Shown here piece after piece: positions 1 through 64,000 of a stretch of DNA of 64,000 nucleotides (the stretch's first letter is position 1; every line of letters begins with the position of its first letter). A model generated the notes under the pieces. That model did no database searches. It saw only the letters and a program-made list of their open reading frames with translations, and was not told the DNA's origin. This DNA comes from Aureispira anguillae. GTDB taxonomy: Bacteria > Bacteroidota > Bacteroidia > Chitinophagales > Saprospiraceae. The stretch is taken from the NCBI RefSeq assembly GCF_026000115.1, contig NZ_AP026867.1, forward strand, positions 4,397,716 to 4,461,715, given 5' to 3'. A program made the translations under genes and the position numbers.

Positions 1-191
1 TGTTGTTTAACCAATAAGAATTTTTTAGCGTCTAATTGCTTGGCTTTAGCGATCAAGTTTTCTTGGTCGGTCAATTCTACCAAGTTTTCTTCTTTCACGA
101 TTTCCCATTCCAAGCCCTCTCCTGCTGTTGGTATCGTGTAGACGATTTGCCCCGTATTCGTTGATTCTATTTTCTTGATTTGGCTGTCCAT
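1..191 (-). CDS. Hypothetical protein, 3' end outside window
   Basis: An open frame starts with ATG at 191 and runs off the left edge, so at least 63 residues are visible. It begins MDSQIKKIESTNTG and is rich in Glu, Lys and Gln, with no motif I recognise. An AAGGATAAG stretch lies just upstream of the start. It follows the leftward genes of the first integrative element and probably belongs to the same operon. Its frame looks more protein-like than the overlapping tail of the next gene, which is why I treat it as real. Confidence 0.5.
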   Translation of the reverse strand, partial: MDSQIKKIESTNTGQIVYTIPTAGEGLEWEIVKEENLVELTDQENLIAKAKQLDAKKFLLVKQ

Positions 192-549
192 ATCTTATCC
201 TTAAGCTGCTGCCTTTTTCTGCTTGTAATAGGCGCTTATCTTCAAAAAATATTCTATAAAAATAATCTATTGTTATGCTCGGTTGTTCTGATAAATCGAA
301 ATAGAAAAACCATACCAAAGGATTTATCTTTTTATAGGTTTGATACTTGGTTATATTCGCCGTACTATGGGTATCAAATGCGATTAATAGGCGCATTAAA
401 TCCGTTTTAACCTGATGCTTTTCCATCGCTTCAAATACATCATTTAATTGATATGAGCGACTCTGCAAACGAAACCCTAACAAGGTTCTAAATAGTTGAT
501 GAAGGGCTTTTAATTGCCCTTGCTTGATCTCTTGTTCTGTCTTTAGCAT
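46..549 (-). CDS. Hypothetical protein, possibly frameshifted near its end
   Basis: The uninterrupted frame gives 167 residues. The first ~100 look like a normal soluble protein (helical N-terminus, then FYFDLSEQPSITIDYFYR). From about residue 112 the composition turns into an Arg/Asn/Gly-rich run that overlaps the neighbouring frame (1-191) by 146 bp, which is unusual. In the +1 frame the same DNA reads FLKISAYYKQKKAAA and stops at 201-203, 9 bp before the next ATG, which would be a natural operon junction. A one-base slip in the A/T-rich stretch near 245-260 would join the two. No family recognised. Confidence 0.45.
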   Translation of the reverse strand: MLKTEQEIKQGQLKALHQLFRTLLGFRLQSRSYQLNDVFEAMEKHQVKTDLMRLLIAFDTHSTANITKYQTYKKINPLVWFFYFDLSEQPSITIDYFYRIFFEDKRLLQAEKGSSLRIRYGQPNQENRINEYGANRLHDTNSRRGLGMGNRERRKLGRIDRPRKLDR

Positions 550-551
550 AG

Positions 552-734
552 TTAACTATGTAGCCGTTTATAACCATTCTTTTTTAACATGCCGTCAAGA
601 TTTTCTACTATTGCTATGAAAGCTTCATCCGCTTCTGGCTCTCCACCTCCTATCATTGCACTTATGTCATCTATTGCATCTATTAAAAAACCAAATTCTT
701 TTTCGGTAAGCTCTAATTTTATCTTTTTTGCCAT
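552..734 (-). CDS. Small acidic hypothetical protein
   Basis: This 60-residue protein starts MAKKIKLELTEKEFGFL and is acidic and probably helical. It lies 2 bp upstream of the next leftward gene and 5 bp downstream of the ASCH-like gene, so it is part of the same operon. Function unknown. The tight packing and the even composition support a real gene rather than a chance frame. Confidence 0.55.
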   Translation of the reverse strand: MAKKIKLELTEKEFGFLIDAIDDISAMIGGGEPEADEAFIAIVENLDGMLKKNGYKRLHS

Positions 735-739
735 GTCCT

Positions 740-1228
740 TTAATATTTAAAATCCTTTGTCCAATGAATAATCTTTCCTTCCATATCTTTCCAAATAAAA
801 TAATTCCAAAAATCTTCTACGGTATCAAAACCATCATTGATCGCCAATTCTTCGATTTCTTCTTTGCTCAGTTCTCTTCCATCTATTGACACACCATTTT
901 GGTCATCAAAAATATTCCGTATTTTTATTGTTTGTACAGCTGTAACAAGCAAGATTGGCGCAAACTGAAAACGATTCTCATTGTATGGATTAATGATAAA
1001 ATGAATCAAACTGCCTACCTGCCATCTATCTTTTCTATCTCTCCTTATCGTATGCTTTTTGGGAGCAAGGTTTTTTGTTTCTGTTCCTTCCCAATAGTTA
1101 CCAAATTGTTTTTTATAAGCATTCGCATAGAGGTATAAGTCTTTCCATTCTACATCTAACGATTGCCATATCTTTTCTATAAAGCAATTCGCTTTACCCT
1201 TTTCTTTTTCCTTAAATATTAAATTCAT
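740..1228 (-). CDS. ASCH/PUA-like domain protein
   Basis: I start this protein at ATG 1228 (162 residues), because the longer frame to 1417 overlaps the upstream membrane-protein gene that ends at 1249. The order of motifs KHTIRRD, WQVGSLIHF, then a late acidic segment with LAINDGF, DFWNYF and GKIIHWT resembles ASCH/PUA-like proteins common in Bacteroidota phages and islands, which are thought to bind RNA or modified nucleotides. That assignment is from motif memory, not a search. It sits mid-operon among the VapE-type genes of the first element; its role there is unknown. Confidence 0.55.
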   Translation of the reverse strand: MNLIFKEKEKGKANCFIEKIWQSLDVEWKDLYLYANAYKKQFGNYWEGTETKNLAPKKHTIRRDRKDRWQVGSLIHFIINPYNENRFQFAPILLVTAVQTIKIRNIFDDQNGVSIDGRELSKEEIEELAINDGFDTVEDFWNYFIWKDMEGKIIHWTKDFKY

Positions 1229-1248
1229 TTTATCTATTATTGATTGGT

Positions 1249-1479
1249 TTAAGTTTTTGTTGAAGTCTTTTTCTTTTCCCTTATATAGCGCCTTAGATAG
1301 TACAGATAGCCCACTATAGCTAAACAATAAATTGCTCCTATTTCTGCCAACATGCAGCCACCTAAGACGTATAAGGTTAATTCTGGAATACATTGGAATG
1401 CGCCAGCTATCAACCATATTAAAACACTAAATGCCAATAACCCTATTCCATTGATGATAACATCTGCTCTACTCTCCAT
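1249..1479 (-). CDS. Small two-helix membrane protein
   Basis: The 76-residue product has two hydrophobic segments (roughly residues 10-30 and 36-60) and a basic tail (RRYIREKKK), so it probably sits in the inner membrane with the tail in the cytoplasm. Its start overlaps the end of the VapE-like gene by 11 bp, which suggests coupled translation. No family recognised. Confidence 0.55.
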   Translation of the reverse strand: MESRADVIINGIGLLAFSVLIWLIAGAFQCIPELTLYVLGGCMLAEIGAIYCLAIVGYLYYLRRYIREKKKTSTKT

Positions 1480-2125
1480 TTCTCAACTTATATTCAAAAC
1501 CTGATTGATACAAGTGATACGCCTGTCCCCACATTTTGCGTATGGCTATTTGTTCCAAACTATTTATATCAATTGGTTCTGTCAATTGAAAAGGAACAAA
1601 ACGGCGGTTGTTTGTAATGCCTTTCAGTACCTCTATTCGATTTGTTGTGCCACAAAAGTTCGCTATTCTTGAATATACCTTACTAGATTTTTCATAATGC
1701 CATCTTGCCTTCACTCTTGGCATTGTGATCGCACTTTTTAAGGACTCCCAATCTTTCTCCTTATCTAGTATGCTAAATTGTTCGTCCAACACGATAATAA
1801 AAGTATCTGATAGCCTCATTCTACTATCTTTATTTTTCAGATCAATATGCCCTATGAATATGTATTCAGGACTAAACAAGGAGGTAAAAAAGCTTGTTTT
1901 ATTCATTCCCTGACCGCCACACAAAACCAAGCAATTAGGATTTGTATTCTTATCCGTTTCGTATAGATTTGCTATTGATGCTACCACCCACTTTTTAAAC
2001 ACCTGGTCAAATACTCCTGGGGCGGAATTGGTCGGTACTAGTTTTGAAACTTCTTCTATATAATCTCTTGTTTCTCCTGCTACTTCTTCAGAGAATTCCT
2101 TTAATAATTTTTTTAATGCTTCCAT
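1469..2125 (-). CDS. VapE-family ATPase domain protein (short paralogue)
   Basis: The 218-residue protein is a near copy of the ATPase core of the 735-residue gene upstream (2451-4658). It keeps the Walker A motif GGQGMNKT, the Walker B IVLDEQF, the stretch DKEKDWESLKSAITMPR and NRRFVPFQLTEPI. It lacks the N-terminal BT4734 domain and the C-terminal segment. VapE (virulence-associated E) proteins are helicase-like replication proteins of phages and islands. The copy looks like a tandem duplication that was trimmed to the helicase core. It may work with, or modulate, the full-length protein, or it may be a relic that keeps an intact frame. Confidence 0.75.
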   Translation of the reverse strand: MEALKKLLKEFSEEVAGETRDYIEEVSKLVPTNSAPGVFDQVFKKWVVASIANLYETDKNTNPNCLVLCGGQGMNKTSFFTSLFSPEYIFIGHIDLKNKDSRMRLSDTFIIVLDEQFSILDKEKDWESLKSAITMPRVKARWHYEKSSKVYSRIANFCGTTNRIEVLKGITNNRRFVPFQLTEPIDINSLEQIAIRKMWGQAYHLYQSGFEYKLRNGE

Positions 2126-2168
2126 TGTTTTTTATCTTGATAATTTAATTTTTAAGTATTGATCTCTT

Positions 2169-2426
2169 TTAGTTGCTGAAGGATAGAAAACACATAGCAG
2201 CTCTAACCTCTCTTAGCTTTTGAGTAAAGCGTTTTATTCGCATTGCTTCAGACAGGCAGAACAAACGCATGTTCACTAACTCTATGGATGCTCCTCGCTT
2301 AATCCTATTGGCTTGATAATTGGTAAACAGGCGCTTTTTCTTTATAAGTTCAGCATCTGACATTTCTAAAAAAAGTGCTAGTATTTCTACCTCGATTGAT
2401 TCCTCTATTCTTTTTTTATCGTTCAT
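2169..2426 (-). CDS. Small basic helical hypothetical protein
   Basis: An 85-residue, Lys/Arg-rich and predicted helical protein between the two VapE-type genes, 24 bp downstream of the larger one. It contains LFTNYQANRIKRG and ends VRAAMCFLSFSN. No known motif. The position between the two paralogous helicase genes suggests a replication or regulatory accessory, but this is only context. Confidence 0.5.
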   Translation of the reverse strand: MNDKKRIEESIEVEILALFLEMSDAELIKKKRLFTNYQANRIKRGASIELVNMRLFCLSEAMRIKRFTQKLREVRAAMCFLSFSN

Positions 2427-2450
2427 CTTTTGGGCTTAATTAATTGCCAT

Positions 2451-4658
2451 TTATAAGCGTTTTACTAGCCAGTATCGACCCCTTTTATTATCTGAAGGGC
2501 GCACTACTGTTTTTTGAATAAAGGATAGAAAATTCATAGCTCTACCCACTTTTGCTATGCTCACTTCTCTACCTATGTTATAATCCTTATCTAACTTATT
2601 CCAAATCTCTTTGCTCGACCATAGCTCCATTTCTTCCCCCTGCGATGGCTCAAACATATCCATGATTAAATAATGCTCATTATTCAGCTTCTTAAAACCC
2701 TGTTGATATTTATCTATTTGGCTTTTCTCTTTTGCATTAGGCAGATAGAACCAATTCGATTGGTATAGTTGATAGGCTTGCCCCCACATTTTCCGTATAT
2801 CTATCTTTTTCAAGCCATTTATATTGATTGGCTCTGTTAACTGAAAAGGGACAAAACGGCGGTTGCCTGTATCATCTTGTAAAATTTCTATTCGATTGGC
2901 CGTACCGCAGAAATTGGCAATCCGTGGCCGTAACTTGCTATGCTTTGCATAAACCCAACGGGCCTTTATTCGGGGCATCGTTATCGCACTCTTTAGCGAC
3001 TCCCAATCCTTCTCTTTATCCAGTACACTAAATTGCTCATCCAACAGCACTATAAAAGTATCCGATAGCATTATCATACTATCTTTGTTTTTCAGGTCTA
3101 TATGACCTGTGAATATGTATTCAGAACTAAACAAGGACGTAAAGAAGGTTGTTTTGTTCGTTCCTTGATTCCCACATAGGATTATACAATGATGATTCGT
3201 GCATTGTTCCTCTACAAAAACATTGGCTACAGATGCTACCAACCACTTTTTAAAAATCGTTAGGAATAGATTTTTGGGTGCATCTGTTTTCACAAACTTA
3301 GCTACTTGGGCTATATAGTCCGTTTTATCATTTCCTAAACTATTGCCCCAACCTTCAAACATTTCCTTTAAGGGATGTACTTGTTTTGAAAAATGAGATA
3401 GGATAATACTTTCCAATTTGTTAGGTGTACATTTTACTCCATGAAACATTAGAGAGCGTACGATCTCATTGTATTCTACTTTATCTATTGCTTTGTACTT
3501 CTTGTCCTCCTTCATCTTGTATTCTTCTCTATCCTTCAGTATATTGATTCTAAAATCCATATACTTTTTTAAGGTTGCTTCTACTTCTTTTTGATACCAT
3601 ATCGCTTCCTTTATCTTTTTATCTAGTCCCTCTATTTCACTATCATCCAATTCAGGTATGGATATGGTTCGCTTTTCTGTTTCCTTTGCTTGATATAACT
3701 CTGGCTTATACTCTTTCTTTTTCGGCTTACTTTTTCCTCCTGTCTTCCCGTTCTCTTTTTTCCATGTCGCATAGATGCCTACTTCTTTTATATTTGTATA
3801 CGCCCATTCTACAACATCAAAAGCTTTCTTCAGATTGGTATCTACTGTAACCAAATTTGCTTCTACAAAATAGAGGCAGTCTTCTTTGGGAATGCCAAAT
3901 TTTACGCACTCTATACTAAATTGCTTTCTGAACTCATGCCGTTGACCATCTACAAAACTATATCCATTCGATTCTATTCGTTTTATTGCCTTTGTTATAT
4001 CGTCTAAATCTACCTCTTGTGCAATCACTTGCCTAGGCGTTGATTCTTTCTTCTTTTCTTCAAATAAGGTTTGTTGCACCTCAAAAGCTTTGCTCGCTTC
4101 ATTGTGATACAATTGAGAATCAACAGAAACAAAGCACAATCTATTAAAATTACTACTTGATTTATCGTCCTCTATTCCTGTCAATTCTTGATAATAAGCC
4201 CTTACGGCTTGAAATGCGTTGCTATGCTTTTGTGCATCACTATTCGTCGTTTTAACGAACACTTTATATCCTGCATTAGAAGGCGAAAAAAAGCAAGCAT
4301 AAGTATAAGGGCAGGACTTTACGTCCGAGGCTAAAAACATTAATTCTTCATTCTTTAAACCATCATAGTCCAGTACTACTATTCCATTGTATTCTAACAA
4401 ATGGCGCTTCGTTGGTGGTATCGGTTTGCGCTCTCCATCTTTTGTCGTCCATGCTTGTCCAAATTTCCCTGATGGTGTAAAACAAGCCAGTCCTACTTTT
4501 AATTTTTGATAGGCTCGCTTCCCTTTAAAATTTAGAGCATTTCTACAGGCTACAACGCTTGGAGTGTACACACCTTTCTTTATCTGATTGATAATTTCTG
4601 ACAGCTCATAATGTCCTTTCTGTGTTTTGTATAGCCCATTTAATAAGGTAACATTCAT
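2451..4658 (-). CDS. BT4734/VirE N-terminal primase-like domain fused to VapE helicase
   Basis: The 735-residue protein has two recognisable parts. Residues ~1-190 match the BT4734-like (VirE N-terminal) domain, related to archaeo-eukaryotic primases; VVLDYDG at 94-100 carries the expected paired aspartates. Residues ~210-430 hold a linker with a basic stretch (KSKPKKKEYKP). Residues ~460-640 are a VapE-type P-loop domain: Walker A GNQGTNKTT at 496-504 and Walker B VLLDE at 537-541. A C-terminal ~70-residue segment may be winged-helix. It is probably the replication initiator or primase-helicase of the left element. A shorter paralogue follows downstream, and the leftward promoter with the tRNA-like leader is upstream. 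Confidence 0.85.
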   Translation of the reverse strand: MNVTLLNGLYKTQKGHYELSEIINQIKKGVYTPSVVACRNALNFKGKRAYQKLKVGLACFTPSGKFGQAWTTKDGERKPIPPTKRHLLEYNGIVVLDYDGLKNEELMFLASDVKSCPYTYACFFSPSNAGYKVFVKTTNSDAQKHSNAFQAVRAYYQELTGIEDDKSSSNFNRLCFVSVDSQLYHNEASKAFEVQQTLFEEKKKESTPRQVIAQEVDLDDITKAIKRIESNGYSFVDGQRHEFRKQFSIECVKFGIPKEDCLYFVEANLVTVDTNLKKAFDVVEWAYTNIKEVGIYATWKKENGKTGGKSKPKKKEYKPELYQAKETEKRTISIPELDDSEIEGLDKKIKEAIWYQKEVEATLKKYMDFRINILKDREEYKMKEDKKYKAIDKVEYNEIVRSLMFHGVKCTPNKLESIILSHFSKQVHPLKEMFEGWGNSLGNDKTDYIAQVAKFVKTDAPKNLFLTIFKKWLVASVANVFVEEQCTNHHCIILCGNQGTNKTTFFTSLFSSEYIFTGHIDLKNKDSMIMLSDTFIVLLDEQFSVLDKEKDWESLKSAITMPRIKARWVYAKHSKLRPRIANFCGTANRIEILQDDTGNRRFVPFQLTEPININGLKKIDIRKMWGQAYQLYQSNWFYLPNAKEKSQIDKYQQGFKKLNNEHYLIMDMFEPSQGEEMELWSSKEIWNKLDKDYNIGREVSIAKVGRAMNFLSFIQKTVVRPSDNKRGRYWLVKRL

Positions 4659-4714
4659 AATATGTTTTTATGGGAGTATGTTTTCTCTATCTATTTTTTA
4701 TTGGCTCTCCACTT

Positions 4715-4828
4715 TTAGATAGATTCTTTCTTCTTCGTTTTCTCAGTTCTTCTACTTTCTTTTACTACTGAAGTATAAGCCCCTGATTTTATCTTTTCCA
4801 TTACTTGTTTTAATGAATTTGATTGCAT
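4715..4828 (-). CDS. 37-residue peptide resembling the VirE N-terminal start
   Basis: A short frame begins MQSNSLKQVMEKIKSGAYT and ends KKKESI. The segment IKSGAYTSVV resembles IKKGVYTPSVV near residue 26 of the BT4734/VirE protein encoded just downstream. It lies between the HTH gene and the VirE gene, in a 180-bp stretch with no other gene. It may be a real small protein or a fragment left by duplication of the VirE start. Confidence 0.4.
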   Translation of the reverse strand: MQSNSLKQVMEKIKSGAYTSVVKESRRTEKTKKKESI

Positions 4829-4838
4829 TTCTTTTTTT

Positions 4839-5135
4839 TCATAATTCAGTATTCGCTTTTTCTCCTTCCTTTCGCAACTTCAAAAACTGCCTAACACTCA
4901 TTACATCTATCGAGCAATCATACTCTAATACTAGCTCTTTTAGTGTCTTTCCCACTATTGGCGCTATTGCCCGTAATAGCTCAAAAGGAATCCGACTCGG
5001 TACGTTCAAGGCTCTTGTAATGTTATACTTTTTTACATTGGGTAGCTCATTTGCCAACTCATATAAATTGTTAAATTCTTGCGTTGTTAACGTACTTTCA
5101 CAATATTGGCGAAATGTTTGCTTTGATACTTTCAT
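4839..5135 (-). CDS. HTH-like regulator, first gene of leftward operon (left element)
   Basis: This 98-residue protein has the pattern of a Cro-like helix-turn-helix with a C-terminal extension: ITRALNVPSRIP, then LLRAIAPIVGKTLKELV. It is the first gene after the leftward promoter at 5436-5467 and the tRNA-like element. The second element has a gene in the same position (18274-18537) with similar size and layout. I infer a small control protein that opposes the rightward repressor, as in phage Cro/CI pairs. The exact fold needs confirmation. Confidence 0.6.
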   Translation of the reverse strand: MKVSKQTFRQYCESTLTTQEFNNLYELANELPNVKKYNITRALNVPSRIPFELLRAIAPIVGKTLKELVLEYDCSIDVMSVRQFLKLRKEGEKANTEL

Positions 5136-5219
5136 ATAATTTGTTTTTAAATATGGCGATGCCCTACCGCTTTTTTGCAGTACTTTTTTTTATCATCGAC
5201 CTTGTTTGGATTAATTAGA

Positions 5220-5283
5220 TGAGTGGAGGGAATCGAACCCCCAAAATAACACCCCTGATATTTCACTTCCTAGAAGTCACTCA
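5220..5283 (-). ncRNA. tRNA-like four-arm RNA, copy 1
   Basis: The minus strand can fold into a closed four-arm junction of 64 nt. The closing stem is TGAGTG/CACTCA (5278-5283 with 5220-5225). Arm 1 is ACTTC/GAAGT (5265-5277). Arm 2 is AAATA/TATTT with a 1x1 mismatch, a CA/TG step and a GGGG loop (5244-5263). Arm 3 is a T-arm with the canonical loop TTCGATT (5226-5242). It is not a normal tRNA: there is no linker after the acceptor, the first arm has a 3-nt loop, no U precedes the GGG, and no CCA follows. It lies in the leader of the leftward operon, 85 bp before the HTH gene. Confidence 0.55.
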
Positions 5284-5435
5284 AACTGTTCGACCCTACA
5301 TCCCTCAATGTTGAGTAAACTAATAGTTGGTATTGCGGACACCTACTATTTTTTTTATATCTTAGTAAATATTTTAACATTTTCTTAAGCTTGATTGCAT
5401 GTTCTTTTTTCATACTTTTTTAAATCTCGCTTACA

Positions 5436-5467
5436 CAAATATAGATTCTTTTTATTCATTAAGCAAA
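5436..5467 (-). promoter_or_regulatory. Leftward promoter of left element
   Basis: On the minus strand TTTG (5467-5464) is followed after 20 nt by TATATTTG (5443-5436), a full match to the Bacteroidota -33/-7 pattern TTTG-N19-21-TAnnTTTG. Transcription would start near 5430 and pass through the tRNA-like element into the HTH and VirE genes. The -33 box touches the first operator-like repeat, so repression by the divergent HTH protein is plausible. Confidence 0.6.
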
Positions 5468-5521
5468 TTATAATTCATTATTTTAATAAATTATAATTCA
5501 TTTTTAAAGAATTAATTCATT
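5465..5521 (+). promoter_or_regulatory. Operator-like direct repeats upstream of HTH repressor
   Basis: Two identical 15-bp repeats AAATTATAATTCATT lie at 5465-5479 and 5488-5502. A third imperfect copy, AAGAATTAATTCATT, lies at 5507-5521, 26 bp before the repressor start. They overlap the leftward promoter on one side and the repressor leader on the other. This is the expected place for autoregulatory operators. AT-richness makes chance similarity possible, but the first two copies are exact. Confidence 0.5.
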
Positions 5522-5546
5522 TAACCCCCTTCGAAAAACCAAACAA

Positions 5547-5966
5547 ATGGCTATAAACGAAAGACTTAAACAAATTCTTTTTGAATTAGATAAAAATGCA
5601 AAAGAATTAGCAAATGAATTAAAAGTAACCCCTACAACCATCTCCAAAACACTAAAAGGAGATACCCTACCTAGTTCTAAGTTATTAATTCCTTTAGGTG
5701 AAAAATTAGGCATCAGTATAGATTGGCTGTTATTTGGAAAAAGAGATATGTTTATAGATGGACATGCTCAGGATTATCACACACCAATAAACGATCCTAA
5801 CAGCAACAAGAGCAAAAGTAAATGTATCAACCAAATCGACAAGGAGAGAATTAGGCATTTAGAGCAGCAAATTAAACTACTTACCCTTTCTATTGAAGAT
5901 AAAAATAAAAGAATCGAAGATAAAGAAGAACTAATAAAGCTCCTGAAAAACTCAAAAAACAACTAG
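5547..5966 (+). CDS. XRE/CI-like HTH repressor with coiled-coil tail (left element)
   Basis: The 139-residue protein has an N-terminal helix-turn-helix (residues ~8-60: NAKELANELKVTPTTISKTL) and a C-terminal heptad-like helix (residues ~95-135) that probably dimerises it. It is divergent from the leftward replication operon and preceded by direct repeats. The second element encodes a homologue with the same layout (18955-19491): both share PSSK followed by (L/I)L(I/V)PL and a WLL motif after the HTH. I infer a maintenance repressor of the element. Confidence 0.8.
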   Translation: MAINERLKQILFELDKNAKELANELKVTPTTISKTLKGDTLPSSKLLIPLGEKLGISIDWLLFGKRDMFIDGHAQDYHTPINDPNSNKSKSKCINQIDKERIRHLEQQIKLLTLSIEDKNKRIEDKEELIKLLKNSKNN

Positions 5967-5980
5967 TTTTTAGCCAAAAA

Positions 5981-6060
5981 TGCTTAAAACACACCTCGTT
6001 TTGAAAAATATGTGCGACTCAAAACGCTACAAAACAACGACTTAAACACTTAAGCACATA
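5981..6060. repeat. Nested inverted repeats between repressor and att site
   Basis: The gap 5967-6172 has no gene. It holds three inverted pairs: TGCTTAA/TTAAGCA (5981-5987 with 6050-6056), CGTTTTGA/TCAAAACG (5997-6004 with 6019-6026) and TATGTGC/GCACATA (6009-6015 with 6054-6060). The position matches the iteron-like cluster of the second element (19673-20005), so it may be the replication origin or excision site of the left element. A short TA run follows at about 6079-6088. Confidence 0.4.
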
Positions 6061-6172
6061 ATCACCCTTAACCCTTATATATATATAAAGTAAAGAGTAT
6101 ATAGGGGGAAAGCGAATAAAAATCACAATCGACTGTAAATCAATAATTTGCATAGAGAAAGCGGAGCTTGAA

Positions 6173-6189
6173 TCCCTCCAGCTCCACTA
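6173..6189 (+). other. Attachment-site core A (tmRNA 3'-end-like)
   Basis: The 17-bp TCCCTCCAGCTCCACTA occurs here and again at 20839-20855, both just upstream of an integrase gene. It resembles the 3' end of tmRNA (AGCTCCAC near the terminus), a frequent integrase target. A 14-bp perfect hairpin (6192-6205 with 6213-6226) follows at once, as a shorter one does at the second site. Inverted TGAGACA/TGTCTCA motifs (6232-6238, 6255-6261) lie next and recur around the other site, possibly as integrase arm sites. ssrA itself is not in the window. Confidence 0.6.
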
Positions 6190-6308
6190 TCATACATAAA
6201 ACTCTAATTTTCAGAGTTTTATGTATTACATTGAGACATAATATAAATATCTTCTGTCTCATTGTTTTTTTGCTTTATATGCTATGGCGTAAAAAAGTTA
6301 AAAGAACA

Positions 6309-7358
6309 ATGATAAAAAAAAGTACGCCTAAGATATATACAGGCAAAAATTCTCTCTCTATCCGCTGGTTTGTTTACTACTTAGATGAAAAGGGCAAACG
6401 AATCAAAAAATACGGTGACATCAACAAATATTCTACCCTAAAAGGGCGAAAAGCAGCTGCGCAGCGCCTAGTTGATGAAATTCTACAAGTACACCTTAAA
6501 AAGTCCAATAAGAGCCTCTCACAAAAGATTTATGACGAACTAGAAAACAGGAAACCTACTTGGCGACCTAAAACCTACCAATGTAAAAAATCCAAGATTG
6601 ATATTTTTCTAAAATGGATGCAGCGCAAAAAATGGACGGAAGACAATGTTTATCAATTTTTCTTTGAATACCTTACCAAAGAAAAGAGAGTAGCTCCAAC
6701 GACTTATAATGATTATATCCGTTGCATTACTCAAGCACTTGGCTGGTGCGATCAACAGCAGCTCATGGAAGCCATTGAAAAACGAAAAGCTTCACCGACT
6801 CCAGCGGCATACTTTACCCAGAGCCAAAGAACATTTCTTAGCAATGCCATAAAAAATAGTAATCCTAATTTGTGGTTTTTTGTGCAGTTTGTGTATTACT
6901 GCTTTCTTCGACCTCGTGCGGAGCTGCGTTTGCTCAAGGTCGGGGACGTGATTTTGGAAGAACAAAAGATCTTAGTTCCTGCCAATATTGCCAAGAATAA
7001 AAAACAACAGTATGTGGCCATCCCAAACGCTTTCTTTCCTACGGTTGAGAAAAAGATAAGGAATCGAAACCCAAACGAATATTTGTTTCCTGGTAATCAT
7101 TATTTGTCTCCTACTGGTATGAATACTTTTGGACGGCAACACAGAGAGTTGTTAAAAGAATTGGGTTTTGATACAAGCCGCTATAAGTTGTATTCTTGGA
7201 AACATACGGGAGCTGTTGCTGCGGTCAAGGCTGGTATTCATATTAAGCAACTGCAAATTCAATTGCGCCATCATTCATTGGATCAGGTGGACGAATACTT
7301 GAGACAATTGGGCGTTTCTGATTTGGGGGATTTACGAGATAATTTTCCTTGTATTTAG
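6309..7358 (+). CDS. Tyrosine-type integrase of the middle element
   Basis: I start the protein at ATG 6309 (349 residues), because the longer frame from 6168 crosses the att core and the paralogue at 20964 starts at the same point (MIKK). It has an N-terminal arm-type domain, a SAM-like core-binding domain (residues ~85-165) and a catalytic domain. RPRAELRLL carries the first catalytic Arg, SWKHTG lies in the HxxR region (with Lys where Arg is usual), and LRHHSLDQVDEYLRQLG holds the Tyr nucleophile. It would recombine at the adjacent att core. A strong bidirectional terminator follows. Confidence 0.88.
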   Translation: MIKKSTPKIYTGKNSLSIRWFVYYLDEKGKRIKKYGDINKYSTLKGRKAAAQRLVDEILQVHLKKSNKSLSQKIYDELENRKPTWRPKTYQCKKSKIDIFLKWMQRKKWTEDNVYQFFFEYLTKEKRVAPTTYNDYIRCITQALGWCDQQQLMEAIEKRKASPTPAAYFTQSQRTFLSNAIKNSNPNLWFFVQFVYYCFLRPRAELRLLKVGDVILEEQKILVPANIAKNKKQQYVAIPNAFFPTVEKKIRNRNPNEYLFPGNHYLSPTGMNTFGRQHRELLKELGFDTSRYKLYSWKHTGAVAAVKAGIHIKQLQIQLRHHSLDQVDEYLRQLGVSDLGDLRDNFPCI

Positions 7359-7362
7359 AAAA

Positions 7363-7394
7363 AAATAGCTCAAGGAAAATTCCTTGAGCTATTT
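7363..7394. terminator. Bidirectional intrinsic terminator after integrase
   Basis: A perfect 14-bp stem (7363-7376 with 7381-7394) with a 4-nt loop AAAT is flanked by A and T runs on both sides. It can stop the integrase transcript on the plus strand and any transcript coming from the PIN gene on the minus strand. The 150 bp that follow, up to 7543, hold no gene I can support. Confidence 0.85.
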
Positions 7395-7543
7395 TTTTTA
7401 CAACCAAGTAGTAATAAAGAATTTCTCGATTTAACAATTAGCCCAACACTAACTTAGATTTACTGACAATATTAACTTGTATATGAATATTCAGTCCAAT
7501 GACAAGATAAAATTGGTGAAGTCTCTTTTGATTCCTAATTATT

Positions 7544-8647
7544 CTACACAGTTTTTTTTTCTTCTTCTAGCTCTGAAACTAGAATAACTCCATTTTGGCT
7601 GTCTTTGTAAATTTTGCCACAGCCACATTCAATAATTATATCCATTACTGCATGCTCTTGCCCACACTCACATCTTAAGTGTAAGGTATCGCAAAAATTG
7701 CATTCTCCAGTTTGGATTTCAATATGATACCTATTTTCCATTTCAATTAAGTCTTCAGCAGTAAATTTAAAGTCAGGTCCGAAATCGAGTAATAACTGTT
7801 TGGGGTTATAAATAAATCCAGAATCGTTTGTTTTAACCTTGACAATAGAATCAAATTCAACCTCTCCTAATCCCATTTCTTCCCCTCTACAAGTTACTAA
7901 ACATCCTATACAGTCTCTATTTATATAGTTGATGTATTCTTGATATTTAGCTATTATTGAATCTCCAAGTTTTAGGGCTGCTGCAAGGTTTGGTTCGAAA
8001 ATAATTGGTTTATCTTTAACCATTTCTGCTAAGTCTGGATGAAGTGTGGTACTTTTAGAAGTTACACCGAAATCAGATGTATTGTTAGAGATGAAAAGGG
8101 TATCTTTAATACAAAGGTCTTCATGATAGGTAAAAAAGTCGGCAGTACTTAAAAATATGATTGCATCAGCTACACTATTATTTTTGTGATGAAAGGGAGC
8201 TTTTTTTTCTATTGCAAGTTCTGTAGCTTTTATTCTATGGGAATCCTCAACAGGTATTTCAGTAGCTTCATCAAGGATTTTTTCGATTTTTTCAATATGA
8301 CTTCTATTTCGTTCGATTTTTGATTTTAAATCCTCTTCTAATGTTTTAAATTCCGCAGCGTATTTAGAGAAATTTTCAATGTCTCTTCTTTTACTCCTTA
8401 ATTCATTTTTTTTGGACTTAATTTGTGCATCGTACTTTTTTATCAAAGCCTCACAACTTTCTTTGTTTCGTTTCCATTCAAGCACAATTATATAATTTGA
8501 AAATACTCTACATTCTTGATTTTGTATTTTTTCAATTACCCAATCAATCAGTTCAAAATGCAATTTTTCCTCATTTCTATTTGTTTGTGGGTTGAATCCA
8601 TTAGCTAAATAAATCCAAGTATTTGTATCTAAAATTAAATTAACCAT
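7544..8647 (-). CDS. PIN-like nuclease with coiled coil and C-terminal Cys cluster
   Basis: The 367-residue protein starts LILDTNTWIYLAN, the first Asp motif (D7) of PIN-fold nucleases. Further acidic residues typical of the fold follow: E57 in VLEW, D161 in SVADAII and D192 in SNNTSDF, a DUF4935-like pattern. Residues ~62-125 are a long charged coiled coil inserted in the fold. The C-terminus has C316, C319, C326, C328, C341 and C343, likely a zinc site. It is cargo right behind the integrase, which favours an antiphage or toxin role through RNA cleavage; no antitoxin is apparent. The function is inferred. Confidence 0.7.
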   Translation of the reverse strand: MVNLILDTNTWIYLANGFNPQTNRNEEKLHFELIDWVIEKIQNQECRVFSNYIIVLEWKRNKESCEALIKKYDAQIKSKKNELRSKRRDIENFSKYAAEFKTLEEDLKSKIERNRSHIEKIEKILDEATEIPVEDSHRIKATELAIEKKAPFHHKNNSVADAIIFLSTADFFTYHEDLCIKDTLFISNNTSDFGVTSKSTTLHPDLAEMVKDKPIIFEPNLAAALKLGDSIIAKYQEYINYINRDCIGCLVTCRGEEMGLGEVEFDSIVKVKTNDSGFIYNPKQLLLDFGPDFKFTAEDLIEMENRYHIEIQTGECNFCDTLHLRCECGQEHAVMDIIIECGCGKIYKDSQNGVILVSELEEEKKTV

Positions 8648-8721
8648 GTATTTTTTTATTTGATTTAGAATATTTTGCTATATGCAGTGCCACATGTTAT
8701 GCGAACTAAATATAAGCATTC

Positions 8722-8819
8722 CCCAAGCAAAATCTGGGATTTTGCGTAGTAAGACATACAACGAGAATTTTTCTTTAGCCCTATATGTGGGATTGCCATA
8801 TAGCTCTTGTTGGCTGTAG
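8722..8819. repeat. Diverged intergenic repeat, copy 1
   Basis: This ~98-bp non-coding stretch resembles 26602-26708. Shared parts include the hairpin CAAAATC-3nt-GATTTTG, ACATACAACGA(A/G)AATTT, ATGTGGGAT and TATAGCTCTT. It separates the PIN gene from the nucleotidyltransferase gene. Both copies sit next to element debris. The conserved hairpin and the placement between unrelated cargo genes suggest a recombination or mobility signal. Confidence 0.55.
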
Positions 8820-9089
8820 TTATTTTAGTTCGAAGGCTGATACTTGGTTAATAAAATCAAACTCTTTTTCCTCTTCATATGTAAGGTAAGTAATATCAAG
8901 TGGATAAGAATTAGAAAAAAAATTTATTTCAGTCTTTAATACTAATAAGTCATTTCGATTTCTATAAAGGATTAATATATCTACATCCCTATAATGAGGA
9001 TCCGTTATCGAAGAGCCAAAAAGGTAAAACTTCAAACTAAAATATTTTTGGCTAAGATGTATGAGTTTATTTTTAAGCTCTATTTCCAT
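8820..9089 (-). CDS. Minimal nucleotidyltransferase (MNT-like)
   Basis: The 89-residue protein has the minimal nucleotidyltransferase signature: YLFGSS at 22-27, DVD at 35-37 and a later Asp at 65 in PLDITY. MNT proteins often act as antitoxins or as NMP-transferring enzymes beside HEPN toxins. No HEPN gene is visible here. It overlaps the upstream gene by 10 bp and is the last gene of a three-gene leftward operon with an HNH nuclease. I infer a role in a small defence or toxin-antitoxin unit. Confidence 0.72.
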   Translation of the reverse strand: MEIELKNKLIHLSQKYFSLKFYLFGSSITDPHYRDVDILILYRNRNDLLVLKTEINFFSNSYPLDITYLTYEEEKEFDFINQVSAFELK

Positions 9090-9754
9090 TCAAAGTTCAG
9101 TTCTCTTAATAATTCTCCAAATTTTAGAATTTTGATGTTTAATTCCTTTGCAACTCGTCTTGCTGATAATGAAATTCTGGCATTTGGGTTAGATGTTAAA
9201 ATTGCATCAAACTTATTATACTTTTCTTTTCCTAGGCGAACACTTTCGACACCGAAATCATAATCATTTAAAGCTAATATTCTTACCTCTGGAAGATTCC
9301 ATCTTCGAATTAAATACCTTCGGGAATCAATTCTATTAATACTTGCAACTTTAGAGTGTTGCTTTACAGCTCTAAGAATAAAATTCGCTTCTGGATTCAG
9401 ATATGGGGTGTTAGTTAATTGATTTATAAACCTATATAAATCACCAATACCACCATAATTAATACCAGCATTATCTAAATAAGTAAAGACATCACCTTCA
9501 ACATAAGCCTCTTTGGGAATATTGACAATGAAATGGGGATCAGTTTCTATTTTGTGGAAATACATCATAAGCTTTTTAATAAATGAAAGCTTCACATCTG
9601 ATTCAGATATTACACACAAAATAAAACTTTGACCTTTTTTTCTACTTATTTTTATTAGCAAAGTTTTTTTATCAAAGAGTATCGAATTAACCTCATTATG
9701 ACCATTAAGTTTTTTACCTAGCCACTTGGCGTTTTCTTCATTTAATAGCATCAT
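9080..9754 (-). CDS. Uncharacterised middle gene of HNH-MNT operon
   Basis: The 224-residue protein has no family I can name. Its C-terminal third (KFDAILTSNPNARISLSARR, then ELNIKILKFGELLREL) alternates beta and helix like a small Rossmann or nuclease-type fold. It contains no obvious catalytic cluster, membrane segment or Cys pair. It overlaps the HNH gene by 4 bp and the MNT gene by 10 bp, so the three are translationally coupled and probably act together. It could be a sensor or adaptor in a defence system. Confidence 0.6.
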   Translation of the reverse strand: MMLLNEENAKWLGKKLNGHNEVNSILFDKKTLLIKISRKKGQSFILCVISESDVKLSFIKKLMMYFHKIETDPHFIVNIPKEAYVEGDVFTYLDNAGINYGGIGDLYRFINQLTNTPYLNPEANFILRAVKQHSKVASINRIDSRRYLIRRWNLPEVRILALNDYDFGVESVRLGKEKYNKFDAILTSNPNARISLSARRVAKELNIKILKFGELLRELNFEWK

Positions 9755-10482
9755 TTATAAATATCATTCATTTGTATTGGGAATTGAATCCCATTTATGT
9801 CAGATTGATTTAGATGTTTATCTTCAAAATCTTTAACATGCTGTCTGAATAGCTCAACAGTTTCAATTTCGACATCATCCAATAAATCATAATTTTTATC
9901 AATTATATTAATAATTTTACGATTATTTGGAAGTAATGTTTTATGAATTTTTCTTATCCAGATATATGGCATTTCACTTTCAGGATTAAACCTTTGATCA
10001 GTCATTGGTCCATAAATATTAAAAACGGTTTTGTTTTCGACCATTAGTGGATTTAAGAGTTTTCTAACCTCCTTTCTGCTGGTGTAAGATTTTATATTGA
10101 AAAGATTATTTATTTTTTCAGAATGTTCTTTCTTCCAGAGACTAATTAACGAATCGGGGTATTGTTCCTCTGCCTTATCAATGATAGTATGGCAAGTAGG
10201 ACAAAGGAGAATTAAATTATCAAATTTCCCTCTATCTTCTTTTGTTAGAGTATTATTAGATCTTGGACCTTTATTACTCGCACTGAAAATATGAGCCATT
10301 TCAGCTATATGAAAACTGTCGTCACCAATTGAAAGAAATAAGCTTGCGTTACAATCAGGTTTTTGACAGTATCCACCTGAATCTGCAAATAATTGTAATT
10401 TTACATGTGCATTGGGCGACGCTTTTCCTCTATTACATCCCATAATTTTATTAGTTTTTGTGTTTTTAATTACAGCCAACAT
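9751..10482 (-). CDS. HNH endonuclease
   Basis: The 243-residue protein has a clear HNH fold in its first half: zinc ligands C39, C44, C94 and C97, and the catalytic triad H64 (MAHI), N89 (FDNL) and H98 (CPTCH). Residues ~125-243 are a separate, mostly helical domain with no known name. It is the first gene of the HNH / unknown / MNT operon and overlaps the next gene by 4 bp. HNH domains joined to unknown domains in islands are often DNA-cutting effectors of defence systems. The start is M1 or M14. Confidence 0.78.
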   Translation of the reverse strand: MLAVIKNTKTNKIMGCNRGKASPNAHVKLQLFADSGGYCQKPDCNASLFLSIGDDSFHIAEMAHIFSASNKGPRSNNTLTKEDRGKFDNLILLCPTCHTIIDKAEEQYPDSLISLWKKEHSEKINNLFNIKSYTSRKEVRKLLNPLMVENKTVFNIYGPMTDQRFNPESEMPYIWIRKIHKTLLPNNRKIINIIDKNYDLLDDVEIETVELFRQHVKDFEDKHLNQSDINGIQFPIQMNDIYK

Positions 10483-10701
10483 GTGTATAAATACAATAGT
10501 CCTATTTATTTCTAATATAGTTAGCCCCTAAAGTATTAAAAACCCTAAAGGATTAGAAAAAAAATTCAAGTTTCATAAAAAAACAGATGTATTTTTCAGT
10601 TATTTTTTTATCCCTAGGTAAGATTTAAATATACCTTAAATAGCAGTTTAATTTGTCTTATACCTTGTTTATCAACTAATAGATACACTCGAATGAAATA
10701 C

Positions 10702-10730
10702 AAAAAAAGCCACCTCAAATGAGATGGCTT
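10702..10730 (-). terminator. Intrinsic terminator of the middle-element operon
   Basis: Read on the minus strand, an 11-bp stem (10720-10730 with 10707-10717, one G-T wobble, 2-nt loop) is followed by a run of T (10708-10702). It lies 32 bp beyond the stop of the GIY-YIG gene and would end the long leftward operon. The rest of the gap 10483-10761 is AT-rich with no gene. Confidence 0.8.
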
Positions 10731-10761
10731 CAAAAAAATACAAATCCAATAAAACTATACA

Positions 10762-11193
10762 CTAACTATCGCTTTTATGTTCCCCTACTTTATCAAATAC
10801 AGATTGTTCCTGGTACGCATTTAAAATTCGCTTACGCTGCTTTTTTTCAACCTTCGATAGTTTCCTTGGTTTGTAATTGGTATTTAGTTGAGGTTGAAAG
10901 AAATTTCTTAAATAGATGTATGTCATTGTTGACATATAGATATGAGAGCTGGTCAATATTTCAAAACTAAAATCTTTATTCGACTCCTGTACTAGCTTGC
11001 CTTGGCTCTGAAATAAGCGCATTATCGTACAATATAAGTTGATACTTCTACCAATGTACAAAACCTCCTTTTCCCCTTTTTTACGAATTAAAAAAATACC
11101 TGCTATGGCTCTAAATCTGCCGAGCTGTTCTTGTTCAATTGGTTCATGAACGGTTATTGTATTTGTCTCTATTATTCTAAGTGGCTCATTCAT
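10762..11193 (-). CDS. GIY-YIG domain protein
   Basis: The 143-residue protein carries a GIY-YIG-like core: GIF at 32-34 and YIGRS at 46-50, followed by an Arg-containing helix (IMRLFQ) and the late PQLN motif. I do not see the usual catalytic Glu before PQLN, so activity is uncertain. GIY-YIG nucleases cut DNA in repair, restriction and homing. It is the last gene of the leftward operon of the middle element and may process replication intermediates or be structural only. Confidence 0.65.
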   Translation of the reverse strand: MNEPLRIIETNTITVHEPIEQEQLGRFRAIAGIFLIRKKGEKEVLYIGRSINLYCTIMRLFQSQGKLVQESNKDFSFEILTSSHIYMSTMTYIYLRNFFQPQLNTNYKPRKLSKVEKKQRKRILNAYQEQSVFDKVGEHKSDS

Positions 11194-11197
11194 TTTA

Positions 11198-11650
11198 TTA
11201 CAATTTTACGGTTTTTATAAAATCTTGGAGGTTCACTTGTTCGCTATTCGTTGACGTTATTTTGTGCAACTCTAATTTTTGCTTTCGATTATAGCGAATC
11301 AACATATAATCTTTTTGAAGCATAGAAATAAACAGCGCTTCCATTTTAGACCCTCCCAACTGTGCTAAAATTTGCTTCTTTAATAAATCAGGTGCTTGCT
11401 CCAGCTGTGTTGTTAGCATCTCACTAAAAAACGCTCCAGCATCTAAGCAATAAACCTCTTTGGCTTGCGCTGTAATTACCTGACCAATTAGTTTGCCTTC
11501 TGCTACTTTAAACAATAAACTCAGTCCATAAGCAGAAATATTTTGCTCTTTTGAAACATAAGCTAACAACTCCCCTGCCTTGCTCATTAAGTCTTGTTCT
11601 ATGACTGGTGCTTGTGTCTTCAGATGATTTTCTAAAATTGTTCTTACCAT
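11198..11650 (-). CDS. Hypothetical protein of element operon
   Basis: A 150-residue protein with mixed helix and strand and a central segment LLFKVAEGKLIGQVITAQ. It starts MVRTILENHLK. No motif is recognised. It sits 4 bp upstream of the GIY-YIG gene and 49 bp downstream of the acidic membrane protein, so it is part of the same operon. Function unknown. Confidence 0.6.
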   Translation of the reverse strand: MVRTILENHLKTQAPVIEQDLMSKAGELLAYVSKEQNISAYGLSLLFKVAEGKLIGQVITAQAKEVYCLDAGAFFSEMLTTQLEQAPDLLKKQILAQLGGSKMEALFISMLQKDYMLIRYNRKQKLELHKITSTNSEQVNLQDFIKTVKL

Positions 11651-11699
11651 ACTATTTTTGTGATGTGTGATTTATAAATGATTGGCGGTTCTAACTCAG

Positions 11700-12734
11700 T
11701 TATTCACCATATATAATTTCTCTAATTTCTGCATTACTGTACCCTTTTTCCAGTAGGGCTAATAGTTCAGCACTGGGATATTCATCTGCCAAATCAACAT
11801 TGGCATACTCCCCATCACTCAAGCGGCGATAAGTACCATTTGCATGGCGACCAAATAACCGTCTGCCTGATTGATATTCTTTTGTTGTGGTATAATCTAC
11901 CGCTGGGGCTGGCTGTTCTTCCTCGCTTTGCTCTCCTATTGGTTCCTGGTCCATTAGGTTTTCTGCTGTATTGGGGGTGATGCTTGGTTGGCTTTTTCCT
12001 TCTCGTATTAATTTGAAGCGTTGAAAACCTGCCAAACTTAAAGAAGGGAGTAACCACATACCTACTGCTATTAAAAAAGTTTGAGTGGGACTAGGTGGCT
12101 TAATTCCGATTTCTTGTATATAGTTTTTAGTCGCATTGATGAGCGCCTTTTTTGCTTTTGTATCGGAAGCATAAAACGCCGCTTCTTTGCCACCAATTGC
12201 AGCACACAATTGGGCTTTAGAATTATCTAAATAATCCATGACCGCTACCCCCAATGAAGCCAAGGTATCTAAGTTTTTTTGGCTCTCGCCTGTACTCTCT
12301 TCGATCTGCTCTTCTACTGTTCTATCTTCTGGCCCTTCTATACTATTTAACAAAGGATCTTCCTCTTCTTCTTCTTCCTCCTCCTCTGCTCTTTTGTCTT
12401 CATTCATCATATAATCCCACAAAGGATCTTCCTCCTCTTCTATCGTTTTTTCTTCCGTTTTTTCTGAATTGTCTGAAACATTGTTTGAAGTTTTTTTTTC
12501 GATTGTTTCTGCATTGTTTGGAGCTTGTGTGGAATCCTGTTTTTCTGCTGTTTTTCTTTGTTTTTGGGCTGTATTCGCTGTTTCTACCTCTGTTTGAGGT
12601 ATTGTTTGAGATTCTGTTTGAGGTTCTGTTTGAGGTTCTGTTTGAAACGTTGTTTCAACTCTTGTTTCTTGTGGTTTTTCTTCCCTTATTTCTGACTGTA
12701 ATTGTTTCACTAATGAATCCATTTTAAAGCGCAT
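11700..12734 (-). CDS. Acidic low-complexity protein with one membrane segment
   Basis: The 344-residue protein has a disordered N-terminal half. It holds short QTEPQTEPQTESQT repeats (residues ~31-48) and a run of Glu around 117-125. One likely membrane helix lies at ~217-236 (FLIAVGMWLLPSLSLAGF). The C-terminus is a folded-looking segment with GYSNAEIREIIYG. M1 overlaps the upstream gene by 11 bp; M5 (ATG at 12722) would start 2 bp after that stop and is an equal choice. It may anchor an element function to the membrane. Confidence 0.6.
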   Translation of the reverse strand: MRFKMDSLVKQLQSEIREEKPQETRVETTFQTEPQTEPQTESQTIPQTEVETANTAQKQRKTAEKQDSTQAPNNAETIEKKTSNNVSDNSEKTEEKTIEEEEDPLWDYMMNEDKRAEEEEEEEEEDPLLNSIEGPEDRTVEEQIEESTGESQKNLDTLASLGVAVMDYLDNSKAQLCAAIGGKEAAFYASDTKAKKALINATKNYIQEIGIKPPSPTQTFLIAVGMWLLPSLSLAGFQRFKLIREGKSQPSITPNTAENLMDQEPIGEQSEEEQPAPAVDYTTTKEYQSGRRLFGRHANGTYRRLSDGEYANVDLADEYPSAELLALLEKGYSNAEIREIIYGE

Positions 12735-12984
12735 TTATTTGATGGTACAATGATTTTAATTCCGTTAAGCTACTGCTTAGAGAGGCATGTGTAATGATTT
12801 GCTGAACCCCTTGATCAGGATCAGCACTCAACGAATCTGTATCAACTATTAATTCTCTGCTTAATAGTTCTTGAGCCTGTTCTTGTAGCCCGTTCATTTG
12901 GGCTTTAATCAGTCTTAGTACAATACTTTTATCAATTAATGGTGGTTGGTCGCTCTTTCCTTGAGCGGTATTCTTTGAAGGCAT
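12724..12984 (-). CDS. Small hypothetical protein
   Basis: An 86-residue, predicted helical protein starting MPSKNTAQGKSDQPP, with a Gln/Ser-rich second half. It overlaps the start of the acidic membrane protein by 11 bp. The gap upstream (12985-13285) has inverted repeats that could control this gene and the four that follow. No family recognised. Confidence 0.55.
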   Translation of the reverse strand: MPSKNTAQGKSDQPPLIDKSIVLRLIKAQMNGLQEQAQELLSRELIVDTDSLSADPDQGVQQIITHASLSSSLTELKSLYHQINAL

Positions 12985-12991
12985 AAAAAAA

Positions 12992-13159
12992 ACATTGATT
13001 GGTGTATGATTTAGATTAGATCAATGTCTTTTATCGTGAAGTGGAATTGTGGATAGGTGGGCTATCTGGGTACTTAAAAAAAAGAGTAGCAAACAGGAAG
13101 TAGAAAAACCACTTTTTAGGGTGCAATTGGATTAGCTTAGATTTTCATATCCTGTTTGC
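12992..13159. repeat. Inverted repeats in a 300-bp gap
   Basis: The gap 12985-13285 has no gene. It contains two perfect inverted pairs: ACATTGAT/ATCAATGT (12992-12999 with 13020-13027), directly before the 86-residue gene, and GCAAACAGGA/TCCTGTTTGC (13089-13098 with 13150-13159). They could be regulator-binding sites or stem-loops that split the leftward operon into two transcripts. The rest, 13160-13285, shows nothing clear. Confidence 0.45.
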
Positions 13160-13285
13160 CCGCTCAACTTAGTTCCCTACAACAAATATATTAGGCACTC
13201 TTCAGATATAAAAGAATTTTTGTCCTAGGGCTTGTATTTTATAGCGTAATCGTAAACAAACATTAATTATACGATCATTTCTTAT

Positions 13286-13630
13286 TTACTTTTTGTTCTT
13301 TTCAACTCTAGATTGTAATTCTAGCAGCTCTATTTGGTATTGATAGATTGACTTTAAGCGCAACAGAGAATCAAAGCTAATCATATAAAAGAAGCTAGGA
13401 TTTTTTAATTCTCGCTCTCTTGAAAGGTCTGTAATTAATACATCAATTTCATGCTTATTTCTTGCGGCTCTCCCTGCTAACTTTTCATCCCCTCCCTTAT
13501 ACCGCTCTAATAATTTTTGTTTGTTCAACTTTTGAGTTTCACGAATTTTCCCTTTTGGGGCTGTCAACAAGCCATCATCCTCTAGCTTATATAATTCTAA
13601 TATTCTTTTAATATTTTCACTAAGGCTCAT
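13286..13630 (-). CDS. Hypothetical basic protein
   Basis: A 114-residue, mostly helical and Lys/Arg/Glu-rich protein starting MSLSENIKRILELYK. It includes KLAGRAARNKHEID and a C-terminal helix LLELQSRVEKNKK. It lies downstream of the primase-helicase gene with a 164-bp gap that may hold a tiny membrane peptide. Its composition would suit nucleic-acid binding, but no motif is recognised. Confidence 0.55.
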   Translation of the reverse strand: MSLSENIKRILELYKLEDDGLLTAPKGKIRETQKLNKQKLLERYKGGDEKLAGRAARNKHEIDVLITDLSRERELKNPSFFYMISFDSLLRLKSIYQYQIELLELQSRVEKNKK

Positions 13631-13677
13631 TTTTTTAAGTATTTGGTTAAATAGTAAAATATTCCATAAGAGCAGAA

Positions 13678-13764
13678 CTATACAACATAACTAGTCGCTC
13701 CTAAAATCAAGCTCAATACAAGTAACAAAAAACCTATGCAAATAATTTCATTTTTACCCTTCAT
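13678..13764 (-). CDS. Possible 28-residue single-span membrane peptide
   Basis: A short frame begins MKGKNEIICIGFLLLVL and ends ATSYVV. It has a charged start and one hydrophobic span of about 20 residues. It sits between the primase gene (stop at 13795) and the 114-residue gene on the same strand. Small toxins and holin-like peptides look like this, but so do chance frames in AT-rich DNA. Confidence 0.3.
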   Translation of the reverse strand: MKGKNEIICIGFLLLVLSLILGATSYVV

Positions 13765-13794
13765 TATGTTTTTTTTAAGATAGCTGTAACGCTC

Positions 13795-16700
13795 TTATTT
13801 GCTCGATTTTTTGCCCTTTTTACCAGCTATAATTTTATTGTAAAGTTTCATCTGTTTTTTAGCCGTTTCTGCCTCCTCTTTTTTCCTCTTTTCGGCAATC
13901 TTATTGGTGTGTGCTTCTTGCTCTGCCCAAATTTCATTCTCTGCCACATAATCGGTTGAAGCTTGCGGCTCATCTTGTATATTTATATTCAAAGCATCAT
14001 AATCAAATACAAAGGCAGATGTATTTTTTTTGCCAATTCGGGTACTTTTTAAATAATCCATAAAGCTCCCATTCGTTTTTAGATAATGGGACAAAGAAGA
14101 TTTTGTTAGCCCATCCTTGCTGTACTGTCTTTTGTGATGTTCTCTATACAATGGAAAAGCTTTTGAAAAAGACAGATACAATAGAGGCTTTGGCTGGTCA
14201 AATTTTTTGCCTTTTAAATCCATACGAGATTCTATCTTATAATCAATACCCTCTATTAATAGCCCAGCACTAACCAAATATTCTATAATATCCCAAAAAG
14301 TGGCCGTTTCTGTTTCGCTATGGATTTGGTCATTTTGTCTAAGAATGTTTTGAATACAAGTTTGATAAACTTCTTCTGTGCTGAAGGGAAAAGATACTTT
14401 TTCTTTCAGTAGATCAAATACCGTTAAAATAGCTGCATTGTTTTCTATCAATCGAGTGTGAATACCTTTTGCGGCAACTGCTTTCTTTATCTTAGAAAAA
14501 GTAAGGTTGTATTGTTCCTCATAGTTGTCCTCAATATATGGTCTAAAAGTGCTTAATTTTGCCGTTATATTTATCAATTCCCCATTCTTGCGCATTGCCT
14601 TTAATTCTTCAGCTAAGTCTGATTCTTCCTGTGTATACTCTGTTTGTGAAAATGCCAAATTAATAACACGAGTAAACAAAGCATTATCTGAAGTCGGCAA
14701 CTCTTGCCCCACAAACATACAAGCCGAATAAATTTCACTAACCAAGCTCTTTGTTCCAGTCTTTTGTCCTTTCTCCCGCCCTATTCCATCATAAATGGAT
14801 TTTAGCCCCTGGATGAATCTAAAGTCTATCGAGTTAAAATATTCCTCACAAAACACCAGGGAATTTCTAGCCAATACCAAACGATTGTAAAAACCAACCA
14901 ACGTACCACTATTTAAATTAAAACCATCCTTGGCAATACCGAACATATAAGATAGATTCTTGCCCATAAAAGATTTGCCCGTTCCTGGTTGACCAAATAA
15001 ATTGAGTAAAGGAAAATTTACATAATCATGGATCACATCTCTAAACAAAGCAGCCACATAAAAACAAGTTGCTATTTGCCCTTTGCTCCCATGTACTTTG
15101 CAAAAAAGCGTTGACCAATCTTTGAATGTGATTTTTGAATCTTGATAAGCAAAATTCTTTTCATCCTTGAAGGACTTGTCAGAATCTTTGTAAATATCGC
15201 TAAAGGCTGGCAAAAAATAACGCTTATCTTGATAGCTTAAAATACCATAACTATTGACAGGAACAAAGCCTTTATCAATGGTGTAAATACCATTTCCAAA
15301 GGTGTAAAAATTATCTTTATGATAGCCTAGTACGTCTATTTCATAGCAAGTTTTCATTTCATCATAAATCTTGCCTTTGATGCGGTTGTACTGCGCTAAA
15401 TTGCCCGTAAAAAAATAATTACCCTCTGCCTCTACCGCTAATCTAAACTTATCTAAGCCCACCAAAACCGCTGCCTCTACATCTAAAACAACCTTTTGAT
15501 TGTATTTATTTAACAACTCAAATAGGCGCTTAGGATTGTCTTTTGATTTTAAATGAAATAAAGGCTTAACCACAAAGTTAGATACACAAGTATAACCCCC
15601 TTTTGCATTAGAGCACCAGTATTGATTCCCATCTTCATACATGCCATATTTAAACAAGTCCGCCCGTTGTCTTGAACTTAGACTTTTTTGTTCGCTTTCA
15701 AAGCTCAAAGCCCCCATTTTATCCCGTAATTGGATGCTTAACACACTTTGTTTTATATCCAATAGTTTGGACACATCACGAATGTAACAATCTCTTACTA
15801 GCTCATTTTTTATCTTAGCAATCAATTCAATGGCTAATTCACTAATTCGCTGAATGGCAAAATTATCACGGTCTGAGTTTTGAAGCTCATGCTCCAAGTA
15901 CCAATTGATTGCATCGGTCTTATTTGTATTGCAATAATCTACAAAAGCCTCTTTTCCTATTTTCCTAATATAACTATCAGGATCTTGTTTTTCGGGCAAT
16001 GGGATTGTATCTACATGAAGCCCTAACTCAATCAATGCTGGTAAATTTCTTATAGCTGCCTCTATTCCTGCCTTGTCTCCATCGTACAATAAAACAACAC
16101 GTTCAGCATAGCGATTGATTAATTTAGCCTGTTGCTTGCTCAATGATGTTCCCCCAGCGGCTACTGCTCCTAAGAACCCACCATCATACAAACTTAGCAC
16201 GTCCCAATAACCCTCCACCAAATACATGGTTTTTGTCTTTTTGATGGCTGAGAGCTGTTGAGCCAAACCATACAAAAGCTGCTCTTTGTGGTAAACTTCA
16301 CTTTCAGGGCTGTTTAAATACTTCGGTTGGCTATCGTCTAGCGCTCGACCTGCAAAGCCTACAATTGCCTTGCTTTGGTTATGGATAGGGAATAATACTC
16401 TATTTCTATAGGCATCAAATAAGCCCTTTTTTCCCTGCTTTACGATTCCCAATTGCTCCAGTATACTATGCTCTAGTTTTAACGATTGAGTAAAATGCCA
16501 GGCTTCAGGCGTTTGACAAATTCCAAATGTTTTGACGGTTGATCCCTGTAAACTTCTTTTATCAAATTGAATATTCTCTTTCAGCTCCTCTGCTCCATGA
16601 TGGTGGTTATAATAAGCAGCTGCCAGCAAACGATTGTACAATAAATATTGCTCCTTTTTCTGTTGGCGTTTCTTCAGCTGCTCCAGCTGCTCCTCGCTTA

Positions 16701-16995
16701 CATTCTCGGCATATTCAACCGCTAAATGATGTACTTTTGCTGCGTATTCTACTGCCTCTAAAAAATCAACTTGTTTGTATTCCATCACAAAACTAATCGG
16801 TGTATACGTTTTGCCACAGCTCCCAAAACAAGTTGCTATATTTTTTGATTTTGAGATTGAAAAAGAAGGCGTTTTTTCTTGGTGGAATGGGCAGCAAAGT
16901 TTTGCTTTGCTGCCTTCTTTCCAATCCGTAAGAGATGAAACAATGGTTTCTATCTCAAACTTTGATTTTAGTTGCTCAATATTTGTAATATACAT
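13795..16995 (-). CDS. DnaG-type primase fused to P-loop helicase
   Basis: The 1066-residue protein begins with a CHC2 zinc finger (C34/C35, H38, C56, C60), then a DnaG catalytic core with TOPRIM motifs EGYWD at 261-265 and DGD at 305-307. After a long middle region comes a P-loop ATPase: Walker A GQPGTGKS at 668-675 and an acidic FCEEY at ~715-719. The C-terminus is charged (KKQMKLYNK, then GKKGKKSSK). It can prime and probably unwind DNA, so it is the replication protein of the middle element, filling the place of the BT4734-VapE protein in the left element. Confidence 0.88.
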   Translation of the reverse strand: MYITNIEQLKSKFEIETIVSSLTDWKEGSKAKLCCPFHQEKTPSFSISKSKNIATCFGSCGKTYTPISFVMEYKQVDFLEAVEYAAKVHHLAVEYAENVSEEQLEQLKKRQQKKEQYLLYNRLLAAAYYNHHHGAEELKENIQFDKRSLQGSTVKTFGICQTPEAWHFTQSLKLEHSILEQLGIVKQGKKGLFDAYRNRVLFPIHNQSKAIVGFAGRALDDSQPKYLNSPESEVYHKEQLLYGLAQQLSAIKKTKTMYLVEGYWDVLSLYDGGFLGAVAAGGTSLSKQQAKLINRYAERVVLLYDGDKAGIEAAIRNLPALIELGLHVDTIPLPEKQDPDSYIRKIGKEAFVDYCNTNKTDAINWYLEHELQNSDRDNFAIQRISELAIELIAKIKNELVRDCYIRDVSKLLDIKQSVLSIQLRDKMGALSFESEQKSLSSRQRADLFKYGMYEDGNQYWCSNAKGGYTCVSNFVVKPLFHLKSKDNPKRLFELLNKYNQKVVLDVEAAVLVGLDKFRLAVEAEGNYFFTGNLAQYNRIKGKIYDEMKTCYEIDVLGYHKDNFYTFGNGIYTIDKGFVPVNSYGILSYQDKRYFLPAFSDIYKDSDKSFKDEKNFAYQDSKITFKDWSTLFCKVHGSKGQIATCFYVAALFRDVIHDYVNFPLLNLFGQPGTGKSFMGKNLSYMFGIAKDGFNLNSGTLVGFYNRLVLARNSLVFCEEYFNSIDFRFIQGLKSIYDGIGREKGQKTGTKSLVSEIYSACMFVGQELPTSDNALFTRVINLAFSQTEYTQEESDLAEELKAMRKNGELINITAKLSTFRPYIEDNYEEQYNLTFSKIKKAVAAKGIHTRLIENNAAILTVFDLLKEKVSFPFSTEEVYQTCIQNILRQNDQIHSETETATFWDIIEYLVSAGLLIEGIDYKIESRMDLKGKKFDQPKPLLYLSFSKAFPLYREHHKRQYSKDGLTKSSLSHYLKTNGSFMDYLKSTRIGKKNTSAFVFDYDALNINIQDEPQASTDYVAENEIWAEQEAHTNKIAEKRKKEEAETAKKQMKLYNKIIAGKKGKKSSK

Positions 16996-17017
16996 CTTGT
17001 GTTTTTATAGGGTTGGT

Positions 17018-18199
17018 TTATGCTTTTTTACTCGTGCGTCCTGTGTATTTTTTTCCGTTCCGTTCTTCCCAAGCTGTAATTTTACATTGCTCGGTACAAT
17101 ACGTATGATTCCATGAATTATGGATAAACCCCTTTTTACATACAGGACATTTTCTTGTATATTTCACTTCCTTTTCTACTGTCGTACGGCTGCCGTTTTT
17201 TTCGGTTATTGGCTGCTCCTGGTAATCTATAAATCCTATCTTTTTTTGGTTGAGTACGGGTGCCACTCCTCCCCCTCTAACGGCTGCCGTTACGGCTGGC
17301 GTTACTACTGCCGTTGTTGCCGTTGGTTCCTCATTTTCAACGGCTGTCGTTTCTTCCAAGCCTAAGCGCTCTTTTCGGCAATTATCATAGTACCACCAAC
17401 TAAAACACAAGCACAATAAGAGCAAGGTTTCAAAACCTAAAACCGTATATTCTAACTGCTGCCGTAACGTCTGACGTTCTTTCATAACGGCTGCAATCAG
17501 CCCAGCTGTGGCGGTGTCTGCCTCCGCAGTCAATCCCTCATTGGCTGCTGCTAAATTTCGCAACTCTTCTCGTTGCTGAGCAATCAAATCATTAATGCTT
17601 TTGTTGTGTTCATCAATCGAGCGTTGGTCTTCGTGCCTAAGCTTTCCATAATAAAGCCGTGTGGCTCTCAACGTATCTCGTTCCTGTTCTATCGCTGCAA
17701 TCTGCTGTTGATAATCTGCTTTAATACTCGCATCACTTTTTAAAATTGGCTCAACCTCTGTTGGCTCTGGTAGCATTAAGTCCGCTACAAAAGAAGCCCC
17801 ACCATAAGAGATTCCAATACTAATGCCGACAAAAACGACCGATACCACAAAAGAAAAATGTTCAAATTCTCGATACTGAAAAGCAGATTTTAGCACATCA
17901 TCTAAGGCAATACGTTTAATAATTTCAATAACCAGGACAACTACTAATAACAAAGGGATTCTTAACAGCATCGGAACATTGCCAAAGTAATGGTACAACA
18001 TCAATCCAGCTGTTATTAAACTAGCAATTTGAACGGCAAACGCTAAAGCCATCAACGACAAATTGACCAGCCAAAAGCGTTTGGAAAAGGTCGTATGTTT
18101 GAACTTTTTATCTAGCGTAGCCTCCATACTTTCGGAGGCTATCAAAGAACTTATTCCTTTACGAGCTAAGGAATAAGGATTTTTTATAAAATTTTTCAT
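17018..18199 (-). CDS. Membrane protein with coiled coil and C-terminal zinc finger
   Basis: The 393-residue protein has three hydrophobic segments near the N-terminus (about residues 43-73, 76-94, 115-143). A long coiled coil follows (~155-247), then a fourth span (~252-271), a Thr/Ala/Val-rich linker and a four-Cys zinc site (C351, C354, C368, C372). The layout resembles DUF4407-like or conjugation-associated membrane proteins, but I do not assign it. It lies 22 bp upstream of the primase-helicase gene and is probably co-transcribed, so it may tether replication to the membrane. Confidence 0.65.
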   Translation of the reverse strand: MKNFIKNPYSLARKGISSLIASESMEATLDKKFKHTTFSKRFWLVNLSLMALAFAVQIASLITAGLMLYHYFGNVPMLLRIPLLLVVVLVIEIIKRIALDDVLKSAFQYREFEHFSFVVSVVFVGISIGISYGGASFVADLMLPEPTEVEPILKSDASIKADYQQQIAAIEQERDTLRATRLYYGKLRHEDQRSIDEHNKSINDLIAQQREELRNLAAANEGLTAEADTATAGLIAAVMKERQTLRQQLEYTVLGFETLLLLCLCFSWWYYDNCRKERLGLEETTAVENEEPTATTAVVTPAVTAAVRGGGVAPVLNQKKIGFIDYQEQPITEKNGSRTTVEKEVKYTRKCPVCKKGFIHNSWNHTYCTEQCKITAWEERNGKKYTGRTSKKA

Positions 18200-18243
18200 A
18201 ATTTTGTATTGAATTTACCTGCCTGTCTAGGCATTTATTTTTT

Positions 18244-18275
18244 AGCTCCTAAGTTGCAGCTTAGGAGCTTTTTTT
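18244..18275 (+). terminator. Intrinsic terminator-shaped hairpin
   Basis: AGCTCCTAAG (18244-18253) pairs with CTTAGGAGCT (18260-18269) and is followed by T on the plus strand. On the minus strand the hairpin lacks a T tract, so it would stop only rightward (antisense) transcripts. It lies between the HTH gene and the membrane-protein gene of the leftward operon. Confidence 0.6.
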
Positions 18276-18537
18276 ATTTCAATCCTTTATACTCTTCAAC
18301 TGTTATTTTTGAAATGCCTAAGCCATAGTTATCAATCAATTCCGCTGCGTCCATTTCCAAGGCCTTGGCAAACTTTAACGTCAATTCATAAGTAGCATTA
18401 TTGGGCGCATTGCGAATGTGTGTGAGCATCTTCTTTGTGATTCCTATTCGTTTGTGCAAATTGCGGTATACACTAACCGCCAATTCATCCAAAAACTGGC
18501 AAAAAAGTTGCTGCATTGTTAATTGGTCTTTTTTCAT
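18274..18537 (-). CDS. HTH-like regulator, first gene of leftward operon (middle element)
   Basis: The 87-residue protein has a helix-turn-helix-like core (ITKKMLTHIRNAPNNATYEL, then FAKALEMDAAELI). Its place matches the 98-residue gene of the left element (4839-5135): first leftward gene, just after the tRNA-like RNA. I infer a Cro-type or accessory regulator of the replication operon. Confidence 0.65.
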   Translation of the reverse strand: MKKDQLTMQQLFCQFLDELAVSVYRNLHKRIGITKKMLTHIRNAPNNATYELTLKFAKALEMDAAELIDNYGLGISKITVEEYKGLK

Positions 18538-18630
18538 ATTTGTTTAGTTATGGGCAAAGCTTCGCCAAGCCACCCTATAGAAAAAGTAGCTTGTTGAAGA
18601 CTTGCAATTAAATAATTATGGAATTTTTGT

Positions 18631-18710
18631 TGAACGTAAGGAATCGAACCTTATACTAACTATATCAACCCCTTGTTATAGTATTGTAGCTACAGCCTTG
18701 CAGCCGTTCA
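18631..18710 (-). ncRNA. tRNA-like four-arm RNA, copy 2
   Basis: The minus strand folds into the same plan as copy 1 (5220-5283) with different bases. The closing stem is TGAACG/CGTTCA (18705-18710 with 18631-18636). A D-arm-like hairpin (18689-18704) has GG in its loop. A 6-bp stem ACTATA/TATAGT carries a 1x1 mismatch, a CAA/TTG step and a GGGG loop (18659-18682). A five-base spacer and a T-arm follow with a perfect 5-bp stem and the loop TTCGATT (18637-18653). No CCA follows. It lies 93 bp before the first leftward gene, as copy 1 does (85 bp). Confidence 0.6.
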
Positions 18711-18819
18711 GCCGTTGTAATTCTTCCCACAGAATCACTTCACGATAAATAAGACATTGTATATTTTAGCCTAAAGCAAAAAGTTAGTACCTTGCTCAGC
18801 TAAAATTAAGAACTTTTTC

Positions 18820-18863
18820 TGTCAACACTTTTTGCTCATTCCACTAAGTTTTTAATGTTGACA
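18820..18863. promoter_or_regulatory. Operator-like inverted repeat upstream of HTH repressor
   Basis: TGTCAACA (18820-18827) and TGTTGACA (18856-18863) form a perfect 8-bp inverted pair, 28 bp apart, in the divergent region between the leftward operon and the repressor at 18955. Two half-sites or two operators of the HTH protein are possible readings. I could not find a fully matching -33/-7 pair here. Confidence 0.45.
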
Positions 18864-18954
18864 ATACAAAGTAAAACCTTTTTAGTCTTTCAAACAACAA
18901 AAAGGCAATAAAAGTACTAAAATATTTTGTTAATTTTTTTAAGATTTTCTATAA

Positions 18955-19491
18955 ATGTCTACGTCTGACCGCTTTAAGCTTTTTCTATTTAACCAAGAAA
19001 AATATGTAAAAGACCTCGCTGAAGAGTTAGGGGTTACTCAATCTGCATTAAATAGAGTCGTTCGAGGTGAAGCAATGCCTAGTTCTAAAATATTAGTACC
19101 ATTAGCTAAAATGGGCGTTAATATCAATTGGCTGCTATTAGGTGAAGAAGAAATGCTTCGTGAAAAGTTTTATCTTGAGAAACATGATAGTCCAATCTTA
19201 AGAAATGAAAAAGTCCCCTATCAAGAACCCATCGACAGAGCCCATCCGCTTAAAGAAGCTATCACTATATTACAAAATGAAAATAAAGATTTAGAGCACC
19301 AAGCAACAGAATCCGACTTAAAATATATGGTGGAACTCCAAGTCAGTAAATCGTTCAAAGAAATGCACGACCTATTAAAAGAACAAATCGCTACTTACCA
19401 ACAACTCATGAAGCAAAAAGATAAATCTTTAGATGATAAAGATAAAATCATTGCATTACTGGAGAAACAACTCAAAGAAAAGGACGCTTAG
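18955..19491 (+). CDS. XRE/CI-like HTH repressor with coiled-coil tail (middle element)
   Basis: The 178-residue protein has an N-terminal HTH (residues ~18-60: VKDLAEELGVTQSALNRVV) and a C-terminal charged coiled coil (residues ~100-178, ending DKIIALLEKQLKEKDA). It is homologous in layout to the repressor at 5547-5966 and divergent from the leftward replication operon. I infer the lysogeny-like or copy-control repressor of this element. Confidence 0.8.
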   Translation: MSTSDRFKLFLFNQEKYVKDLAEELGVTQSALNRVVRGEAMPSSKILVPLAKMGVNINWLLLGEEEMLREKFYLEKHDSPILRNEKVPYQEPIDRAHPLKEAITILQNENKDLEHQATESDLKYMVELQVSKSFKEMHDLLKEQIATYQQLMKQKDKSLDDKDKIIALLEKQLKEKDA

Positions 19492-19672
19492 TATCTCATT
19501 TGAAAAATTTGAATTTTGATGTCGTTTTACGAGTAAAAAGTAACGTTCCCATAATTACAAATCAAATTTACTACAAAAATGCAAATCTAAATAAAGTTGT
19601 GACTTTTCCACTTTTTGCATATTTCTCTTTTCTTCTTTATTTTTTTATTTGGAAAGCTTATATCCTTGAAAT

Positions 19673-20005
19673 TTTTCCAACACTCCAACAAATACACATA
19701 AACAAATAACAATCAATTACTTAACTTTTCCAACAAGCGTTTTTTAGTTGGAAAAGGGGTCTATTTTGTTGGAATAATAGCCATTTTGTTGGAAAACCAA
19801 GTATACACCTAAAATTGAGCCGTTTTGAGATTCATTCCTTTTTCCAACAAAACAGCCCTTTTTCCAACACGTTTCCAACAGGCTCCAACACTATTTTTAA
19901 ACTATTTCTAATTATATTTTTATATTACACACTAACAACTAACTACTTAACTATATTACATCTGTATTAGTAGGAGCATTTTTGCCGTTTGTTGGATGTT
20001 GGAAA
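19673..20005. repeat. Iteron-like cluster of TTTCCAACA motifs
   Basis: About twelve copies of TTTCCAACA, its shorter form CTCCAACA, or the reverse complement TGTTGGAAA lie in ~330 bp: near 19673, 19683, 19726, 19747, 19767, 19787, 19840, 19860, 19871, 19882, 19991 and 19998. Two form a perfect 10-bp hairpin, CTTTTCCAAC/GTTGGAAAAG (19725-19734 with 19747-19756). The cluster lies between the repressor and the att site of an element that has its own primase-helicase. It may be the replication origin or an excisionase site. The stretch 19492-20106 has no convincing gene. Confidence 0.65.
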
Positions 20006-20106
20006 AATAAAATGGTATTTTTGGAGAATTTTTTTTTTGAAGACATACTGTTATTTTTTTTGTTTATTTATTTCTCATTTGTGACATAAAAAAAACACAT
20101 GTACAT

Positions 20107-20583
20107 CTAGTTCTTAATTTTAGCCATTGCGAAAGACCAACCTAATCCTATCGAATAGAAATCAATTAAACCTTCATAACCTCGCAGTTTAAAATTGTTA
20201 TCAAAATACTCCTTATCGCTTTGCCTACTACAAGCGCAATACCATATTGCAATATTTTCTTCTAAATAAAAAAACACTTCTCTTGAATCATCTAACATCG
20301 CATCACATGTGAGATGCCTACCATATTGAATTTTTCTAATACCTAGTTTTTCAAGTTGCACTTGCAAATCCTTTGATAACTTAGACAGGTCTAACAATTC
20401 TAATTTATTGCTCTTAAGCAATAATCCAGCGTCTTTAAGTGCTTCCGTAAAAGATAGATAATCGTCTTTATTTTCATAAAATGATTGAACATAAGGACTT
20501 AATTCTTTCTCTATTTTTCCTCGTTGAAGATTACAAGAAAAAGATAGGAACAGACAAAAGAATATAAATAGTTTTAGTTGCAT
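20107..20583 (-). CDS. Small predicted lipoprotein
   Basis: The 158-residue protein starts with a signal peptide ending in the lipobox LSFSC (Cys at ~17), so it is probably a lipid-anchored envelope protein. The mature part is mixed alpha/beta with later Cys residues (e.g. WYCACSRQ). No family recognised. It lies between the iteron-like cluster and the second att core, so it may be cargo gained by the element. Confidence 0.6.
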   Translation of the reverse strand: MQLKLFIFFCLFLSFSCNLQRGKIEKELSPYVQSFYENKDDYLSFTEALKDAGLLLKSNKLELLDLSKLSKDLQVQLEKLGIRKIQYGRHLTCDAMLDDSREVFFYLEENIAIWYCACSRQSDKEYFDNNFKLRGYEGLIDFYSIGLGWSFAMAKIKN

Positions 20584-20838
20584 CTATTAATTATTAAGTG
20601 TAGAAGGTTTGAAACTTTTTTAAGAAAGTAATAAAACTTTTACCCAAATAGCTAATTCATTTCTTTTATTTCTAATTTGTCATATCAGAAGCATGGCAAT
20701 ATAATTGTGTAGCTTATAAATCTATTATTATGATGTCATAGTCATACTGAAACGCTGAGACAAAAAGTGAGACAAATTATGTCTCAACCGTATATATATT
20801 ATACTCTTAATCAAAAAATTGAGCTGTTGTTCGACTAT

Positions 20839-20855
20839 TCCCTCCAGCTCCACTA
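20839..20855 (+). other. Attachment-site core B (tmRNA 3'-end-like)
   Basis: This is the second copy of the 17-bp core TCCCTCCAGCTCCACTA, identical to 6173-6189. A hairpin follows directly (20856-20868 with 20874-20886, one wobble). Motifs TGAGACA at 20756-20762 and 20768-20774, TGTCTCA at 20780-20786 and TGTCTC at 20922-20927 surround it, matching those at the first site. The region 6173-20855 is therefore a candidate excisable unit of about 14.7 kb. Confidence 0.6.
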
Positions 20856-20963
20856 AACTCCTTGATTACCAGATAATTAAGGAGTTATATATTTATTGAT
20901 ATTCCATTTAAATATCATTGTTGTCTCGTTTTGTATCCGAAGGGTAGAAAAAAGTTCAAAACA

Positions 20964-21721
20964 ATGATTAAAAAATTTTTGCCCCGAATATACTCGGGAA
21001 ACAATTCATTGGACGCTAGATGGTTCGTACTCTATCTTGATGAAAAAGGCAAAAAGAGAAAAAAGTACGGCAATATCAATCGCTTCAATACGCTCGAAGA
21101 ACGCCAAAAAGCAGCTCAAATTATTGCTGCTGAATTAAGACGAGCGCTTGCCATCCGATTTCAATCTAAATTTGAACGACAGATCTATAAAGAACTTGAG
21201 TTAAGAAAGTCTACTTGGCGACTCAAAACCTACCAGTGTAAAAAATCTAAAATTGGAATCTTTTTAAAATGGATGAAAACCAAAGAATGGACAGAGCAAA
21301 ATGTCTATAATTTTTTCTTTGAGCACCTCACGCATCAACGAACCATCAAGGAATCTACTTACAACGATTATATCAGGCATGTAAAAAATGCTTTGGAATG
21401 GTGCCAGCTTTCCCACCTAATTGAACCAATTAAGAAAGCAGGAGTATGTAGCCATTCCTGATGCTTTTTTTTCCTATTGTAGAACGTAAGGTTAGAGGGC
21501 GGAATCCAAATCATTATTTGTTTCCTGGAGTAAATGAACAAACTCCTACAGGCATGAATACTTATGGACGGCAACATCGCCTATTGCTCCAGAAATTAGG
21601 CTTTGATACGGACCGCTATAAAATGTATTCCTGGAAATATACGGGGACTGTTGCTGCTGTTCGTGCTGGTATTAATCTTAAAGATTTACAGATACAATTC
21701 TTCTTTGGAGGCTATTTTTAG
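20964..21721 (+). pseudogene. Decayed tyrosine integrase (second element)
   Basis: The 5' part (20964-21440) matches the intact integrase at 6309 closely from MIKK to the core-binding domain. About 100 residues are then missing, including the region of the first catalytic Arg. The sequence resumes as KQEYVAIPDAFF. A T run near 21463-21470 shifts the frame, and the rest reads PIVERKVRGRNPNHYLFPG onward. The C-terminus is cut before the Tyr motif and ends at 21721, where it meets the 3' end of the pentapeptide gene. SWKHTG has become SWKYTG. It cannot be active. Confidence 0.85.
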
Positions 21722-24489
21722 TTGTCTTCTGTGGATTCTCTCCTTTTAATGTAGTAACGTGGATATTTTTTTTCTTTATCCCAAGATCTATAATTCTTAA
21801 CGGTATCTATTTTGTAGGTTTTTATTAGTTCTTTTATTCCTACTACATTCCAAGTTTCAAGACTATCTAACCATGCTGTAATATGAACAAAGCCTGAATC
21901 TAAGGTTGCATTTGTCAAGTTAGTACCTTCTAAATTTGCTCCCCAAAAATTTGCCCTCTCTAATCGGGAAGAACTAAAATTTGCACCTCCTAATTCAGCA
22001 GAACTAAAATCTGCCCCCTTTAATTGAGTCGAACTAAAATCTGCCCTCCTTAATTGAGCAGAACTAAAACATGCAGAATCTGCTTGGGCGTAACTAAAAT
22101 ATGCAAAATCTGCTTGGGCAGAGCTAAAATCTGCTTCTCCTAGCTTGGCAGAACTAAAATATGCCGAGCCTGCTTGTGCATAACGAAAATCTGCCTCTAT
22201 TAATTCGGCAGAGCTAAAATATGCTGAATTTGCTTGTGTGTAACTAAAATTTGCCTCTCTTAATTCGGCACCCCAAAAATTTGCATTCTCTAATTGTGTA
22301 GAACTAAAATCTGCCAAATTTGCTTGCGCAGAACTAAAATTTGCCCCTCTTAATTCGGCGCCCCAAAAATTTGCAGAATCTACTTGGGCATAACTAAAAT
22401 CTGCAGAATCTGCTTGGGTATAACTAAAATTTGCAAAATCTGCTTGGGCATAACTAAAATATACCCTCTCTAATTTGGCGTAACGAAAATCTGCCTCTAT
22501 TAATTCGGCGCCCCAAAAATTTGCTCTTCTCAATTTAGCTCTACTTAAATTTACTGAATTTAATTCAATTCCTATAAAATTTACTCCATCTGCTTTAATA
22601 GAAGATAAATTTGCTCCTTTCAATTTAGCTCCTCTAGAAAATTTCCTTAGATTATTTATTCTTTTCTTTGCCTTATAATTTCTCTCCTTTATTTTTTTTT
22701 GCCCAAAACTTACTGAATCTATGCTGATTCCCCCAAAAATTGACATTGATAAGTCAGCATAACTAAAATCTGCCGAATCTGCTTGAACCCCTCTAAAATC
22801 TGCCTTAGTTAAACAACTATTCTTTAATATAATCCCCTCCATATTAGCTCCAACAAAAATAGATTGCACCCCAAAAACACCCCTAGCCTTAGCAAATCTT
22901 AAATCACAGCCAGATAAATTAGGTCCTATAATATCTTTATATTTTTCTTTATCAGTTGAGGCTATATATCCTGATGGTATAGGCACTAAAAAGGCTCGTT
23001 CAAGATTAGCTGTATATTTGGGTTGTTGAATACCTACCATACCATTATAGGTATATAAAACACAACAACTAACAAGTAAGCCTAAAATTATAGCAGGTTT
23101 CCAAGGACTACCTTTAGACAGTTGTTTCCTATAGAGTACTGATAGAGAATTTATTTGATAAATAAGAGCAGTACTTACAGATAGTATCAGCATACAGATT
23201 AAAAAAGAAGCCATCCACCAATCATGGCGAACTAGAGAATCTATCCAAAAAATTCCCATGGTTAGAGGAACTACCCACCAAGCTAGTAAAAAACAGATAA
23301 TAATTTCAATACGCTTGAAAGAGCTATATGGAGTAGTTTCATCAATGAAATTAGAGTTTCCAATACTAATCAAAAGCCATGGATAAACTTTTGTAATGGC
23401 TTCTTTTCCATTTTGTAATTTGAAGGGCAATGAGCTAACTTCTTTCCACAATTTTCTTAGGTATAAATTAAAATACAAAAAGATAAAATACAGAATAACA
23501 GGGGTGATAAAAAAGAAACCACTAACAGCAATTTTCACTTGGATAATGGGCAAGACTACTTCTCTAGAATCTGAAATAATGGCAATATCTTGAATAGTGG
23601 CAATGGTAATCCAAGAATAAATACAAGCACTCAACAATCCTATAAATATTGGCTTGGTAATTTTAGCCAATTCTCCTATTTGTACTAAGGTTTCTGGATC
23701 TACTAAATCATCTGTTAAATTGGAACCTTCTAAACTCGCTCTTGCAAAAATGGCTTCTTGACTCCCTTTACAATTGGTAAAATCTGTATGGCTTAGATCT
23801 GCTGCTCTAAATGAAGCATTCTTAATTATTGCATTCTTAAAAATGCAATTATGTAGATTAGCACCATCAAAATTAGCTGCACTGAGATTAGCACCAGTGA
23901 AATTTCTATTCAGAAGCATCATCCCACTAAAATCATCTTGAGCAAAATTGGCATTTTCACCTTTTAAGCCATTCTCTTTTACATAAAGTTCATAGTTTTC
24001 TATTTTTTCTAGAAGAGCTGTATTTTTATCTTTATCATCAATCCCAATCCAAGGAAAAACAAAACGAAAAGGGGGACCATTATTATTTGCAGTAGAGTAG
24101 CTTTCTAAGGATAATAGATAAGATGTTGCTAGTAGATGGACTATAATTGAGATCATAAAATGATTATAAACAGCACTAACAACCAGTATCAATATAAAAA
24201 GAAAGAGAAGTAGAAGAAAATAGCGCCACTTAAGATTATAGTTACGATCTTTGATGCGCTTGAGGGAAACAATGATCCAACTACTATATATCATCCCTCC
24301 TATAATAATACTCAACAATAAAAGTTGAGTTTCTTTCACAGAAAGTAGTTTCCAATGTTGTACAAGGTCTATTATTAAAGGATAAGGACTTAAGAAAAAT
24401 ATAGAAAGAACAATGAGGGAGGTCCCTAAATACCATAACCGACTGATTCTTCCTTTAGGGGAATAAAAGATATTAAATAGTTCATTCAT
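21718..24489 (-). CDS. DUF805-like membrane protein with two pentapeptide-repeat blocks
   Basis: The 923-residue protein starts with a DUF805-like segment (FYSPKGRISRLWYLG) and several membrane spans (residues ~15-140). A first pentapeptide block (~175-255, ANFDGANLHN type) follows, then a second membrane region (~275-500) and a long second block (~520-880) of A(N/D)FS/W repeats. The block forms a right-handed beta-helix in known family members. Its DNA shows near-identical 15-bp units, so it may expand or contract. Function unknown; the soluble beta-helix could be a scaffold. Its 3' end abuts the broken integrase. Confidence 0.8.
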   Translation of the reverse strand: MNELFNIFYSPKGRISRLWYLGTSLIVLSIFFLSPYPLIIDLVQHWKLLSVKETQLLLLSIIIGGMIYSSWIIVSLKRIKDRNYNLKWRYFLLLLFLFILILVVSAVYNHFMISIIVHLLATSYLLSLESYSTANNNGPPFRFVFPWIGIDDKDKNTALLEKIENYELYVKENGLKGENANFAQDDFSGMMLLNRNFTGANLSAANFDGANLHNCIFKNAIIKNASFRAADLSHTDFTNCKGSQEAIFARASLEGSNLTDDLVDPETLVQIGELAKITKPIFIGLLSACIYSWITIATIQDIAIISDSREVVLPIIQVKIAVSGFFFITPVILYFIFLYFNLYLRKLWKEVSSLPFKLQNGKEAITKVYPWLLISIGNSNFIDETTPYSSFKRIEIIICFLLAWWVVPLTMGIFWIDSLVRHDWWMASFLICMLILSVSTALIYQINSLSVLYRKQLSKGSPWKPAIILGLLVSCCVLYTYNGMVGIQQPKYTANLERAFLVPIPSGYIASTDKEKYKDIIGPNLSGCDLRFAKARGVFGVQSIFVGANMEGIILKNSCLTKADFRGVQADSADFSYADLSMSIFGGISIDSVSFGQKKIKERNYKAKKRINNLRKFSRGAKLKGANLSSIKADGVNFIGIELNSVNLSRAKLRRANFWGAELIEADFRYAKLERVYFSYAQADFANFSYTQADSADFSYAQVDSANFWGAELRGANFSSAQANLADFSSTQLENANFWGAELREANFSYTQANSAYFSSAELIEADFRYAQAGSAYFSSAKLGEADFSSAQADFAYFSYAQADSACFSSAQLRRADFSSTQLKGADFSSAELGGANFSSSRLERANFWGANLEGTNLTNATLDSGFVHITAWLDSLETWNVVGIKELIKTYKIDTVKNYRSWDKEKKYPRYYIKRRESTEDN

Positions 24490-24543
24490 AATGTTTTTCT
24501 TATAAATCTACAAAAAAAACATAAGACATTAAAAACTAGACCA

Positions 24544-25251
24544 ATGAAGCAATTATCGTTATTCATACTTAGTGTGTTGATTATATGGGAGGGAAAAACT
24601 CAACCCATGTTGGAATATAATGTACATGATAGTCTAGAAACTTTAGAGAATTGTATTCGGTACTTACCATCCACAAAAGAACATAACTACTTTTCTCCTT
24701 TTTCTTTTAAAGAGCTGTTGAGCTTAATTCAAAGCGATCAAAGTCAATCTGATAGCCTATTACATTTAAAGCACTTTAAGCTTCAAAAAATTAAGTTCGA
24801 AAAAGATTCACTCAACAAATCTACAACAGCTATCACTTATTCTTATCTATATGACAGAAACACCAATAAACATCTTGAGCTTAGAAAAATTTGTACAAAA
24901 TACGATTCTTTAACAGGAAATTGCCGCCCAAAAAACAATATTGTTTGGAGTACTCCTTTAACCATCCAGTCAACTGTAATAGATGAAATTTCAGCTTATA
25001 AACTAGATTTTCTATTAAATTTCAAGGAACGAAAATTAATCAAATGTGAAACTTCTAAAGCATTTAGAGGGAGATACTTCTCAGTTCATGAAATTTATGA
25101 AACGCCTAATTATGAAATTATGTTTCAAGCTTATTGCCAAAAGGTAAAAGAAAAGGCTACTGGTTTTTTCTGTGAAAAATGCTCCTCTTTTACCATTCAA
25201 ATAAGTTATTCTGAAGCCTATCTGAATAGAATTTTAAATTCAACTGAATAA
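24544..25251 (+). CDS. Secreted hypothetical protein
   Basis: The 235-residue protein has an N-terminal signal peptide (MKQLSLFILSVLIIWEGKTQ) and a mature part with several Cys (e.g. FFCEKCSSF). It is divergent from the pentapeptide gene with a 54-bp gap, so the two may share a control region. No family recognised; probably periplasmic or exported. Confidence 0.6.
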   Translation: MKQLSLFILSVLIIWEGKTQPMLEYNVHDSLETLENCIRYLPSTKEHNYFSPFSFKELLSLIQSDQSQSDSLLHLKHFKLQKIKFEKDSLNKSTTAITYSYLYDRNTNKHLELRKICTKYDSLTGNCRPKNNIVWSTPLTIQSTVIDEISAYKLDFLLNFKERKLIKCETSKAFRGRYFSVHEIYETPNYEIMFQAYCQKVKEKATGFFCEKCSSFTIQISYSEAYLNRILNSTE

Positions 25252-25588
25252 ACCTCTTTCATTCTTAAAACTATTCACAAAAAGTGAAGAATTTTAAAAG
25301 CATAACCCTGAATCAAAGCAACTCGATCCATCCCATTAACAGACCTTCAAGCATAATAATAATCCTGCTCCTGAGCGTTGATATAATCCCCCAGTGCTTT
25401 AGGTTGTTTTGACCAATTGAATTCAGAGCCCTCACTGCAACAACACGATAAAATTAGTGGGATCCCACGCCCCCTCTTAATTTTGATCGCTAATTGTTCT
25501 GTTCTGTTTTTATTTCATAAATTTTGCGAAAGAATTCTATTTTCTTAATTTTCATTCAATTTTGATTGTGTTCAGTAAAAATTCAACT
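25252..25588. other. Gap without a recognisable gene
   Basis: This 337-bp stretch between the secreted protein and the membrane protein shows no open frame worth calling, no clear terminator and no repeat seen elsewhere in the window. A frame that opens with TTG at 25562 extends the next gene by nine codons but is less likely than the ATG at 25589. Confidence 0.5.
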
Positions 25589-26299
25589 ATGAATAATAAC
25601 GAAGTATTAGATATACCTAAAAAAGAAGTTCTGAATATAGATTTAGGATATGAATCTCTTATTATTTCGTTTAGAATTTTAGCCATTTTAGGAGCGAATA
25701 TTAGTCTAAGCTATTTTCTTAATGGATACATTTATTCAGGTACTCCAAGTTTGGTTTTAAACTCTGCTTTAGAGAACCCTTCTATATATGATTGGTTCTA
25801 TTTTTTATATGGTTGGTTTTATTTTTTAACTTCAGCTATACTTTTATCTGTTTTTGCTATTTCAAATTTAAGGGCGGCGTGGTTTCCCATTAAAAGTATT
25901 CTATCTAAAGAAGATAAAACAATTTATTATAAACTTGCTATTCATACTGTTAGTGTTAGTTTATTTCTTTTTACTTTTTTTATAGGAAATAAAATTCTTG
26001 GAAATTATCGGCTAAATATATTGATTGCACTTATTCTGATTAGTCCTTTTTGGGTAATAAGCTATTATAATTCTAGACATTCTAAGTACAGATTTATGCC
26101 TTTTCAAAGCTTTATATGTTGTCTTATAGTAAGTTTTGTGATTTACTGGATAAGTAAAGTTAGTCAGCCACAATCAACTTCTGGAACATTATCAGTTTTA
26201 GGTCCTGCACTTTATTTTCTTATAATAATTTTTATTTATACCGTTTGGTCAATAGTAACTTATACAGTCCTTAGAAAAAAATTACGAAGTGTGGGATAA
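25589..26299 (+). CDS. Multi-span membrane protein
   Basis: I start at ATG 25589 (236 residues, MNNNEVLDIPKKEV). The product has about six hydrophobic segments and a short basic tail (RKKLRSVG), so it is an integral inner-membrane protein. It contains a repeated aromatic segment DWFYFLYGWFYFL. No family recognised. Position among element debris suggests accessory cargo. Confidence 0.55.
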   Translation: MNNNEVLDIPKKEVLNIDLGYESLIISFRILAILGANISLSYFLNGYIYSGTPSLVLNSALENPSIYDWFYFLYGWFYFLTSAILLSVFAISNLRAAWFPIKSILSKEDKTIYYKLAIHTVSVSLFLFTFFIGNKILGNYRLNILIALILISPFWVISYYNSRHSKYRFMPFQSFICCLIVSFVIYWISKVSQPQSTSGTLSVLGPALYFLIIIFIYTVWSIVTYTVLRKKLRSVG

Positions 26300-26516
26300 T
26301 ATTTTGAATAAAGAGAAATAATAACAATAGGCACTGAAAAGTTATTAAAGAAAACGATATAAAGTTTTAGAATTACCGTATTTAACTGAACATAACTAGT
26401 AACTACATACCATTACATATATATATTATTATCCTCTAGTAATTCTTTAAAGGTCATAATACAAGATTTAGAATGGTTAAGATAATAAAACCTGTCCATC
26501 TAAGTCCTGATTTCTA

Positions 26517-26581
26517 TAAATTATTGCTGCTGAATTAAGAGGAACGCTTGCCATCTGATTTCAATCTAAATTTGAACGACA
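26517..26581 (+). pseudogene. 65-bp fragment of an element integrase
   Basis: Only a few bases differ between this stretch and 21117-21181 inside the second integrase (shared run ATTGCTGCTGAATTAAGA, later TTTCAATCTAAATTTGAACG). No flanking integrase sequence is kept. It lies directly before the second copy of the intergenic repeat, which in the middle element also lies near the integrase. I read it as a relic of a third element. Confidence 0.8.
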
Positions 26582-26601
26582 TTCCTATATATCCTATGCA
26601 A

Positions 26602-26708
26602 CCAAGCAACAGACAAAATCTGCGATTTTGCCTATTGTCACATACAACGAAAATTTAGTTTCACTCCTAAAATGTGGGATAATCCTATAGCTCTTATTAG
26701 ATGCTGTT
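26602..26708. repeat. Diverged intergenic repeat, copy 2
   Basis: This matches 8722-8819 in order: hairpin CAAAATC-TGC-GATTTTG, ACATACAACGAAAATTT, ATGTGGGAT, TATAGCTCTT and a terminal GCTGT. It sits 20 bp after the integrase fragment and before the FISUMP gene. The gap 26300-26757 holds only this repeat and the fragment. Confidence 0.55.
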
Positions 26709-26757
26709 ATGATTTACTTTAATATCTTAAGCTTGGTAGTATCCTATTCGCTTGAAA

Positions 26758-27483
26758 TTAATCTTTTAAACAACGGCATGATAATCCATAAGATTTACTA
26801 TTAGACCCATAACGATTTACTCCTGTACTTGTATTGGTCAACATTCTCGACCAAGCATCAGGAGTCCCTATTTCAGTAGCCGACCAAAAGGCAGCATTAT
26901 CTCCAAACAAAATATAAGAACCATTATAAGCACCTGCTGGAAAAGCATTAAAACCAGAACTATCTGTGCCATTGCCTCCACTATTCCAGCCAGTAACAGA
27001 TTTCATTCCTGTTCCATGTGTTCCTCTATCTTGATTTATTAGGCTTGTATCTGAGGTAGCCATCCCTAAAGAAATTTCAAGTTCATTCCATTCTTCATCC
27101 GAAGGCAAATGCCAGCCATTCGGACAAATTCCCTGCACTCCACTTGGGTTAGAAGAACTAGAAGACGCTCCATTCATTACAGTCGTCCAGTCATAAAGAC
27201 GACCATATGCATCAGTTGGATTAGAAGGATTTAACCATGATCCTCCAACATTATAATTTAAATTTTCTGCCATCCAATATTGGTTACCCAATTGTACGAC
27301 AGCATATACACTGCTATCTCTAAAATCAGCCATACTTGTATTGTCTGAATTGAGTCCTGTGGTATTGTCGTAACTTACTCCCCCAATGAGAGTTGTATGC
27401 TCGGTATTATTTTGAGGATCTTTCTGGCAGCTTGTTATAAATAATATAATTAAACTAAAGAATAGTAGTGCTATTTTATTCAT
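26758..27483 (-). CDS. FISUMP-domain lipoprotein
   Basis: The 241-residue protein has a lipoprotein signal peptide with lipobox FITSC (Cys ~19). The rest matches the FISUMP (Fibrobacter major paralogous) domain: QYWMAENLNY, GRLYDW, CPNGWHLPSDEEW, FWSAT, and the final GLSCRCLKD. These are surface proteins of Bacteroidota and Fibrobacteres with unclear function, often in many copies. It is a single gene with no partner next to it. Confidence 0.85.
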   Translation of the reverse strand: MNKIALLFFSLIILFITSCQKDPQNNTEHTTLIGGVSYDNTTGLNSDNTSMADFRDSSVYAVVQLGNQYWMAENLNYNVGGSWLNPSNPTDAYGRLYDWTTVMNGASSSSSNPSGVQGICPNGWHLPSDEEWNELEISLGMATSDTSLINQDRGTHGTGMKSVTGWNSGGNGTDSSGFNAFPAGAYNGSYILFGDNAAFWSATEIGTPDAWSRMLTNTSTGVNRYGSNSKSYGLSCRCLKD

Positions 27484-27651
27484 TTTTATTAGTTAATGAT
27501 CTAAGGTTATGAATTAATTTCCAATTGATGAAAATAAGTATTATTCTGAAATTATTTGAAAAATCTTTACCAAATAGGCTTTTTAAGAGTTTTAGCCATT
27601 TCTTCTCAAAAGGTTAGCTTGGGCATATCCTCCTTGTTTTTCCTATTGTTT

Positions 27652-28149
27652 TTATTTTGTTGATTCCCAATCCTGTCCATCGTATTCTTTCCAAGAACAA
27701 TTTTCTGGTTCTCTCAAAACACTTTTGGGAATTTCGATAAATTTAGAATTTTCGTCCTCAAATACAATTTCTCCCCCCATAATTAAAGCTCTGCTCAATT
27801 CATCATGCATTCTCTCTTTATTTTTAATATGATATTGAATTTGCCCAAGCCTCAAATGTAGAAATGGATTTCCAACTGTGTTTTTGAACCGCATAACAAA
27901 TCCATAATTGTCTAAAGCATCTTCGAACGCATTTTCTTGAAAGTAAACTTCGCCAATTCGTATAATTAAATACCTGCCTTCTCTTTGCCCTTTTTTGTCA
28001 TCGGAAAGGGAGTCGTAGATTTTTAATAAGAAATCAACTTTCTTTTCAAGCGCTAAACCAGAGTTTCTAGAAACGGTATCTATTTCATCTAATTTATCTT
28101 CAATGGATTTAGGCGTTCTTATATAGCGTTTAAGTTTTTCGTAGTTCAT
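27652..28149 (-). CDS. TPR-like hypothetical protein
   Basis: The 165-residue protein is helical and contains a TPR-like pair (IRIGEVYFQENAFEDALDNY, then LHLRLGQIQYHIKN). TPR proteins mediate protein contacts. It has no signal peptide, so it acts in the cytoplasm. Remains of a leucine-rich-repeat gene lie directly upstream on the same strand. Specific function unknown. Confidence 0.55.
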   Translation of the reverse strand: MNYEKLKRYIRTPKSIEDKLDEIDTVSRNSGLALEKKVDFLLKIYDSLSDDKKGQREGRYLIIRIGEVYFQENAFEDALDNYGFVMRFKNTVGNPFLHLRLGQIQYHIKNKERMHDELSRALIMGGEIVFEDENSKFIEIPKSVLREPENCSWKEYDGQDWESTK

Positions 28150-28164
28150 TGTTATAGACTGGTT

Positions 28165-28335
28165 TTAGAAACTAATTTTGCACTGGGGCAATAAGGCACT
28201 GATATTTTCTCTATCCTTTTGATCAATATTACTCCCCTTTAAATTAAGTTTTTTTAAGTTCGTCATATTCCCAATACTCTTTGTGATTTTTCGAATAGAA
28301 TTTTCTGATAAATCTAATTGGCTAACCCCTTACGA
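28165..28335 (-). pseudogene. C-terminal remnant of a leucine-rich-repeat protein
   Basis: On the minus strand the frame reads QLDLSENSIRKI, then SIGNMTNLKKLNLKGSNID, and ends CKISF-stop at 28165. It is a clean 1-2 repeat LRR tail with no start, cut at its 5' side by a stop near 28333. It lies between the hsdR end and the TPR gene. The rest of the LRR gene is absent, so it was probably lost when the restriction operon or a neighbouring segment was inserted. Confidence 0.7.
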
Positions 28336-28411
28336 ATCTTTTCTGTACTTGAGCTTAAGAGTAATGAACGCATTTTTAATACATTCTCTTCCATTGGTTT
28401 TAAGTGTAAAT

Positions 28412-31400
28412 CTAAGCCACCCCACTATTCCCATTAATTCCTTCAATAATGCGAATAATTTTAGCTGCATCTGCGTGGTCAAAGATTCCTGTAATCCCTT
28501 GATCGTGCAAATTGGTAAAGGGCGCTTCAAAAAGTAGTTTCTTTTCGATCGTGCCATTTTTGGTTAAGTAAGTGATGATATTTTGAATAAAGGTCATCTG
28601 ATCGGCACGTAAATTCCCCACTTGCAAAAAATCTGCAAAAGCCTGATTGGCAGCAGCCTCGTCCAAGCCAAGAATACTTCTAACAAATTTGCCCAAGGGC
28701 TGTTCGCCATATTCTTTGACAAAATCATCCTTGGTACCTCGATTGGTTCCATCAAAAAGCATTTGCTCCAAAGCATTTAACTCTTCTGAGGTGATGGGTT
28801 GATTGGTTGCCAATTTTGAAATGGTGATGTTTTCCTTATTTTCTCGAATAAAGCGCTCTACTCGATTTTTGTAAATAGTCGTTCGATACCCCGTCAACGG
28901 TTCTACCACTTTGGTAACAGCTTCGGAGTCTTTTATATCCGTATACATGGGTTTAACCCCAGAAAGCTCTAAAAACTGCACCAACAATCGAATCTCTTCT
29001 CGCAATTGATCCAAGCGTTGATGGGTTAAGGCAGCATAAAAATCAGGGTTTTTCATTTGCTCGATCAAAGGCTGTGCTTGCAACACCTGTGGCACGGTGT
29101 ATTTTCGGCTCAACAATTCGGCAATGTTCATTAGATTTTCATAATATTTTTCCTCCGATGGCTTGCCTAACAATGCGGCCAAGTGCAACTTCAAAACCAT
29201 CAAATCAAAACGCCTTGCCCGCTCGCTAATCGCCTCAGGCTTGGGCAAATTTGCCAAATGCTCTTTGATAATGTATACATCGTCCGAACTGAGGTTGTTC
29301 CAACGTTCTCGTACCTTAAATACATCGACATGGCGCAACTGCATATCCACCTGAAAACGTCGTTCATCCAAGCCCTCAATTGCCCCATGCAATTGATCCA
29401 GCAATTTATGCGTCAAGGCAAGATTTTCTTCCGTTCCTGTTTCTTGTAGCAATTGACTTAGGTCCAAACGAGCCTCAAAAATTTGCTGTGTAATGGCTTT
29501 TATCGAACTGCTCTCCGCTCCTCTTGGATTCAATTCAAAAAATTCAAAGTTCTGACAAACATCAAAAATTAAGAAATATTCCTTGGGCGCATCTGGTCCA
29601 AAAACATCGGGACAAAGGCGAGTTCCCCTTCCTATCATCTGCCAAAACTTAGCATAAGAACGCACGATTTTGAAAAAGACCAAATTCAAAACTCTTGGCG
29701 CATCAATTCCTGTATCCATCATATCTACAGAAACCGCAATTTGGGGATTGTTTTCTACTTTGTGATCACAGAATTTTTTAATCAAACTCTGTGCATGCGA
29801 TACCTTATTGTGTACCATTGCAATAAAACCAGCAGGTGCCTCAGGATAACGTTTGGTAAAACATTCGACAATAAACGCTGCATGTTTTTGATTGACCGCA
29901 AAAATAATCGTCCGCCCCAATTTGTCCCCTCCTTCTATCTTTAAGCCCTGTTTCATCAGCTCATCCAATACCTTATTGACCGTGTCTTCATTAAACAGCC
30001 ATTTGTTCATGGCATTGGCTCGGATTTCTTCAGGATACAAGCCCGTTTTTCGATCGGTAAAGGTCGCTTCGTATTTTTTCTTATCGTCTTCGGATAACTC
30101 GCTGTACTTGATGCCTTCTCTTAAAAATTTAGTGGCTACACTAATCGTTTGATAGGGTTTTAGATAAGTGGGAACTGCTGCCTCCAAATCATAATTGAAG
30201 GTAGGATCATCATTGCTGCACTCAAACAATTCATAGGTATTGTGATCGATGCTGTCCTTGGGCGTAGCCGTCAAGCCGACAATCATGGCATCAAAATAAT
30301 CAAAAATTGCCTTGTAGCGATTGTAAACCGAGCGATGTGCCTCATCCACAATAATCAAATCAAAATGCCCCACTCCATAAAAACGTGTTTCATCTGTTCG
30401 GGCATGGTCAATGCGATTCATCATGCTTGGATAGGTGCTAAACACCAAACGAGTGGCATCGTCTTCTTTGTCTTCTGACAAATCTATGCTCGTCAAATTC
30501 GGCAAATGCTCTTTGAAGCTGTCCTGTGCTTGGCTGACCAAGGCATTTCGATCTGCCAAAAACAACACCCGTTTCACCCAATTGCATCGAAACAGCACAT
30601 CCACTAGAGCGGCTGCCGTTCTGGTCTTTCCACTGCCTGTTGCCATCACCAACAAACAATGGCGTTTATTACCGCTCAATCCTGTTGCGCCGTCCACCAC
30701 AAGACTTTCCGTTACTCGTTGAATGGCTTCCAACTGATACGGTCTTCCTACAATATCGGTATTAACAGTAGCCGTTCGAATGTCTAGGCGGCTTTTGCGG
30801 CGTTGGATCAACCACTGTAGGGCTTCCTTTTTGTAAAAACCATTAACGGGTCGATCGCTGCTGTAAAAAACATCGTCCCAAAGCATGGTTTCATAGCCAT
30901 TGGTATAAAAAATCACAGGGCGTTGTCCAAACATCTGCTCCAAGCAATTGGCATACAAAAAGGCTTGATGCCTCCCTGCGTCAGCTTCCACACTGGTTCG
31001 TTTGGCTTCGATCAGTGCCAAGGGCAAACCGTTGTCGTCCCAAAGTACATAATCGACAAAACCATTGCCCAAGGGGTTGTCCTTGGTTATTGGCATTCCC
31101 TGAACGGGAAACTCCAAATGGTAACCTGATTTTAGTTCGCTCCAACCTGCTTCCAACAAATCAACATCAATGAGATGCTTCCGTGTTTCGGCTTCGGTGT
31201 ACTCACTGGGCACCTTGGTTTGGCGGGTGGCTTTTTGTGCTTCTATGGCAGCTTTACTGGCGGTAATTTGGGCTTGATAAGCGATCAATGCTTCTTCGCT
31301 TTCCTGCGCTTTTTCGTAGGCCGCTGCTTTTTCTGCCAAGAGCTGTTGAATCTGCTCTTCTTGTCGCTTCTGCTCGGCTTCATATTCTGCTTGGATGCGC

Positions 31401-31846
31401 TTTAACTTTCGTTCTGCTGCGCCAACCTTGGGAATGATGGACTCGTCAAAATGCCCTGGCAACTGTGGTAAGATGCCACTGTATTCGTTGGCAAACCATT
31501 TTAAAAAACCAAATAGGTGCTTGATACTGATCAAGGCTTCTGCACTGCTTACTCGCCGACCGTAGTGTACGGCATTGTTGCCTTTTTTGCGAACAATGTA
31601 CAGCCCTTTTAGATGTACCTGCGGAACCAAGGCTTTAAATTCTTCTTGGTGCATTAGGTTGGCTAGGTCTTGATTGTAAGGCCAGTCCAAATAATGGGTG
31701 TTGTAAATCTCATGCACGCATTCTTCCAGTACCAAGCGACAATAACTGGCCGTGGAAACGGGTTCGGTTTTGATGCGCTGCTCGGCCTTGCTCATTTTGT
31801 TGTATAAGGAAAGCCATTCGTCTTTTAGAAAGTGGAAGTTGCTCAT
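28412..31846 (-). CDS. hsdR: Type I restriction endonuclease R subunit (HsdR)
   Basis: The 1144-residue protein has a DUF4145-like N-terminus (~1-115) and a coiled coil (~140-205). The HSDR_N nuclease domain carries D265 and EAK (280-282) of the PD-(D/E)xK site. The translocase follows, with Walker A ATGSGKT at 402-408, DEAH at 501-504, TATP at 526-529 and the later GRGTRLCPD motif. The C-terminal part resembles the EcoEI family. It uses ATP to pull in DNA and cuts unmethylated DNA with HsdM and HsdS. It is the last gene of the operon, 39 bp after hsdS. Confidence 0.95.
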   Translation of the reverse strand: MSNFHFLKDEWLSLYNKMSKAEQRIKTEPVSTASYCRLVLEECVHEIYNTHYLDWPYNQDLANLMHQEEFKALVPQVHLKGLYIVRKKGNNAVHYGRRVSSAEALISIKHLFGFLKWFANEYSGILPQLPGHFDESIIPKVGAAERKLKRIQAEYEAEQKRQEEQIQQLLAEKAAAYEKAQESEEALIAYQAQITASKAAIEAQKATRQTKVPSEYTEAETRKHLIDVDLLEAGWSELKSGYHLEFPVQGMPITKDNPLGNGFVDYVLWDDNGLPLALIEAKRTSVEADAGRHQAFLYANCLEQMFGQRPVIFYTNGYETMLWDDVFYSSDRPVNGFYKKEALQWLIQRRKSRLDIRTATVNTDIVGRPYQLEAIQRVTESLVVDGATGLSGNKRHCLLVMATGSGKTRTAAALVDVLFRCNWVKRVLFLADRNALVSQAQDSFKEHLPNLTSIDLSEDKEDDATRLVFSTYPSMMNRIDHARTDETRFYGVGHFDLIIVDEAHRSVYNRYKAIFDYFDAMIVGLTATPKDSIDHNTYELFECSNDDPTFNYDLEAAVPTYLKPYQTISVATKFLREGIKYSELSEDDKKKYEATFTDRKTGLYPEEIRANAMNKWLFNEDTVNKVLDELMKQGLKIEGGDKLGRTIIFAVNQKHAAFIVECFTKRYPEAPAGFIAMVHNKVSHAQSLIKKFCDHKVENNPQIAVSVDMMDTGIDAPRVLNLVFFKIVRSYAKFWQMIGRGTRLCPDVFGPDAPKEYFLIFDVCQNFEFFELNPRGAESSSIKAITQQIFEARLDLSQLLQETGTEENLALTHKLLDQLHGAIEGLDERRFQVDMQLRHVDVFKVRERWNNLSSDDVYIIKEHLANLPKPEAISERARRFDLMVLKLHLAALLGKPSEEKYYENLMNIAELLSRKYTVPQVLQAQPLIEQMKNPDFYAALTHQRLDQLREEIRLLVQFLELSGVKPMYTDIKDSEAVTKVVEPLTGYRTTIYKNRVERFIRENKENITISKLATNQPITSEELNALEQMLFDGTNRGTKDDFVKEYGEQPLGKFVRSILGLDEAAANQAFADFLQVGNLRADQMTFIQNIITYLTKNGTIEKKLLFEAPFTNLHDQGITGIFDHADAAKIIRIIEGINGNSGVA

Positions 31847-31885
31847 GTTGGTTTGGTTTATGGTTACTACATCTTGCTGTTTTGC

Positions 31886-33076
31886 TTATAAATCGCCTTT
31901 AAAGGCTTTTTGTAAGAGACAATTAAATAGGTTCTCGGATTCTGCTAAAGCGGCTTGGGCTTGGGCTTTTTGGGCTTCTATGTTTTTTATTTTTTCGGCA
32001 AATTGGTTTTGGAGGGTTATGGGGGGGAGGATTATTTCAAATTCTTGTAGTGATTCTTTTGTTATTGCTTCTCTCGTAGCCCCTCCTTTTAGACTAATTC
32101 CCAATAATTTACTCTTACAATTAGTAGAAATTAATAAATGACTTAGAAAAATTGAATTTAATTGTCCTTCCACTGGTCGAAGAATCGCTACATGTTGATT
32201 TACCCTAGCTGGAAGAATTTCATTAGGAACGATTGTACATCTGCAAACAGAAGCTCCTGTAATATTAAAGAGAACATCTTGTTCTTGAACAATTACATTT
32301 TTTAATTTGTTCGCCTGACTATCATCAATAAATGCCAAGTCTTTATATTGAAAATAATTATCATAAACATTCATACTTCTTATTAAAGAAATTCCATTCT
32401 TTTTATAAGATTCTTTTCCTCCTTTTGGTGTTGCACCACTTCCTATTTTTGAATTACAATTTTTCAACTTCACCATATCCCACCCCATAGGATTCACCAC
32501 AGGGTCCCCAAACATATCCAAAAACAAACTCTTTGTCAAGGCATCGTATTCCGCTAGGATTTGCTGATTGAGTTGGCGCAATTGATCGGCTTGGTCTAGG
32601 ATATTGGCAATGCGTTTTTGCTCTGCTAGTGGAGGGAGGGGGATTTTAGATTCCTTTATTATTCTATCTGATACAGCAGGATAGCTTGCCCCACTTGCTT
32701 TATTGGTCATATCTTTAATAAAAAAAGGAGATTGAACCCAATAAAATAGATATTTCGAATTAAGATTTTCCTTAGGTCGTAATACACAATATCCCGTTGA
32801 AGCAGTAGCAAACTTATATTGTTTTGATACTAATGCCACTCCATTTAAATTAGGCCGAACAGTAGAAACAAGAACATCATTTACATGAATAAGTTGTCTT
32901 GCTCTACTAGGGGCTTCTATTCCTAATAGTCTACAAACCAAACTATCATTAATCTCTTTGGTATTTTTGTCCACTGAACTTAAATCTATATAATCAAATT
33001 CATTAGTAGATAAATCTTTTTTAGGATTCCATGTCTGAATTTTTTCAATCTCATCATTAATCTGCACCTTTTCCAT
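31886..33076 (-). CDS. hsdS: Type I restriction specificity subunit (HsdS)
   Basis: The 396-residue protein has two target-recognition domains, each followed by a conserved helix. The first ends in PLPPLAEQKRIANILDQ; the second in ILPPITLQNQFAEKI and an Ala/Gln-rich helix. It binds the two half-sites and sets the methylation and restriction target. I start at the ATG at 33076, which overlaps the hsdM stop by one base (TGATG); a GTG at 33079 is possible. Confidence 0.92.
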   Translation of the reverse strand: MEKVQINDEIEKIQTWNPKKDLSTNEFDYIDLSSVDKNTKEINDSLVCRLLGIEAPSRARQLIHVNDVLVSTVRPNLNGVALVSKQYKFATASTGYCVLRPKENLNSKYLFYWVQSPFFIKDMTNKASGASYPAVSDRIIKESKIPLPPLAEQKRIANILDQADQLRQLNQQILAEYDALTKSLFLDMFGDPVVNPMGWDMVKLKNCNSKIGSGATPKGGKESYKKNGISLIRSMNVYDNYFQYKDLAFIDDSQANKLKNVIVQEQDVLFNITGASVCRCTIVPNEILPARVNQHVAILRPVEGQLNSIFLSHLLISTNCKSKLLGISLKGGATREAITKESLQEFEIILPPITLQNQFAEKIKNIEAQKAQAQAALAESENLFNCLLQKAFKGDL

Positions 33077-34551
33077 CACCCCAACAATTTTTCAAGTTCC
33101 ACTAAAACAGCCAAACGCTCTTGATCCAAGCCCTTAATCTTTTTAATAATCTCCTTGGGTGGATCATAAGCCACCTCCTCATAGACAATCTCCTTATAGC
33201 GATTGATGCTAAGGTCCCAATCGTTTTCCTTGATTTCATCCAAAGGCACCAAAAAACTTTGGTCGGTACGCTTGCGCTCCCCTTCCCCTTCTAGGTGATG
33301 AAAACGCTGGATGATGTCGGGAATGTCATTGGCTTCCGTTTCCGTGCGCTTATCGTTGAGCGTATAACCATCTGCCTGCATATCGTAGAACCAAACCTTG
33401 TCCGTTCCTCCACTGTTTGTTTTGGTAAAAAAGAGTACCGCCGTGCTCACACCAGCATAAGGCTTAAAGACCCCACTTGGCATAGAAATCACTGCTTCTA
33501 GCTTTTGCTGCTCCACAATATTTTGGCGAATCTGCTTGTGTGCTTTTGAGCTGCCAAACAAAACCCCATCAGGGATAATCACCGCACAGCGTCCGCCCAC
33601 TTTGAGCATGCGCAACATCAAGCCCAAGAAAAGCAGTTCTGTTTTTTTGGTTTTTACCGTCTTAAGAATCGATTCCTCTACAGCATCATAATCCAAGCTT
33701 CCTTTAAAGGGTGGATTCGCCAGAATCAAGGTATAGGCATCGTTGATGTCGCCATTTCCTTTGCTTAAGGCATCCTTGCCAATGAGATTTGGGCTTTCAA
33801 TGCCGTGCAATTGTAGGTTCATTGCCCCAATCCGCAACATGGTGGGATCAAACTCTATCCCATTAAACATTTGACTGTTGTAATGCGCTCGAAAGTCCTT
33901 TTCCAAAAACCAATCGGGATGCTGCTCATGCACGTACTCCCCTGCTGCGACCAAAAACCCTGCTGAACCACAAGAAGGGTCACAAATGATTTCTTCCTTG
34001 CTGGGCTGCACCATGTCTACCATCATTTTGATGATGTGTCGAGGCGTACGAAACTGCCCATTGGTGCCTGCGGTGGCAATCTTCGACAATAAGTACTCGT
34101 ACAAGTCGCCTTTGGTGTCTCGATCGTCCATTTGGATTTTGTCGATCATCTGCACCACCTGATCCAATAAGCGAGGCGTAGGAATCATAAAGGTGGCTCC
34201 TTTCATGTACTTGGCAAAAACGCCTGCTTTTTCTCCAATCTGCTTCATGTGCTCAAAAACCGTCAAGTCGTCTACTTGTGGCTTGACAAATAAATCAAAC
34301 ATATCTTCTGGTGCTCGGTTCTTAAAATTGGACCAACGCAAACTGGCTTGTGCTTCGGTATACAAAGGGTTTTGCACAGAACTGCCGATCAACACTGCTT
34401 TTTTTTCTTCTCTCAATTGCCGCTCGTCCAATCGACGAATAAAGAGCAAAAAGGTAAATTGCTCAATTACGGTCAAGGGATTAGATATTCCTCCTGTCCA
34501 AAAGGCTTCCCATATCTTGTCAACTTGTGACTTCAGTTCTCCTGTTATCAT
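33076..34551 (-). CDS. hsdM: Type I N6-adenine DNA methyltransferase (HsdM)
   Basis: The 491-residue protein has an N-terminal HsdM_N domain and a methyltransferase core with the AdoMet motif DPSCGSAGFL at 191-200 and the catalytic NPPF at 279-282. It methylates adenine at the sites chosen by HsdS. It is the first gene of the hsdM-hsdS-hsdR operon and looks complete, so the system is probably active. Upstream (34552-34794) I see only degenerate sequence. Confidence 0.95.
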   Translation of the reverse strand: MITGELKSQVDKIWEAFWTGGISNPLTVIEQFTFLLFIRRLDERQLREEKKAVLIGSSVQNPLYTEAQASLRWSNFKNRAPEDMFDLFVKPQVDDLTVFEHMKQIGEKAGVFAKYMKGATFMIPTPRLLDQVVQMIDKIQMDDRDTKGDLYEYLLSKIATAGTNGQFRTPRHIIKMMVDMVQPSKEEIICDPSCGSAGFLVAAGEYVHEQHPDWFLEKDFRAHYNSQMFNGIEFDPTMLRIGAMNLQLHGIESPNLIGKDALSKGNGDINDAYTLILANPPFKGSLDYDAVEESILKTVKTKKTELLFLGLMLRMLKVGGRCAVIIPDGVLFGSSKAHKQIRQNIVEQQKLEAVISMPSGVFKPYAGVSTAVLFFTKTNSGGTDKVWFYDMQADGYTLNDKRTETEANDIPDIIQRFHHLEGEGERKRTDQSFLVPLDEIKENDWDLSINRYKEIVYEEVAYDPPKEIIKKIKGLDQERLAVLVELEKLLG

Positions 34552-34794
34552 GTATGTTTTATTCTGTTTTGGTCTAAATCAGTTTAGTAATTATACTAAT
34601 AAATATTTATATTTTCTATAAAAGGTTGAGATGCTTTTTTAGTAAGTATTCTGTTTTTCTGTCAATCTCATCGTTTGTTGCTTTTGGTCAAATTCTTGCC
34701 TCTGGTAAATCTTTTTTGAAGGGCGAAACTAAAAAAAGCTGCTTAATAATTGGTATTTGGAGGCAGTATATTAAAAAGCACTTAATAATAGCTA

Positions 34795-34940
34795 CTCTAC
34801 CCGACGGTTTTTAAAATTTAACAGCATGGGCTTTTTCTAGCTCTATCTTAGATATTAGATCTCAATTAAGTTGTAATTGGGATCTAAAAATAGATAGAAA
34901 CTGCCCCAATTTTAATTTTTGCAAAAATCATCGGGTAGAG
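34795..34940. mobile_element. MITE-like element, copy 1
   Basis: This 146-bp element begins CTCTACCCGACGGTTTTTAA and ends with the inverse, AATCATCGGGTAGAG. Its centre is a hairpin built on AGATC and CAATTAAGTTGTAATTGGGATCT. No coding capacity. Copy 2 at 41159-41339 shares both ends and the central hairpin in the opposite orientation. It is probably moved in trans by a transposase not in this window. I cannot fix a target-site duplication. Confidence 0.72.
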
Positions 34941-35034
34941 AAAATAATAGCACTTTACAGATATATTTTTTATTTTTAATTGAGTTTATAACTCACCCCT
35001 AAAGTCCCCCCTTAACCACTCAAATAACATAATT

Positions 35035-36288
35035 ATGACAACAGCATTCAAACAAGCTCTTGAAGAACTTCAACTCAACCTCAATCGTTGGCTACAACTA
35101 GCCGATAGCAATTCATTAAAAAGAGATACCGCTTCTAGGTATAAGACACTGTTAACCACCATAGATACTGCACTAAACACCTCCAATAAGCCTTTTCAAG
35201 TTTTTGTCAAAAACTATACGGGAAAAACCTATACCTTAGATGTCTCTTCCGATGATTCTGTTCCCGAAATTAAATCCAAGATAGAGGATAAATTAGGGGT
35301 TCCTGCAAGCGAACAACGTTTAATTGTTGCGGGTAAACAGCTCGATGATAATAAGTCTGCCAGTGCTTATCAACTTCAAAAAGAATCTACCATTCACGTA
35401 GTATTGAGCTTAAAAGGAGGTGATCCTTTTTATGTCTTATGTACTACATTAGGGATTATCGCTATACCAACCATGATTTGGTTAATAGGTAAATGTGGTT
35501 CAAGAAAAAAAGCAAAAGATTATTTAGAGGAAAATGCTTCTAACGACGAGGTATTGAACCGACTTAGAAATAAAAATAAAGAGGAGCTTTCTTCAGAAGA
35601 TGAAACTATTGTAGATAAAAAGGAGAAGCAGAAAGATAAAATTAAGATAGAGACTTTAACGGCAAGTTCTTCTAACGCAAGTGGTAATTTCCCTTCAGAA
35701 GAAGAAAAGAAAGAAGAGAAAAAAATGATTAAAGTAAAGGATCTAGGGAGTCCTATGATACTAGCATACTCTCCTAAATTCTTTGATTTTACCAATAAAA
35801 AAGCTAGGGAAATAGCTGAAATAATACTCCAAACATTCAAGGATGAAGATCGAGAATTTGACTCTAAGGAAGATATAATTGCCGCTGTTAAGAAACATCC
35901 TGACATTCAAAAGGCATTAGGATTAGACAAAGAAATCAAACAATTGCAATCAACAATTGTAGAGGATTGTAGCCGTTATGGTTCTAAACTCGATGCTTTG
36001 ACGGAATATGATGTAAAACATGGAATCTGGGAACAGATTACAGAAGGGAACAAAATCAGACCTGAAGGAGATTATCAATTAGTGGTTAAGATTAACTCTG
36101 AAACGTACAAGTATCATGTCCATGCTCCTAGCTTTCCCAAGCAGCCCCCAATACCAGGAGAAGTAATGACAAAATATGGTATGTCTGGCACTCAAACCTC
36201 AAGTGCCGTAATAAAAGCTATTCTTAAATATCATCCTAGACCTGATTGTTGGGATAAAGAAATTGTATTATCTCGAAAGAAAGATTAA
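35035..36288 (+). CDS. Ubiquitin-domain membrane protein
   Basis: The 417-residue protein has four parts. Residues ~1-50 are helical. Residues 54-129 are a ubiquitin domain, 42 of 76 positions identical to human ubiquitin by my own alignment. All seven lysines are kept (K59, K64, K80, K82, K86, K101, K116 for K6, 11, 27, 29, 33, 48, 63), as are Ile44, His68, Val70 and the terminal LKGG. A membrane span follows at once (~131-151), then a charged linker and a 150-residue C-terminal region of unknown fold. No E1, E2, E3 or deubiquitinase gene is in the window. I infer acquisition from a eukaryote and use as a membrane-anchored or cleavable ubiquitin. Confidence 0.88.
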   Translation: MTTAFKQALEELQLNLNRWLQLADSNSLKRDTASRYKTLLTTIDTALNTSNKPFQVFVKNYTGKTYTLDVSSDDSVPEIKSKIEDKLGVPASEQRLIVAGKQLDDNKSASAYQLQKESTIHVVLSLKGGDPFYVLCTTLGIIAIPTMIWLIGKCGSRKKAKDYLEENASNDEVLNRLRNKNKEELSSEDETIVDKKEKQKDKIKIETLTASSSNASGNFPSEEEKKEEKKMIKVKDLGSPMILAYSPKFFDFTNKKAREIAEIILQTFKDEDREFDSKEDIIAAVKKHPDIQKALGLDKEIKQLQSTIVEDCSRYGSKLDALTEYDVKHGIWEQITEGNKIRPEGDYQLVVKINSETYKYHVHAPSFPKQPPIPGEVMTKYGMSGTQTSSAVIKAILKYHPRPDCWDKEIVLSRKKD

Positions 36289-36307
36289 CGAAATAACAAC
36301 CTCTACT

Positions 36308-36357
36308 ACAATCCTTGTCTCCTTAGTTTTTCCAACTTATTTGGGGACTAGGATTGT
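36308..36357 (+). terminator. Long-loop hairpin after the ubiquitin gene
   Basis: 36308-36322 pairs with 36343-36357 (ACAATCCT with AGGATTGT, then GTC/GAC and CC/GG with internal mismatches). It lies 20 bp past the stop codon and could end the transcript, although there is no T tract. Confidence 0.4.
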
Positions 36358-36466
36358 AAGGGGTTAGATTTTCTAGGTTTTACGAATGTTCTGTTTGGGC
36401 TAACTTATAGTTAACCTTCCCTCCCCCTAAGCACAGTTGCTCTTTTGGCACGCTCATCAAAGTAAT

Positions 36467-36653
36467 AATGCGAATCAGGGGTAAAATCCCCCTGATCCGC
36501 ATTGTTTAGTGACTTAAGTAAATTTTAAGCTTTAAATTTGAGTACAGGACAAACCCAACTTGCTGGCTGACGAGCAAAGCGAACAAGTATGCTTGGTATA
36601 GCATACCAAAGGGTTAGCAGGATTTAAAATTCAAATCATCACTAAGTCCTGTA
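36467..36653. other. Structured non-coding stretch
   Basis: The gap 36358-36672 has no gene but several strong hairpins. One is a 36467-36503 stem-loop (AATGCG and ATCAGGGG against CCCCTGAT and CGCATT). A long-range pair TACAGGAC/GTCCTGTA (36543-36550 with 36646-36653) encloses smaller stems, among them TTGGTAT/ATACCAA (36593-36599 with 36603-36609). It could be a structured RNA or a repeat element; no second copy was seen. Confidence 0.4.
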
Positions 36654-36672
36654 TAGCAATACATTTTAGGCG

Positions 36673-39600
36673 CTACTCTTTGATAATTTTATTATAGAGA
36701 AGCTCATCCCCTGACTTAAATAAGATAAGGTACATTCCGCTGGGTTGATCGCCTAGGTCAATTTCTATTTTTTCCACAGCATTATTTACAGATTCCCAAA
36801 TTATTTTTCCTGTTAGATCAACTACTTGTAACGAGTAATTTTTTTCTCTATCTTTTAAATCTACTTCTACTACAAATAGCCCAGCACTAGGATTAGGATA
36901 GGTTTTTATTCCTAAATTTGTTGATTCTGTTGCTTTAATTTCCTCTTGAGGACTGGTACCATTTGAATTATCCAAGCGTTCAAAACTATTTCCAGGCTTA
37001 TCGCAACGGTGAATAAACGCATGAAAAGTAGAATTAGGTCGAGCGTTAAAACCTGGTTTTAAATGAATAAAAGAACCTCCTCGATAACGAACGTCCAAAG
37101 ATGGATTTACTGTTGCGGTAGAATTGATGTAATATAGAGCTTCTAAATATTTATCTGAAGTATACGTACCTGTTTCATTAAAACTCGGTTCATCAGGGCA
37201 ATGCAACTCATGTTCCCATACTCCTCTTCCCATAAAACTCATTCTCACTCGATTGACATCATAAGCAATTTCCATCCCAGAAGTTCGAACATAAGGTAAA
37301 TTAGTTCCAAATTTTTGCCAATAAGCGCCCGATTCAATCAAATTATTATTGATATAATATGCCCCTCTTCTTGTTGCAAAATACATCCCTCCATTTGAGC
37401 CTTGTTCTATTGACAATACTTCGTGTGAAGTGTTACTTCCTCCTGTGCTAATTGGAGGTAAATTAAAGGTATAATCCATACAGTTTGCTCCAGTACTACA
37501 ATCTACTGCTGAAGGTACAGAATAATCCATTTTGAATATAATTTCTTCGCCACAGCCATTGTTGTTAAATGCTGGACTACTACTTACTCCTGTTGTGTGT
37601 ACAACGTAAACAATGTCAGGATTTTCAGGATCTACTTCTATATCAGCAATCCACAAATTGGTATGTGGCAGTGGCAACTGCTCCCATGAATTAATAACAG
37701 TAGCCGCATCTTCATTCAGTTTTTGGGTTCTAAATAATCTCCAAATACTAGGACTATTGGGGGGCTGTTCTAGCACAGTAACATACAAATAATTATCATT
37801 CGTTCGAGCTTCTTCAATTTCTGTAACGTGCCAATTGGCTGTAATCCCGAATAAATCAGGGTGATTATGAAAGTCCGTAATATAATGATAACTAGCACCA
37901 TGATTAAATGAGCGCCTAACATTGGCTCCAAAAACTCCTGAGACAGTATTAGAATGTGCCCAAAAAATAGTTGCGGGATCATGTGCATGTTGCCCCATAC
38001 TGGCTTCCCATCCTGCTTGACTTGCTTGAAAAGAAAAGCTATTCGCTAAACCAGCATTGTCTGAATAAGCTTGTGCTCCATTGCCACTTGATCCACCCTG
38101 TGTATTCGCCCAGACATGTGTTGGGTCAGTTCGGTCAATCATGGGGCTTACTCCATCTCCACCATATATAGTGTGCCATTCAGGATCCCATCCATCATAA
38201 TGATTGGTTGTTGTGATAGAAGAACCATCGTGATAGGTTGCAATAATGAGTTTGGAAGCATCCGTTCGAGCAGTCATCATATCCAATACCTCTGCGACGG
38301 CAAGACCATCTGTTTTGGTCTCCCAATTTACGCCTTTATTAATTGACCTAGCAACGCCCCCGTGATTACACATCCATATTTCATTCGGATTGGAAGGATG
38401 GCTTACAAAATCTTCTAAGTCTACATGGTATTCATATTTATTAGCATTACCAGAAGTATAGGTCGTTACCGTTCCATTTTCATAAACTTTGTATCGATCT
38501 CCATTGGAGTAATAAATAAGATTTTCATTAAAAGGTGATATTCCAAAGGCATGACCTGAGCCAAAACTAATACTTGAACTTGCGGTTAATGTTGACCAAG
38601 TACTTGTATTAACATTGTATCGATGAATTCCAGCAGGAGAGCCATCGTATAAAAGTGTCACAAGATTTCTATTAGCCTTTGTCATTTCAATTGTCAAATG
38701 ATCTAAATCATCAATGCTAGATGGCGTTACGATTTCTGACCATGTACTCCCTCCATCATTAGATTTCATTAGCCTCCAAACATATTTTTTTATAATCTCC
38801 CCACTAACTGTTTTTTTACCACAAAAATGTACAGCAGCATATAAGTCTTGAATAGAACTTCCTGGGCTAGAAGGGTTGACGGGACGGAAGTCTAAATCGT
38901 ATACTCGATGATCTAAACCTGAAAAATCAAAAGTGGGATAAGCACTCGTTACCGAAGCTGGAGCAGTAATATTTAAGCGTGTCCAAGTAACACTTGCAGA
39001 TAAAACATTTGTACTTTTGTAAAGTCCGTAATGTGTATTTGTATAAGCAATATTGGGATCAATTAGATCGAATTTCACACCAAATAAAGCGTTGTATAAC
39101 CAATTGAATTGCAATTGGCTTCCAATTCTTTCCCAGTTTGCTCCCTGATCTACTGTTCTGTAAATTCCACCAGTATAGCCTATTGATCCCGCTTCTCCAT
39201 TGTTATTACTGACAGAAGTTGCCAACCAAATATTAGGATTAGAAGGATGAATATCAGCAGAACTACAACCTGGTTGCGGCCAGCGGTCGCTTCCTGATTG
39301 AATCCAATCGTTTCCCCCATTGGTCGTATAAAACAAACCTCCAGAAAGCGAAGTAGCTAACATAACTAGTGCATTAGAAGGCGCAAAAATCAATTGCTCT
39401 GTTGGACCAATACCTTTTGCTGATCCCCCATTAGAAGAGAAGACATAAGGACCTGTTGGTTGCTCTGTTGGACCAATTTCCTTCCACGGATTTAAATCGA
39501 TCACACCAGGATTACAATCAGGGTTGGTATGAAAAAACATCTTTTTCTCATATTCCCAAAATTGATTAAACGAACCATGGATTGCGATCCTTGGACCCCA

Positions 39601-39810
39601 TTTTGCTTTCCATCGTTGAAACTGGTTGTATTCACTTCCTTCCCCTTCCAATTGGCTTGGTCGTAACCCTTTAAAGTAACGGTCTTTTTCTTGTACAATG
39701 TCCTTATAGCTTTTCGTCTGCATTTCATCTGGTGAAACAACCTGAGCGGAAACAAAACATGGAATGGCGATACACAATACAAGAAATGCATATTTTATTA
39801 ATTTATCCAT
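36673..39810 (-). CDS. T9SS-exported Asp-box (beta-propeller) protein
   Basis: The 1045-residue protein has a signal peptide (ends ~22). A long region carries repeated Asp-box-like turns (NGGNDW, DQGANW, NDGGSTW, NKGVNW) typical of VPS10/sialidase-type propellers. Near the C-terminus a segment of the 3-coathanger-stack type (YRGGSFIHLKPGF) is followed by a type A T9SS sorting domain (TYPNPSAGLFVVEV to the end). It is secreted by type IX secretion and attached to or released from the surface. The role may be adhesion or glycan breakdown; no catalytic residues are assigned. It lies 4 bp after the TMF-like gene and is co-transcribed with it. Confidence 0.85.
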   Translation of the reverse strand: MDKLIKYAFLVLCIAIPCFVSAQVVSPDEMQTKSYKDIVQEKDRYFKGLRPSQLEGEGSEYNQFQRWKAKWGPRIAIHGSFNQFWEYEKKMFFHTNPDCNPGVIDLNPWKEIGPTEQPTGPYVFSSNGGSAKGIGPTEQLIFAPSNALVMLATSLSGGLFYTTNGGNDWIQSGSDRWPQPGCSSADIHPSNPNIWLATSVSNNNGEAGSIGYTGGIYRTVDQGANWERIGSQLQFNWLYNALFGVKFDLIDPNIAYTNTHYGLYKSTNVLSASVTWTRLNITAPASVTSAYPTFDFSGLDHRVYDLDFRPVNPSSPGSSIQDLYAAVHFCGKKTVSGEIIKKYVWRLMKSNDGGSTWSEIVTPSSIDDLDHLTIEMTKANRNLVTLLYDGSPAGIHRYNVNTSTWSTLTASSSISFGSGHAFGISPFNENLIYYSNGDRYKVYENGTVTTYTSGNANKYEYHVDLEDFVSHPSNPNEIWMCNHGGVARSINKGVNWETKTDGLAVAEVLDMMTARTDASKLIIATYHDGSSITTTNHYDGWDPEWHTIYGGDGVSPMIDRTDPTHVWANTQGGSSGNGAQAYSDNAGLANSFSFQASQAGWEASMGQHAHDPATIFWAHSNTVSGVFGANVRRSFNHGASYHYITDFHNHPDLFGITANWHVTEIEEARTNDNYLYVTVLEQPPNSPSIWRLFRTQKLNEDAATVINSWEQLPLPHTNLWIADIEVDPENPDIVYVVHTTGVSSSPAFNNNGCGEEIIFKMDYSVPSAVDCSTGANCMDYTFNLPPISTGGSNTSHEVLSIEQGSNGGMYFATRRGAYYINNNLIESGAYWQKFGTNLPYVRTSGMEIAYDVNRVRMSFMGRGVWEHELHCPDEPSFNETGTYTSDKYLEALYYINSTATVNPSLDVRYRGGSFIHLKPGFNARPNSTFHAFIHRCDKPGNSFERLDNSNGTSPQEEIKATESTNLGIKTYPNPSAGLFVVEVDLKDREKNYSLQVVDLTGKIIWESVNNAVEKIEIDLGDQPSGMYLILFKSGDELLYNKIIKE

Positions 39811-39814
39811 GAGT

Positions 39815-41074
39815 TTATTGTTTAGATTTTAAAAGCTCTAATTCTTTTTGCATTTGCTCGATTAATTCTTGCTGTTTAATGGTATAAAGTGTCAATTCTT
39901 CAATCTTTTGAAGCAATGTTGCATCCATTTCCGCCATATTAATTCCATTTTTCACAACATCCGAAGCACTTGGTACATCTGGCAAATGTTTATTTTCATC
40001 AATAAACGCTTTAACCTCTTTTAATGGTTTTAATTTATAATCTATGTCAAATACAAAATCTGCCCAATCTGCTGTACTTCTCAACGCTACTTTTACTTGT
40101 TCGCACAAAATTCCATCATCTACAAATAGTTTATAACCAGGAACAAATTCTGAAGGGTTAACGCCTATACCAACCTGCCCAGCATCGCTAATAAACATTT
40201 GATAGTTTTTAAGTCCTGCATTTGAACCAAAAGGCTTCCAAAAATTTAAACCTCCTAGAGAGCCAGTCTCATTGGTCGAAAGATACTCAATTCCATATTG
40301 ACCATATACAGAAGAAGAATGCTTATCAAAAAGTATGGATGCCTGACTTCCATCAAACAATGCAAATCCGTCTGCAACATGTAGTTTCACATACTGCTCT
40401 AATACATCTGTTGCGATTCCAACTCCTCCTTTATTGCCATCAAAATGAAAAATTGTGTTTGCCGTAGGGCTTCCTGGGTTTACAAAACTTGGATCGGCAC
40501 AGTTGATATAAAGATCCCCACTAGTATTCGAAGCATAAATATGATTTTCTGGTGTCAGACCTCCTCCAAGGTTTATTTCATCAATGTAAATAGAGTTGTT
40601 TCCAACTTTTATAAAATCAGTTGCATACAAGGAGCTAAATAGATTGGATTGATTAGCTGCTGTTGTTTGTACCGTTCCATCTGGAAATACAAAACCTCCG
40701 CTAAGAGATTGTATCTTTCCTTGTACACTCAATGGATGAATAGGATTATTGGTGCCAACTCCTACAAAACCATCCTTGCTTAATCGCATACCTTCTCTTC
40801 CATTGACAAAAAAGCTTAGATGACCTCTTTCTCTTAGGTTAAATGAGATGTTATTATCCAATAACTCCATCAAAAAGCCTCCATTAGAAGAAATACTGTT
40901 TTGTACTATTATTTGTACCGCTCTGTTACTAGGTTCTTTAATTTCTAAATGACCATTAGGGGCTGTCGTTCCGATTCCAGCATATCCATTAGAAGGAAAG
41001 GTATTTTGAGAAAAGCCTGTAAGAGACAAGGTGCTAAATATCGCCAAAGGAGCAATAATTTGTTTAAGATTCAT
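39815..41074 (-). CDS. TMF-type (tail-fibre-like) surface protein
   Basis: The 419-residue protein has a signal peptide (ends ~22), then repeated GIGT and GVGT motifs with NGHLEI and FPDGTVQTTAA, and a C-terminal IENKHLPDVPSA-like stretch (here IDENKHLPDVPSASDV) followed by a coiled coil (ELIEQMQKELELLKSKQ). This is the common TMF/tail-fibre-like family of Bacteroidota. Such proteins resemble phage tail fibres and usually sit at the surface. It is the first gene of a two-gene operon. Confidence 0.82.
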   Translation of the reverse strand: MNLKQIIAPLAIFSTLSLTGFSQNTFPSNGYAGIGTTAPNGHLEIKEPSNRAVQIIVQNSISSNGGFLMELLDNNISFNLRERGHLSFFVNGREGMRLSKDGFVGVGTNNPIHPLSVQGKIQSLSGGFVFPDGTVQTTAANQSNLFSSLYATDFIKVGNNSIYIDEINLGGGLTPENHIYASNTSGDLYINCADPSFVNPGSPTANTIFHFDGNKGGVGIATDVLEQYVKLHVADGFALFDGSQASILFDKHSSSVYGQYGIEYLSTNETGSLGGLNFWKPFGSNAGLKNYQMFISDAGQVGIGVNPSEFVPGYKLFVDDGILCEQVKVALRSTADWADFVFDIDYKLKPLKEVKAFIDENKHLPDVPSASDVVKNGINMAEMDATLLQKIEELTLYTIKQQELIEQMQKELELLKSKQ

Positions 41075-41158
41075 AATTTGGTTTTAATTTGATTTGATAA
41101 AATATAAGCGTATTAAAAATATCAAGTTATTTATAGTTTGGGATGACTTAACTTATTT

Positions 41159-41339
41159 CTCTACCCGATGATTTTTGTAAAAATTAAAATCAAGACAGCT
41201 TTTATTTATTTTTAGATCGCTTTGCTCTTCGAAATTAGATATTAGATCCCAATTAAGTTGTAATTGGGATCTAATATCTAAGAGTGAAACGATCTAGGGT
41301 CTAAGCATTTTGTTAAATTTTTAAAACCGTCGGGTAGAG
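41159..41339. mobile_element. MITE-like element, copy 2
   Basis: This 181-bp element starts CTCTACCCGATGATTTTTG and ends AAAACCGTCGGGTAGAG, the same ends as copy 1 in the opposite order. Its core is TTAGATCCCAATT/AATTGGGATCTAA, a perfect 13-bp hairpin with a 6-nt loop. It is longer than copy 1 by ~35 bp on both sides of the hairpin. It lies in the gap 41075-41656, which holds no gene. Confidence 0.72.
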
Positions 41340-41656
41340 TATTAACTTATTATAAAATTGCACCAAATAAGAAAAGTACATATAACCATTTTTTTTCTTT
41401 TTTTACATTCCTAAAATCAAAACAACATCATAATTAATTGAAAATCTTTTACTTATAGAATTACAAAATCTTTTTTTTACGAAACAATCTTTATCAAAAC
41501 TAATCCTTGGGTCATCAATCGCAATCCTTGGTAAATAAACATTTTCGTTCTTCAACACTTTACCTGTTTCTAACTAACCTACTATGGTTCTCTCCTCTAT
41601 TTCAGATAAATTGGTTAATTTAGCCCCCCTAAAACAAACGATAAAAATCAAAACTC

Positions 41657-44600
41657 ATGAAACTTTTAAAATCAGCGCACTACTGCGCATTGCTTTTCCT
41701 ATTGCTATTTTCAAAAACGGCTAGTCTTGCACAAGAGGTTAACATCGAATGGACTGCGACCATTGGCAACATCCACCAATTCTCAGACCGAACAGAAAGC
41801 ATTGTCTCGGATGAACATGGAGACATTTATGTCTTGGGTATGTTTCAAGATACGGTAGATTTTGATCCTCATATTGGTGTTCATAACTTAACGGCTTCAA
41901 ATAGATCATTATTCATACAAAAAATCAATGAGCAGGGGCAACTTATTTGGGTAAAGAAATTTGAAGGAACGGGTCGTGCTTGGGGATTTGATCTTGTTGC
42001 AGATCAACAAGGAAGTATTTATATTTTAGGGGAATTTAGGGGCACCGTTGACTTTGATATAGGATCAGGTATTTTTAATTTAACTTCGATAGGGACGGAT
42101 GCAGATATATTTTTTGCGAAACTTGATTTAAATGGCAATTTATCTTGGGTTAAACATATCATTGGCAATGATTTTCTCACAGCGAGTGCCATCGATGTTG
42201 ACAACAACGGCAATGTCTACATTGGCGGTGCTTTTCAAGGAACCGCAGATTTTGACCCTGGACCAGGCACCGCTAATATGACCCCTGCTGTTCCATCTTC
42301 CTATGAATCTTTTGCTGCAAAATATGATGCAAATGGTCATTTGGTCTGGGCAAAATCCTATGGGGGGTACACTTCAGATGAACTCAATGATTTAACCGTT
42401 GATAATAATGGTAATGTACTAGCCACTGGATATTTTAATACCACGGCAGATTTTGACCCTGGTGTTGGCACCTACCATTTAACTTCTGAGGGCAATTCGG
42501 ATATATATATTCTAAAACTCGATACCAATGGTAATTTTGTTTGGGCCTCTTCTCTTGGCACTAATTCTGATGACCAAGGGCTGGCTTTGGTTACGGATGC
42601 AGCCAACAATGTTTACATAACAGGAATGGCAAAACTTACCCTACATGATATTGATCCTGGACCTGGGATGCATCCCGTTTTTGGACATGGCGGAGAAGAG
42701 TGTTTCCTTTTAAAATTAGATGCTGCGGGGAATTTTAGTTGGGGAAAAGTAATTGGAGGGCCTAACGATGACAAAGGGATTTCCATGGCAATTGATGCCT
42801 TTGATAATATTTATTTATCGGGCATCTTTCAAGATAGTATGGAGGTTATTGTTGGTCTTGATACGAATAAATTGCACGTCTTTTCGCAAGGTATTTACGA
42901 TGATGATGGCTTTATCCTTAAACTAAATACTAGTGGCGATATAATCTGGGGAAAATCTGTTGGCGCTCATGTGGCTCATACCGATTCTGAAAATAATATC
43001 TGTATTGACAACAAAGCTAATGTCTACTTGGCAAGCAGTTTTTGGGGACCTTCTAGCTTTACCCCACTAGGTGGACACCAGTCGACACCACATGGAGGAT
43101 GGGATATTTTTTTAATGAAATTGAATCAGGATAATCTAGTCGGTAGCTGTTTTCTCGATTTGAATCAGAACTGCCAAAAAGAAAGCCATGAAATTGGTTT
43201 AGAAGGTCGTCGTTTAATCATCAACCCTGGAAATATCATTGTTCAAACCAATCGTTCTGGTCTTTGGTCTGCCGATGAGTTGCCTGCGGGAAATTATACC
43301 ATCGTAGCCGATACCACGGGAGGATGGAGTACAACTTGCCTTACAGCACAACCTTTTACCGTAGTGAGTCCAGATGCTTATACCATCGTTCCTGAAATGG
43401 GTTTTGTTGCCAATTATCCCTGCCCTGCTCCCAATATATCCCTGTTTGCTCCTACCCTTAGACCAGGATTTTCCAATCAATCCGTTTTTGTTCGGGTTTG
43501 CAATGATTATAACGGTACGGATTCTTTGCAGAACAACTACGTTGTTGTAACGCTACACGATTCGCTTACCGTTCAATCGGCAACAGTTCCTTATACCAAT
43601 CTGGGGAATAACTCTTTTCAAGTAGATATTGGAGACCTAAAACCTGGGGAATGTGAGCAGTTTCACTTTCGTTGTATCCTTAGTGCAAATACGACGCTTG
43701 GTTCTAGTTTGTGTATGAATGCTCAATTGTTTCCTGTGGATTCTTGTGCGTTAGATTCTATTCCAACAGCTACTCCAGATAGTATTTCACCTTGTCTAAC
43801 GCCCTATGATTGGTCGCATCTAGTCATTCGACCAGAATGCAACAATGATACGATTATTTTTACCATTATCAATACTGGTGATGGGGATATGACCTGCTTT
43901 TCGCAAGTGCGTTTATTTATAGATGGGCAATATATTTGGCTGGACTCTGTCCAACTGCAAAGCGGACAATCCCAACAATTTATTTTTCCTGGCGATGGAA
44001 GAACATGGCGTTTGGAAGTAGATCAACATCCATTTCATCCTGGCACTTCTCTACCCTCTGCGACCATAGAACTTTGTGGTGATGGTTCCAACTGGACGCC
44101 TGATTTAGTGAATATTTTACCTCAAAATGATGCCGACCCTATTATTGATATTTTTTGTGGAGTAGTCCAAGGTAGTTATGATCCCAATGATAAGAGAGGA
44201 TTCCCATTAGGCGTAGGACCAACCCACGATATTCTTCCTGGACAAGACTTGGAATATGTCATCCGCTTCCAAAATACAGGAACAGATACCGCTTTTAATA
44301 TCGTCATTTTGGATACCCTTTCGAGTCACTTTGATCTATTGTCGGTACAATCGGGTGTATCCAGCGACGATTACAGCTTTGAACTATTGGGCAACGGTGT
44401 CCTAAAATGGACTTTTTCCAACATCATGCTTCCTGACAGCAATGTCAATGAACCCTTGAGTCATGGTTTTGTGACCTTTAAAGTGGCACAGGCTCCCAAT
44501 CTTCCTAATGGAACTGTTTTGTTAAACAAAGCTGCTATCTATTTTGATTTTAATCTTCCAATTATTACCAATTCAGCCCATCACACCATCCATAAAAAGG

Positions 44601-44869
44601 TTTTTACAATAAATGTTGATCAAGTTGCTTCTCCAACCTCAATGATTCGCATTTTTCCTAATCCAACTACTGGAATATTAAACATTGACTATCCATCTTC
44701 TCAGTCCTACCAAATCGTTCTTTACGATAACCTTGGAAGGATTTTATTGAGCAAAAAAGCAGAACAGCAACAAACAGAACTCGATATTTCGGAGATAAAT
44801 CCAGGGATTTATTTTGTCACCATCTATAATCAGGAAAAATCTATTGTTCGCAAGATAATCAAAAATTAA
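41657..44869 (+). CDS. T9SS-exported propeller-repeat protein with CARDB/DUF7619-like part
   Basis: The 1070-residue protein has a signal peptide (ends ~25 at SLAQ). Residues ~30-490 hold about eight repeats of the form NVYIGG...DFDPG with INxxG (SBBP-like beta-propeller). A small beta-sandwich (SCFLDLNQNCQKE) and CARDB-like domains follow. A segment at ~840-970 (SYDPNDKRG, then YVIRFQNTGTDTAFNIVI) is of the DUF7619 type. The C-terminus is a T9SS type A sorting domain (IFPNPTTGILNID). It is exported to the surface, probably for adhesion or binding. A terminator follows. Confidence 0.85.
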   Translation: MKLLKSAHYCALLFLLLFSKTASLAQEVNIEWTATIGNIHQFSDRTESIVSDEHGDIYVLGMFQDTVDFDPHIGVHNLTASNRSLFIQKINEQGQLIWVKKFEGTGRAWGFDLVADQQGSIYILGEFRGTVDFDIGSGIFNLTSIGTDADIFFAKLDLNGNLSWVKHIIGNDFLTASAIDVDNNGNVYIGGAFQGTADFDPGPGTANMTPAVPSSYESFAAKYDANGHLVWAKSYGGYTSDELNDLTVDNNGNVLATGYFNTTADFDPGVGTYHLTSEGNSDIYILKLDTNGNFVWASSLGTNSDDQGLALVTDAANNVYITGMAKLTLHDIDPGPGMHPVFGHGGEECFLLKLDAAGNFSWGKVIGGPNDDKGISMAIDAFDNIYLSGIFQDSMEVIVGLDTNKLHVFSQGIYDDDGFILKLNTSGDIIWGKSVGAHVAHTDSENNICIDNKANVYLASSFWGPSSFTPLGGHQSTPHGGWDIFLMKLNQDNLVGSCFLDLNQNCQKESHEIGLEGRRLIINPGNIIVQTNRSGLWSADELPAGNYTIVADTTGGWSTTCLTAQPFTVVSPDAYTIVPEMGFVANYPCPAPNISLFAPTLRPGFSNQSVFVRVCNDYNGTDSLQNNYVVVTLHDSLTVQSATVPYTNLGNNSFQVDIGDLKPGECEQFHFRCILSANTTLGSSLCMNAQLFPVDSCALDSIPTATPDSISPCLTPYDWSHLVIRPECNNDTIIFTIINTGDGDMTCFSQVRLFIDGQYIWLDSVQLQSGQSQQFIFPGDGRTWRLEVDQHPFHPGTSLPSATIELCGDGSNWTPDLVNILPQNDADPIIDIFCGVVQGSYDPNDKRGFPLGVGPTHDILPGQDLEYVIRFQNTGTDTAFNIVILDTLSSHFDLLSVQSGVSSDDYSFELLGNGVLKWTFSNIMLPDSNVNEPLSHGFVTFKVAQAPNLPNGTVLLNKAAIYFDFNLPIITNSAHHTIHKKVFTINVDQVASPTSMIRIFPNPTTGILNIDYPSSQSYQIVLYDNLGRILLSKKAEQQQTELDISEINPGIYFVTIYNQEKSIVRKIIKN

Positions 44870-44913
44870 GCTTCGCTTTTTCTGTATTGGATAAGCATTG
44901 ATCTAAAAACAAA

Positions 44914-44945
44914 AAGCCTCTAAAGGAAATAACCTTTAGGGGCTT
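44914..44945. terminator. Convergent terminator
   Basis: A 13-bp stem with one mismatch (44914-44926 with 44933-44945) has a T run on the minus strand (TTTTTG). It lies between the ends of two convergent genes and serves best for the minus-strand PKD gene. Confidence 0.7.
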
Positions 44946-44994
44946 CTCTAAAACGCCTTGATGGACAGTGTATTTAAAACACGATCCCCAGTTG

Positions 44995-47079
44995 TTATTC
45001 TTCGCAGACTAAAGTTTGAACATAACCATTAACAACCAAGTCTGGTCCATAACTACAAAAATGTGTAAAATCGCAAGTTCCTTTAAAGGCAAAATTATCT
45101 TCAGAAGGCCAATAATTGCCGTATTCAAATCTTCTTTCTGTTCCTGTATTGGTAAGGTCTTGATAGTTATTCCAAGCCAACTGGCATTCACCACTAATTA
45201 ATTTTGGGCAATGATTAGACCCTACATCAACATCGTGATTGGCTTTCACTTTTTTCATTTTTCCTTTAGCATTTCTTTTGTATAAGCTTTGCTGCCCTCC
45301 CACTCTTTTGAGCACTCTTCCTCTTATAATATCTTTGTATTTAAACTCATAATAATTGGATCCAACTGTATAAGGAAGTTCTTTATCTTTTTCCTTGGCT
45401 TTCTTGTCGCAACAACCTGAAACAGGTGTGGCAACATCTGTCAACGTTATATCCTCAGTATAAAAGACAGAAAAGCAACCATCGTCCCAAGTTGCTTCAA
45501 CTTGTACATAGTATTTTCCAATTCCACCAGCATCATAATCTATATTGTCATTGACAGAATTTATTGTCGCCACCAAATTATAGCTAACACCACCATTGGT
45601 TGTCTTGTACACCTTATAGACATAACTAAAAACTTCGTTTCCAGGCAGTGCAGGGGTAACATCTGGATTGGCATAAATGGTAAAAATATAGTCATTGGTA
45701 TTATAATCGACAATCGAAGGGAAAATTTCGCAATCCAAATTCCCACCTCTCATACGTGGTTCCTGTATTGTAATTTCTGTTTTGTGTCTGTGCCAACAAC
45801 CACAATCGGTACTAAATGAAGTCAAAATAACATTGTAAGTTCCATAGGCAGAATAAGTATGAACAGGATTGGTCAAAAAGCTTCCTGTACCATCTCCAAA
45901 ATCCCAATACTGGTGAACAGCAGTAGGGTCAGGCACATTTGTAAAATTCGTTGTATTGTCAAATTGAACAGATTTGTCATTGGCTAGTGTGTACAAATTG
46001 GCAATATAATTCGACTTAGGGCAGGTTTCAATAATATTGATTGTTTGAAGCGCTGTATTGTAATTAATATCTGTACTTGGATCCGTTCCAATCGGGTCAA
46101 ACTCTTGGGGATTATAAGCAGCATAAGCAGTAGGAATACTTTGGTTAATGGTTGTCATACTAATTCCCTGAGCAGTTTCTGAGAGCGTTGGAATCGTTAC
46201 ATTTCCATTTCCGTCCACAGCTTGCAAATCATTATAAGCAACATTCATAGATGCCTTGAACATAATTTCTTTGCAATCGGTATATGCCTTTAAAAGATGC
46301 CCATCAATATAAACTTCGTATTTTTCATTTCTTATCAATCGCTCAAAATCAGTTTTAAGGACGCAGTCGTCAAAACGTCGATCGGTAACACTCATTCCAG
46401 CATTTAAATCCTGAATGTTTTTATTGACCATATATTCATACGTTGACTTATACGTAGGAAATAGCTTCAAAAAGTCTTCATAAACATAATCCATTCGATC
46501 CAAAAGATCATCGTCTGCTTCCAAAATACCTGTCTTATCTGCCATTGATAAGTTCGTCATTCCCGTTACTTTTTCTCTAACATCGTAAGAAAATGGCACA
46601 TTGGTTCTCAAAATAGTTGTGACAAAGGTATTGGGGAAATTTACTTGTCGATGAACATCAAGCATTTTTTCTAGTACAACATCGCTAAGGGGATGTGAAT
46701 TTTCCAACAAAAGTTGCAAGTTTTGCAAATTAACGCCATTGTTACTTGACTGGCTTCCCGATGCAAATCCATGAGTAAGCACCTTTTCTAATTCTGTTAT
46801 AATTTGAGTGGTATTTCCTCTATCGTACGGATTCTGATTGCTTAAATATTCCTGTAATCGATAGACATCGTCCAGTGAATTAAAGACCAATACATCGTGT
46901 TGGGCATTATAACTAACAATAGATTGTAGATCGTTGTGATTAAGTCTAAAGCCAGAGGAACTTTCTTTCGTTGATGTTTTAGAAGCATTTAGATGTTCTT
47001 CTAAGTTGGCTTCTTTGGAGCAAGCCCAAATCCCGAAAATTGTCACCATAGCGACAATTAGATACATTACATTTTTCAT
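44995..47079 (-). CDS. PKD-domain lipoprotein
   Basis: I start at the ATG at 47079 (694 residues), because MKNVMYLIVAMVTIFGIWAC gives a clean signal peptide with lipobox IWAC; the longer frame from 47133 adds an unlikely leader. The middle carries a PKD domain (HQYWDFGDGTGSFLTNPVH, then YGTYNVIL). The C-terminal ~130 residues are Lys-rich (CCDKKAKEKDKELPY). It is anchored in the envelope and probably faces the surface. Specific function unknown. Confidence 0.75.
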   Translation of the reverse strand: MKNVMYLIVAMVTIFGIWACSKEANLEEHLNASKTSTKESSSGFRLNHNDLQSIVSYNAQHDVLVFNSLDDVYRLQEYLSNQNPYDRGNTTQIITELEKVLTHGFASGSQSSNNGVNLQNLQLLLENSHPLSDVVLEKMLDVHRQVNFPNTFVTTILRTNVPFSYDVREKVTGMTNLSMADKTGILEADDDLLDRMDYVYEDFLKLFPTYKSTYEYMVNKNIQDLNAGMSVTDRRFDDCVLKTDFERLIRNEKYEVYIDGHLLKAYTDCKEIMFKASMNVAYNDLQAVDGNGNVTIPTLSETAQGISMTTINQSIPTAYAAYNPQEFDPIGTDPSTDINYNTALQTINIIETCPKSNYIANLYTLANDKSVQFDNTTNFTNVPDPTAVHQYWDFGDGTGSFLTNPVHTYSAYGTYNVILTSFSTDCGCWHRHKTEITIQEPRMRGGNLDCEIFPSIVDYNTNDYIFTIYANPDVTPALPGNEVFSYVYKVYKTTNGGVSYNLVATINSVNDNIDYDAGGIGKYYVQVEATWDDGCFSVFYTEDITLTDVATPVSGCCDKKAKEKDKELPYTVGSNYYEFKYKDIIRGRVLKRVGGQQSLYKRNAKGKMKKVKANHDVDVGSNHCPKLISGECQLAWNNYQDLTNTGTERRFEYGNYWPSEDNFAFKGTCDFTHFCSYGPDLVVNGYVQTLVCEE

Positions 47080-47340
47080 AAACTTCGTTTTGATTATTGT
47101 TTTTCTACTTTCAAAGAAAGGAAGAATAACCAAACGATTTAGAGCTAATCCATATTTGTAGTTATTGAGTATTTATTCGTCTAAATTTAACCTTTTCTTC
47201 TTTTTTAATGTGGAACGATTAGGGGCTAAAATCAACAACATTTTTAAGCAACGTTTATTGTGTTAATAAGAAAAATCATATATTCATATCTCCTTTAGTA
47301 TGAAAACAATTTTATAACCCTACAACATGTTATTATCAAA

Positions 47341-47862
47341 ATGGAAAATCACATTCTTGATGAAAATTTCAAAAATTCCATCAACCAAAAAGAAGTTGAC
47401 ATCATAAACATTAACAAATTTACGATTCTATACCTCTTAAGTTTTGGTTTATATGGCTTTTGGTGGACCTACAAAGTTTGGCGCTTTTTTAAAGAAAAAG
47501 ATGAATTAGATATTATTCCAGGAGCTCGTGCCTTTTTTTCTATATTATTCCTCCATGCTCTTTTTGAGAACATTCAAAAATATGCTAAGTCCAATCATTA
47601 TACAGAAACCTATTCGAGTACGATCTTGTTTATCGCTTTTGTAGCCATTAATATGCTAAGCCGCTTACCCGATCCCTTTTGGTTGGTATCGTTGCTAGGA
47701 TTTATTCCCTTTATGCCTCCACTAAAAGCTTATAATTATAGCGTACAAAATTCGGACGACTACAGAGCTATTGAAAAAGAAGGATTCAACTCTAGACAAC
47801 TTATTGTCCTCCTTTTAGGGCTTATTTTGTGGATGTTAATTCTTGTTGGTATATTTATGTAG
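47341..47862 (+). CDS. DUF4234-like membrane protein
   Basis: The 173-residue protein has about four membrane spans. The first reads LYLLSFGLYGFWWTYKVWRF, close to the start of DUF4234 proteins (SFGLYG..W). Function of the family is unknown. It stands alone between divergent and co-directional genes. Confidence 0.65.
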   Translation: MENHILDENFKNSINQKEVDIININKFTILYLLSFGLYGFWWTYKVWRFFKEKDELDIIPGARAFFSILFLHALFENIQKYAKSNHYTETYSSTILFIAFVAINMLSRLPDPFWLVSLLGFIPFMPPLKAYNYSVQNSDDYRAIEKEGFNSRQLIVLLLGLILWMLILVGIFM

Positions 47863-48063
47863 GGCTTCTGAAAATCAGAAAACTATTGCTCTCTGTTTTT
47901 CCCTTCCAATGCACTTTATTATAGATAAAAATCGTTCTAGTATTGTGGGTGTTTCCTTGGGAGGGTAAAGCAGATCCGTAACGATGCAGAATGCTTGTAA
48001 ATTTAAGCCATCATCAATTCTGCATCGCTAAGTTAAAAACTTATAACCAATCCATAGAAGAAT

Positions 48064-48621
48064 ATGGCACCATCAAATAGTATATTAAAAGAAGTTGGGT
48101 TAAAGGAAACCTATTTAATCCATAACAATATGGACGATGTAGACTTTTGGGACAATTTTCAACTGGCTTCAAAAAAACTGAATTACCTCCCTGAGCCCAA
48201 AGACTTGATGATTGCGTTCTTTAAAGCATTTCCTAAGTCATTTTTAATATTATTACACACCAGAGAGTTTATTGCCAAGCGTTTGAAGTTAAAAACGGCT
48301 CCAGAATCAGACAAAAAGTCACGCATGGAAAAATTGCATGCTTTTCAGGGGAATATTGGCGAGCGTGTTGCTATTTTTGAGGTCTTGGATAAAACAGAAA
48401 TTGAGCTATTAACAGGGCAAAAGGATACACATCTTGACTTCAAATTATCTTTTATTAGCTACAAAACCAATGGCATCACCTACTTGGAACTTGCAACAAC
48501 TGTAATCCTCAACAATAGACTTGGAAAGGCATACTTTTTTATTGTTAAGCCATTTCATAAGTTTTATCTCAAAATAATTCTAAAAAGAATGGAAAACATT
48601 CTAATTCATAAAGATTGGTAA
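48064..48621 (+). CDS. DUF2867-family protein
   Basis: The 185-residue protein matches the DUF2867 pattern: FEVLDKTEIELLTGQKDTHL, then LSFISY and a C-terminal TVILNNRLGKAYFFIVKPFH. The family has no fixed function; it may bind small molecules. Start MAPSNSILKE is supported by the distance to the upstream gene. Single gene. Confidence 0.72.
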   Translation: MAPSNSILKEVGLKETYLIHNNMDDVDFWDNFQLASKKLNYLPEPKDLMIAFFKAFPKSFLILLHTREFIAKRLKLKTAPESDKKSRMEKLHAFQGNIGERVAIFEVLDKTEIELLTGQKDTHLDFKLSFISYKTNGITYLELATTVILNNRLGKAYFFIVKPFHKFYLKIILKRMENILIHKDW

Positions 48622-48703
48622 ATGGTTAATGCTAGCTTTTGGGAATTTTTTTTTTAGATTCAATGTTTACGATTATGAATAATCCTTAACAGAATAACCA
48701 TTT

Positions 48704-49159
48704 ATGCTAGAAAATAACCTTCTTGATGGTGATAAAATAATCGCCTATACAACTGCTGTTCAATCCAAAAAACAAGAAAACGTCCTCCTTCTAATCGCTA
48801 CTTTTTTGGGGGCTGTTGCATGGTATTTAGGTTATCTAGATTCTAGTATTGCTATTGGAGCACTTGTTGGAGGAATGACTGGCTTTTGCTTTACTATTTT
48901 TGATAAAACATTGATCTACTATTATTCGTTAGAGCATCAACAACTGATTTTATATACGATGAATCGTTTTGGAGCTAAAGAGAAAAAAACGCTCCATTTA
49001 AGAAGCATCAAAAGAATTCGTTTGTCCTCCATTTTCATAAATCAAGAAACCAATCTTACAATTGAGCCGCACTCTGGAACTCGTTTAAAATATACCGCTG
49101 TCAAAAGTATTTCCTTTGCTGAACTAAAGAACCTTCAACAACTCATTAAGCCCAATTAG
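48704..49159 (+). CDS. Two-span membrane protein with PH-like domain
   Basis: The 151-residue protein has two membrane spans (~29-60) and then a beta-rich part (YYYSLEHQQLILYTMNRFG) that looks like a bacterial PH-like domain. No family is certain. It lies 82 bp after the DUF2867 gene, on the same strand. Confidence 0.5.
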   Translation: MLENNLLDGDKIIAYTTAVQSKKQENVLLLIATFLGAVAWYLGYLDSSIAIGALVGGMTGFCFTIFDKTLIYYYSLEHQQLILYTMNRFGAKEKKTLHLRSIKRIRLSSIFINQETNLTIEPHSGTRLKYTAVKSISFAELKNLQQLIKPN

Positions 49160-49273
49160 TCTTTACAAGTCTTAATTTCCTTTACAAATGCTTGAATTCC
49201 TGCAAGAATAGATGTATACTTATTCTTATATTTTTAATAAACCTAATTACAGGACAAACTAAAAAACCTGACC

Positions 49274-49882
49274 ATGCCATCACCAATAAACCCACCCACT
49301 ACAAATATTGATCGAATTAAGCTGCCTTTTTCTTTTGATGCCAACAAAATACTAGCCGAAATTGAAGCACTTCAACTCACTCCCTTTGAGTATTACAATG
49401 CAATTCAACTAAGAGCTCCTGCCCACTTTGTGGATACTTCTTTACCCATTCCGCCCCCTGCCAGTGACTATGCAGATGGTTCTTGGACAGATTGGCTGGA
49501 CACCCCCATACTAAAAGCATCTCCCTATTTGATGGAAGTGGTCGATTTTTTTCGAGCACACACTAAGGTTACATTGGTTAGGCTGCTTCGTTTAGCTCCT
49601 CATTCTACGGTAAAAGAACATACCGATCCTACCCTAGCCTTAGAAGTAGAACAATCGGTTATCCGACTTACCATTCCCATTACTCATAATAATGAGGTTA
49701 CGTTTTACCTAAATAACCAACCTGTTCCTATGCAACCAGGAGAATGTTGGTACCTAAAGCTCAATGATCCACATAGGATCGACAATAATGGCTCAACGGA
49801 ACGCATTAACCTAACTATAGATATGATTCCCAATGAATGGGTTCGTTCGACCATAAAAGATAGTTTTGCTAACCATTCTTAG
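49274..49882 (+). CDS. Aspartyl/asparaginyl beta-hydroxylase-like protein
   Basis: The 202-residue protein has the double-stranded beta-helix signature of the Asp/Asn hydroxylase family: KEHTDP (HxD metal pair), GECWYLKLNDPHRIDNNG (second His) and ERINLTID (Arg for 2-oxoglutarate). It would be an Fe(II)/2-oxoglutarate dioxygenase. Its substrate is unknown. It starts MPSPINPPTTNIDRIKLPF. Confidence 0.8.
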   Translation: MPSPINPPTTNIDRIKLPFSFDANKILAEIEALQLTPFEYYNAIQLRAPAHFVDTSLPIPPPASDYADGSWTDWLDTPILKASPYLMEVVDFFRAHTKVTLVRLLRLAPHSTVKEHTDPTLALEVEQSVIRLTIPITHNNEVTFYLNNQPVPMQPGECWYLKLNDPHRIDNNGSTERINLTIDMIPNEWVRSTIKDSFANHS

Positions 49883-49906
49883 TTATTTTATAACCAAAGA
49901 TTTTGG

Positions 49907-51343
49907 CTATCCACCACAATGTTCTAACAAAGCTTCACTCGCCTTTTCATAGCCCATGTCCTTAGCCTTGCTGTAATCCATGCAAGCCGCTTTTGTATTG
50001 CCAGCTTTCCGCTTGGCCTGTGCTCGATAATAATAGGCTTCTCCATCTGTTGAGCCTTGCTTAATCAATTTTGTATAATCTTGAATAGCTCCTTTAAAAT
50101 CATATAAAAGATATTTTGCAGTAGCACGTTCTTTTATTGCGGCAAGGAGTTGGGGCTCCAACAGAAGTGCTTTATCAAAATCTTGAATCGCACTTTTATA
50201 TTTTTCGTTTTTGCATTGTGCCATAGCTCTAAAATAATAGGCATTTGCATGGTTTTCATCCAACCTAATTACCTTTGACAAATCCTTAATCGCTCCATCG
50301 TAATCTCCTTGCTCTAATTTGGTAGACCCTCTATAAAAATAAGCCCTTATATCATCTGGAGCTATGGCTAGGGCTTTGTCGTAATCTAGGATTGCTGCGT
50401 TGTGATTATTAGATGCACCATTTGCCAATCCCCTATTGATATAAGCCTCTGTATAGTTAGGATTTAAACTAATCGAATAATCATAATCCTGAATTGCGGC
50501 TGCATATTCTTTCATTTTAACTTTTACCAAAGCTCGTTGATTATAAATAAGCGTATTTTGAGGTGTTAAACTCACAGCCTTATTATAATCGTTCACTGCT
50601 CCTTGATAATTTTTTAACCATTCTTTAGAAGCTGCCCGATTCAGGTAAATTGAAACATGATCAGGATTCAGTGCGATTGCTTTGTCAAAATCAAAGGTTG
50701 CCCCTTCGTGATTGTTCATTTTCACCTTAGTGTAGGCTCTTTTGGCATATACTTCTGGTTCTTTAGGAGTCATTTCAAGCGCTTTGTTATAATCTGCTAA
50801 GGCCTTATCATAGTCTGTCATTGCATCATAAACCTTTCCTCTTACCAAAAAAGCCTGAGGATCTCCAGCATAAATTTCTATGGAACGATTAAGTTGGTCT
50901 AATGCAGCAGGATAGTCTTTTAACGCAGCTAAACAATTTCCCATCCCTACATAGGCATAAGAATTCATTTCATTGCTCATGATCGCATTTTTAAAATCAG
51001 CGATTCCGCCCTTGTAGTCCCCCAATCCTACTTTGCTTCTCCCTCTACTATAATAAATATTAATAAATTGAGGGTTTAAACCAACGACTCGCTCAAAATC
51101 AGCCAAGGCATTTGTATAATCTCCTATACTCATATAAGTCAACCCTCGACCATAAAAAGCATACGTATAACTTTTTTTGGCGGCAATAGCTTTGGTATAA
51201 TAAGCAATAGCTTCCTCAAATTTCCCCAATTCGTATTTAGAAGTTGCTGTGGTATAGAATTCTTTCTCTGATTGAGCCTGCAACAAATTTGCCCAACAAA
51301 AAAGAAGAAAAAAAAGTAAACTACAATTGTTTCCAGTTTGCAT
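49907..51343 (-). CDS. Secreted TPR-repeat protein
   Basis: I start at the ATG at 51343 (478 residues, MQTGNNCSLLFFLLFCWANL), as this gives a clean signal peptide; a start at 51367 adds 8 residues. The rest is about 12-13 tetratricopeptide repeats with A-Y-YNRG/DYDKAL type pairs. It is exported to the periplasm or surface and binds other proteins. It ends with KACMDYSKAKDMGYEKA, a Sel1-like cap. Partner unknown. Confidence 0.82.
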   Translation of the reverse strand: MQTGNNCSLLFFLLFCWANLLQAQSEKEFYTTATSKYELGKFEEAIAYYTKAIAAKKSYTYAFYGRGLTYMSIGDYTNALADFERVVGLNPQFINIYYSRGRSKVGLGDYKGGIADFKNAIMSNEMNSYAYVGMGNCLAALKDYPAALDQLNRSIEIYAGDPQAFLVRGKVYDAMTDYDKALADYNKALEMTPKEPEVYAKRAYTKVKMNNHEGATFDFDKAIALNPDHVSIYLNRAASKEWLKNYQGAVNDYNKAVSLTPQNTLIYNQRALVKVKMKEYAAAIQDYDYSISLNPNYTEAYINRGLANGASNNHNAAILDYDKALAIAPDDIRAYFYRGSTKLEQGDYDGAIKDLSKVIRLDENHANAYYFRAMAQCKNEKYKSAIQDFDKALLLEPQLLAAIKERATAKYLLYDFKGAIQDYTKLIKQGSTDGEAYYYRAQAKRKAGNTKAACMDYSKAKDMGYEKASEALLEHCGG

Positions 51344-51666
51344 GGAATAAATTTTAAATGATCTCATTTATTTTTGAATAACGATTCTGCTTAGTTACTT
51401 ATTGGTACAATTATCAAACCATTATGTGCTTCATAACTTTAAAAAGAGCGCCAATATACTACATTATTTGTGAGAACACTCCCTAAAAGATTAGACTTTA
51501 TCCATCTAAAATTAAGAGGAAGCCTATTTAAAAAATGGAAAAATAAGATCAGCTATTATTTTTAGCTCTTTTGTCATAAAACAGTCAAAAAGATAAGATT
51601 ACAGGGCATAAAAATATTTTTTTCTATCTCTTTCTTCATTTTCTTTCTTTTTTCAAAAAAAACTTC

Positions 51667-51736
51667 TATATTTGGAGTTCATGGGTTTTAGGGTTTAGTT
51701 TTCTGGTCAAGTTGTTTCGGCAACTTGGCCTTTTTT
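51667..51736 (+). ncRNA. Candidate short RNA with promoter box and terminator
   Basis: TATATTTG (51667-51674) fits the -7 box. About 30 bp downstream, GGTCAAGTTG (51705-51714) pairs with CAACTTGGCC (51721-51730) around the loop TTTCGG and is followed by six T: a textbook terminator with no gene upstream. Transcription could give an RNA of only ~55 nt. No -33 TTTG is present, which weakens the call. Elsewhere the gap 51344-52036 shows only a hairpin near 51898-51917 and the terminator at 51955. Confidence 0.4.
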
Positions 51737-51954
51737 GTTCTAGAAGCACTCCTTTTAATAGTACACACAGAATACCAATCGTTTACTCTTTTTATACCAC
51801 TACTATCCCCTTGAAAAAGTTATTAAAAAAAAGATTTGTACGTTGAAACTTTTGGTACTTTTTTTGAGTTATAAAAAATAAGATTAATTGCACAATATAC
51901 TTTTGCAAAAAAGTATACTACTTTTCTTCTGCTCGGTTTGACTCCAACAAAAAA

Positions 51955-51981
51955 GCAATTAAGTATCAACCACTTAATTGC
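51955..51981 (-). terminator. Probable terminator of nadC operon
   Basis: GCAATTAAGT (51955-51964) pairs with ACTTAATTGC (51972-51981). On the minus strand the stem is followed by six T. It is ~220 bp past the ABA4-like stop, with a small plus-strand frame in between. Confidence 0.6.
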
Positions 51982-52036
51982 ATTTTCCATATCAATATAT
52001 GTATCCTTATTTCATCATTATAAAACATAAAATCTT

Positions 52037-52186
52037 ATGCTAATTTTGAGTCTATTCTTTGCGGTTGTCCTAATACATATAGGCAAAGAAATCTCGGAAC
52101 AAGGTGTAAGCATTTATCAAAACCCTAGATTCTGGGTTCAAGTAGTTACGATTATGCTCATCACCTATGTAACCACGATGACCTAA
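52037..52186 (+). CDS. 49-residue two-span membrane protein
   Basis: The frame begins MLILSLFFAVVLIHIGKE and ends VTIMLITYVTTMT. Two hydrophobic segments surround a polar middle (KEISEQGVSIYQNPR). It starts with ATG after an AT-rich leader and lies antisense to the nadC operon's 3' end. The even codon use and two clean spans make a real gene plausible. Confidence 0.45.
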   Translation: MLILSLFFAVVLIHIGKEISEQGVSIYQNPRFWVQVVTIMLITYVTTMT

Positions 52187-52203
52187 CTAAAGATGTATTT
52201 ATC

Positions 52204-52638
52204 TTATCTTTTTTTTGAAGAGGCAAAAAACTGACGGAACACCCAATATAAAACAAATCCCAAAGGACCGTACATCAAGGTAAGTACCAAACAAGGCACA
52301 AGTAGATAATGTGGGAGTCCGTTTTTCTGTGCATCGACAGACTCCCACATTCCTACAAACAAGTCAAAAGCAAGATAATGTATCCAACCTATTAACATTA
52401 CCTCATCTCGCCCAAAAGCTGTTTTGATAGCTTCCAAAGAAGAAAAATCTATTCCATTATTACCAGTTGTTCCCAAATCATTAATTAACAATACAAAATA
52501 AGCCAGCCCTAAAAATAACACTGGAAACTTCCACTCTATCATACGTTGCGTTCCTTTCCACTTAGGTAGAAATAACAACAAAGCCCAAGGTAGCAAAATA
52601 GCCCCATTAAAAATTTTAAATAAAAGTTGACTGTCCAT
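52204..52638 (-). CDS. ABA4-like (DUF4281) membrane protein
   Basis: The 144-residue protein has four membrane spans and the motifs WIHYLAFDLFVGMWE and PCLVLTLMYGPLGFVLYW typical of the ABA4-like family. In plants ABA4 is needed for neoxanthin; in bacteria the role is not known. It lies 49 bp after nadC and is likely co-transcribed. Confidence 0.82.
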   Translation of the reverse strand: MDSQLLFKIFNGAILLPWALLLFLPKWKGTQRMIEWKFPVLFLGLAYFVLLINDLGTTGNNGIDFSSLEAIKTAFGRDEVMLIGWIHYLAFDLFVGMWESVDAQKNGLPHYLLVPCLVLTLMYGPLGFVLYWVFRQFFASSKKR

Positions 52639-52687
52639 CTTGTATAAATTATTCTAAACTAACTGACCTTATTGGAAAAACTCTTTA

Positions 52688-53539
52688 CTATTTCTTTTTG
52701 AGGCTTAAATCCATACTCTTAAAAGAATGGGTTAGCGCACCAACAGATATAAAATCTACTCCTGTTTCTGCATAAGCTCGAACTGTTTCTAAAGTGATTC
52801 CTCCCGATGCCTCTACTTCAAATTTTCCATTGATTAGCTCAACAGCTTTGCGCATGGTTTCTGTATCAAAATTGTCCAGCATAATACGGTTGATTTTTCC
52901 GACAGCTAATGCCTCCTCCAATTCTTTCATATCTCTTACTTCAAGTGTAATTTCTAAGGCTAAATCATTAGCGGCAAGATATTGTTCTGTTTGCAAAACA
53001 GCTTGAGTAATCGTTCCACAAAAATCAATGTGATTGTCTTTTATCATTATTCTATCGTACAAGCCCGTTCGATAATTTGTAGCCCCTCCAATACGAACAG
53101 CCCATTTTTCTAAAAAGCGCAATAAAGGCGTTGTTTTTCGAGTGTCCAAAATTTGCACTTTTAACCCTTCAACGGCATCTACAAATTGACGAGATAAGGT
53201 CGCAATTCCGCTCATTCGCTGCATAGCATTTAAGACCAAACGTTCTGCTTTTAGAATCGCCTGGCTCTTTCCCCTTACCTCAAAAGCCACATCACCATAT
53301 TTAACAGGACTTCCTTCTTCTATAAAAATATCAATTTCAAACGTTGGGTCTACGTGATAAAATATTTTTTTTGCCAACTCCACCCCTGCAAGAATCCCAT
53401 TGTCCTTCACCAATAATTTTGCACTTCCTACTGCCTCAGCAGGCACACAAGCCAAAGAAGTATGATCCCCATCACGGACATCTTCATCTAAGGCATTAAC
53501 AATAAAATTCTGAAGTTCTTGTGCATCAATCTTATCCAT
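52688..53539 (-). CDS. nadC: Nicotinate-nucleotide pyrophosphorylase (quinolinate PRTase)
   Basis: The 283-residue protein is a full-length NadC: NAMQRMSGIATLSRQF, LDTRKTTPLLR, RIGGATNYRTGLYDRIMIKDNH, MLDNF and EASGGITLE at the expected places. It converts quinolinate and PRPP to nicotinate mononucleotide in de novo NAD synthesis, in the cytoplasm. It is preceded by a clear promoter and followed by the ABA4-like gene. Confidence 0.96.
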   Translation of the reverse strand: MDKIDAQELQNFIVNALDEDVRDGDHTSLACVPAEAVGSAKLLVKDNGILAGVELAKKIFYHVDPTFEIDIFIEEGSPVKYGDVAFEVRGKSQAILKAERLVLNAMQRMSGIATLSRQFVDAVEGLKVQILDTRKTTPLLRFLEKWAVRIGGATNYRTGLYDRIMIKDNHIDFCGTITQAVLQTEQYLAANDLALEITLEVRDMKELEEALAVGKINRIMLDNFDTETMRKAVELINGKFEVEASGGITLETVRAYAETGVDFISVGALTHSFKSMDLSLKKK

Positions 53540-53589
53540 GATGTTTTATATTTTTGTATAAACGAATAACACTTATTTTATTTTTTAAA

Positions 53590-53621
53590 CAAAGTTAAGT
53601 AATTTATTTTTTGAACACAAA
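53590..53621 (-). promoter_or_regulatory. nadC promoter
   Basis: On the minus strand TTTG (53621-53618) and TAACTTTG (53597-53590) are 20 nt apart, matching the Bacteroidota sigma pattern. The start of transcription would be ~45 bp upstream of the nadC ATG. Confidence 0.6.
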
Positions 53622-53692
53622 ATTCTTTTGCTTCGTTCCATTCTTTCAAAACTATTTCTTTCCTTCTTTGTTCCTATAATAACTTCTACTTA

Positions 53693-53724
53693 TTTGGAAT
53701 ATGAACATTCAATAATTAGATTTG
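53693..53724 (+). promoter_or_regulatory. bshA promoter
   Basis: TTTG (53693-53696), a 20-nt spacer, and TAGATTTG (53717-53724) match the same pattern. Transcription would start about 50 bp before the bshA ATG at 53782. It is divergent from the nadC promoter. Confidence 0.6.
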
Positions 53725-53781
53725 CAAATATATCTTAACCATTGTATTTTTCTACGCTTAGGCATACAAAACTAGTATAAA

Positions 53782-54936
53782 ATGAAAATTGGAATCGTCT
53801 GTTACCCTACTTATGGTGGTTCGGGAGTTGTTGCAACAGAATTGGGAAAAGGCTTGGCATCTAGAGGACACCAAGTCCATTTTATTAGTTATAGACAACC
53901 TGCTCGCTTAGATACCTTTCACGAAAATATTTTTTATAAAGAAGTTCGTTTTGCCAATTATCCATTATTTGATTACCCTCCTTACGAAACGGCATTAGCC
54001 AGCAAACTAGTAGACGTTGTCAAATACGATAAATTAGATATTTTGCACGTTCATTATGCCATTCCTCATGCTTCTGTTGCATATATGGCAAAAAAAATTC
54101 TATTGAATGAGGGAATTTATATACCTGTTGTAACAACACTTCATGGTACAGATATTACCTTGGTCGGAAAAGATCCTGCCTACGCCCCTACAGTTACTTT
54201 TGCTATGAATAAATCGGATGGGCTAACGGCTGTATCTGAAAGTCTCAAACAAGATACCTTAAACTTTTTTGATGTCAAAAAAGAGATCAAAGTCATTCCC
54301 AATTTTATTGATTTTAATCGTTTCAAAAAAACCAACAAAGATCATTTCAAAAAAGCCATTGCACCAAATGGCGAAAAAATTATTACCCACATTTCTAACT
54401 TTCGCAAAGTAAAACGAGTAGACGATGCTATTCGTATTTTTGACATTGTACATAAAAAAATATCGTCTAAATTATTGCTGATAGGAGATGGTCCAGAACG
54501 ACAAAATTTGGAGCAATTATGTCGTGAACTTAATTTGTGCGATGACATTCGTTTTTTGGGGAAACAAGACGCAATCGAAGAGCTGTTGGCTATTTCTGAC
54601 CTGTTTCTAATGCCATCAAGCAGTGAAAGTTTTGGTTTATCTGCCTTAGAGGCAATGGCTTGTGAAGTTCCAGTTATTTCGTCTAATGCTGGCGGGTTAT
54701 CGGAAGTTAATATACATGGCAAAACAGGTTTTTTGAGCAACATTGGTGATGTCCCTGATATGGCAACCAATGCTTTAAAAATTTTGGAAGATGAAGCTAC
54801 TCATTCTGTCTTTAGACAAAATGCATTGGCTCAAGCTCAAGCTTTTGACATCCATAATATTTTGCCGATTTATGAAGAGTATTACAAACAAATTATAGAA
54901 ACAGCTGTTTTTGCAAAAGAAAGTGATTCCTTATAA
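53782..54936 (+). CDS. bshA: N-acetyl-alpha-D-glucosaminyl L-malate synthase (BshA)
   Basis: The 384-residue GT4 glycosyltransferase starts MKIGIVCYPTYGGSGVVATE, the BshA hallmark, with HVHYAIPHA, TTLHGTDITLVG and the E-x7-E site in SSSESFGLSALEAMA. It joins UDP-GlcNAc and L-malate in the first step of bacillithiol synthesis. Other bsh genes are not in the window. Cytoplasmic. Confidence 0.92.
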   Translation: MKIGIVCYPTYGGSGVVATELGKGLASRGHQVHFISYRQPARLDTFHENIFYKEVRFANYPLFDYPPYETALASKLVDVVKYDKLDILHVHYAIPHASVAYMAKKILLNEGIYIPVVTTLHGTDITLVGKDPAYAPTVTFAMNKSDGLTAVSESLKQDTLNFFDVKKEIKVIPNFIDFNRFKKTNKDHFKKAIAPNGEKIITHISNFRKVKRVDDAIRIFDIVHKKISSKLLLIGDGPERQNLEQLCRELNLCDDIRFLGKQDAIEELLAISDLFLMPSSSESFGLSALEAMACEVPVISSNAGGLSEVNIHGKTGFLSNIGDVPDMATNALKILEDEATHSVFRQNALAQAQAFDIHNILPIYEEYYKQIIETAVFAKESDSL

Positions 54937-55474
54937 AATATCTAGCCATTTCTAACGTTTATAGTATAAGGTTCTGTGTGATTATTGTTGCAATAATCAC
55001 CAGCCTAAATAGACCTTTTTAAACTATTATTATTATAAACCATTCACTACCAGCATAAAAACAGTTTTAGTCGTTTGTTTATTTTGATTTCTTAGGTATG
55101 CTAAACCATTTTGCAGTTAGATTTATAGGGGCTTAAATTTTAAAATAGCTCGATTCTCCCTTACTTTATCTAATCCTAATTGTTTTACGCTGTACTTAGG
55201 AACTATCTTTCAAAATAACATTCCTCCATCTTAGTTTTTTTAGCAAAAAAGTAGTTAAAAAGCTTATTAATCCACCTATTCTGCTACCTATCTTAGGCAG
55301 CAAAACACCTCACCTCATCGTTTATACTAAACAGATTCTTAGTAGTGTATTTTTTATATTTAAATCTATTAATACCCTAATAATTGTGTTTTCGCACCCA
55401 AGGTATAAGGGGATCCAATTAGTACAATAGAACATTTTTATTTTTTAACAAAAGAAATTTTTTTTGTTCTTTTT
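54937..55474. other. Gap with one hairpin
   Basis: No gene is apparent in this stretch. A perfect 10-bp hairpin GTGATTATTG/CAATAATCAC (54978-54987 with 54991-55000) lies 42 bp after bshA and may end its transcript, although only a short T run follows later. The rest is AT-rich with nothing I can support. Confidence 0.5.
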
Positions 55475-55506
55475 TTTGAAAATAAACCGACGCTAAAATA
55501 TCTTTG
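55475..55506 (+). promoter_or_regulatory. Promoter of adhesin operon
   Basis: TTTG (55475-55478), 20 nt, then TATCTTTG (55499-55506): a full match to the Bacteroidota pattern. It would start an RNA with a ~110-nt leader before the 127-residue gene and the giant adhesin. Confidence 0.65.
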
Positions 55507-55621
55507 GAACCTTTTTTTAGCCTTTTAATTTAAAAAGAAATTCATTACCAGTATATAAGTTATTATTAACTTCTCGTTTATTCACATATAAGCGATTTTC
55601 ATTAGCATAAAAAAATTAATC

Positions 55622-56005
55622 ATGCAATATTTATTACTAATATCCTTCTTTATGAGTCCTTTTTTTTTAGTTGCTCAAAATACCTCAACAGAAAAATTGA
55701 TGGAGGAATTAGGGTATCAAAAAGTCAATTTAAATGAGTTAAAAAAAGAGCAATTGGCACAAAAAAAGACCTGTTCAACTTGCCCTAATCAAGCAAAAAC
55801 TACGCTTGCCCCAAATCCAAGTTTGAATGTCCAACATGAAATTCAAAAATTAAAAAATCAACTTCCTAAAATAGAGCAAATGGCAAAGGATGCGAAAAAC
55901 GATCCTAACATGGCACCTAGTATGCAACAGAAATATCAAACTGCTCTAAAAAACACCAAAGAAAGAATTAAATCATTAGAGCAGGAATTATCTTCTGTGC
56001 ATTAA
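55622..56005 (+). CDS. Small secreted coiled-coil protein
   Basis: The 127-residue protein has a signal peptide (ends at LVAQ, ~19), a CSTCP pair and a C-terminal coiled coil (residues ~75-125). It lies 44 bp before the giant adhesin and shares its promoter, so it may be a periplasmic helper for adhesin export, although no family is recognised. Confidence 0.6.
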   Translation: MQYLLLISFFMSPFFLVAQNTSTEKLMEELGYQKVNLNELKKEQLAQKKTCSTCPNQAKTTLAPNPSLNVQHEIQKLKNQLPKIEQMAKDAKNDPNMAPSMQQKYQTALKNTKERIKSLEQELSSVH

Positions 56006-56049
56006 TCCCCCCCTTTATTTTAAACTATATTTTTTTACAACCAATCAAT

Positions 56050-59000
56050 ATGAAACAGATATACAAGCAACTCCTACTGTTTGTCTTATTATTAGGATCG
56101 CATCATGCTTTGTTTGCGCAAAGTGACTCCTGTTATAATGCAACCTCTTTCTGTGATAGTGTTAATCAGTATGCTGCAACCGTTAATGGACCTACAGCAC
56201 CTGCTGGAAATAATTATGACTGTCTATCAACCCAGCCCAACCCAACTTTCTTTACCTTAACAGTTTCCCAATCAGGGTCAATTGACATCACGCTTCAGAA
56301 TACAGCAGGGGTTGATATTGATTTTATTTTGTGGGGTCCCTATGCCGATTTACAAACTGCTCAAAGTTTTTGTGGCAATTTGGGGAATGGACCTGCTTCT
56401 AGCGGTAATCTACCAGACACCTGTAGTTACTCTAGTGCAGCCGTAGAATATGTACGAGTATCCAATGCCGTGGCTGGTTCTGTATATATTTTGATGATTA
56501 CCAATTTTTCTAATCAACCCACGAACATATCAAGTACGTCCAATACAGGAAGTGGTAATATTGCTTGTCCTTGTGACCTAAATTATACCTTAGATACCCT
56601 GCCCTTCCCTGTTAACTATGGTTTTTTGACCGATACAACAAATGGCTCAGGGCAATATGTGGTCTGCCCTGGTGATCAATTAGGACTACAGATCAATGTT
56701 GGGGGAAATCCCACCGACACTTTACAATTATATGCACCTTATACCACCATTAACAATGCGTTCCCTGGAGCTTCTATTTTTACAGTACCAGGTCTTAATC
56801 ATGATACCATAAGTATTGGTGCTACATTTACCCCTACCCAAGCGGATGTAGGAACACATCATTTTGACATCGCTGTTCAATCTACGACGCCTACCAATCT
56901 TTGTCAAGAAGTTATTCCTATTGAGGTGATTGTCCCTGGAATTAACCTAAGGGATACAACCATTTGTTCTGGTGACAGTATTCTAATACCAATCGATACT
57001 TTTCCAACAACCTATGTAGGTTTTTCTCATTATCAATGGACTCAAATTGGTGGTACTCCCGCAACAATATCGAACGATACACTTGCTCAACCTAGCATAT
57101 CAGCTCCGCCTTTAGCAGCAGGAGTTTCTTATGATTCTATTGTATTAGAAGTCCAATTTAATTATGGAGGTTGTGCTACAATTGATACCGTTACCATCAT
57201 CGTAATCGGTATCCCTGATCCTTCTTTTACTTATCCCAATGCGACCTATTGCCAACAAAGTTCTAACCCAACAGCAATTATTACGGGTACACCTGGCGGA
57301 ACCTTTTCTTCTAATACAGGGGTCGTTTTTGCCAATACCAGTACGGGAGAAATCGATGTTGCCAATACCCCTACAGGTAATCATAATATCTTTTATGAAT
57401 TATCTAGCCCTGGTGGGCAATGTGATGCACGAGATACTTTTAATTTGAATATGATTGGGATTACAACATTTAATGCTACATCTAACCAATACTTTATTTG
57501 TCCTAATGAACCCAATACACTACAACTAGGTTTAACGGTAACTTATAGTGGAACAACCCCAGGCAGTCCAAGCTATTCTTGGTCTCCTACTTCAGCATTA
57601 AACAACCCTAATATTCAAAATCCAATAGCTACTTTAATAACTCCTGACACCTTTGTTGTTAGCTATAACGATGGGGTTTGTGATGTCCAAATAGACACGG
57701 TAGAGATAAGTGCCCCTTATCCAGCAGTGATTGCCCCGACATCTGATATTGTGCTGTGTAATGGAAATTCCGCTCAGATAGGTGCTGCTGTAGCAGCTGG
57801 ACCAGGGGGACAAAGTTTCTGTTATAACAATGCAGCAACAACTATTGCTACAGAGGATACGACTTATTTTACGATAAATGTAACAGGAGTTGCTCCTGCT
57901 GTAATAAATGGATCTCTTTTAGCTTCATTAAATACGTTATTGGGGATTGATATTAACTCCTTAGCGCATGTTACGGCACATCTAATTGCGCCTAGTGGTG
58001 AATCTGCAATGTTAGTTAATCGTCGTGGTGGATTGTATGAGGTATTGGATAGTGTGGTCTTTTCGACAGCTGCAGGAAATCTATCTACTGCAACTATGCC
58101 CTTTTTCCCACCACCTCCTCCAGCATCTCAAGCTATAACAGGAAATTACTTTCCAGAAGGAGGCGTTGCTGGTTTCAACTCTTTGTTGGGTGCAACGAGT
58201 AACGGTACTTGGACTTTGATGCTTATTCATTTTAATGGAGGGGTAGGAACTGGAACGGGGACCTTGAACGACTGGTGTTTAAATTTCCAAGATTTATCGG
58301 CAGCAAGCTTTCAATGGTCACCGAATAATGCGACGATTAGTTGTGTACAATGCGACAGTCCAACGGTAAATCCAGTGGTGAATACAACTTATAGTGTGGT
58401 AGCGACCAACCTATTTGGCTGTAGAGATACCGCAGATGTAGATGTTGTAATTGACACGGCGCTACCTTCACCAGTATTGAGTTGTGGAGCAGCAACAATA
58501 AGTTCTGTTACATTTGATTGGGTTCCTGTATTTGGAGCAGCGGGTTATGTAGTAAGTGTAGATGGAGGCGCTCCACAAATACTAGGAGCCAATATAAGCA
58601 CGCATCAAGTAACAGGCTTGTCAGCAGGACAATGTGTTACCTTTGTAATCTACCCTCAATCTGGCAATACTTGTGCCGATGGAGCACCCGACACCATAGT
58701 TTGTTGTGCGGCAAATTGTGGGATAATTGATCCTGTAACTATAGCAGCGAGCGGACCAACAACCTTCTGTGTGGGTCAGTCCGTGACCTTAGATGCAGGA
58801 GCAGGCTTTAACCATTATCAATGGTCAACAGCAGCCACCGATACCAACCAAACCGTAGTGGTAAGCAGTACACAATTAGTAAGTGTTACAACAACGGATA
58901 ACAATGGTTGTATAGATACTGGTTCGGTACTAATAACAGTAGTACCAGGACCAACACCAAGTATAACAGCAAGTGGTTCGACAACCTTGTGTTCAGGCGA

Positions 59001-62000
59001 TACCGTATTCTTAGATGCAGGAGCGGGTTATGCCGTTTATGCTTGGAGCCCAACAGGCGCAAGTCAAACAATAGCAGCGACAACAACAGGAACGCATATT
59101 GTAACGGTAACGGATGCTGTGGGTTGTATTGGAGTAGATAGTATGACGGTAACCGTAGGAACTCCACTCTTAGCTCCAACCGTAGGCACGAACTTATCGT
59201 GTAATGGGGTGAGTCCAGCAGATGGCTCAGCAGTAGTAACGGCATCGGGAAGTTTCCCTGCCTATACTTACCTTTGGACAGATGGGCAAAACACAGCCAC
59301 AGCAACAGGTTTAGGAACAGGCGTAGCTTGTGTAACCGTAACGGATGCCAATTCCTGTACTGTGAGTACTTGTGTAACAATCAGTGAACCCAGTGCCGTA
59401 AGTGTCACCACTACTCAGGTAAATGTCACCTGTTTTAACGGTACCGATGGAACGGCAACTGCCGTAGGAAGTGGAGGAACAGGCACACATACCTTCAGTT
59501 GGTCAAATGGACAAAATACAGCGACAGCAACAGGCTTAGGAGCAGGGTTACATTGTGTAACGGTAACGGATGCATCAGGCTGTACAGCGGATACTTGTAT
59601 CACGATTACACAACCAGCAGTAACGGTCACTTCGAATGCCGTAGTAAGTTCTAGCTATCCGAATGGTTCTCCAATTAGTTGTGGAGGAACCTGTGATGGA
59701 GAAGCAACGGCATCAGGCTCAGGAGGAACCCCTTCTGTGAGTGGTTATCTCTACAGTTGGAGTACCACTCCAGTACAAAATACCGCCATTGCCACAGGTT
59801 TATGTGTAGGAATCTATACCGTAACGGTAACAGATAGTGTAGGCTGTAGCTCACTCTCTAGTGTAACGTTAACCGAACCTGCCCCTGTAACGGTAACAAT
59901 TGGTAGCACCGTACATCCAAGCTGTCATAGTGCCTCCGATGGTCAGGCAGTAGCAACCGCCAGTGGTGGAGCAGGAGGATATAGCTATGCATGGAATACC
60001 GTTCCAATGCAATTAACAGATACTGCCACTGCCTTAGCAGATGGAATTTATACCGTAACGGCAACCGATGCGAATGGTTGTACAGGAACCGAGTCTGTAA
60101 CGATAACCGAACCCAGTGCCGTAACCGCAACAACTAGCATTAGTTCTAACTATAATGGAGCCTCAATTAGTTGTAATGGGGCTTGTGATGGAGCATTAAC
60201 AGCCGTGGGTACGGGAGGAACAGGAGCACATACTTACGTATGGTCAGATGGACAAACCAATGCCATCGCAACGGGCTTATGTGCAGGAGCTTATACCGTA
60301 ACGGTATTAGATGCGAATGGCTGTAGTGCTACTTCCACTTTAACAATAACGGAACCTTCAGCAGTAACCGCTACGAGTAGTAGTACAGATGCCTTGTGTT
60401 TTGGTGCTTCCGATGGAACGGCAACAGCCGTAGGTGCTGGTGGTACAGGAGCCTTTAGTTATAGCTGGAGTACTAGTCCTGTCCAAAACACAGCAATAGC
60501 AACAGGCTTAAATGCAAGCACAGGCGTCTATACCGCAACGGTAAGTGATGCGAATGGCTGTAGTGCCTTAACCAGTGTAACGATCAGTGAACCTTCTCTC
60601 ATAACCGCAACCATTTCAACCGTAGCGGTCAATTGTCACGGTGGAAATGATGGAACCGCTACTGCAACAGTAGGAGGCGGAACTCCAGGAGTACCTGCTT
60701 ATCTGTACAATTGGGGCGTTGGTAACTCTGCCTTAGCAACGAGTCATGGACAAAGTGCAGGTTCTTATATCGTAACCATAACAGATGGAAACGGTTGTTC
60801 AATCACAGAAAGTTATACGATAAGCGAACCTTCTGCCATGAGCTTTACCGTTGGCAGTGTGGCAGCAAGTTGTCATGGTGCTTCAGATGGAACAGCAAGC
60901 ATCAACGTAAGTGGTGGAGTAGGTGGATTTACTTATACTTGGAATAATGGACAAAATACCGCTACTGCAACGGGCTTGCCCGCAGGGATGCATTGTGTCA
61001 CAGCAACCGATGGAAACGGTTGTACGGTAGATACTTGCATTCAGGTGGATCAACCAGCAGGATTTAGCAATATTAACTTTAGTACAATCGATGTGAGTTG
61101 TTTTGGAGGCTCCAATGGTCAAGCAACAATTAGTTTGAGTGGTGGTATCCAACCTTATAGCTTTGTCTGGAGCAATGGACAAAATGGCAATATGGCAACG
61201 GGCTTAACAGCAACAACGCATAGTGTAACAGTAACGGATGCTAATGGTTGTACCGTGACTGCCAATGTAGTGATCAACGAACCGACTGCCTTACAATTGA
61301 ACTTTGATGTCGATTCCGTACAATGTAAAAATGGTAGTGATGGGCAAATCGAAGCCTTAGTAACAGGAGGCACCTTCCCGTATACTTATCAATGGGATGC
61401 CGCTACGGGCAACCAAAATACCGCCATTGCCAATGGACTAACAATCGGAACCTATAGTGTAGTCGTAACGGACTTTAATGGCTGTACCATTACCGCAAGT
61501 GCTACGGTATCGGAACCACAAACGGTATTAACAGCAGCAATTATCAATCAAAGTAATCCATCTTGTCACAACAGTTGTGATGGAATGATAGAGGTAGATG
61601 CACAAGGAGCAACGCCAAATTATACCTATCAATGGAACAATGGGCAGACCTCAAGCATTGCCACAGGAGTATGTGCAGGTGTCCATACAGTAACCATAAC
61701 CGATGCCAATGGTTGTAGTATCACAGCAGGATCGGTCTTAACCGAACCTTCAGCCATTAGTTTAATCCCACAAGTACTTTCTAACTACAATGGAGCAGCA
61801 ATTAGCTGTCCTGGTGAGGCAGATGGCTCTGTAGGCGTAACCGCCGCTGGGGGGAATGGTGGATTTAGCTATATTTGGAGTCCTGCGGGACAAAATACCG
61901 CTACCATCAATGGCTTAGTGGAAGGAACCTATTGTGTCACGGTTACGGATGTGGCAGGCTGTCAAGCCGATACTTGTATCAGCATTGTTGATCCTGTTCC

Positions 62001-64000
62001 TTTAGCGGCTACCTTTAGCCAAGTTGATGTCTTGTGTCATGGAGATGCCAATGGACAAATCTTAGTAAATGCCACTCCTGGAACGGGTACATTGGGAGTG
62101 AATGGATATGAATATAAAATTACAGGTCCTGGACAAAGTGGTAATGTCTACAGTGCCATTAATGTTTACAATAACTTAGCAGCAGGATCCTATGTGGTCT
62201 TTGTTCGAGATGGAAACAACTGTGAAATTAGTCTTCCGATTGCCATTGCAGAGCCAGCACCCGTCTTAATTGACTCTGTGGTGATCACCGATGCTCTTTG
62301 TTTTGGTGCTGCGGATGGAACAGCAATGGCGCATGCCAGTGGTGGAACAGGAACCTATACTTATCGTTGGTCAGATGCTCAGGTAACCAACCCTGCTACG
62401 GGCTTAGCCAAAGGTTTGTATACCGTTACGGTAACCGATGCCAATGGTTGTGATCGAGTAGAGGTCTTTAATGTTGGGGAACCAACTGCCTTGACTGGAA
62501 ACATTACGGCTAATCCAATTCCTTGCTTTGGAGGAACGACTACTGCTACGGCAAGTGGCAGTGGAGGAACCCCCATTGCGTTAACTTCTTATGTTTACAA
62601 CTGGTCTAATGGCAGTACTTCTGCTACGACCATCGGCTTAACAGCTGGGGTGCATTGTGTGACCATTACCGATGCGAATGCTTGTTCTTTTGTGACGTGT
62701 GTCACCCTTACTCAGCCTTCTACTGCTTTAACCGCTAGTATTAGTGCTCAAACGGATGCTACTTGTCATGGCAGTGCTACTGGAACGGCTACTGCACAAG
62801 GCAATGGTGGAACCAGTCCTTACACTTACCAATGGGATGCGGCAGCGGCCAACCAAACGAGCCAAACGGCAATTGGGTTAGCTGCTGGAATCTATACAGT
62901 AGTCGTAACGGATTCTAACAACTGTACCAACTCTACAACGGTTACCATTAGTGAACCTTCTTTGTTGACGGCTGCCATTACAGCCACTACCAATGCTACT
63001 TGTAATGGCGTTGGAACGGGAACTGCTACGGTTGCTGGAACAGGAGGAGTACCTACTTATACTTACCTATGGGCGGATGGACAAACCAATGCTACGGCTA
63101 CAGGCTTAGTTGGTGGTTCACATCCTGTTACCCTTACCGATGCCAATGGCTGTACGGCGATTGCTACGGCGATAATTACAGAACCTACCGCAGTAGATAT
63201 TACGGCTATTTTCACCACTCCTGTTGCTTGTAAAGGAGGGGCTACAGGATCGGCTACCTTGAGTATTCAAGGAGGAACGCCAACCAGTGGTTATACCTTC
63301 CAATGGTCAGGAGCACCTGGACAAAATAGTATTACAGCTACTGGTTTATCGGCTGGGGTGCATACTGTAACAGCAACCGATGCCAATGGTTGTTTTGATG
63401 TGGACACCTTTACGATTTCAGAGCCTGCTCTTGGATTAACGGGCTACTTAACCACTACAGATGCCCTTTGTTTTGGAGCCGCTAGTGGTGAAATTGCTGC
63501 GGTTATTACAGGAGGAACAGGAAGCAATTATACCTTTGCTTGGAATAGCAGTCCTAGCCAACATACGGTTGTTGCCGATAGTTTAGCGGCAGGTAATTAT
63601 ACCGTTACGGTAACCGATAGTTTGGGTTGTACCTTGACCTTAACGGGGACGGTTGGAGAGCCTAGTCAATTAGTCGTGACGGCTGGCGTACAGCAAGATG
63701 TCACTTGTTTTGGTGGCGACAATGGTATTGCAACCGTACTGACTACGAATGGTGGTGTTCCTACTTATTCTTACGTATGGACCGATCCTAGTGGGCAAGT
63801 CAGTACTACTGCTACGAATCTTAGTGCAGGTCCTGTTACGGTAGTAGCGACCGATGCCAATATGTGTACAGCGAGTGCGACGGTTACCATCACAGAGGCA
63901 ACTCCAATTACGGTAACGGAAAATGTTAGTCCTGTGAGCTGTCATGGTTTAACGGATGGTAGCATTGATATTCTTACTTCGAATAAGGTATTGGTGGGTT
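56050..64000 (+). CDS. Giant SprB-repeat surface adhesin, 3' end outside window
   Basis: The frame from ATG 56050 stays open to the window end (2650 codons). Order: signal peptide ending LFAQ; a T9SS-associated sandwich domain (~50-165); Ig-like or PKD-like modules (~165-590); a proprotein-convertase P-like domain (~597-748); more Ig-like modules (~750-1037); then at least 20 SprB repeats of ~79 residues, each ending near VTVTDANGC. SprB in Flavobacterium is the moving adhesin of gliding motility. The protein is probably exported by T9SS; its sorting domain must lie outside. Confidence 0.88.
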   Translation, partial: MKQIYKQLLLFVLLLGSHHALFAQSDSCYNATSFCDSVNQYAATVNGPTAPAGNNYDCLSTQPNPTFFTLTVSQSGSIDITLQNTAGVDIDFILWGPYADLQTAQSFCGNLGNGPASSGNLPDTCSYSSAAVEYVRVSNAVAGSVYILMITNFSNQPTNISSTSNTGSGNIACPCDLNYTLDTLPFPVNYGFLTDTTNGSGQYVVCPGDQLGLQINVGGNPTDTLQLYAPYTTINNAFPGASIFTVPGLNHDTISIGATFTPTQADVGTHHFDIAVQSTTPTNLCQEVIPIEVIVPGINLRDTTICSGDSILIPIDTFPTTYVGFSHYQWTQIGGTPATISNDTLAQPSISAPPLAAGVSYDSIVLEVQFNYGGCATIDTVTIIVIGIPDPSFTYPNATYCQQSSNPTAIITGTPGGTFSSNTGVVFANTSTGEIDVANTPTGNHNIFYELSSPGGQCDARDTFNLNMIGITTFNATSNQYFICPNEPNTLQLGLTVTYSGTTPGSPSYSWSPTSALNNPNIQNPIATLITPDTFVVSYNDGVCDVQIDTVEISAPYPAVIAPTSDIVLCNGNSAQIGAAVAAGPGGQSFCYNNAATTIATEDTTYFTINVTGVAPAVINGSLLASLNTLLGIDINSLAHVTAHLIAPSGESAMLVNRRGGLYEVLDSVVFSTAAGNLSTATMPFFPPPPPASQAITGNYFPEGGVAGFNSLLGATSNGTWTLMLIHFNGGVGTGTGTLNDWCLNFQDLSAASFQWSPNNATISCVQCDSPTVNPVVNTTYSVVATNLFGCRDTADVDVVIDTALPSPVLSCGAATISSVTFDWVPVFGAAGYVVSVDGGAPQILGANISTHQVTGLSAGQCVTFVIYPQSGNTCADGAPDTIVCCAANCGIIDPVTIAASGPTTFCVGQSVTLDAGAGFNHYQWSTAATDTNQTVVVSSTQLVSVTTTDNNGCIDTGSVLITVVPGPTPSITASGSTTLCSGDTVFLDAGAGYAVYAWSPTGASQTIAATTTGTHIVTVTDAVGCIGVDSMTVTVGTPLLAPTVGTNLSCNGVSPADGSAVVTASGSFPAYTYLWTDGQNTATATGLGTGVACVTVTDANSCTVSTCVTISEPSAVSVTTTQVNVTCFNGTDGTATAVGSGGTGTHTFSWSNGQNTATATGLGAGLHCVTVTDASGCTADTCITITQPAVTVTSNAVVSSSYPNGSPISCGGTCDGEATASGSGGTPSVSGYLYSWSTTPVQNTAIATGLCVGIYTVTVTDSVGCSSLSSVTLTEPAPVTVTIGSTVHPSCHSASDGQAVATASGGAGGYSYAWNTVPMQLTDTATALADGIYTVTATDANGCTGTESVTITEPSAVTATTSISSNYNGASISCNGACDGALTAVGTGGTGAHTYVWSDGQTNAIATGLCAGAYTVTVLDANGCSATSTLTITEPSAVTATSSSTDALCFGASDGTATAVGAGGTGAFSYSWSTSPVQNTAIATGLNASTGVYTATVSDANGCSALTSVTISEPSLITATISTVAVNCHGGNDGTATATVGGGTPGVPAYLYNWGVGNSALATSHGQSAGSYIVTITDGNGCSITESYTISEPSAMSFTVGSVAASCHGASDGTASINVSGGVGGFTYTWNNGQNTATATGLPAGMHCVTATDGNGCTVDTCIQVDQPAGFSNINFSTIDVSCFGGSNGQATISLSGGIQPYSFVWSNGQNGNMATGLTATTHSVTVTDANGCTVTANVVINEPTALQLNFDVDSVQCKNGSDGQIEALVTGGTFPYTYQWDAATGNQNTAIANGLTIGTYSVVVTDFNGCTITASATVSEPQTVLTAAIINQSNPSCHNSCDGMIEVDAQGATPNYTYQWNNGQTSSIATGVCAGVHTVTITDANGCSITAGSVLTEPSAISLIPQVLSNYNGAAISCPGEADGSVGVTAAGGNGGFSYIWSPAGQNTATINGLVEGTYCVTVTDVAGCQADTCISIVDPVPLAATFSQVDVLCHGDANGQILVNATPGTGTLGVNGYEYKITGPGQSGNVYSAINVYNNLAAGSYVVFVRDGNNCEISLPIAIAEPAPVLIDSVVITDALCFGAADGTAMAHASGGTGTYTYRWSDAQVTNPATGLAKGLYTVTVTDANGCDRVEVFNVGEPTALTGNITANPIPCFGGTTTATASGSGGTPIALTSYVYNWSNGSTSATTIGLTAGVHCVTITDANACSFVTCVTLTQPSTALTASISAQTDATCHGSATGTATAQGNGGTSPYTYQWDAAAANQTSQTAIGLAAGIYTVVVTDSNNCTNSTTVTISEPSLLTAAITATTNATCNGVGTGTATVAGTGGVPTYTYLWADGQTNATATGLVGGSHPVTLTDANGCTAIATAIITEPTAVDITAIFTTPVACKGGATGSATLSIQGGTPTSGYTFQWSGAPGQNSITATGLSAGVHTVTATDANGCFDVDTFTISEPALGLTGYLTTTDALCFGAASGEIAAVITGGTGSNYTFAWNSSPSQHTVVADSLAAGNYTVTVTDSLGCTLTLTGTVGEPSQLVVTAGVQQDVTCFGGDNGIATVLTTNGGVPTYSYVWTDPSGQVSTTATNLSAGPVTVVATDANMCTASATVTITEATPITVTENVSPVSCHGLTDGSIDILTSNKVLVG
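59170..64000 (+). repeat. SprB-repeat array
   Basis: About 20 units of ~235 bp are visible, with TDANGC-type ends near 59340, 59570, 59830, 60070, 60310, 60550, 60790, 61015, 61235, 61470, 61705, 61945, 62205, 62440, 62680, 62910, 63140, 63385, 63620 and 63860. Units have diverged in sequence but keep length and the conserved Cys. DNA-level similarity is only partial, so recent unit exchange seems limited. Confidence 0.8.

Follow-up and report, generated by a model that had tools for sequence, protein, structure and literature searches.

A gene of Aureispira anguillae (Saprospiraceae) encodes a 417-aa protein in which a ubiquitin domain that has kept its terminal GG is followed by a hydrophobic span, a charged linker, and an orphan C-terminal domain. 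We propose, with a probability of roughly 0.35, that it is a modular ubiquitin-GG-cargo protein whose destination is a different cell, one equipped with ubiquitin machinery: a eukaryotic prey, host, or competitor. This reading fits the retention of GG over wide divergence before two unrelated regions (in this protein and in a paralog), together with the lack of an exported form and of recognised ubiquitin machinery. The open reading frame with its ubiquitin domain is real and under selection. A sequence-only reading of the same DNA, which had described a near-canonical ubiquitin domain joined to a membrane anchor, is partly supported by our analysis.

Layout of the gene and its neighbourhood

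The gene lies in a window of 64,000 nucleotides, the whole stretch of DNA analysed here, which is part of a 7.58-Mb contig in a 7.79-Mb genome. The features of the locus, in window coordinates, are the following.

34793..34943, + strand: MITE-like element copy 1, just upstream of the gene, with the shared 24-nt end
34953..36285, + strand: stretch 75-78% similar at the DNA level to the locus of Aureispira sp. CCB-E, the similarity stopping near the gene's own borders
35035..36288, + strand: coding sequence of 417 aa, running from the helical N-terminal region through the ubiquitin domain with GG, the hydrophobic span, and the charged linker to the orphan C-terminal domain
35035..35193, + strand: N-terminal region, residues 1-53, two predicted helices (model pLDDT blocks 61-73)
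35194..35421, + strand: ubiquitin domain, residues 54-129 (PF00240, PDB search, model, dN/dS 0.12)
35416..35421, + strand: GG at ubiquitin positions 75-76, then Asp-Pro; common to the ortholog and the paralog
35428..35490, + strand: hydrophobic span, residues 132-152, by hydropathy, then a Lys/Arg-rich stretch
35491..35700, + strand: charged linker, residues 153-222, shorter in the ortholog
35719..36285, + strand: C-terminal domain, residues 229-417, present in 2 of 298 same-family genomes
41156..41341, - strand: MITE-like element copy 2, inverted, with the shared 24-nt end

By eye, residues 1-53 show no signal peptide, and they are partly alignable to the paralog. The hydropathy of the span over 19 residues is 2.05 in this protein and 2.10 in the ortholog, and the linker behind it is basic first and then charged before the C-terminal region begins. 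The succession of GG, Asp-Pro, and a hydrophobic span from residue 132 bears out the earlier suggestion that the layout resembles either a ubiquitin precursor or a fixed, membrane-bound ubiquitin.

A type I restriction-modification set (R, S, and M; window 28412-34551) lies upstream; of the proteins encoded downstream, one carries a T9SS sorting tail and another lacks a Pfam match. No ORF of at least 80 aa was found between the gene and the next downstream gene, which is on the other strand. An anti-phage role suggested by the adjoining restriction set was considered and rejected, as the protein had no PADLOC match and the flanks of the ortholog are unrelated. The two MITE-like copies that had been said to flank the locus are both real, as judged from their common 24-nt end (0 and 1 mismatches; 0.00 matches expected), and the ORF lists put three genes between them, of which this gene is one.

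The ubiquitin domain and the orphan C-terminal region

Residues 54-129 align without gaps to human ubiquitin at 42 of 76 identical positions. Our recount confirmed this figure from the sequence-only reading, and no more than 15 of 76 were reached in 20,000 shuffles of these residues. The Pfam ubiquitin profile PF00240 matched the protein over profile positions 1-71 of 72 with 79 bits (E 2.3e-22), above the cut-off of 25.4, and the top matches of a PDB sequence search were ubiquitin chains. A predicted model of residues 1-152, built from a three-row alignment, had a pLDDT of about 80 across the domain, and its best 50 PDB matches in Foldseek were ubiquitin or its complexes (E 3e-11 to 5e-10); the modelled fold is not independent of homology, since the other two alignment rows are ubiquitins. 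Profile, PDB matches, and model place the domain in the ubiquitin family, with a predicted beta-grasp fold.

In the alignment to human ubiquitin, the seven lysines, the I44-H68-V70 patch, and GG are all kept, as had been noted before; the ortholog has Thr at position V70. The domain differs at L8, replaced by Tyr, and at R72, replaced by Ser, both of them residues that ubiquitin's partners use. Given that 8 of the 10 scored non-Aureispira rows are closer to human ubiquitin (50-67 of 76 positions identical, against 42), the description "near-canonical" does not hold. The same 8 in 10, counted among scored bacterial PF00240 rows, gives no support to the view that most bacterial ubiquitin-like proteins are far more diverged.

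The C-terminal region (residues 229-417) matched no Pfam family at E values up to 1 and nothing in NCBIfam, its best PDB match had an E value of 0.29, and PHROG matches of the tail alone were at 0.08 or worse. A weak match (E 0.0079) of residues 129-202 to phrog_33799, a phage membrane protein, covers the span and the charged linker and is taken as a match of composition. A single-sequence AlphaFold prediction of the tail reached a pLDDT of 50 and a pTM of 0.31, too low to serve for a fold search. The E2-like look once ascribed to the tail found no support in Pfam, NCBIfam, PDB, or PHROG and was rejected on that ground. No relatives of the tail were found in viral contigs, and the Pfam, NCBIfam, PHROG, and PADLOC scans of the protein matched no toxin family. 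The two same-family genomes that carry the region are that of A. anguillae itself and that of Aureispira sp. CCB-E (G127).

An ortholog shows the gene to be mobile and in use

The ortholog in Aureispira sp. CCB-E (L008, from 9987) is 69% identical, carries LQGG, and shares both the span and the C-terminal region with the window protein; its open frame is 389 aa long, of which 388 are aligned (9987-11150). It is present in one of eight other same-genus genomes searched, and the gene was found in 2 of 60 genomes searched, the window's own included. The whole protein as query had no relatives in the phages searched and one in the plasmids searched, from Ruminococcus albus, covering query residues 40-128 only. 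The flanks of the gene and of its ortholog are unrelated. Near the ortholog are an integrase and, by eye, a transposase-like frame, and about 20 bases past its stop is a piece 82% identical to window 6168-7358, the site of an integrase gene to which window 20842-21053 is also related. With this narrow presence in the genus, the unrelated flanks, and the integrase by the ortholog, the gene is accessory and mobile. An assembly artefact, a doubt raised earlier, is ruled out by the 7.58-Mb contig and by the occurrence of the ortholog in a second genome matching a separately deposited strain; 15 kb of that genome's second contig are 100% identical to plasmid NZ_CP133672.1 of Aureispira sp. CCB-E.

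For the ortholog pair, dN/dS (NG86) was 0.29 over the 387 codons of the whole gene and lowest in the ubiquitin domain (0.12 over 76 codons), the values for the other parts being 0.32 (N-terminal region), 0.24 (span, 26 codons), 0.33 (linker, 37 codons), and 0.37 (residues 223-417). Between gene parts dS ranged from 0.36 to 0.89, and dN alone was slightly lower in the span (0.088) than in the ubiquitin domain (0.105). The gene is in use, and its ubiquitin part is among the most constrained.

A paralog keeps GG before a different region

The same genome encodes a second ubiquitin-domain protein (L009:10071-11816, 582 aa), which has LKGG and then a different region. Its ubiquitin domain and that of the window protein agree at 30 of 76 positions. 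The paralog keeps four of the seven ubiquitin lysines and has no hydrophobic span after GG; phmmer found no match between the regions that follow GG in the two proteins. The post-GG region of the paralog contains, by eye, a GNCG...DH arrangement with C186 and H268 and may be papain-like, while searches gave no clear family or PDB chain for it. Among 298 genomes, it occurs in its own alone.

A contractile injection cluster is present in the A. anguillae genome (C1:5580715-5598431; L048/L049) and conserved in strain CCB-E (G127:C1:7137717-7155421), with the sheath and baseplate J assigned by Pfam and the other members by eye. Together with a co-directional 412-aa orphan, the paralog constitutes an insertion (L009:10071-13133; G000:C1:5613071-5616133) 14.6 kb from this cluster, on its 5′ side. 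The insertion is missing in the matching region of strain CCB-E, where the next segment is inverted. The chance of one gene falling within 14.6 kb of the cluster is 0.4%, a proximity noticed after the fact. We regard the link as weak, since the paralog is on the 5′ side, seven genes conserved in strain CCB-E lie in between, and some 1.1 Mb separate the window gene from the cluster. As for the marks of eCIS cargo, the window gene is neither in nor next to the cluster, and no DUF4157 appeared in the Pfam scans. In the eCIS-like cluster of either species there is one gene for a protein of roughly 790 aa (791 and 787 aa); the two genes occupy different places and show no mutual match at 1e-8.

Ubiquitin domains in other bacteria

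PF00240 matched in 5 of 298 family genomes (4 over the cut-off), 6 of 395 phylum genomes (all 6 over it), and 3 of 395 class genomes (2 over it), the window genome being counted each time. The genome matches, a Prevotella contig, a Ruminococcus plasmid, and L042-L044 from IMG/VR (counted once) made up 12 distinct exported-looking sequences outside Aureispira. Two sequences below the PF00240 cut-off, L006 (a glycosyltransferase-like frame by eye) and L038, were excluded from the GG count, and three from IMG/VR (L039, L040, and L041), which by eye are eukaryotic or eukaryotic-virus ubiquitins, were excluded from the exported set. L039 and L040 keep GG, and L041 reaches its stop as LRLR; L040 has tandem ubiquitin domains, with the ends LRLRGG and LRLKGG.

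GG at positions 75-76 was found in none of the 12 exported-looking bacterial sequences and in all three Aureispira proteins, a split with a chance of 1 in 455 if the rows were independent, which they are not, as the three Aureispira proteins represent two lineages. Judged by eye, 11 of the 12 carry an export-type hydrophobic segment directly before the domain, and L010, a long secreted protein, has it at its start; none is present in the three Aureispira proteins. All seven lysines are also present in L019, L020, L022, and L036, which look exported and are without GG.

Some of these sequences have further features. In L010 (6821-11755), the ubiquitin domain is part of a 1645-aa protein that also carries DUF285 and PKD repeats and ends in a T9SS sorting tail. 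L025 (9874-10813; G633) holds two adjacent small exported-looking ubiquitins, one of them ending in RTPPCN, with a Cys near its end, much as BfUbb has Cys as its last residue. On the mobilizable plasmid pRUMAL01 of Ruminococcus albus 7, a member of the Bacillota, L036 (4965-5705) encodes a protein that has a ubiquitin domain and begins with a signal-like segment, and so such proteins reach beyond the Bacteroidota.

In a tree of 25 rows and 76 columns, the sole well-supported inner branch joined the window protein and its ortholog (99/99). Transfer from a eukaryote, which had been called likely, is plausible for bacterial ubiquitins this close to human ubiquitin, whereas the donor and the number of transfers are beyond the resolution of a 76-column tree.

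Ubiquitin machinery in the genome

Our search for ubiquitin machinery covered four families, ThiF, UQ_con, UCH, and Prok-JAB. A single ThiF-family gene, MoeB-rhodanese-like by eye and far from the ubiquitin gene, is present in each of the two Aureispira genomes. UQ_con (E2) had no match in the genomes, but the search was also silent in 14 control genomes, so that it does not establish the absence of E2. The one UCH match in the window genome, at 13.9 bits, was below the cut-off and was discarded as a LytTR-type regulator by eye. Prok-JAB had no match in the window genome and two weak matches below the cut-off in strain CCB-E, of which the nearer to the ortholog, some 7 kb away, is a RadC (E 1.3e-34) and was rejected. 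The searches that were run recognised no full ubiquitin-attaching set in the window genome.

Possible roles of the protein

In a ubiquitin-GG-cargo protein, the ubiquitin domain would serve as a decoy or address tag for the ubiquitin-binding or deubiquitinating enzymes of the target cell. The likely event there would be a cut after GG, and the freed C-terminal part would begin with Asp-Pro and bring its own membrane anchor; an Asp after GG does not forbid cleavage. Delivery, cleavage, and an activity of the C-terminal domain are steps that we infer. The reading also draws on the low dN/dS of the ubiquitin domain, on the accessory and mobile nature of the gene, and, weakly, on the contractile injection cluster. 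Against the cargo reading, no delivery signal was seen in the window protein, L8Y and R72S (and Thr at V70 in the ortholog) change positions that matter to ubiquitin's partners, and L039 and L040 keep GG too. Aureispira is a predator of bacteria, which are not known to have a ubiquitin system of this kind, and GG may have been retained for other reasons. A narrower version, which we consider rather unlikely, makes the proteins a weapon triggered by host deubiquitinases: for lack of a deubiquitinase the precursors would remain closed in the bacterium, to be opened only inside eukaryotic targets by the targets' own deubiquitinases, releasing a cargo that would be membrane-anchored in the window protein and cysteine-peptidase-like in the paralog.

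The main rival, possible although doubtful, is a fixed, uncut ubiquitin on a membrane scaffold, whose fold would bind a partner on the bacterial surface or within the cell, with GG as a leftover. The span directly after the ubiquitin domain in both orthologs would suit such a scaffold, as would the Lys/Arg-rich stretch past the span, which suggests a defined topology, and the UCH and Prok-JAB searches of the window genome, which recognised no processing enzyme. The diverged paralog, however, keeps GG without such a span. Moreover, under the positive-inside rule, the 130-residue N-terminal part would face outside without a signal peptide, a poor fit for an ordinary inner-membrane protein. A neutral relic, in which a ubiquitin-coding piece became fused to a mobile gene and is itself unused, would account for the patchy distribution and the mobile surroundings; we think it very unlikely, as dN/dS is lower in the ubiquitin domain than in any other part of the gene.

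An antibacterial weapon like BfUbb, or a polymorphic toxin, in which the ubiquitin fold would aid killing and the C-terminal region would be the toxin, comes next and is unlikely. BfUbb antagonises other strains of Bacteroides fragilis according to PMC5705921, the window protein and the paralog differ in their C-terminal regions, and the paralog's Cys-His pair, assigned by eye, recalls papain-like toxins and is accompanied by the co-directional 412-aa neighbour. On the other hand, BfUbb has a signal sequence and no GG, according to PMC3352274, and neither is true of the window protein, for which the scans also gave no toxin family. Nor is there an ORF of at least 80 aa ahead of the opposite-strand gene downstream. 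Most improbable of all is a working ubiquitin-like modifier, released in Aureispira by a protease, and attached by an E1 and E2, that escaped recognition. The ortholog pair does keep the seven lysines and GG, but each genome has its single E1-like gene at a distance and gave no E2 match (with a weak control), the paralog has lost three lysines, and the exported-looking ubiquitins lacking GG keep their lysines too.

Comparison with known systems

In pestivirus polyproteins, ubiquitin insertions are cut by host enzymes. The window protein may follow a similar logic, a foreign protein being processed by the deubiquitinases of the target cell; it differs in being a stand-alone bacterial protein with a putative cleavage, as opposed to a virus polyprotein. 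GG-ended ubiquitin-like chemistry is known from bacteria in type II CBASS and Bil operons. Unlike in these systems, no E1, E2, or JAB gene was placed near the window gene, and none of the genome-wide ThiF, UQ_con, and Prok-JAB matches was close to it. Bacterial polyubiquitin operons and ubiquitin-like conjugation systems have E1, E2, and JAB partners, according to PMC11354881 and PMC10449767. Eukaryotic precursors, such as the ubiquitin-ribosomal protein and the algal fusions covered in PMC11354881, likewise have ubiquitin followed by another protein, whereas the window protein has an N-terminal extension and, behind ubiquitin, a membrane span and an unrelated part, and its genome yielded neither a UCH nor a Prok-JAB match above the cut-off.

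A further likeness is to BfUbb of B. fragilis, which is identical to human ubiquitin at 48 of 76 positions (against 42 in the window protein), whose signal-peptide cut site aligns with ubiquitin residue 1, and which has no GG (PMC3352274). Both are eukaryote-like ubiquitins of Bacteroidota that occur in only some strains; B. fragilis apparently lacks activating and conjugating enzymes (PMC3352274, PMC5705921), and in the window genome no full set was recognised. The window protein differs in that its domain is preceded by 53 residues without a long hydrophobic stretch or visible signal peptide and ends in GG, followed by the span and a further domain. The exported-looking set (L007 of Prevotella, L036, L019, L020, L023, and L037) resembles it in having a Pfam ubiquitin domain within a longer frame and differs by the export-type segment directly before the domain and the lack of GG. 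A literature search of partial coverage, preprints excluded, found no publication on GG-keeping ubiquitin-cargo proteins of Aureispira. The eukaryote-like bacterial ubiquitin described in PMC3352274, BfUbb, is exported and without GG. A ubiquitin that keeps GG before different cargo, when the searches of its genome recognised no complete conjugation set, points to the ubiquitin enzymes of another cell as its trigger or docking system.
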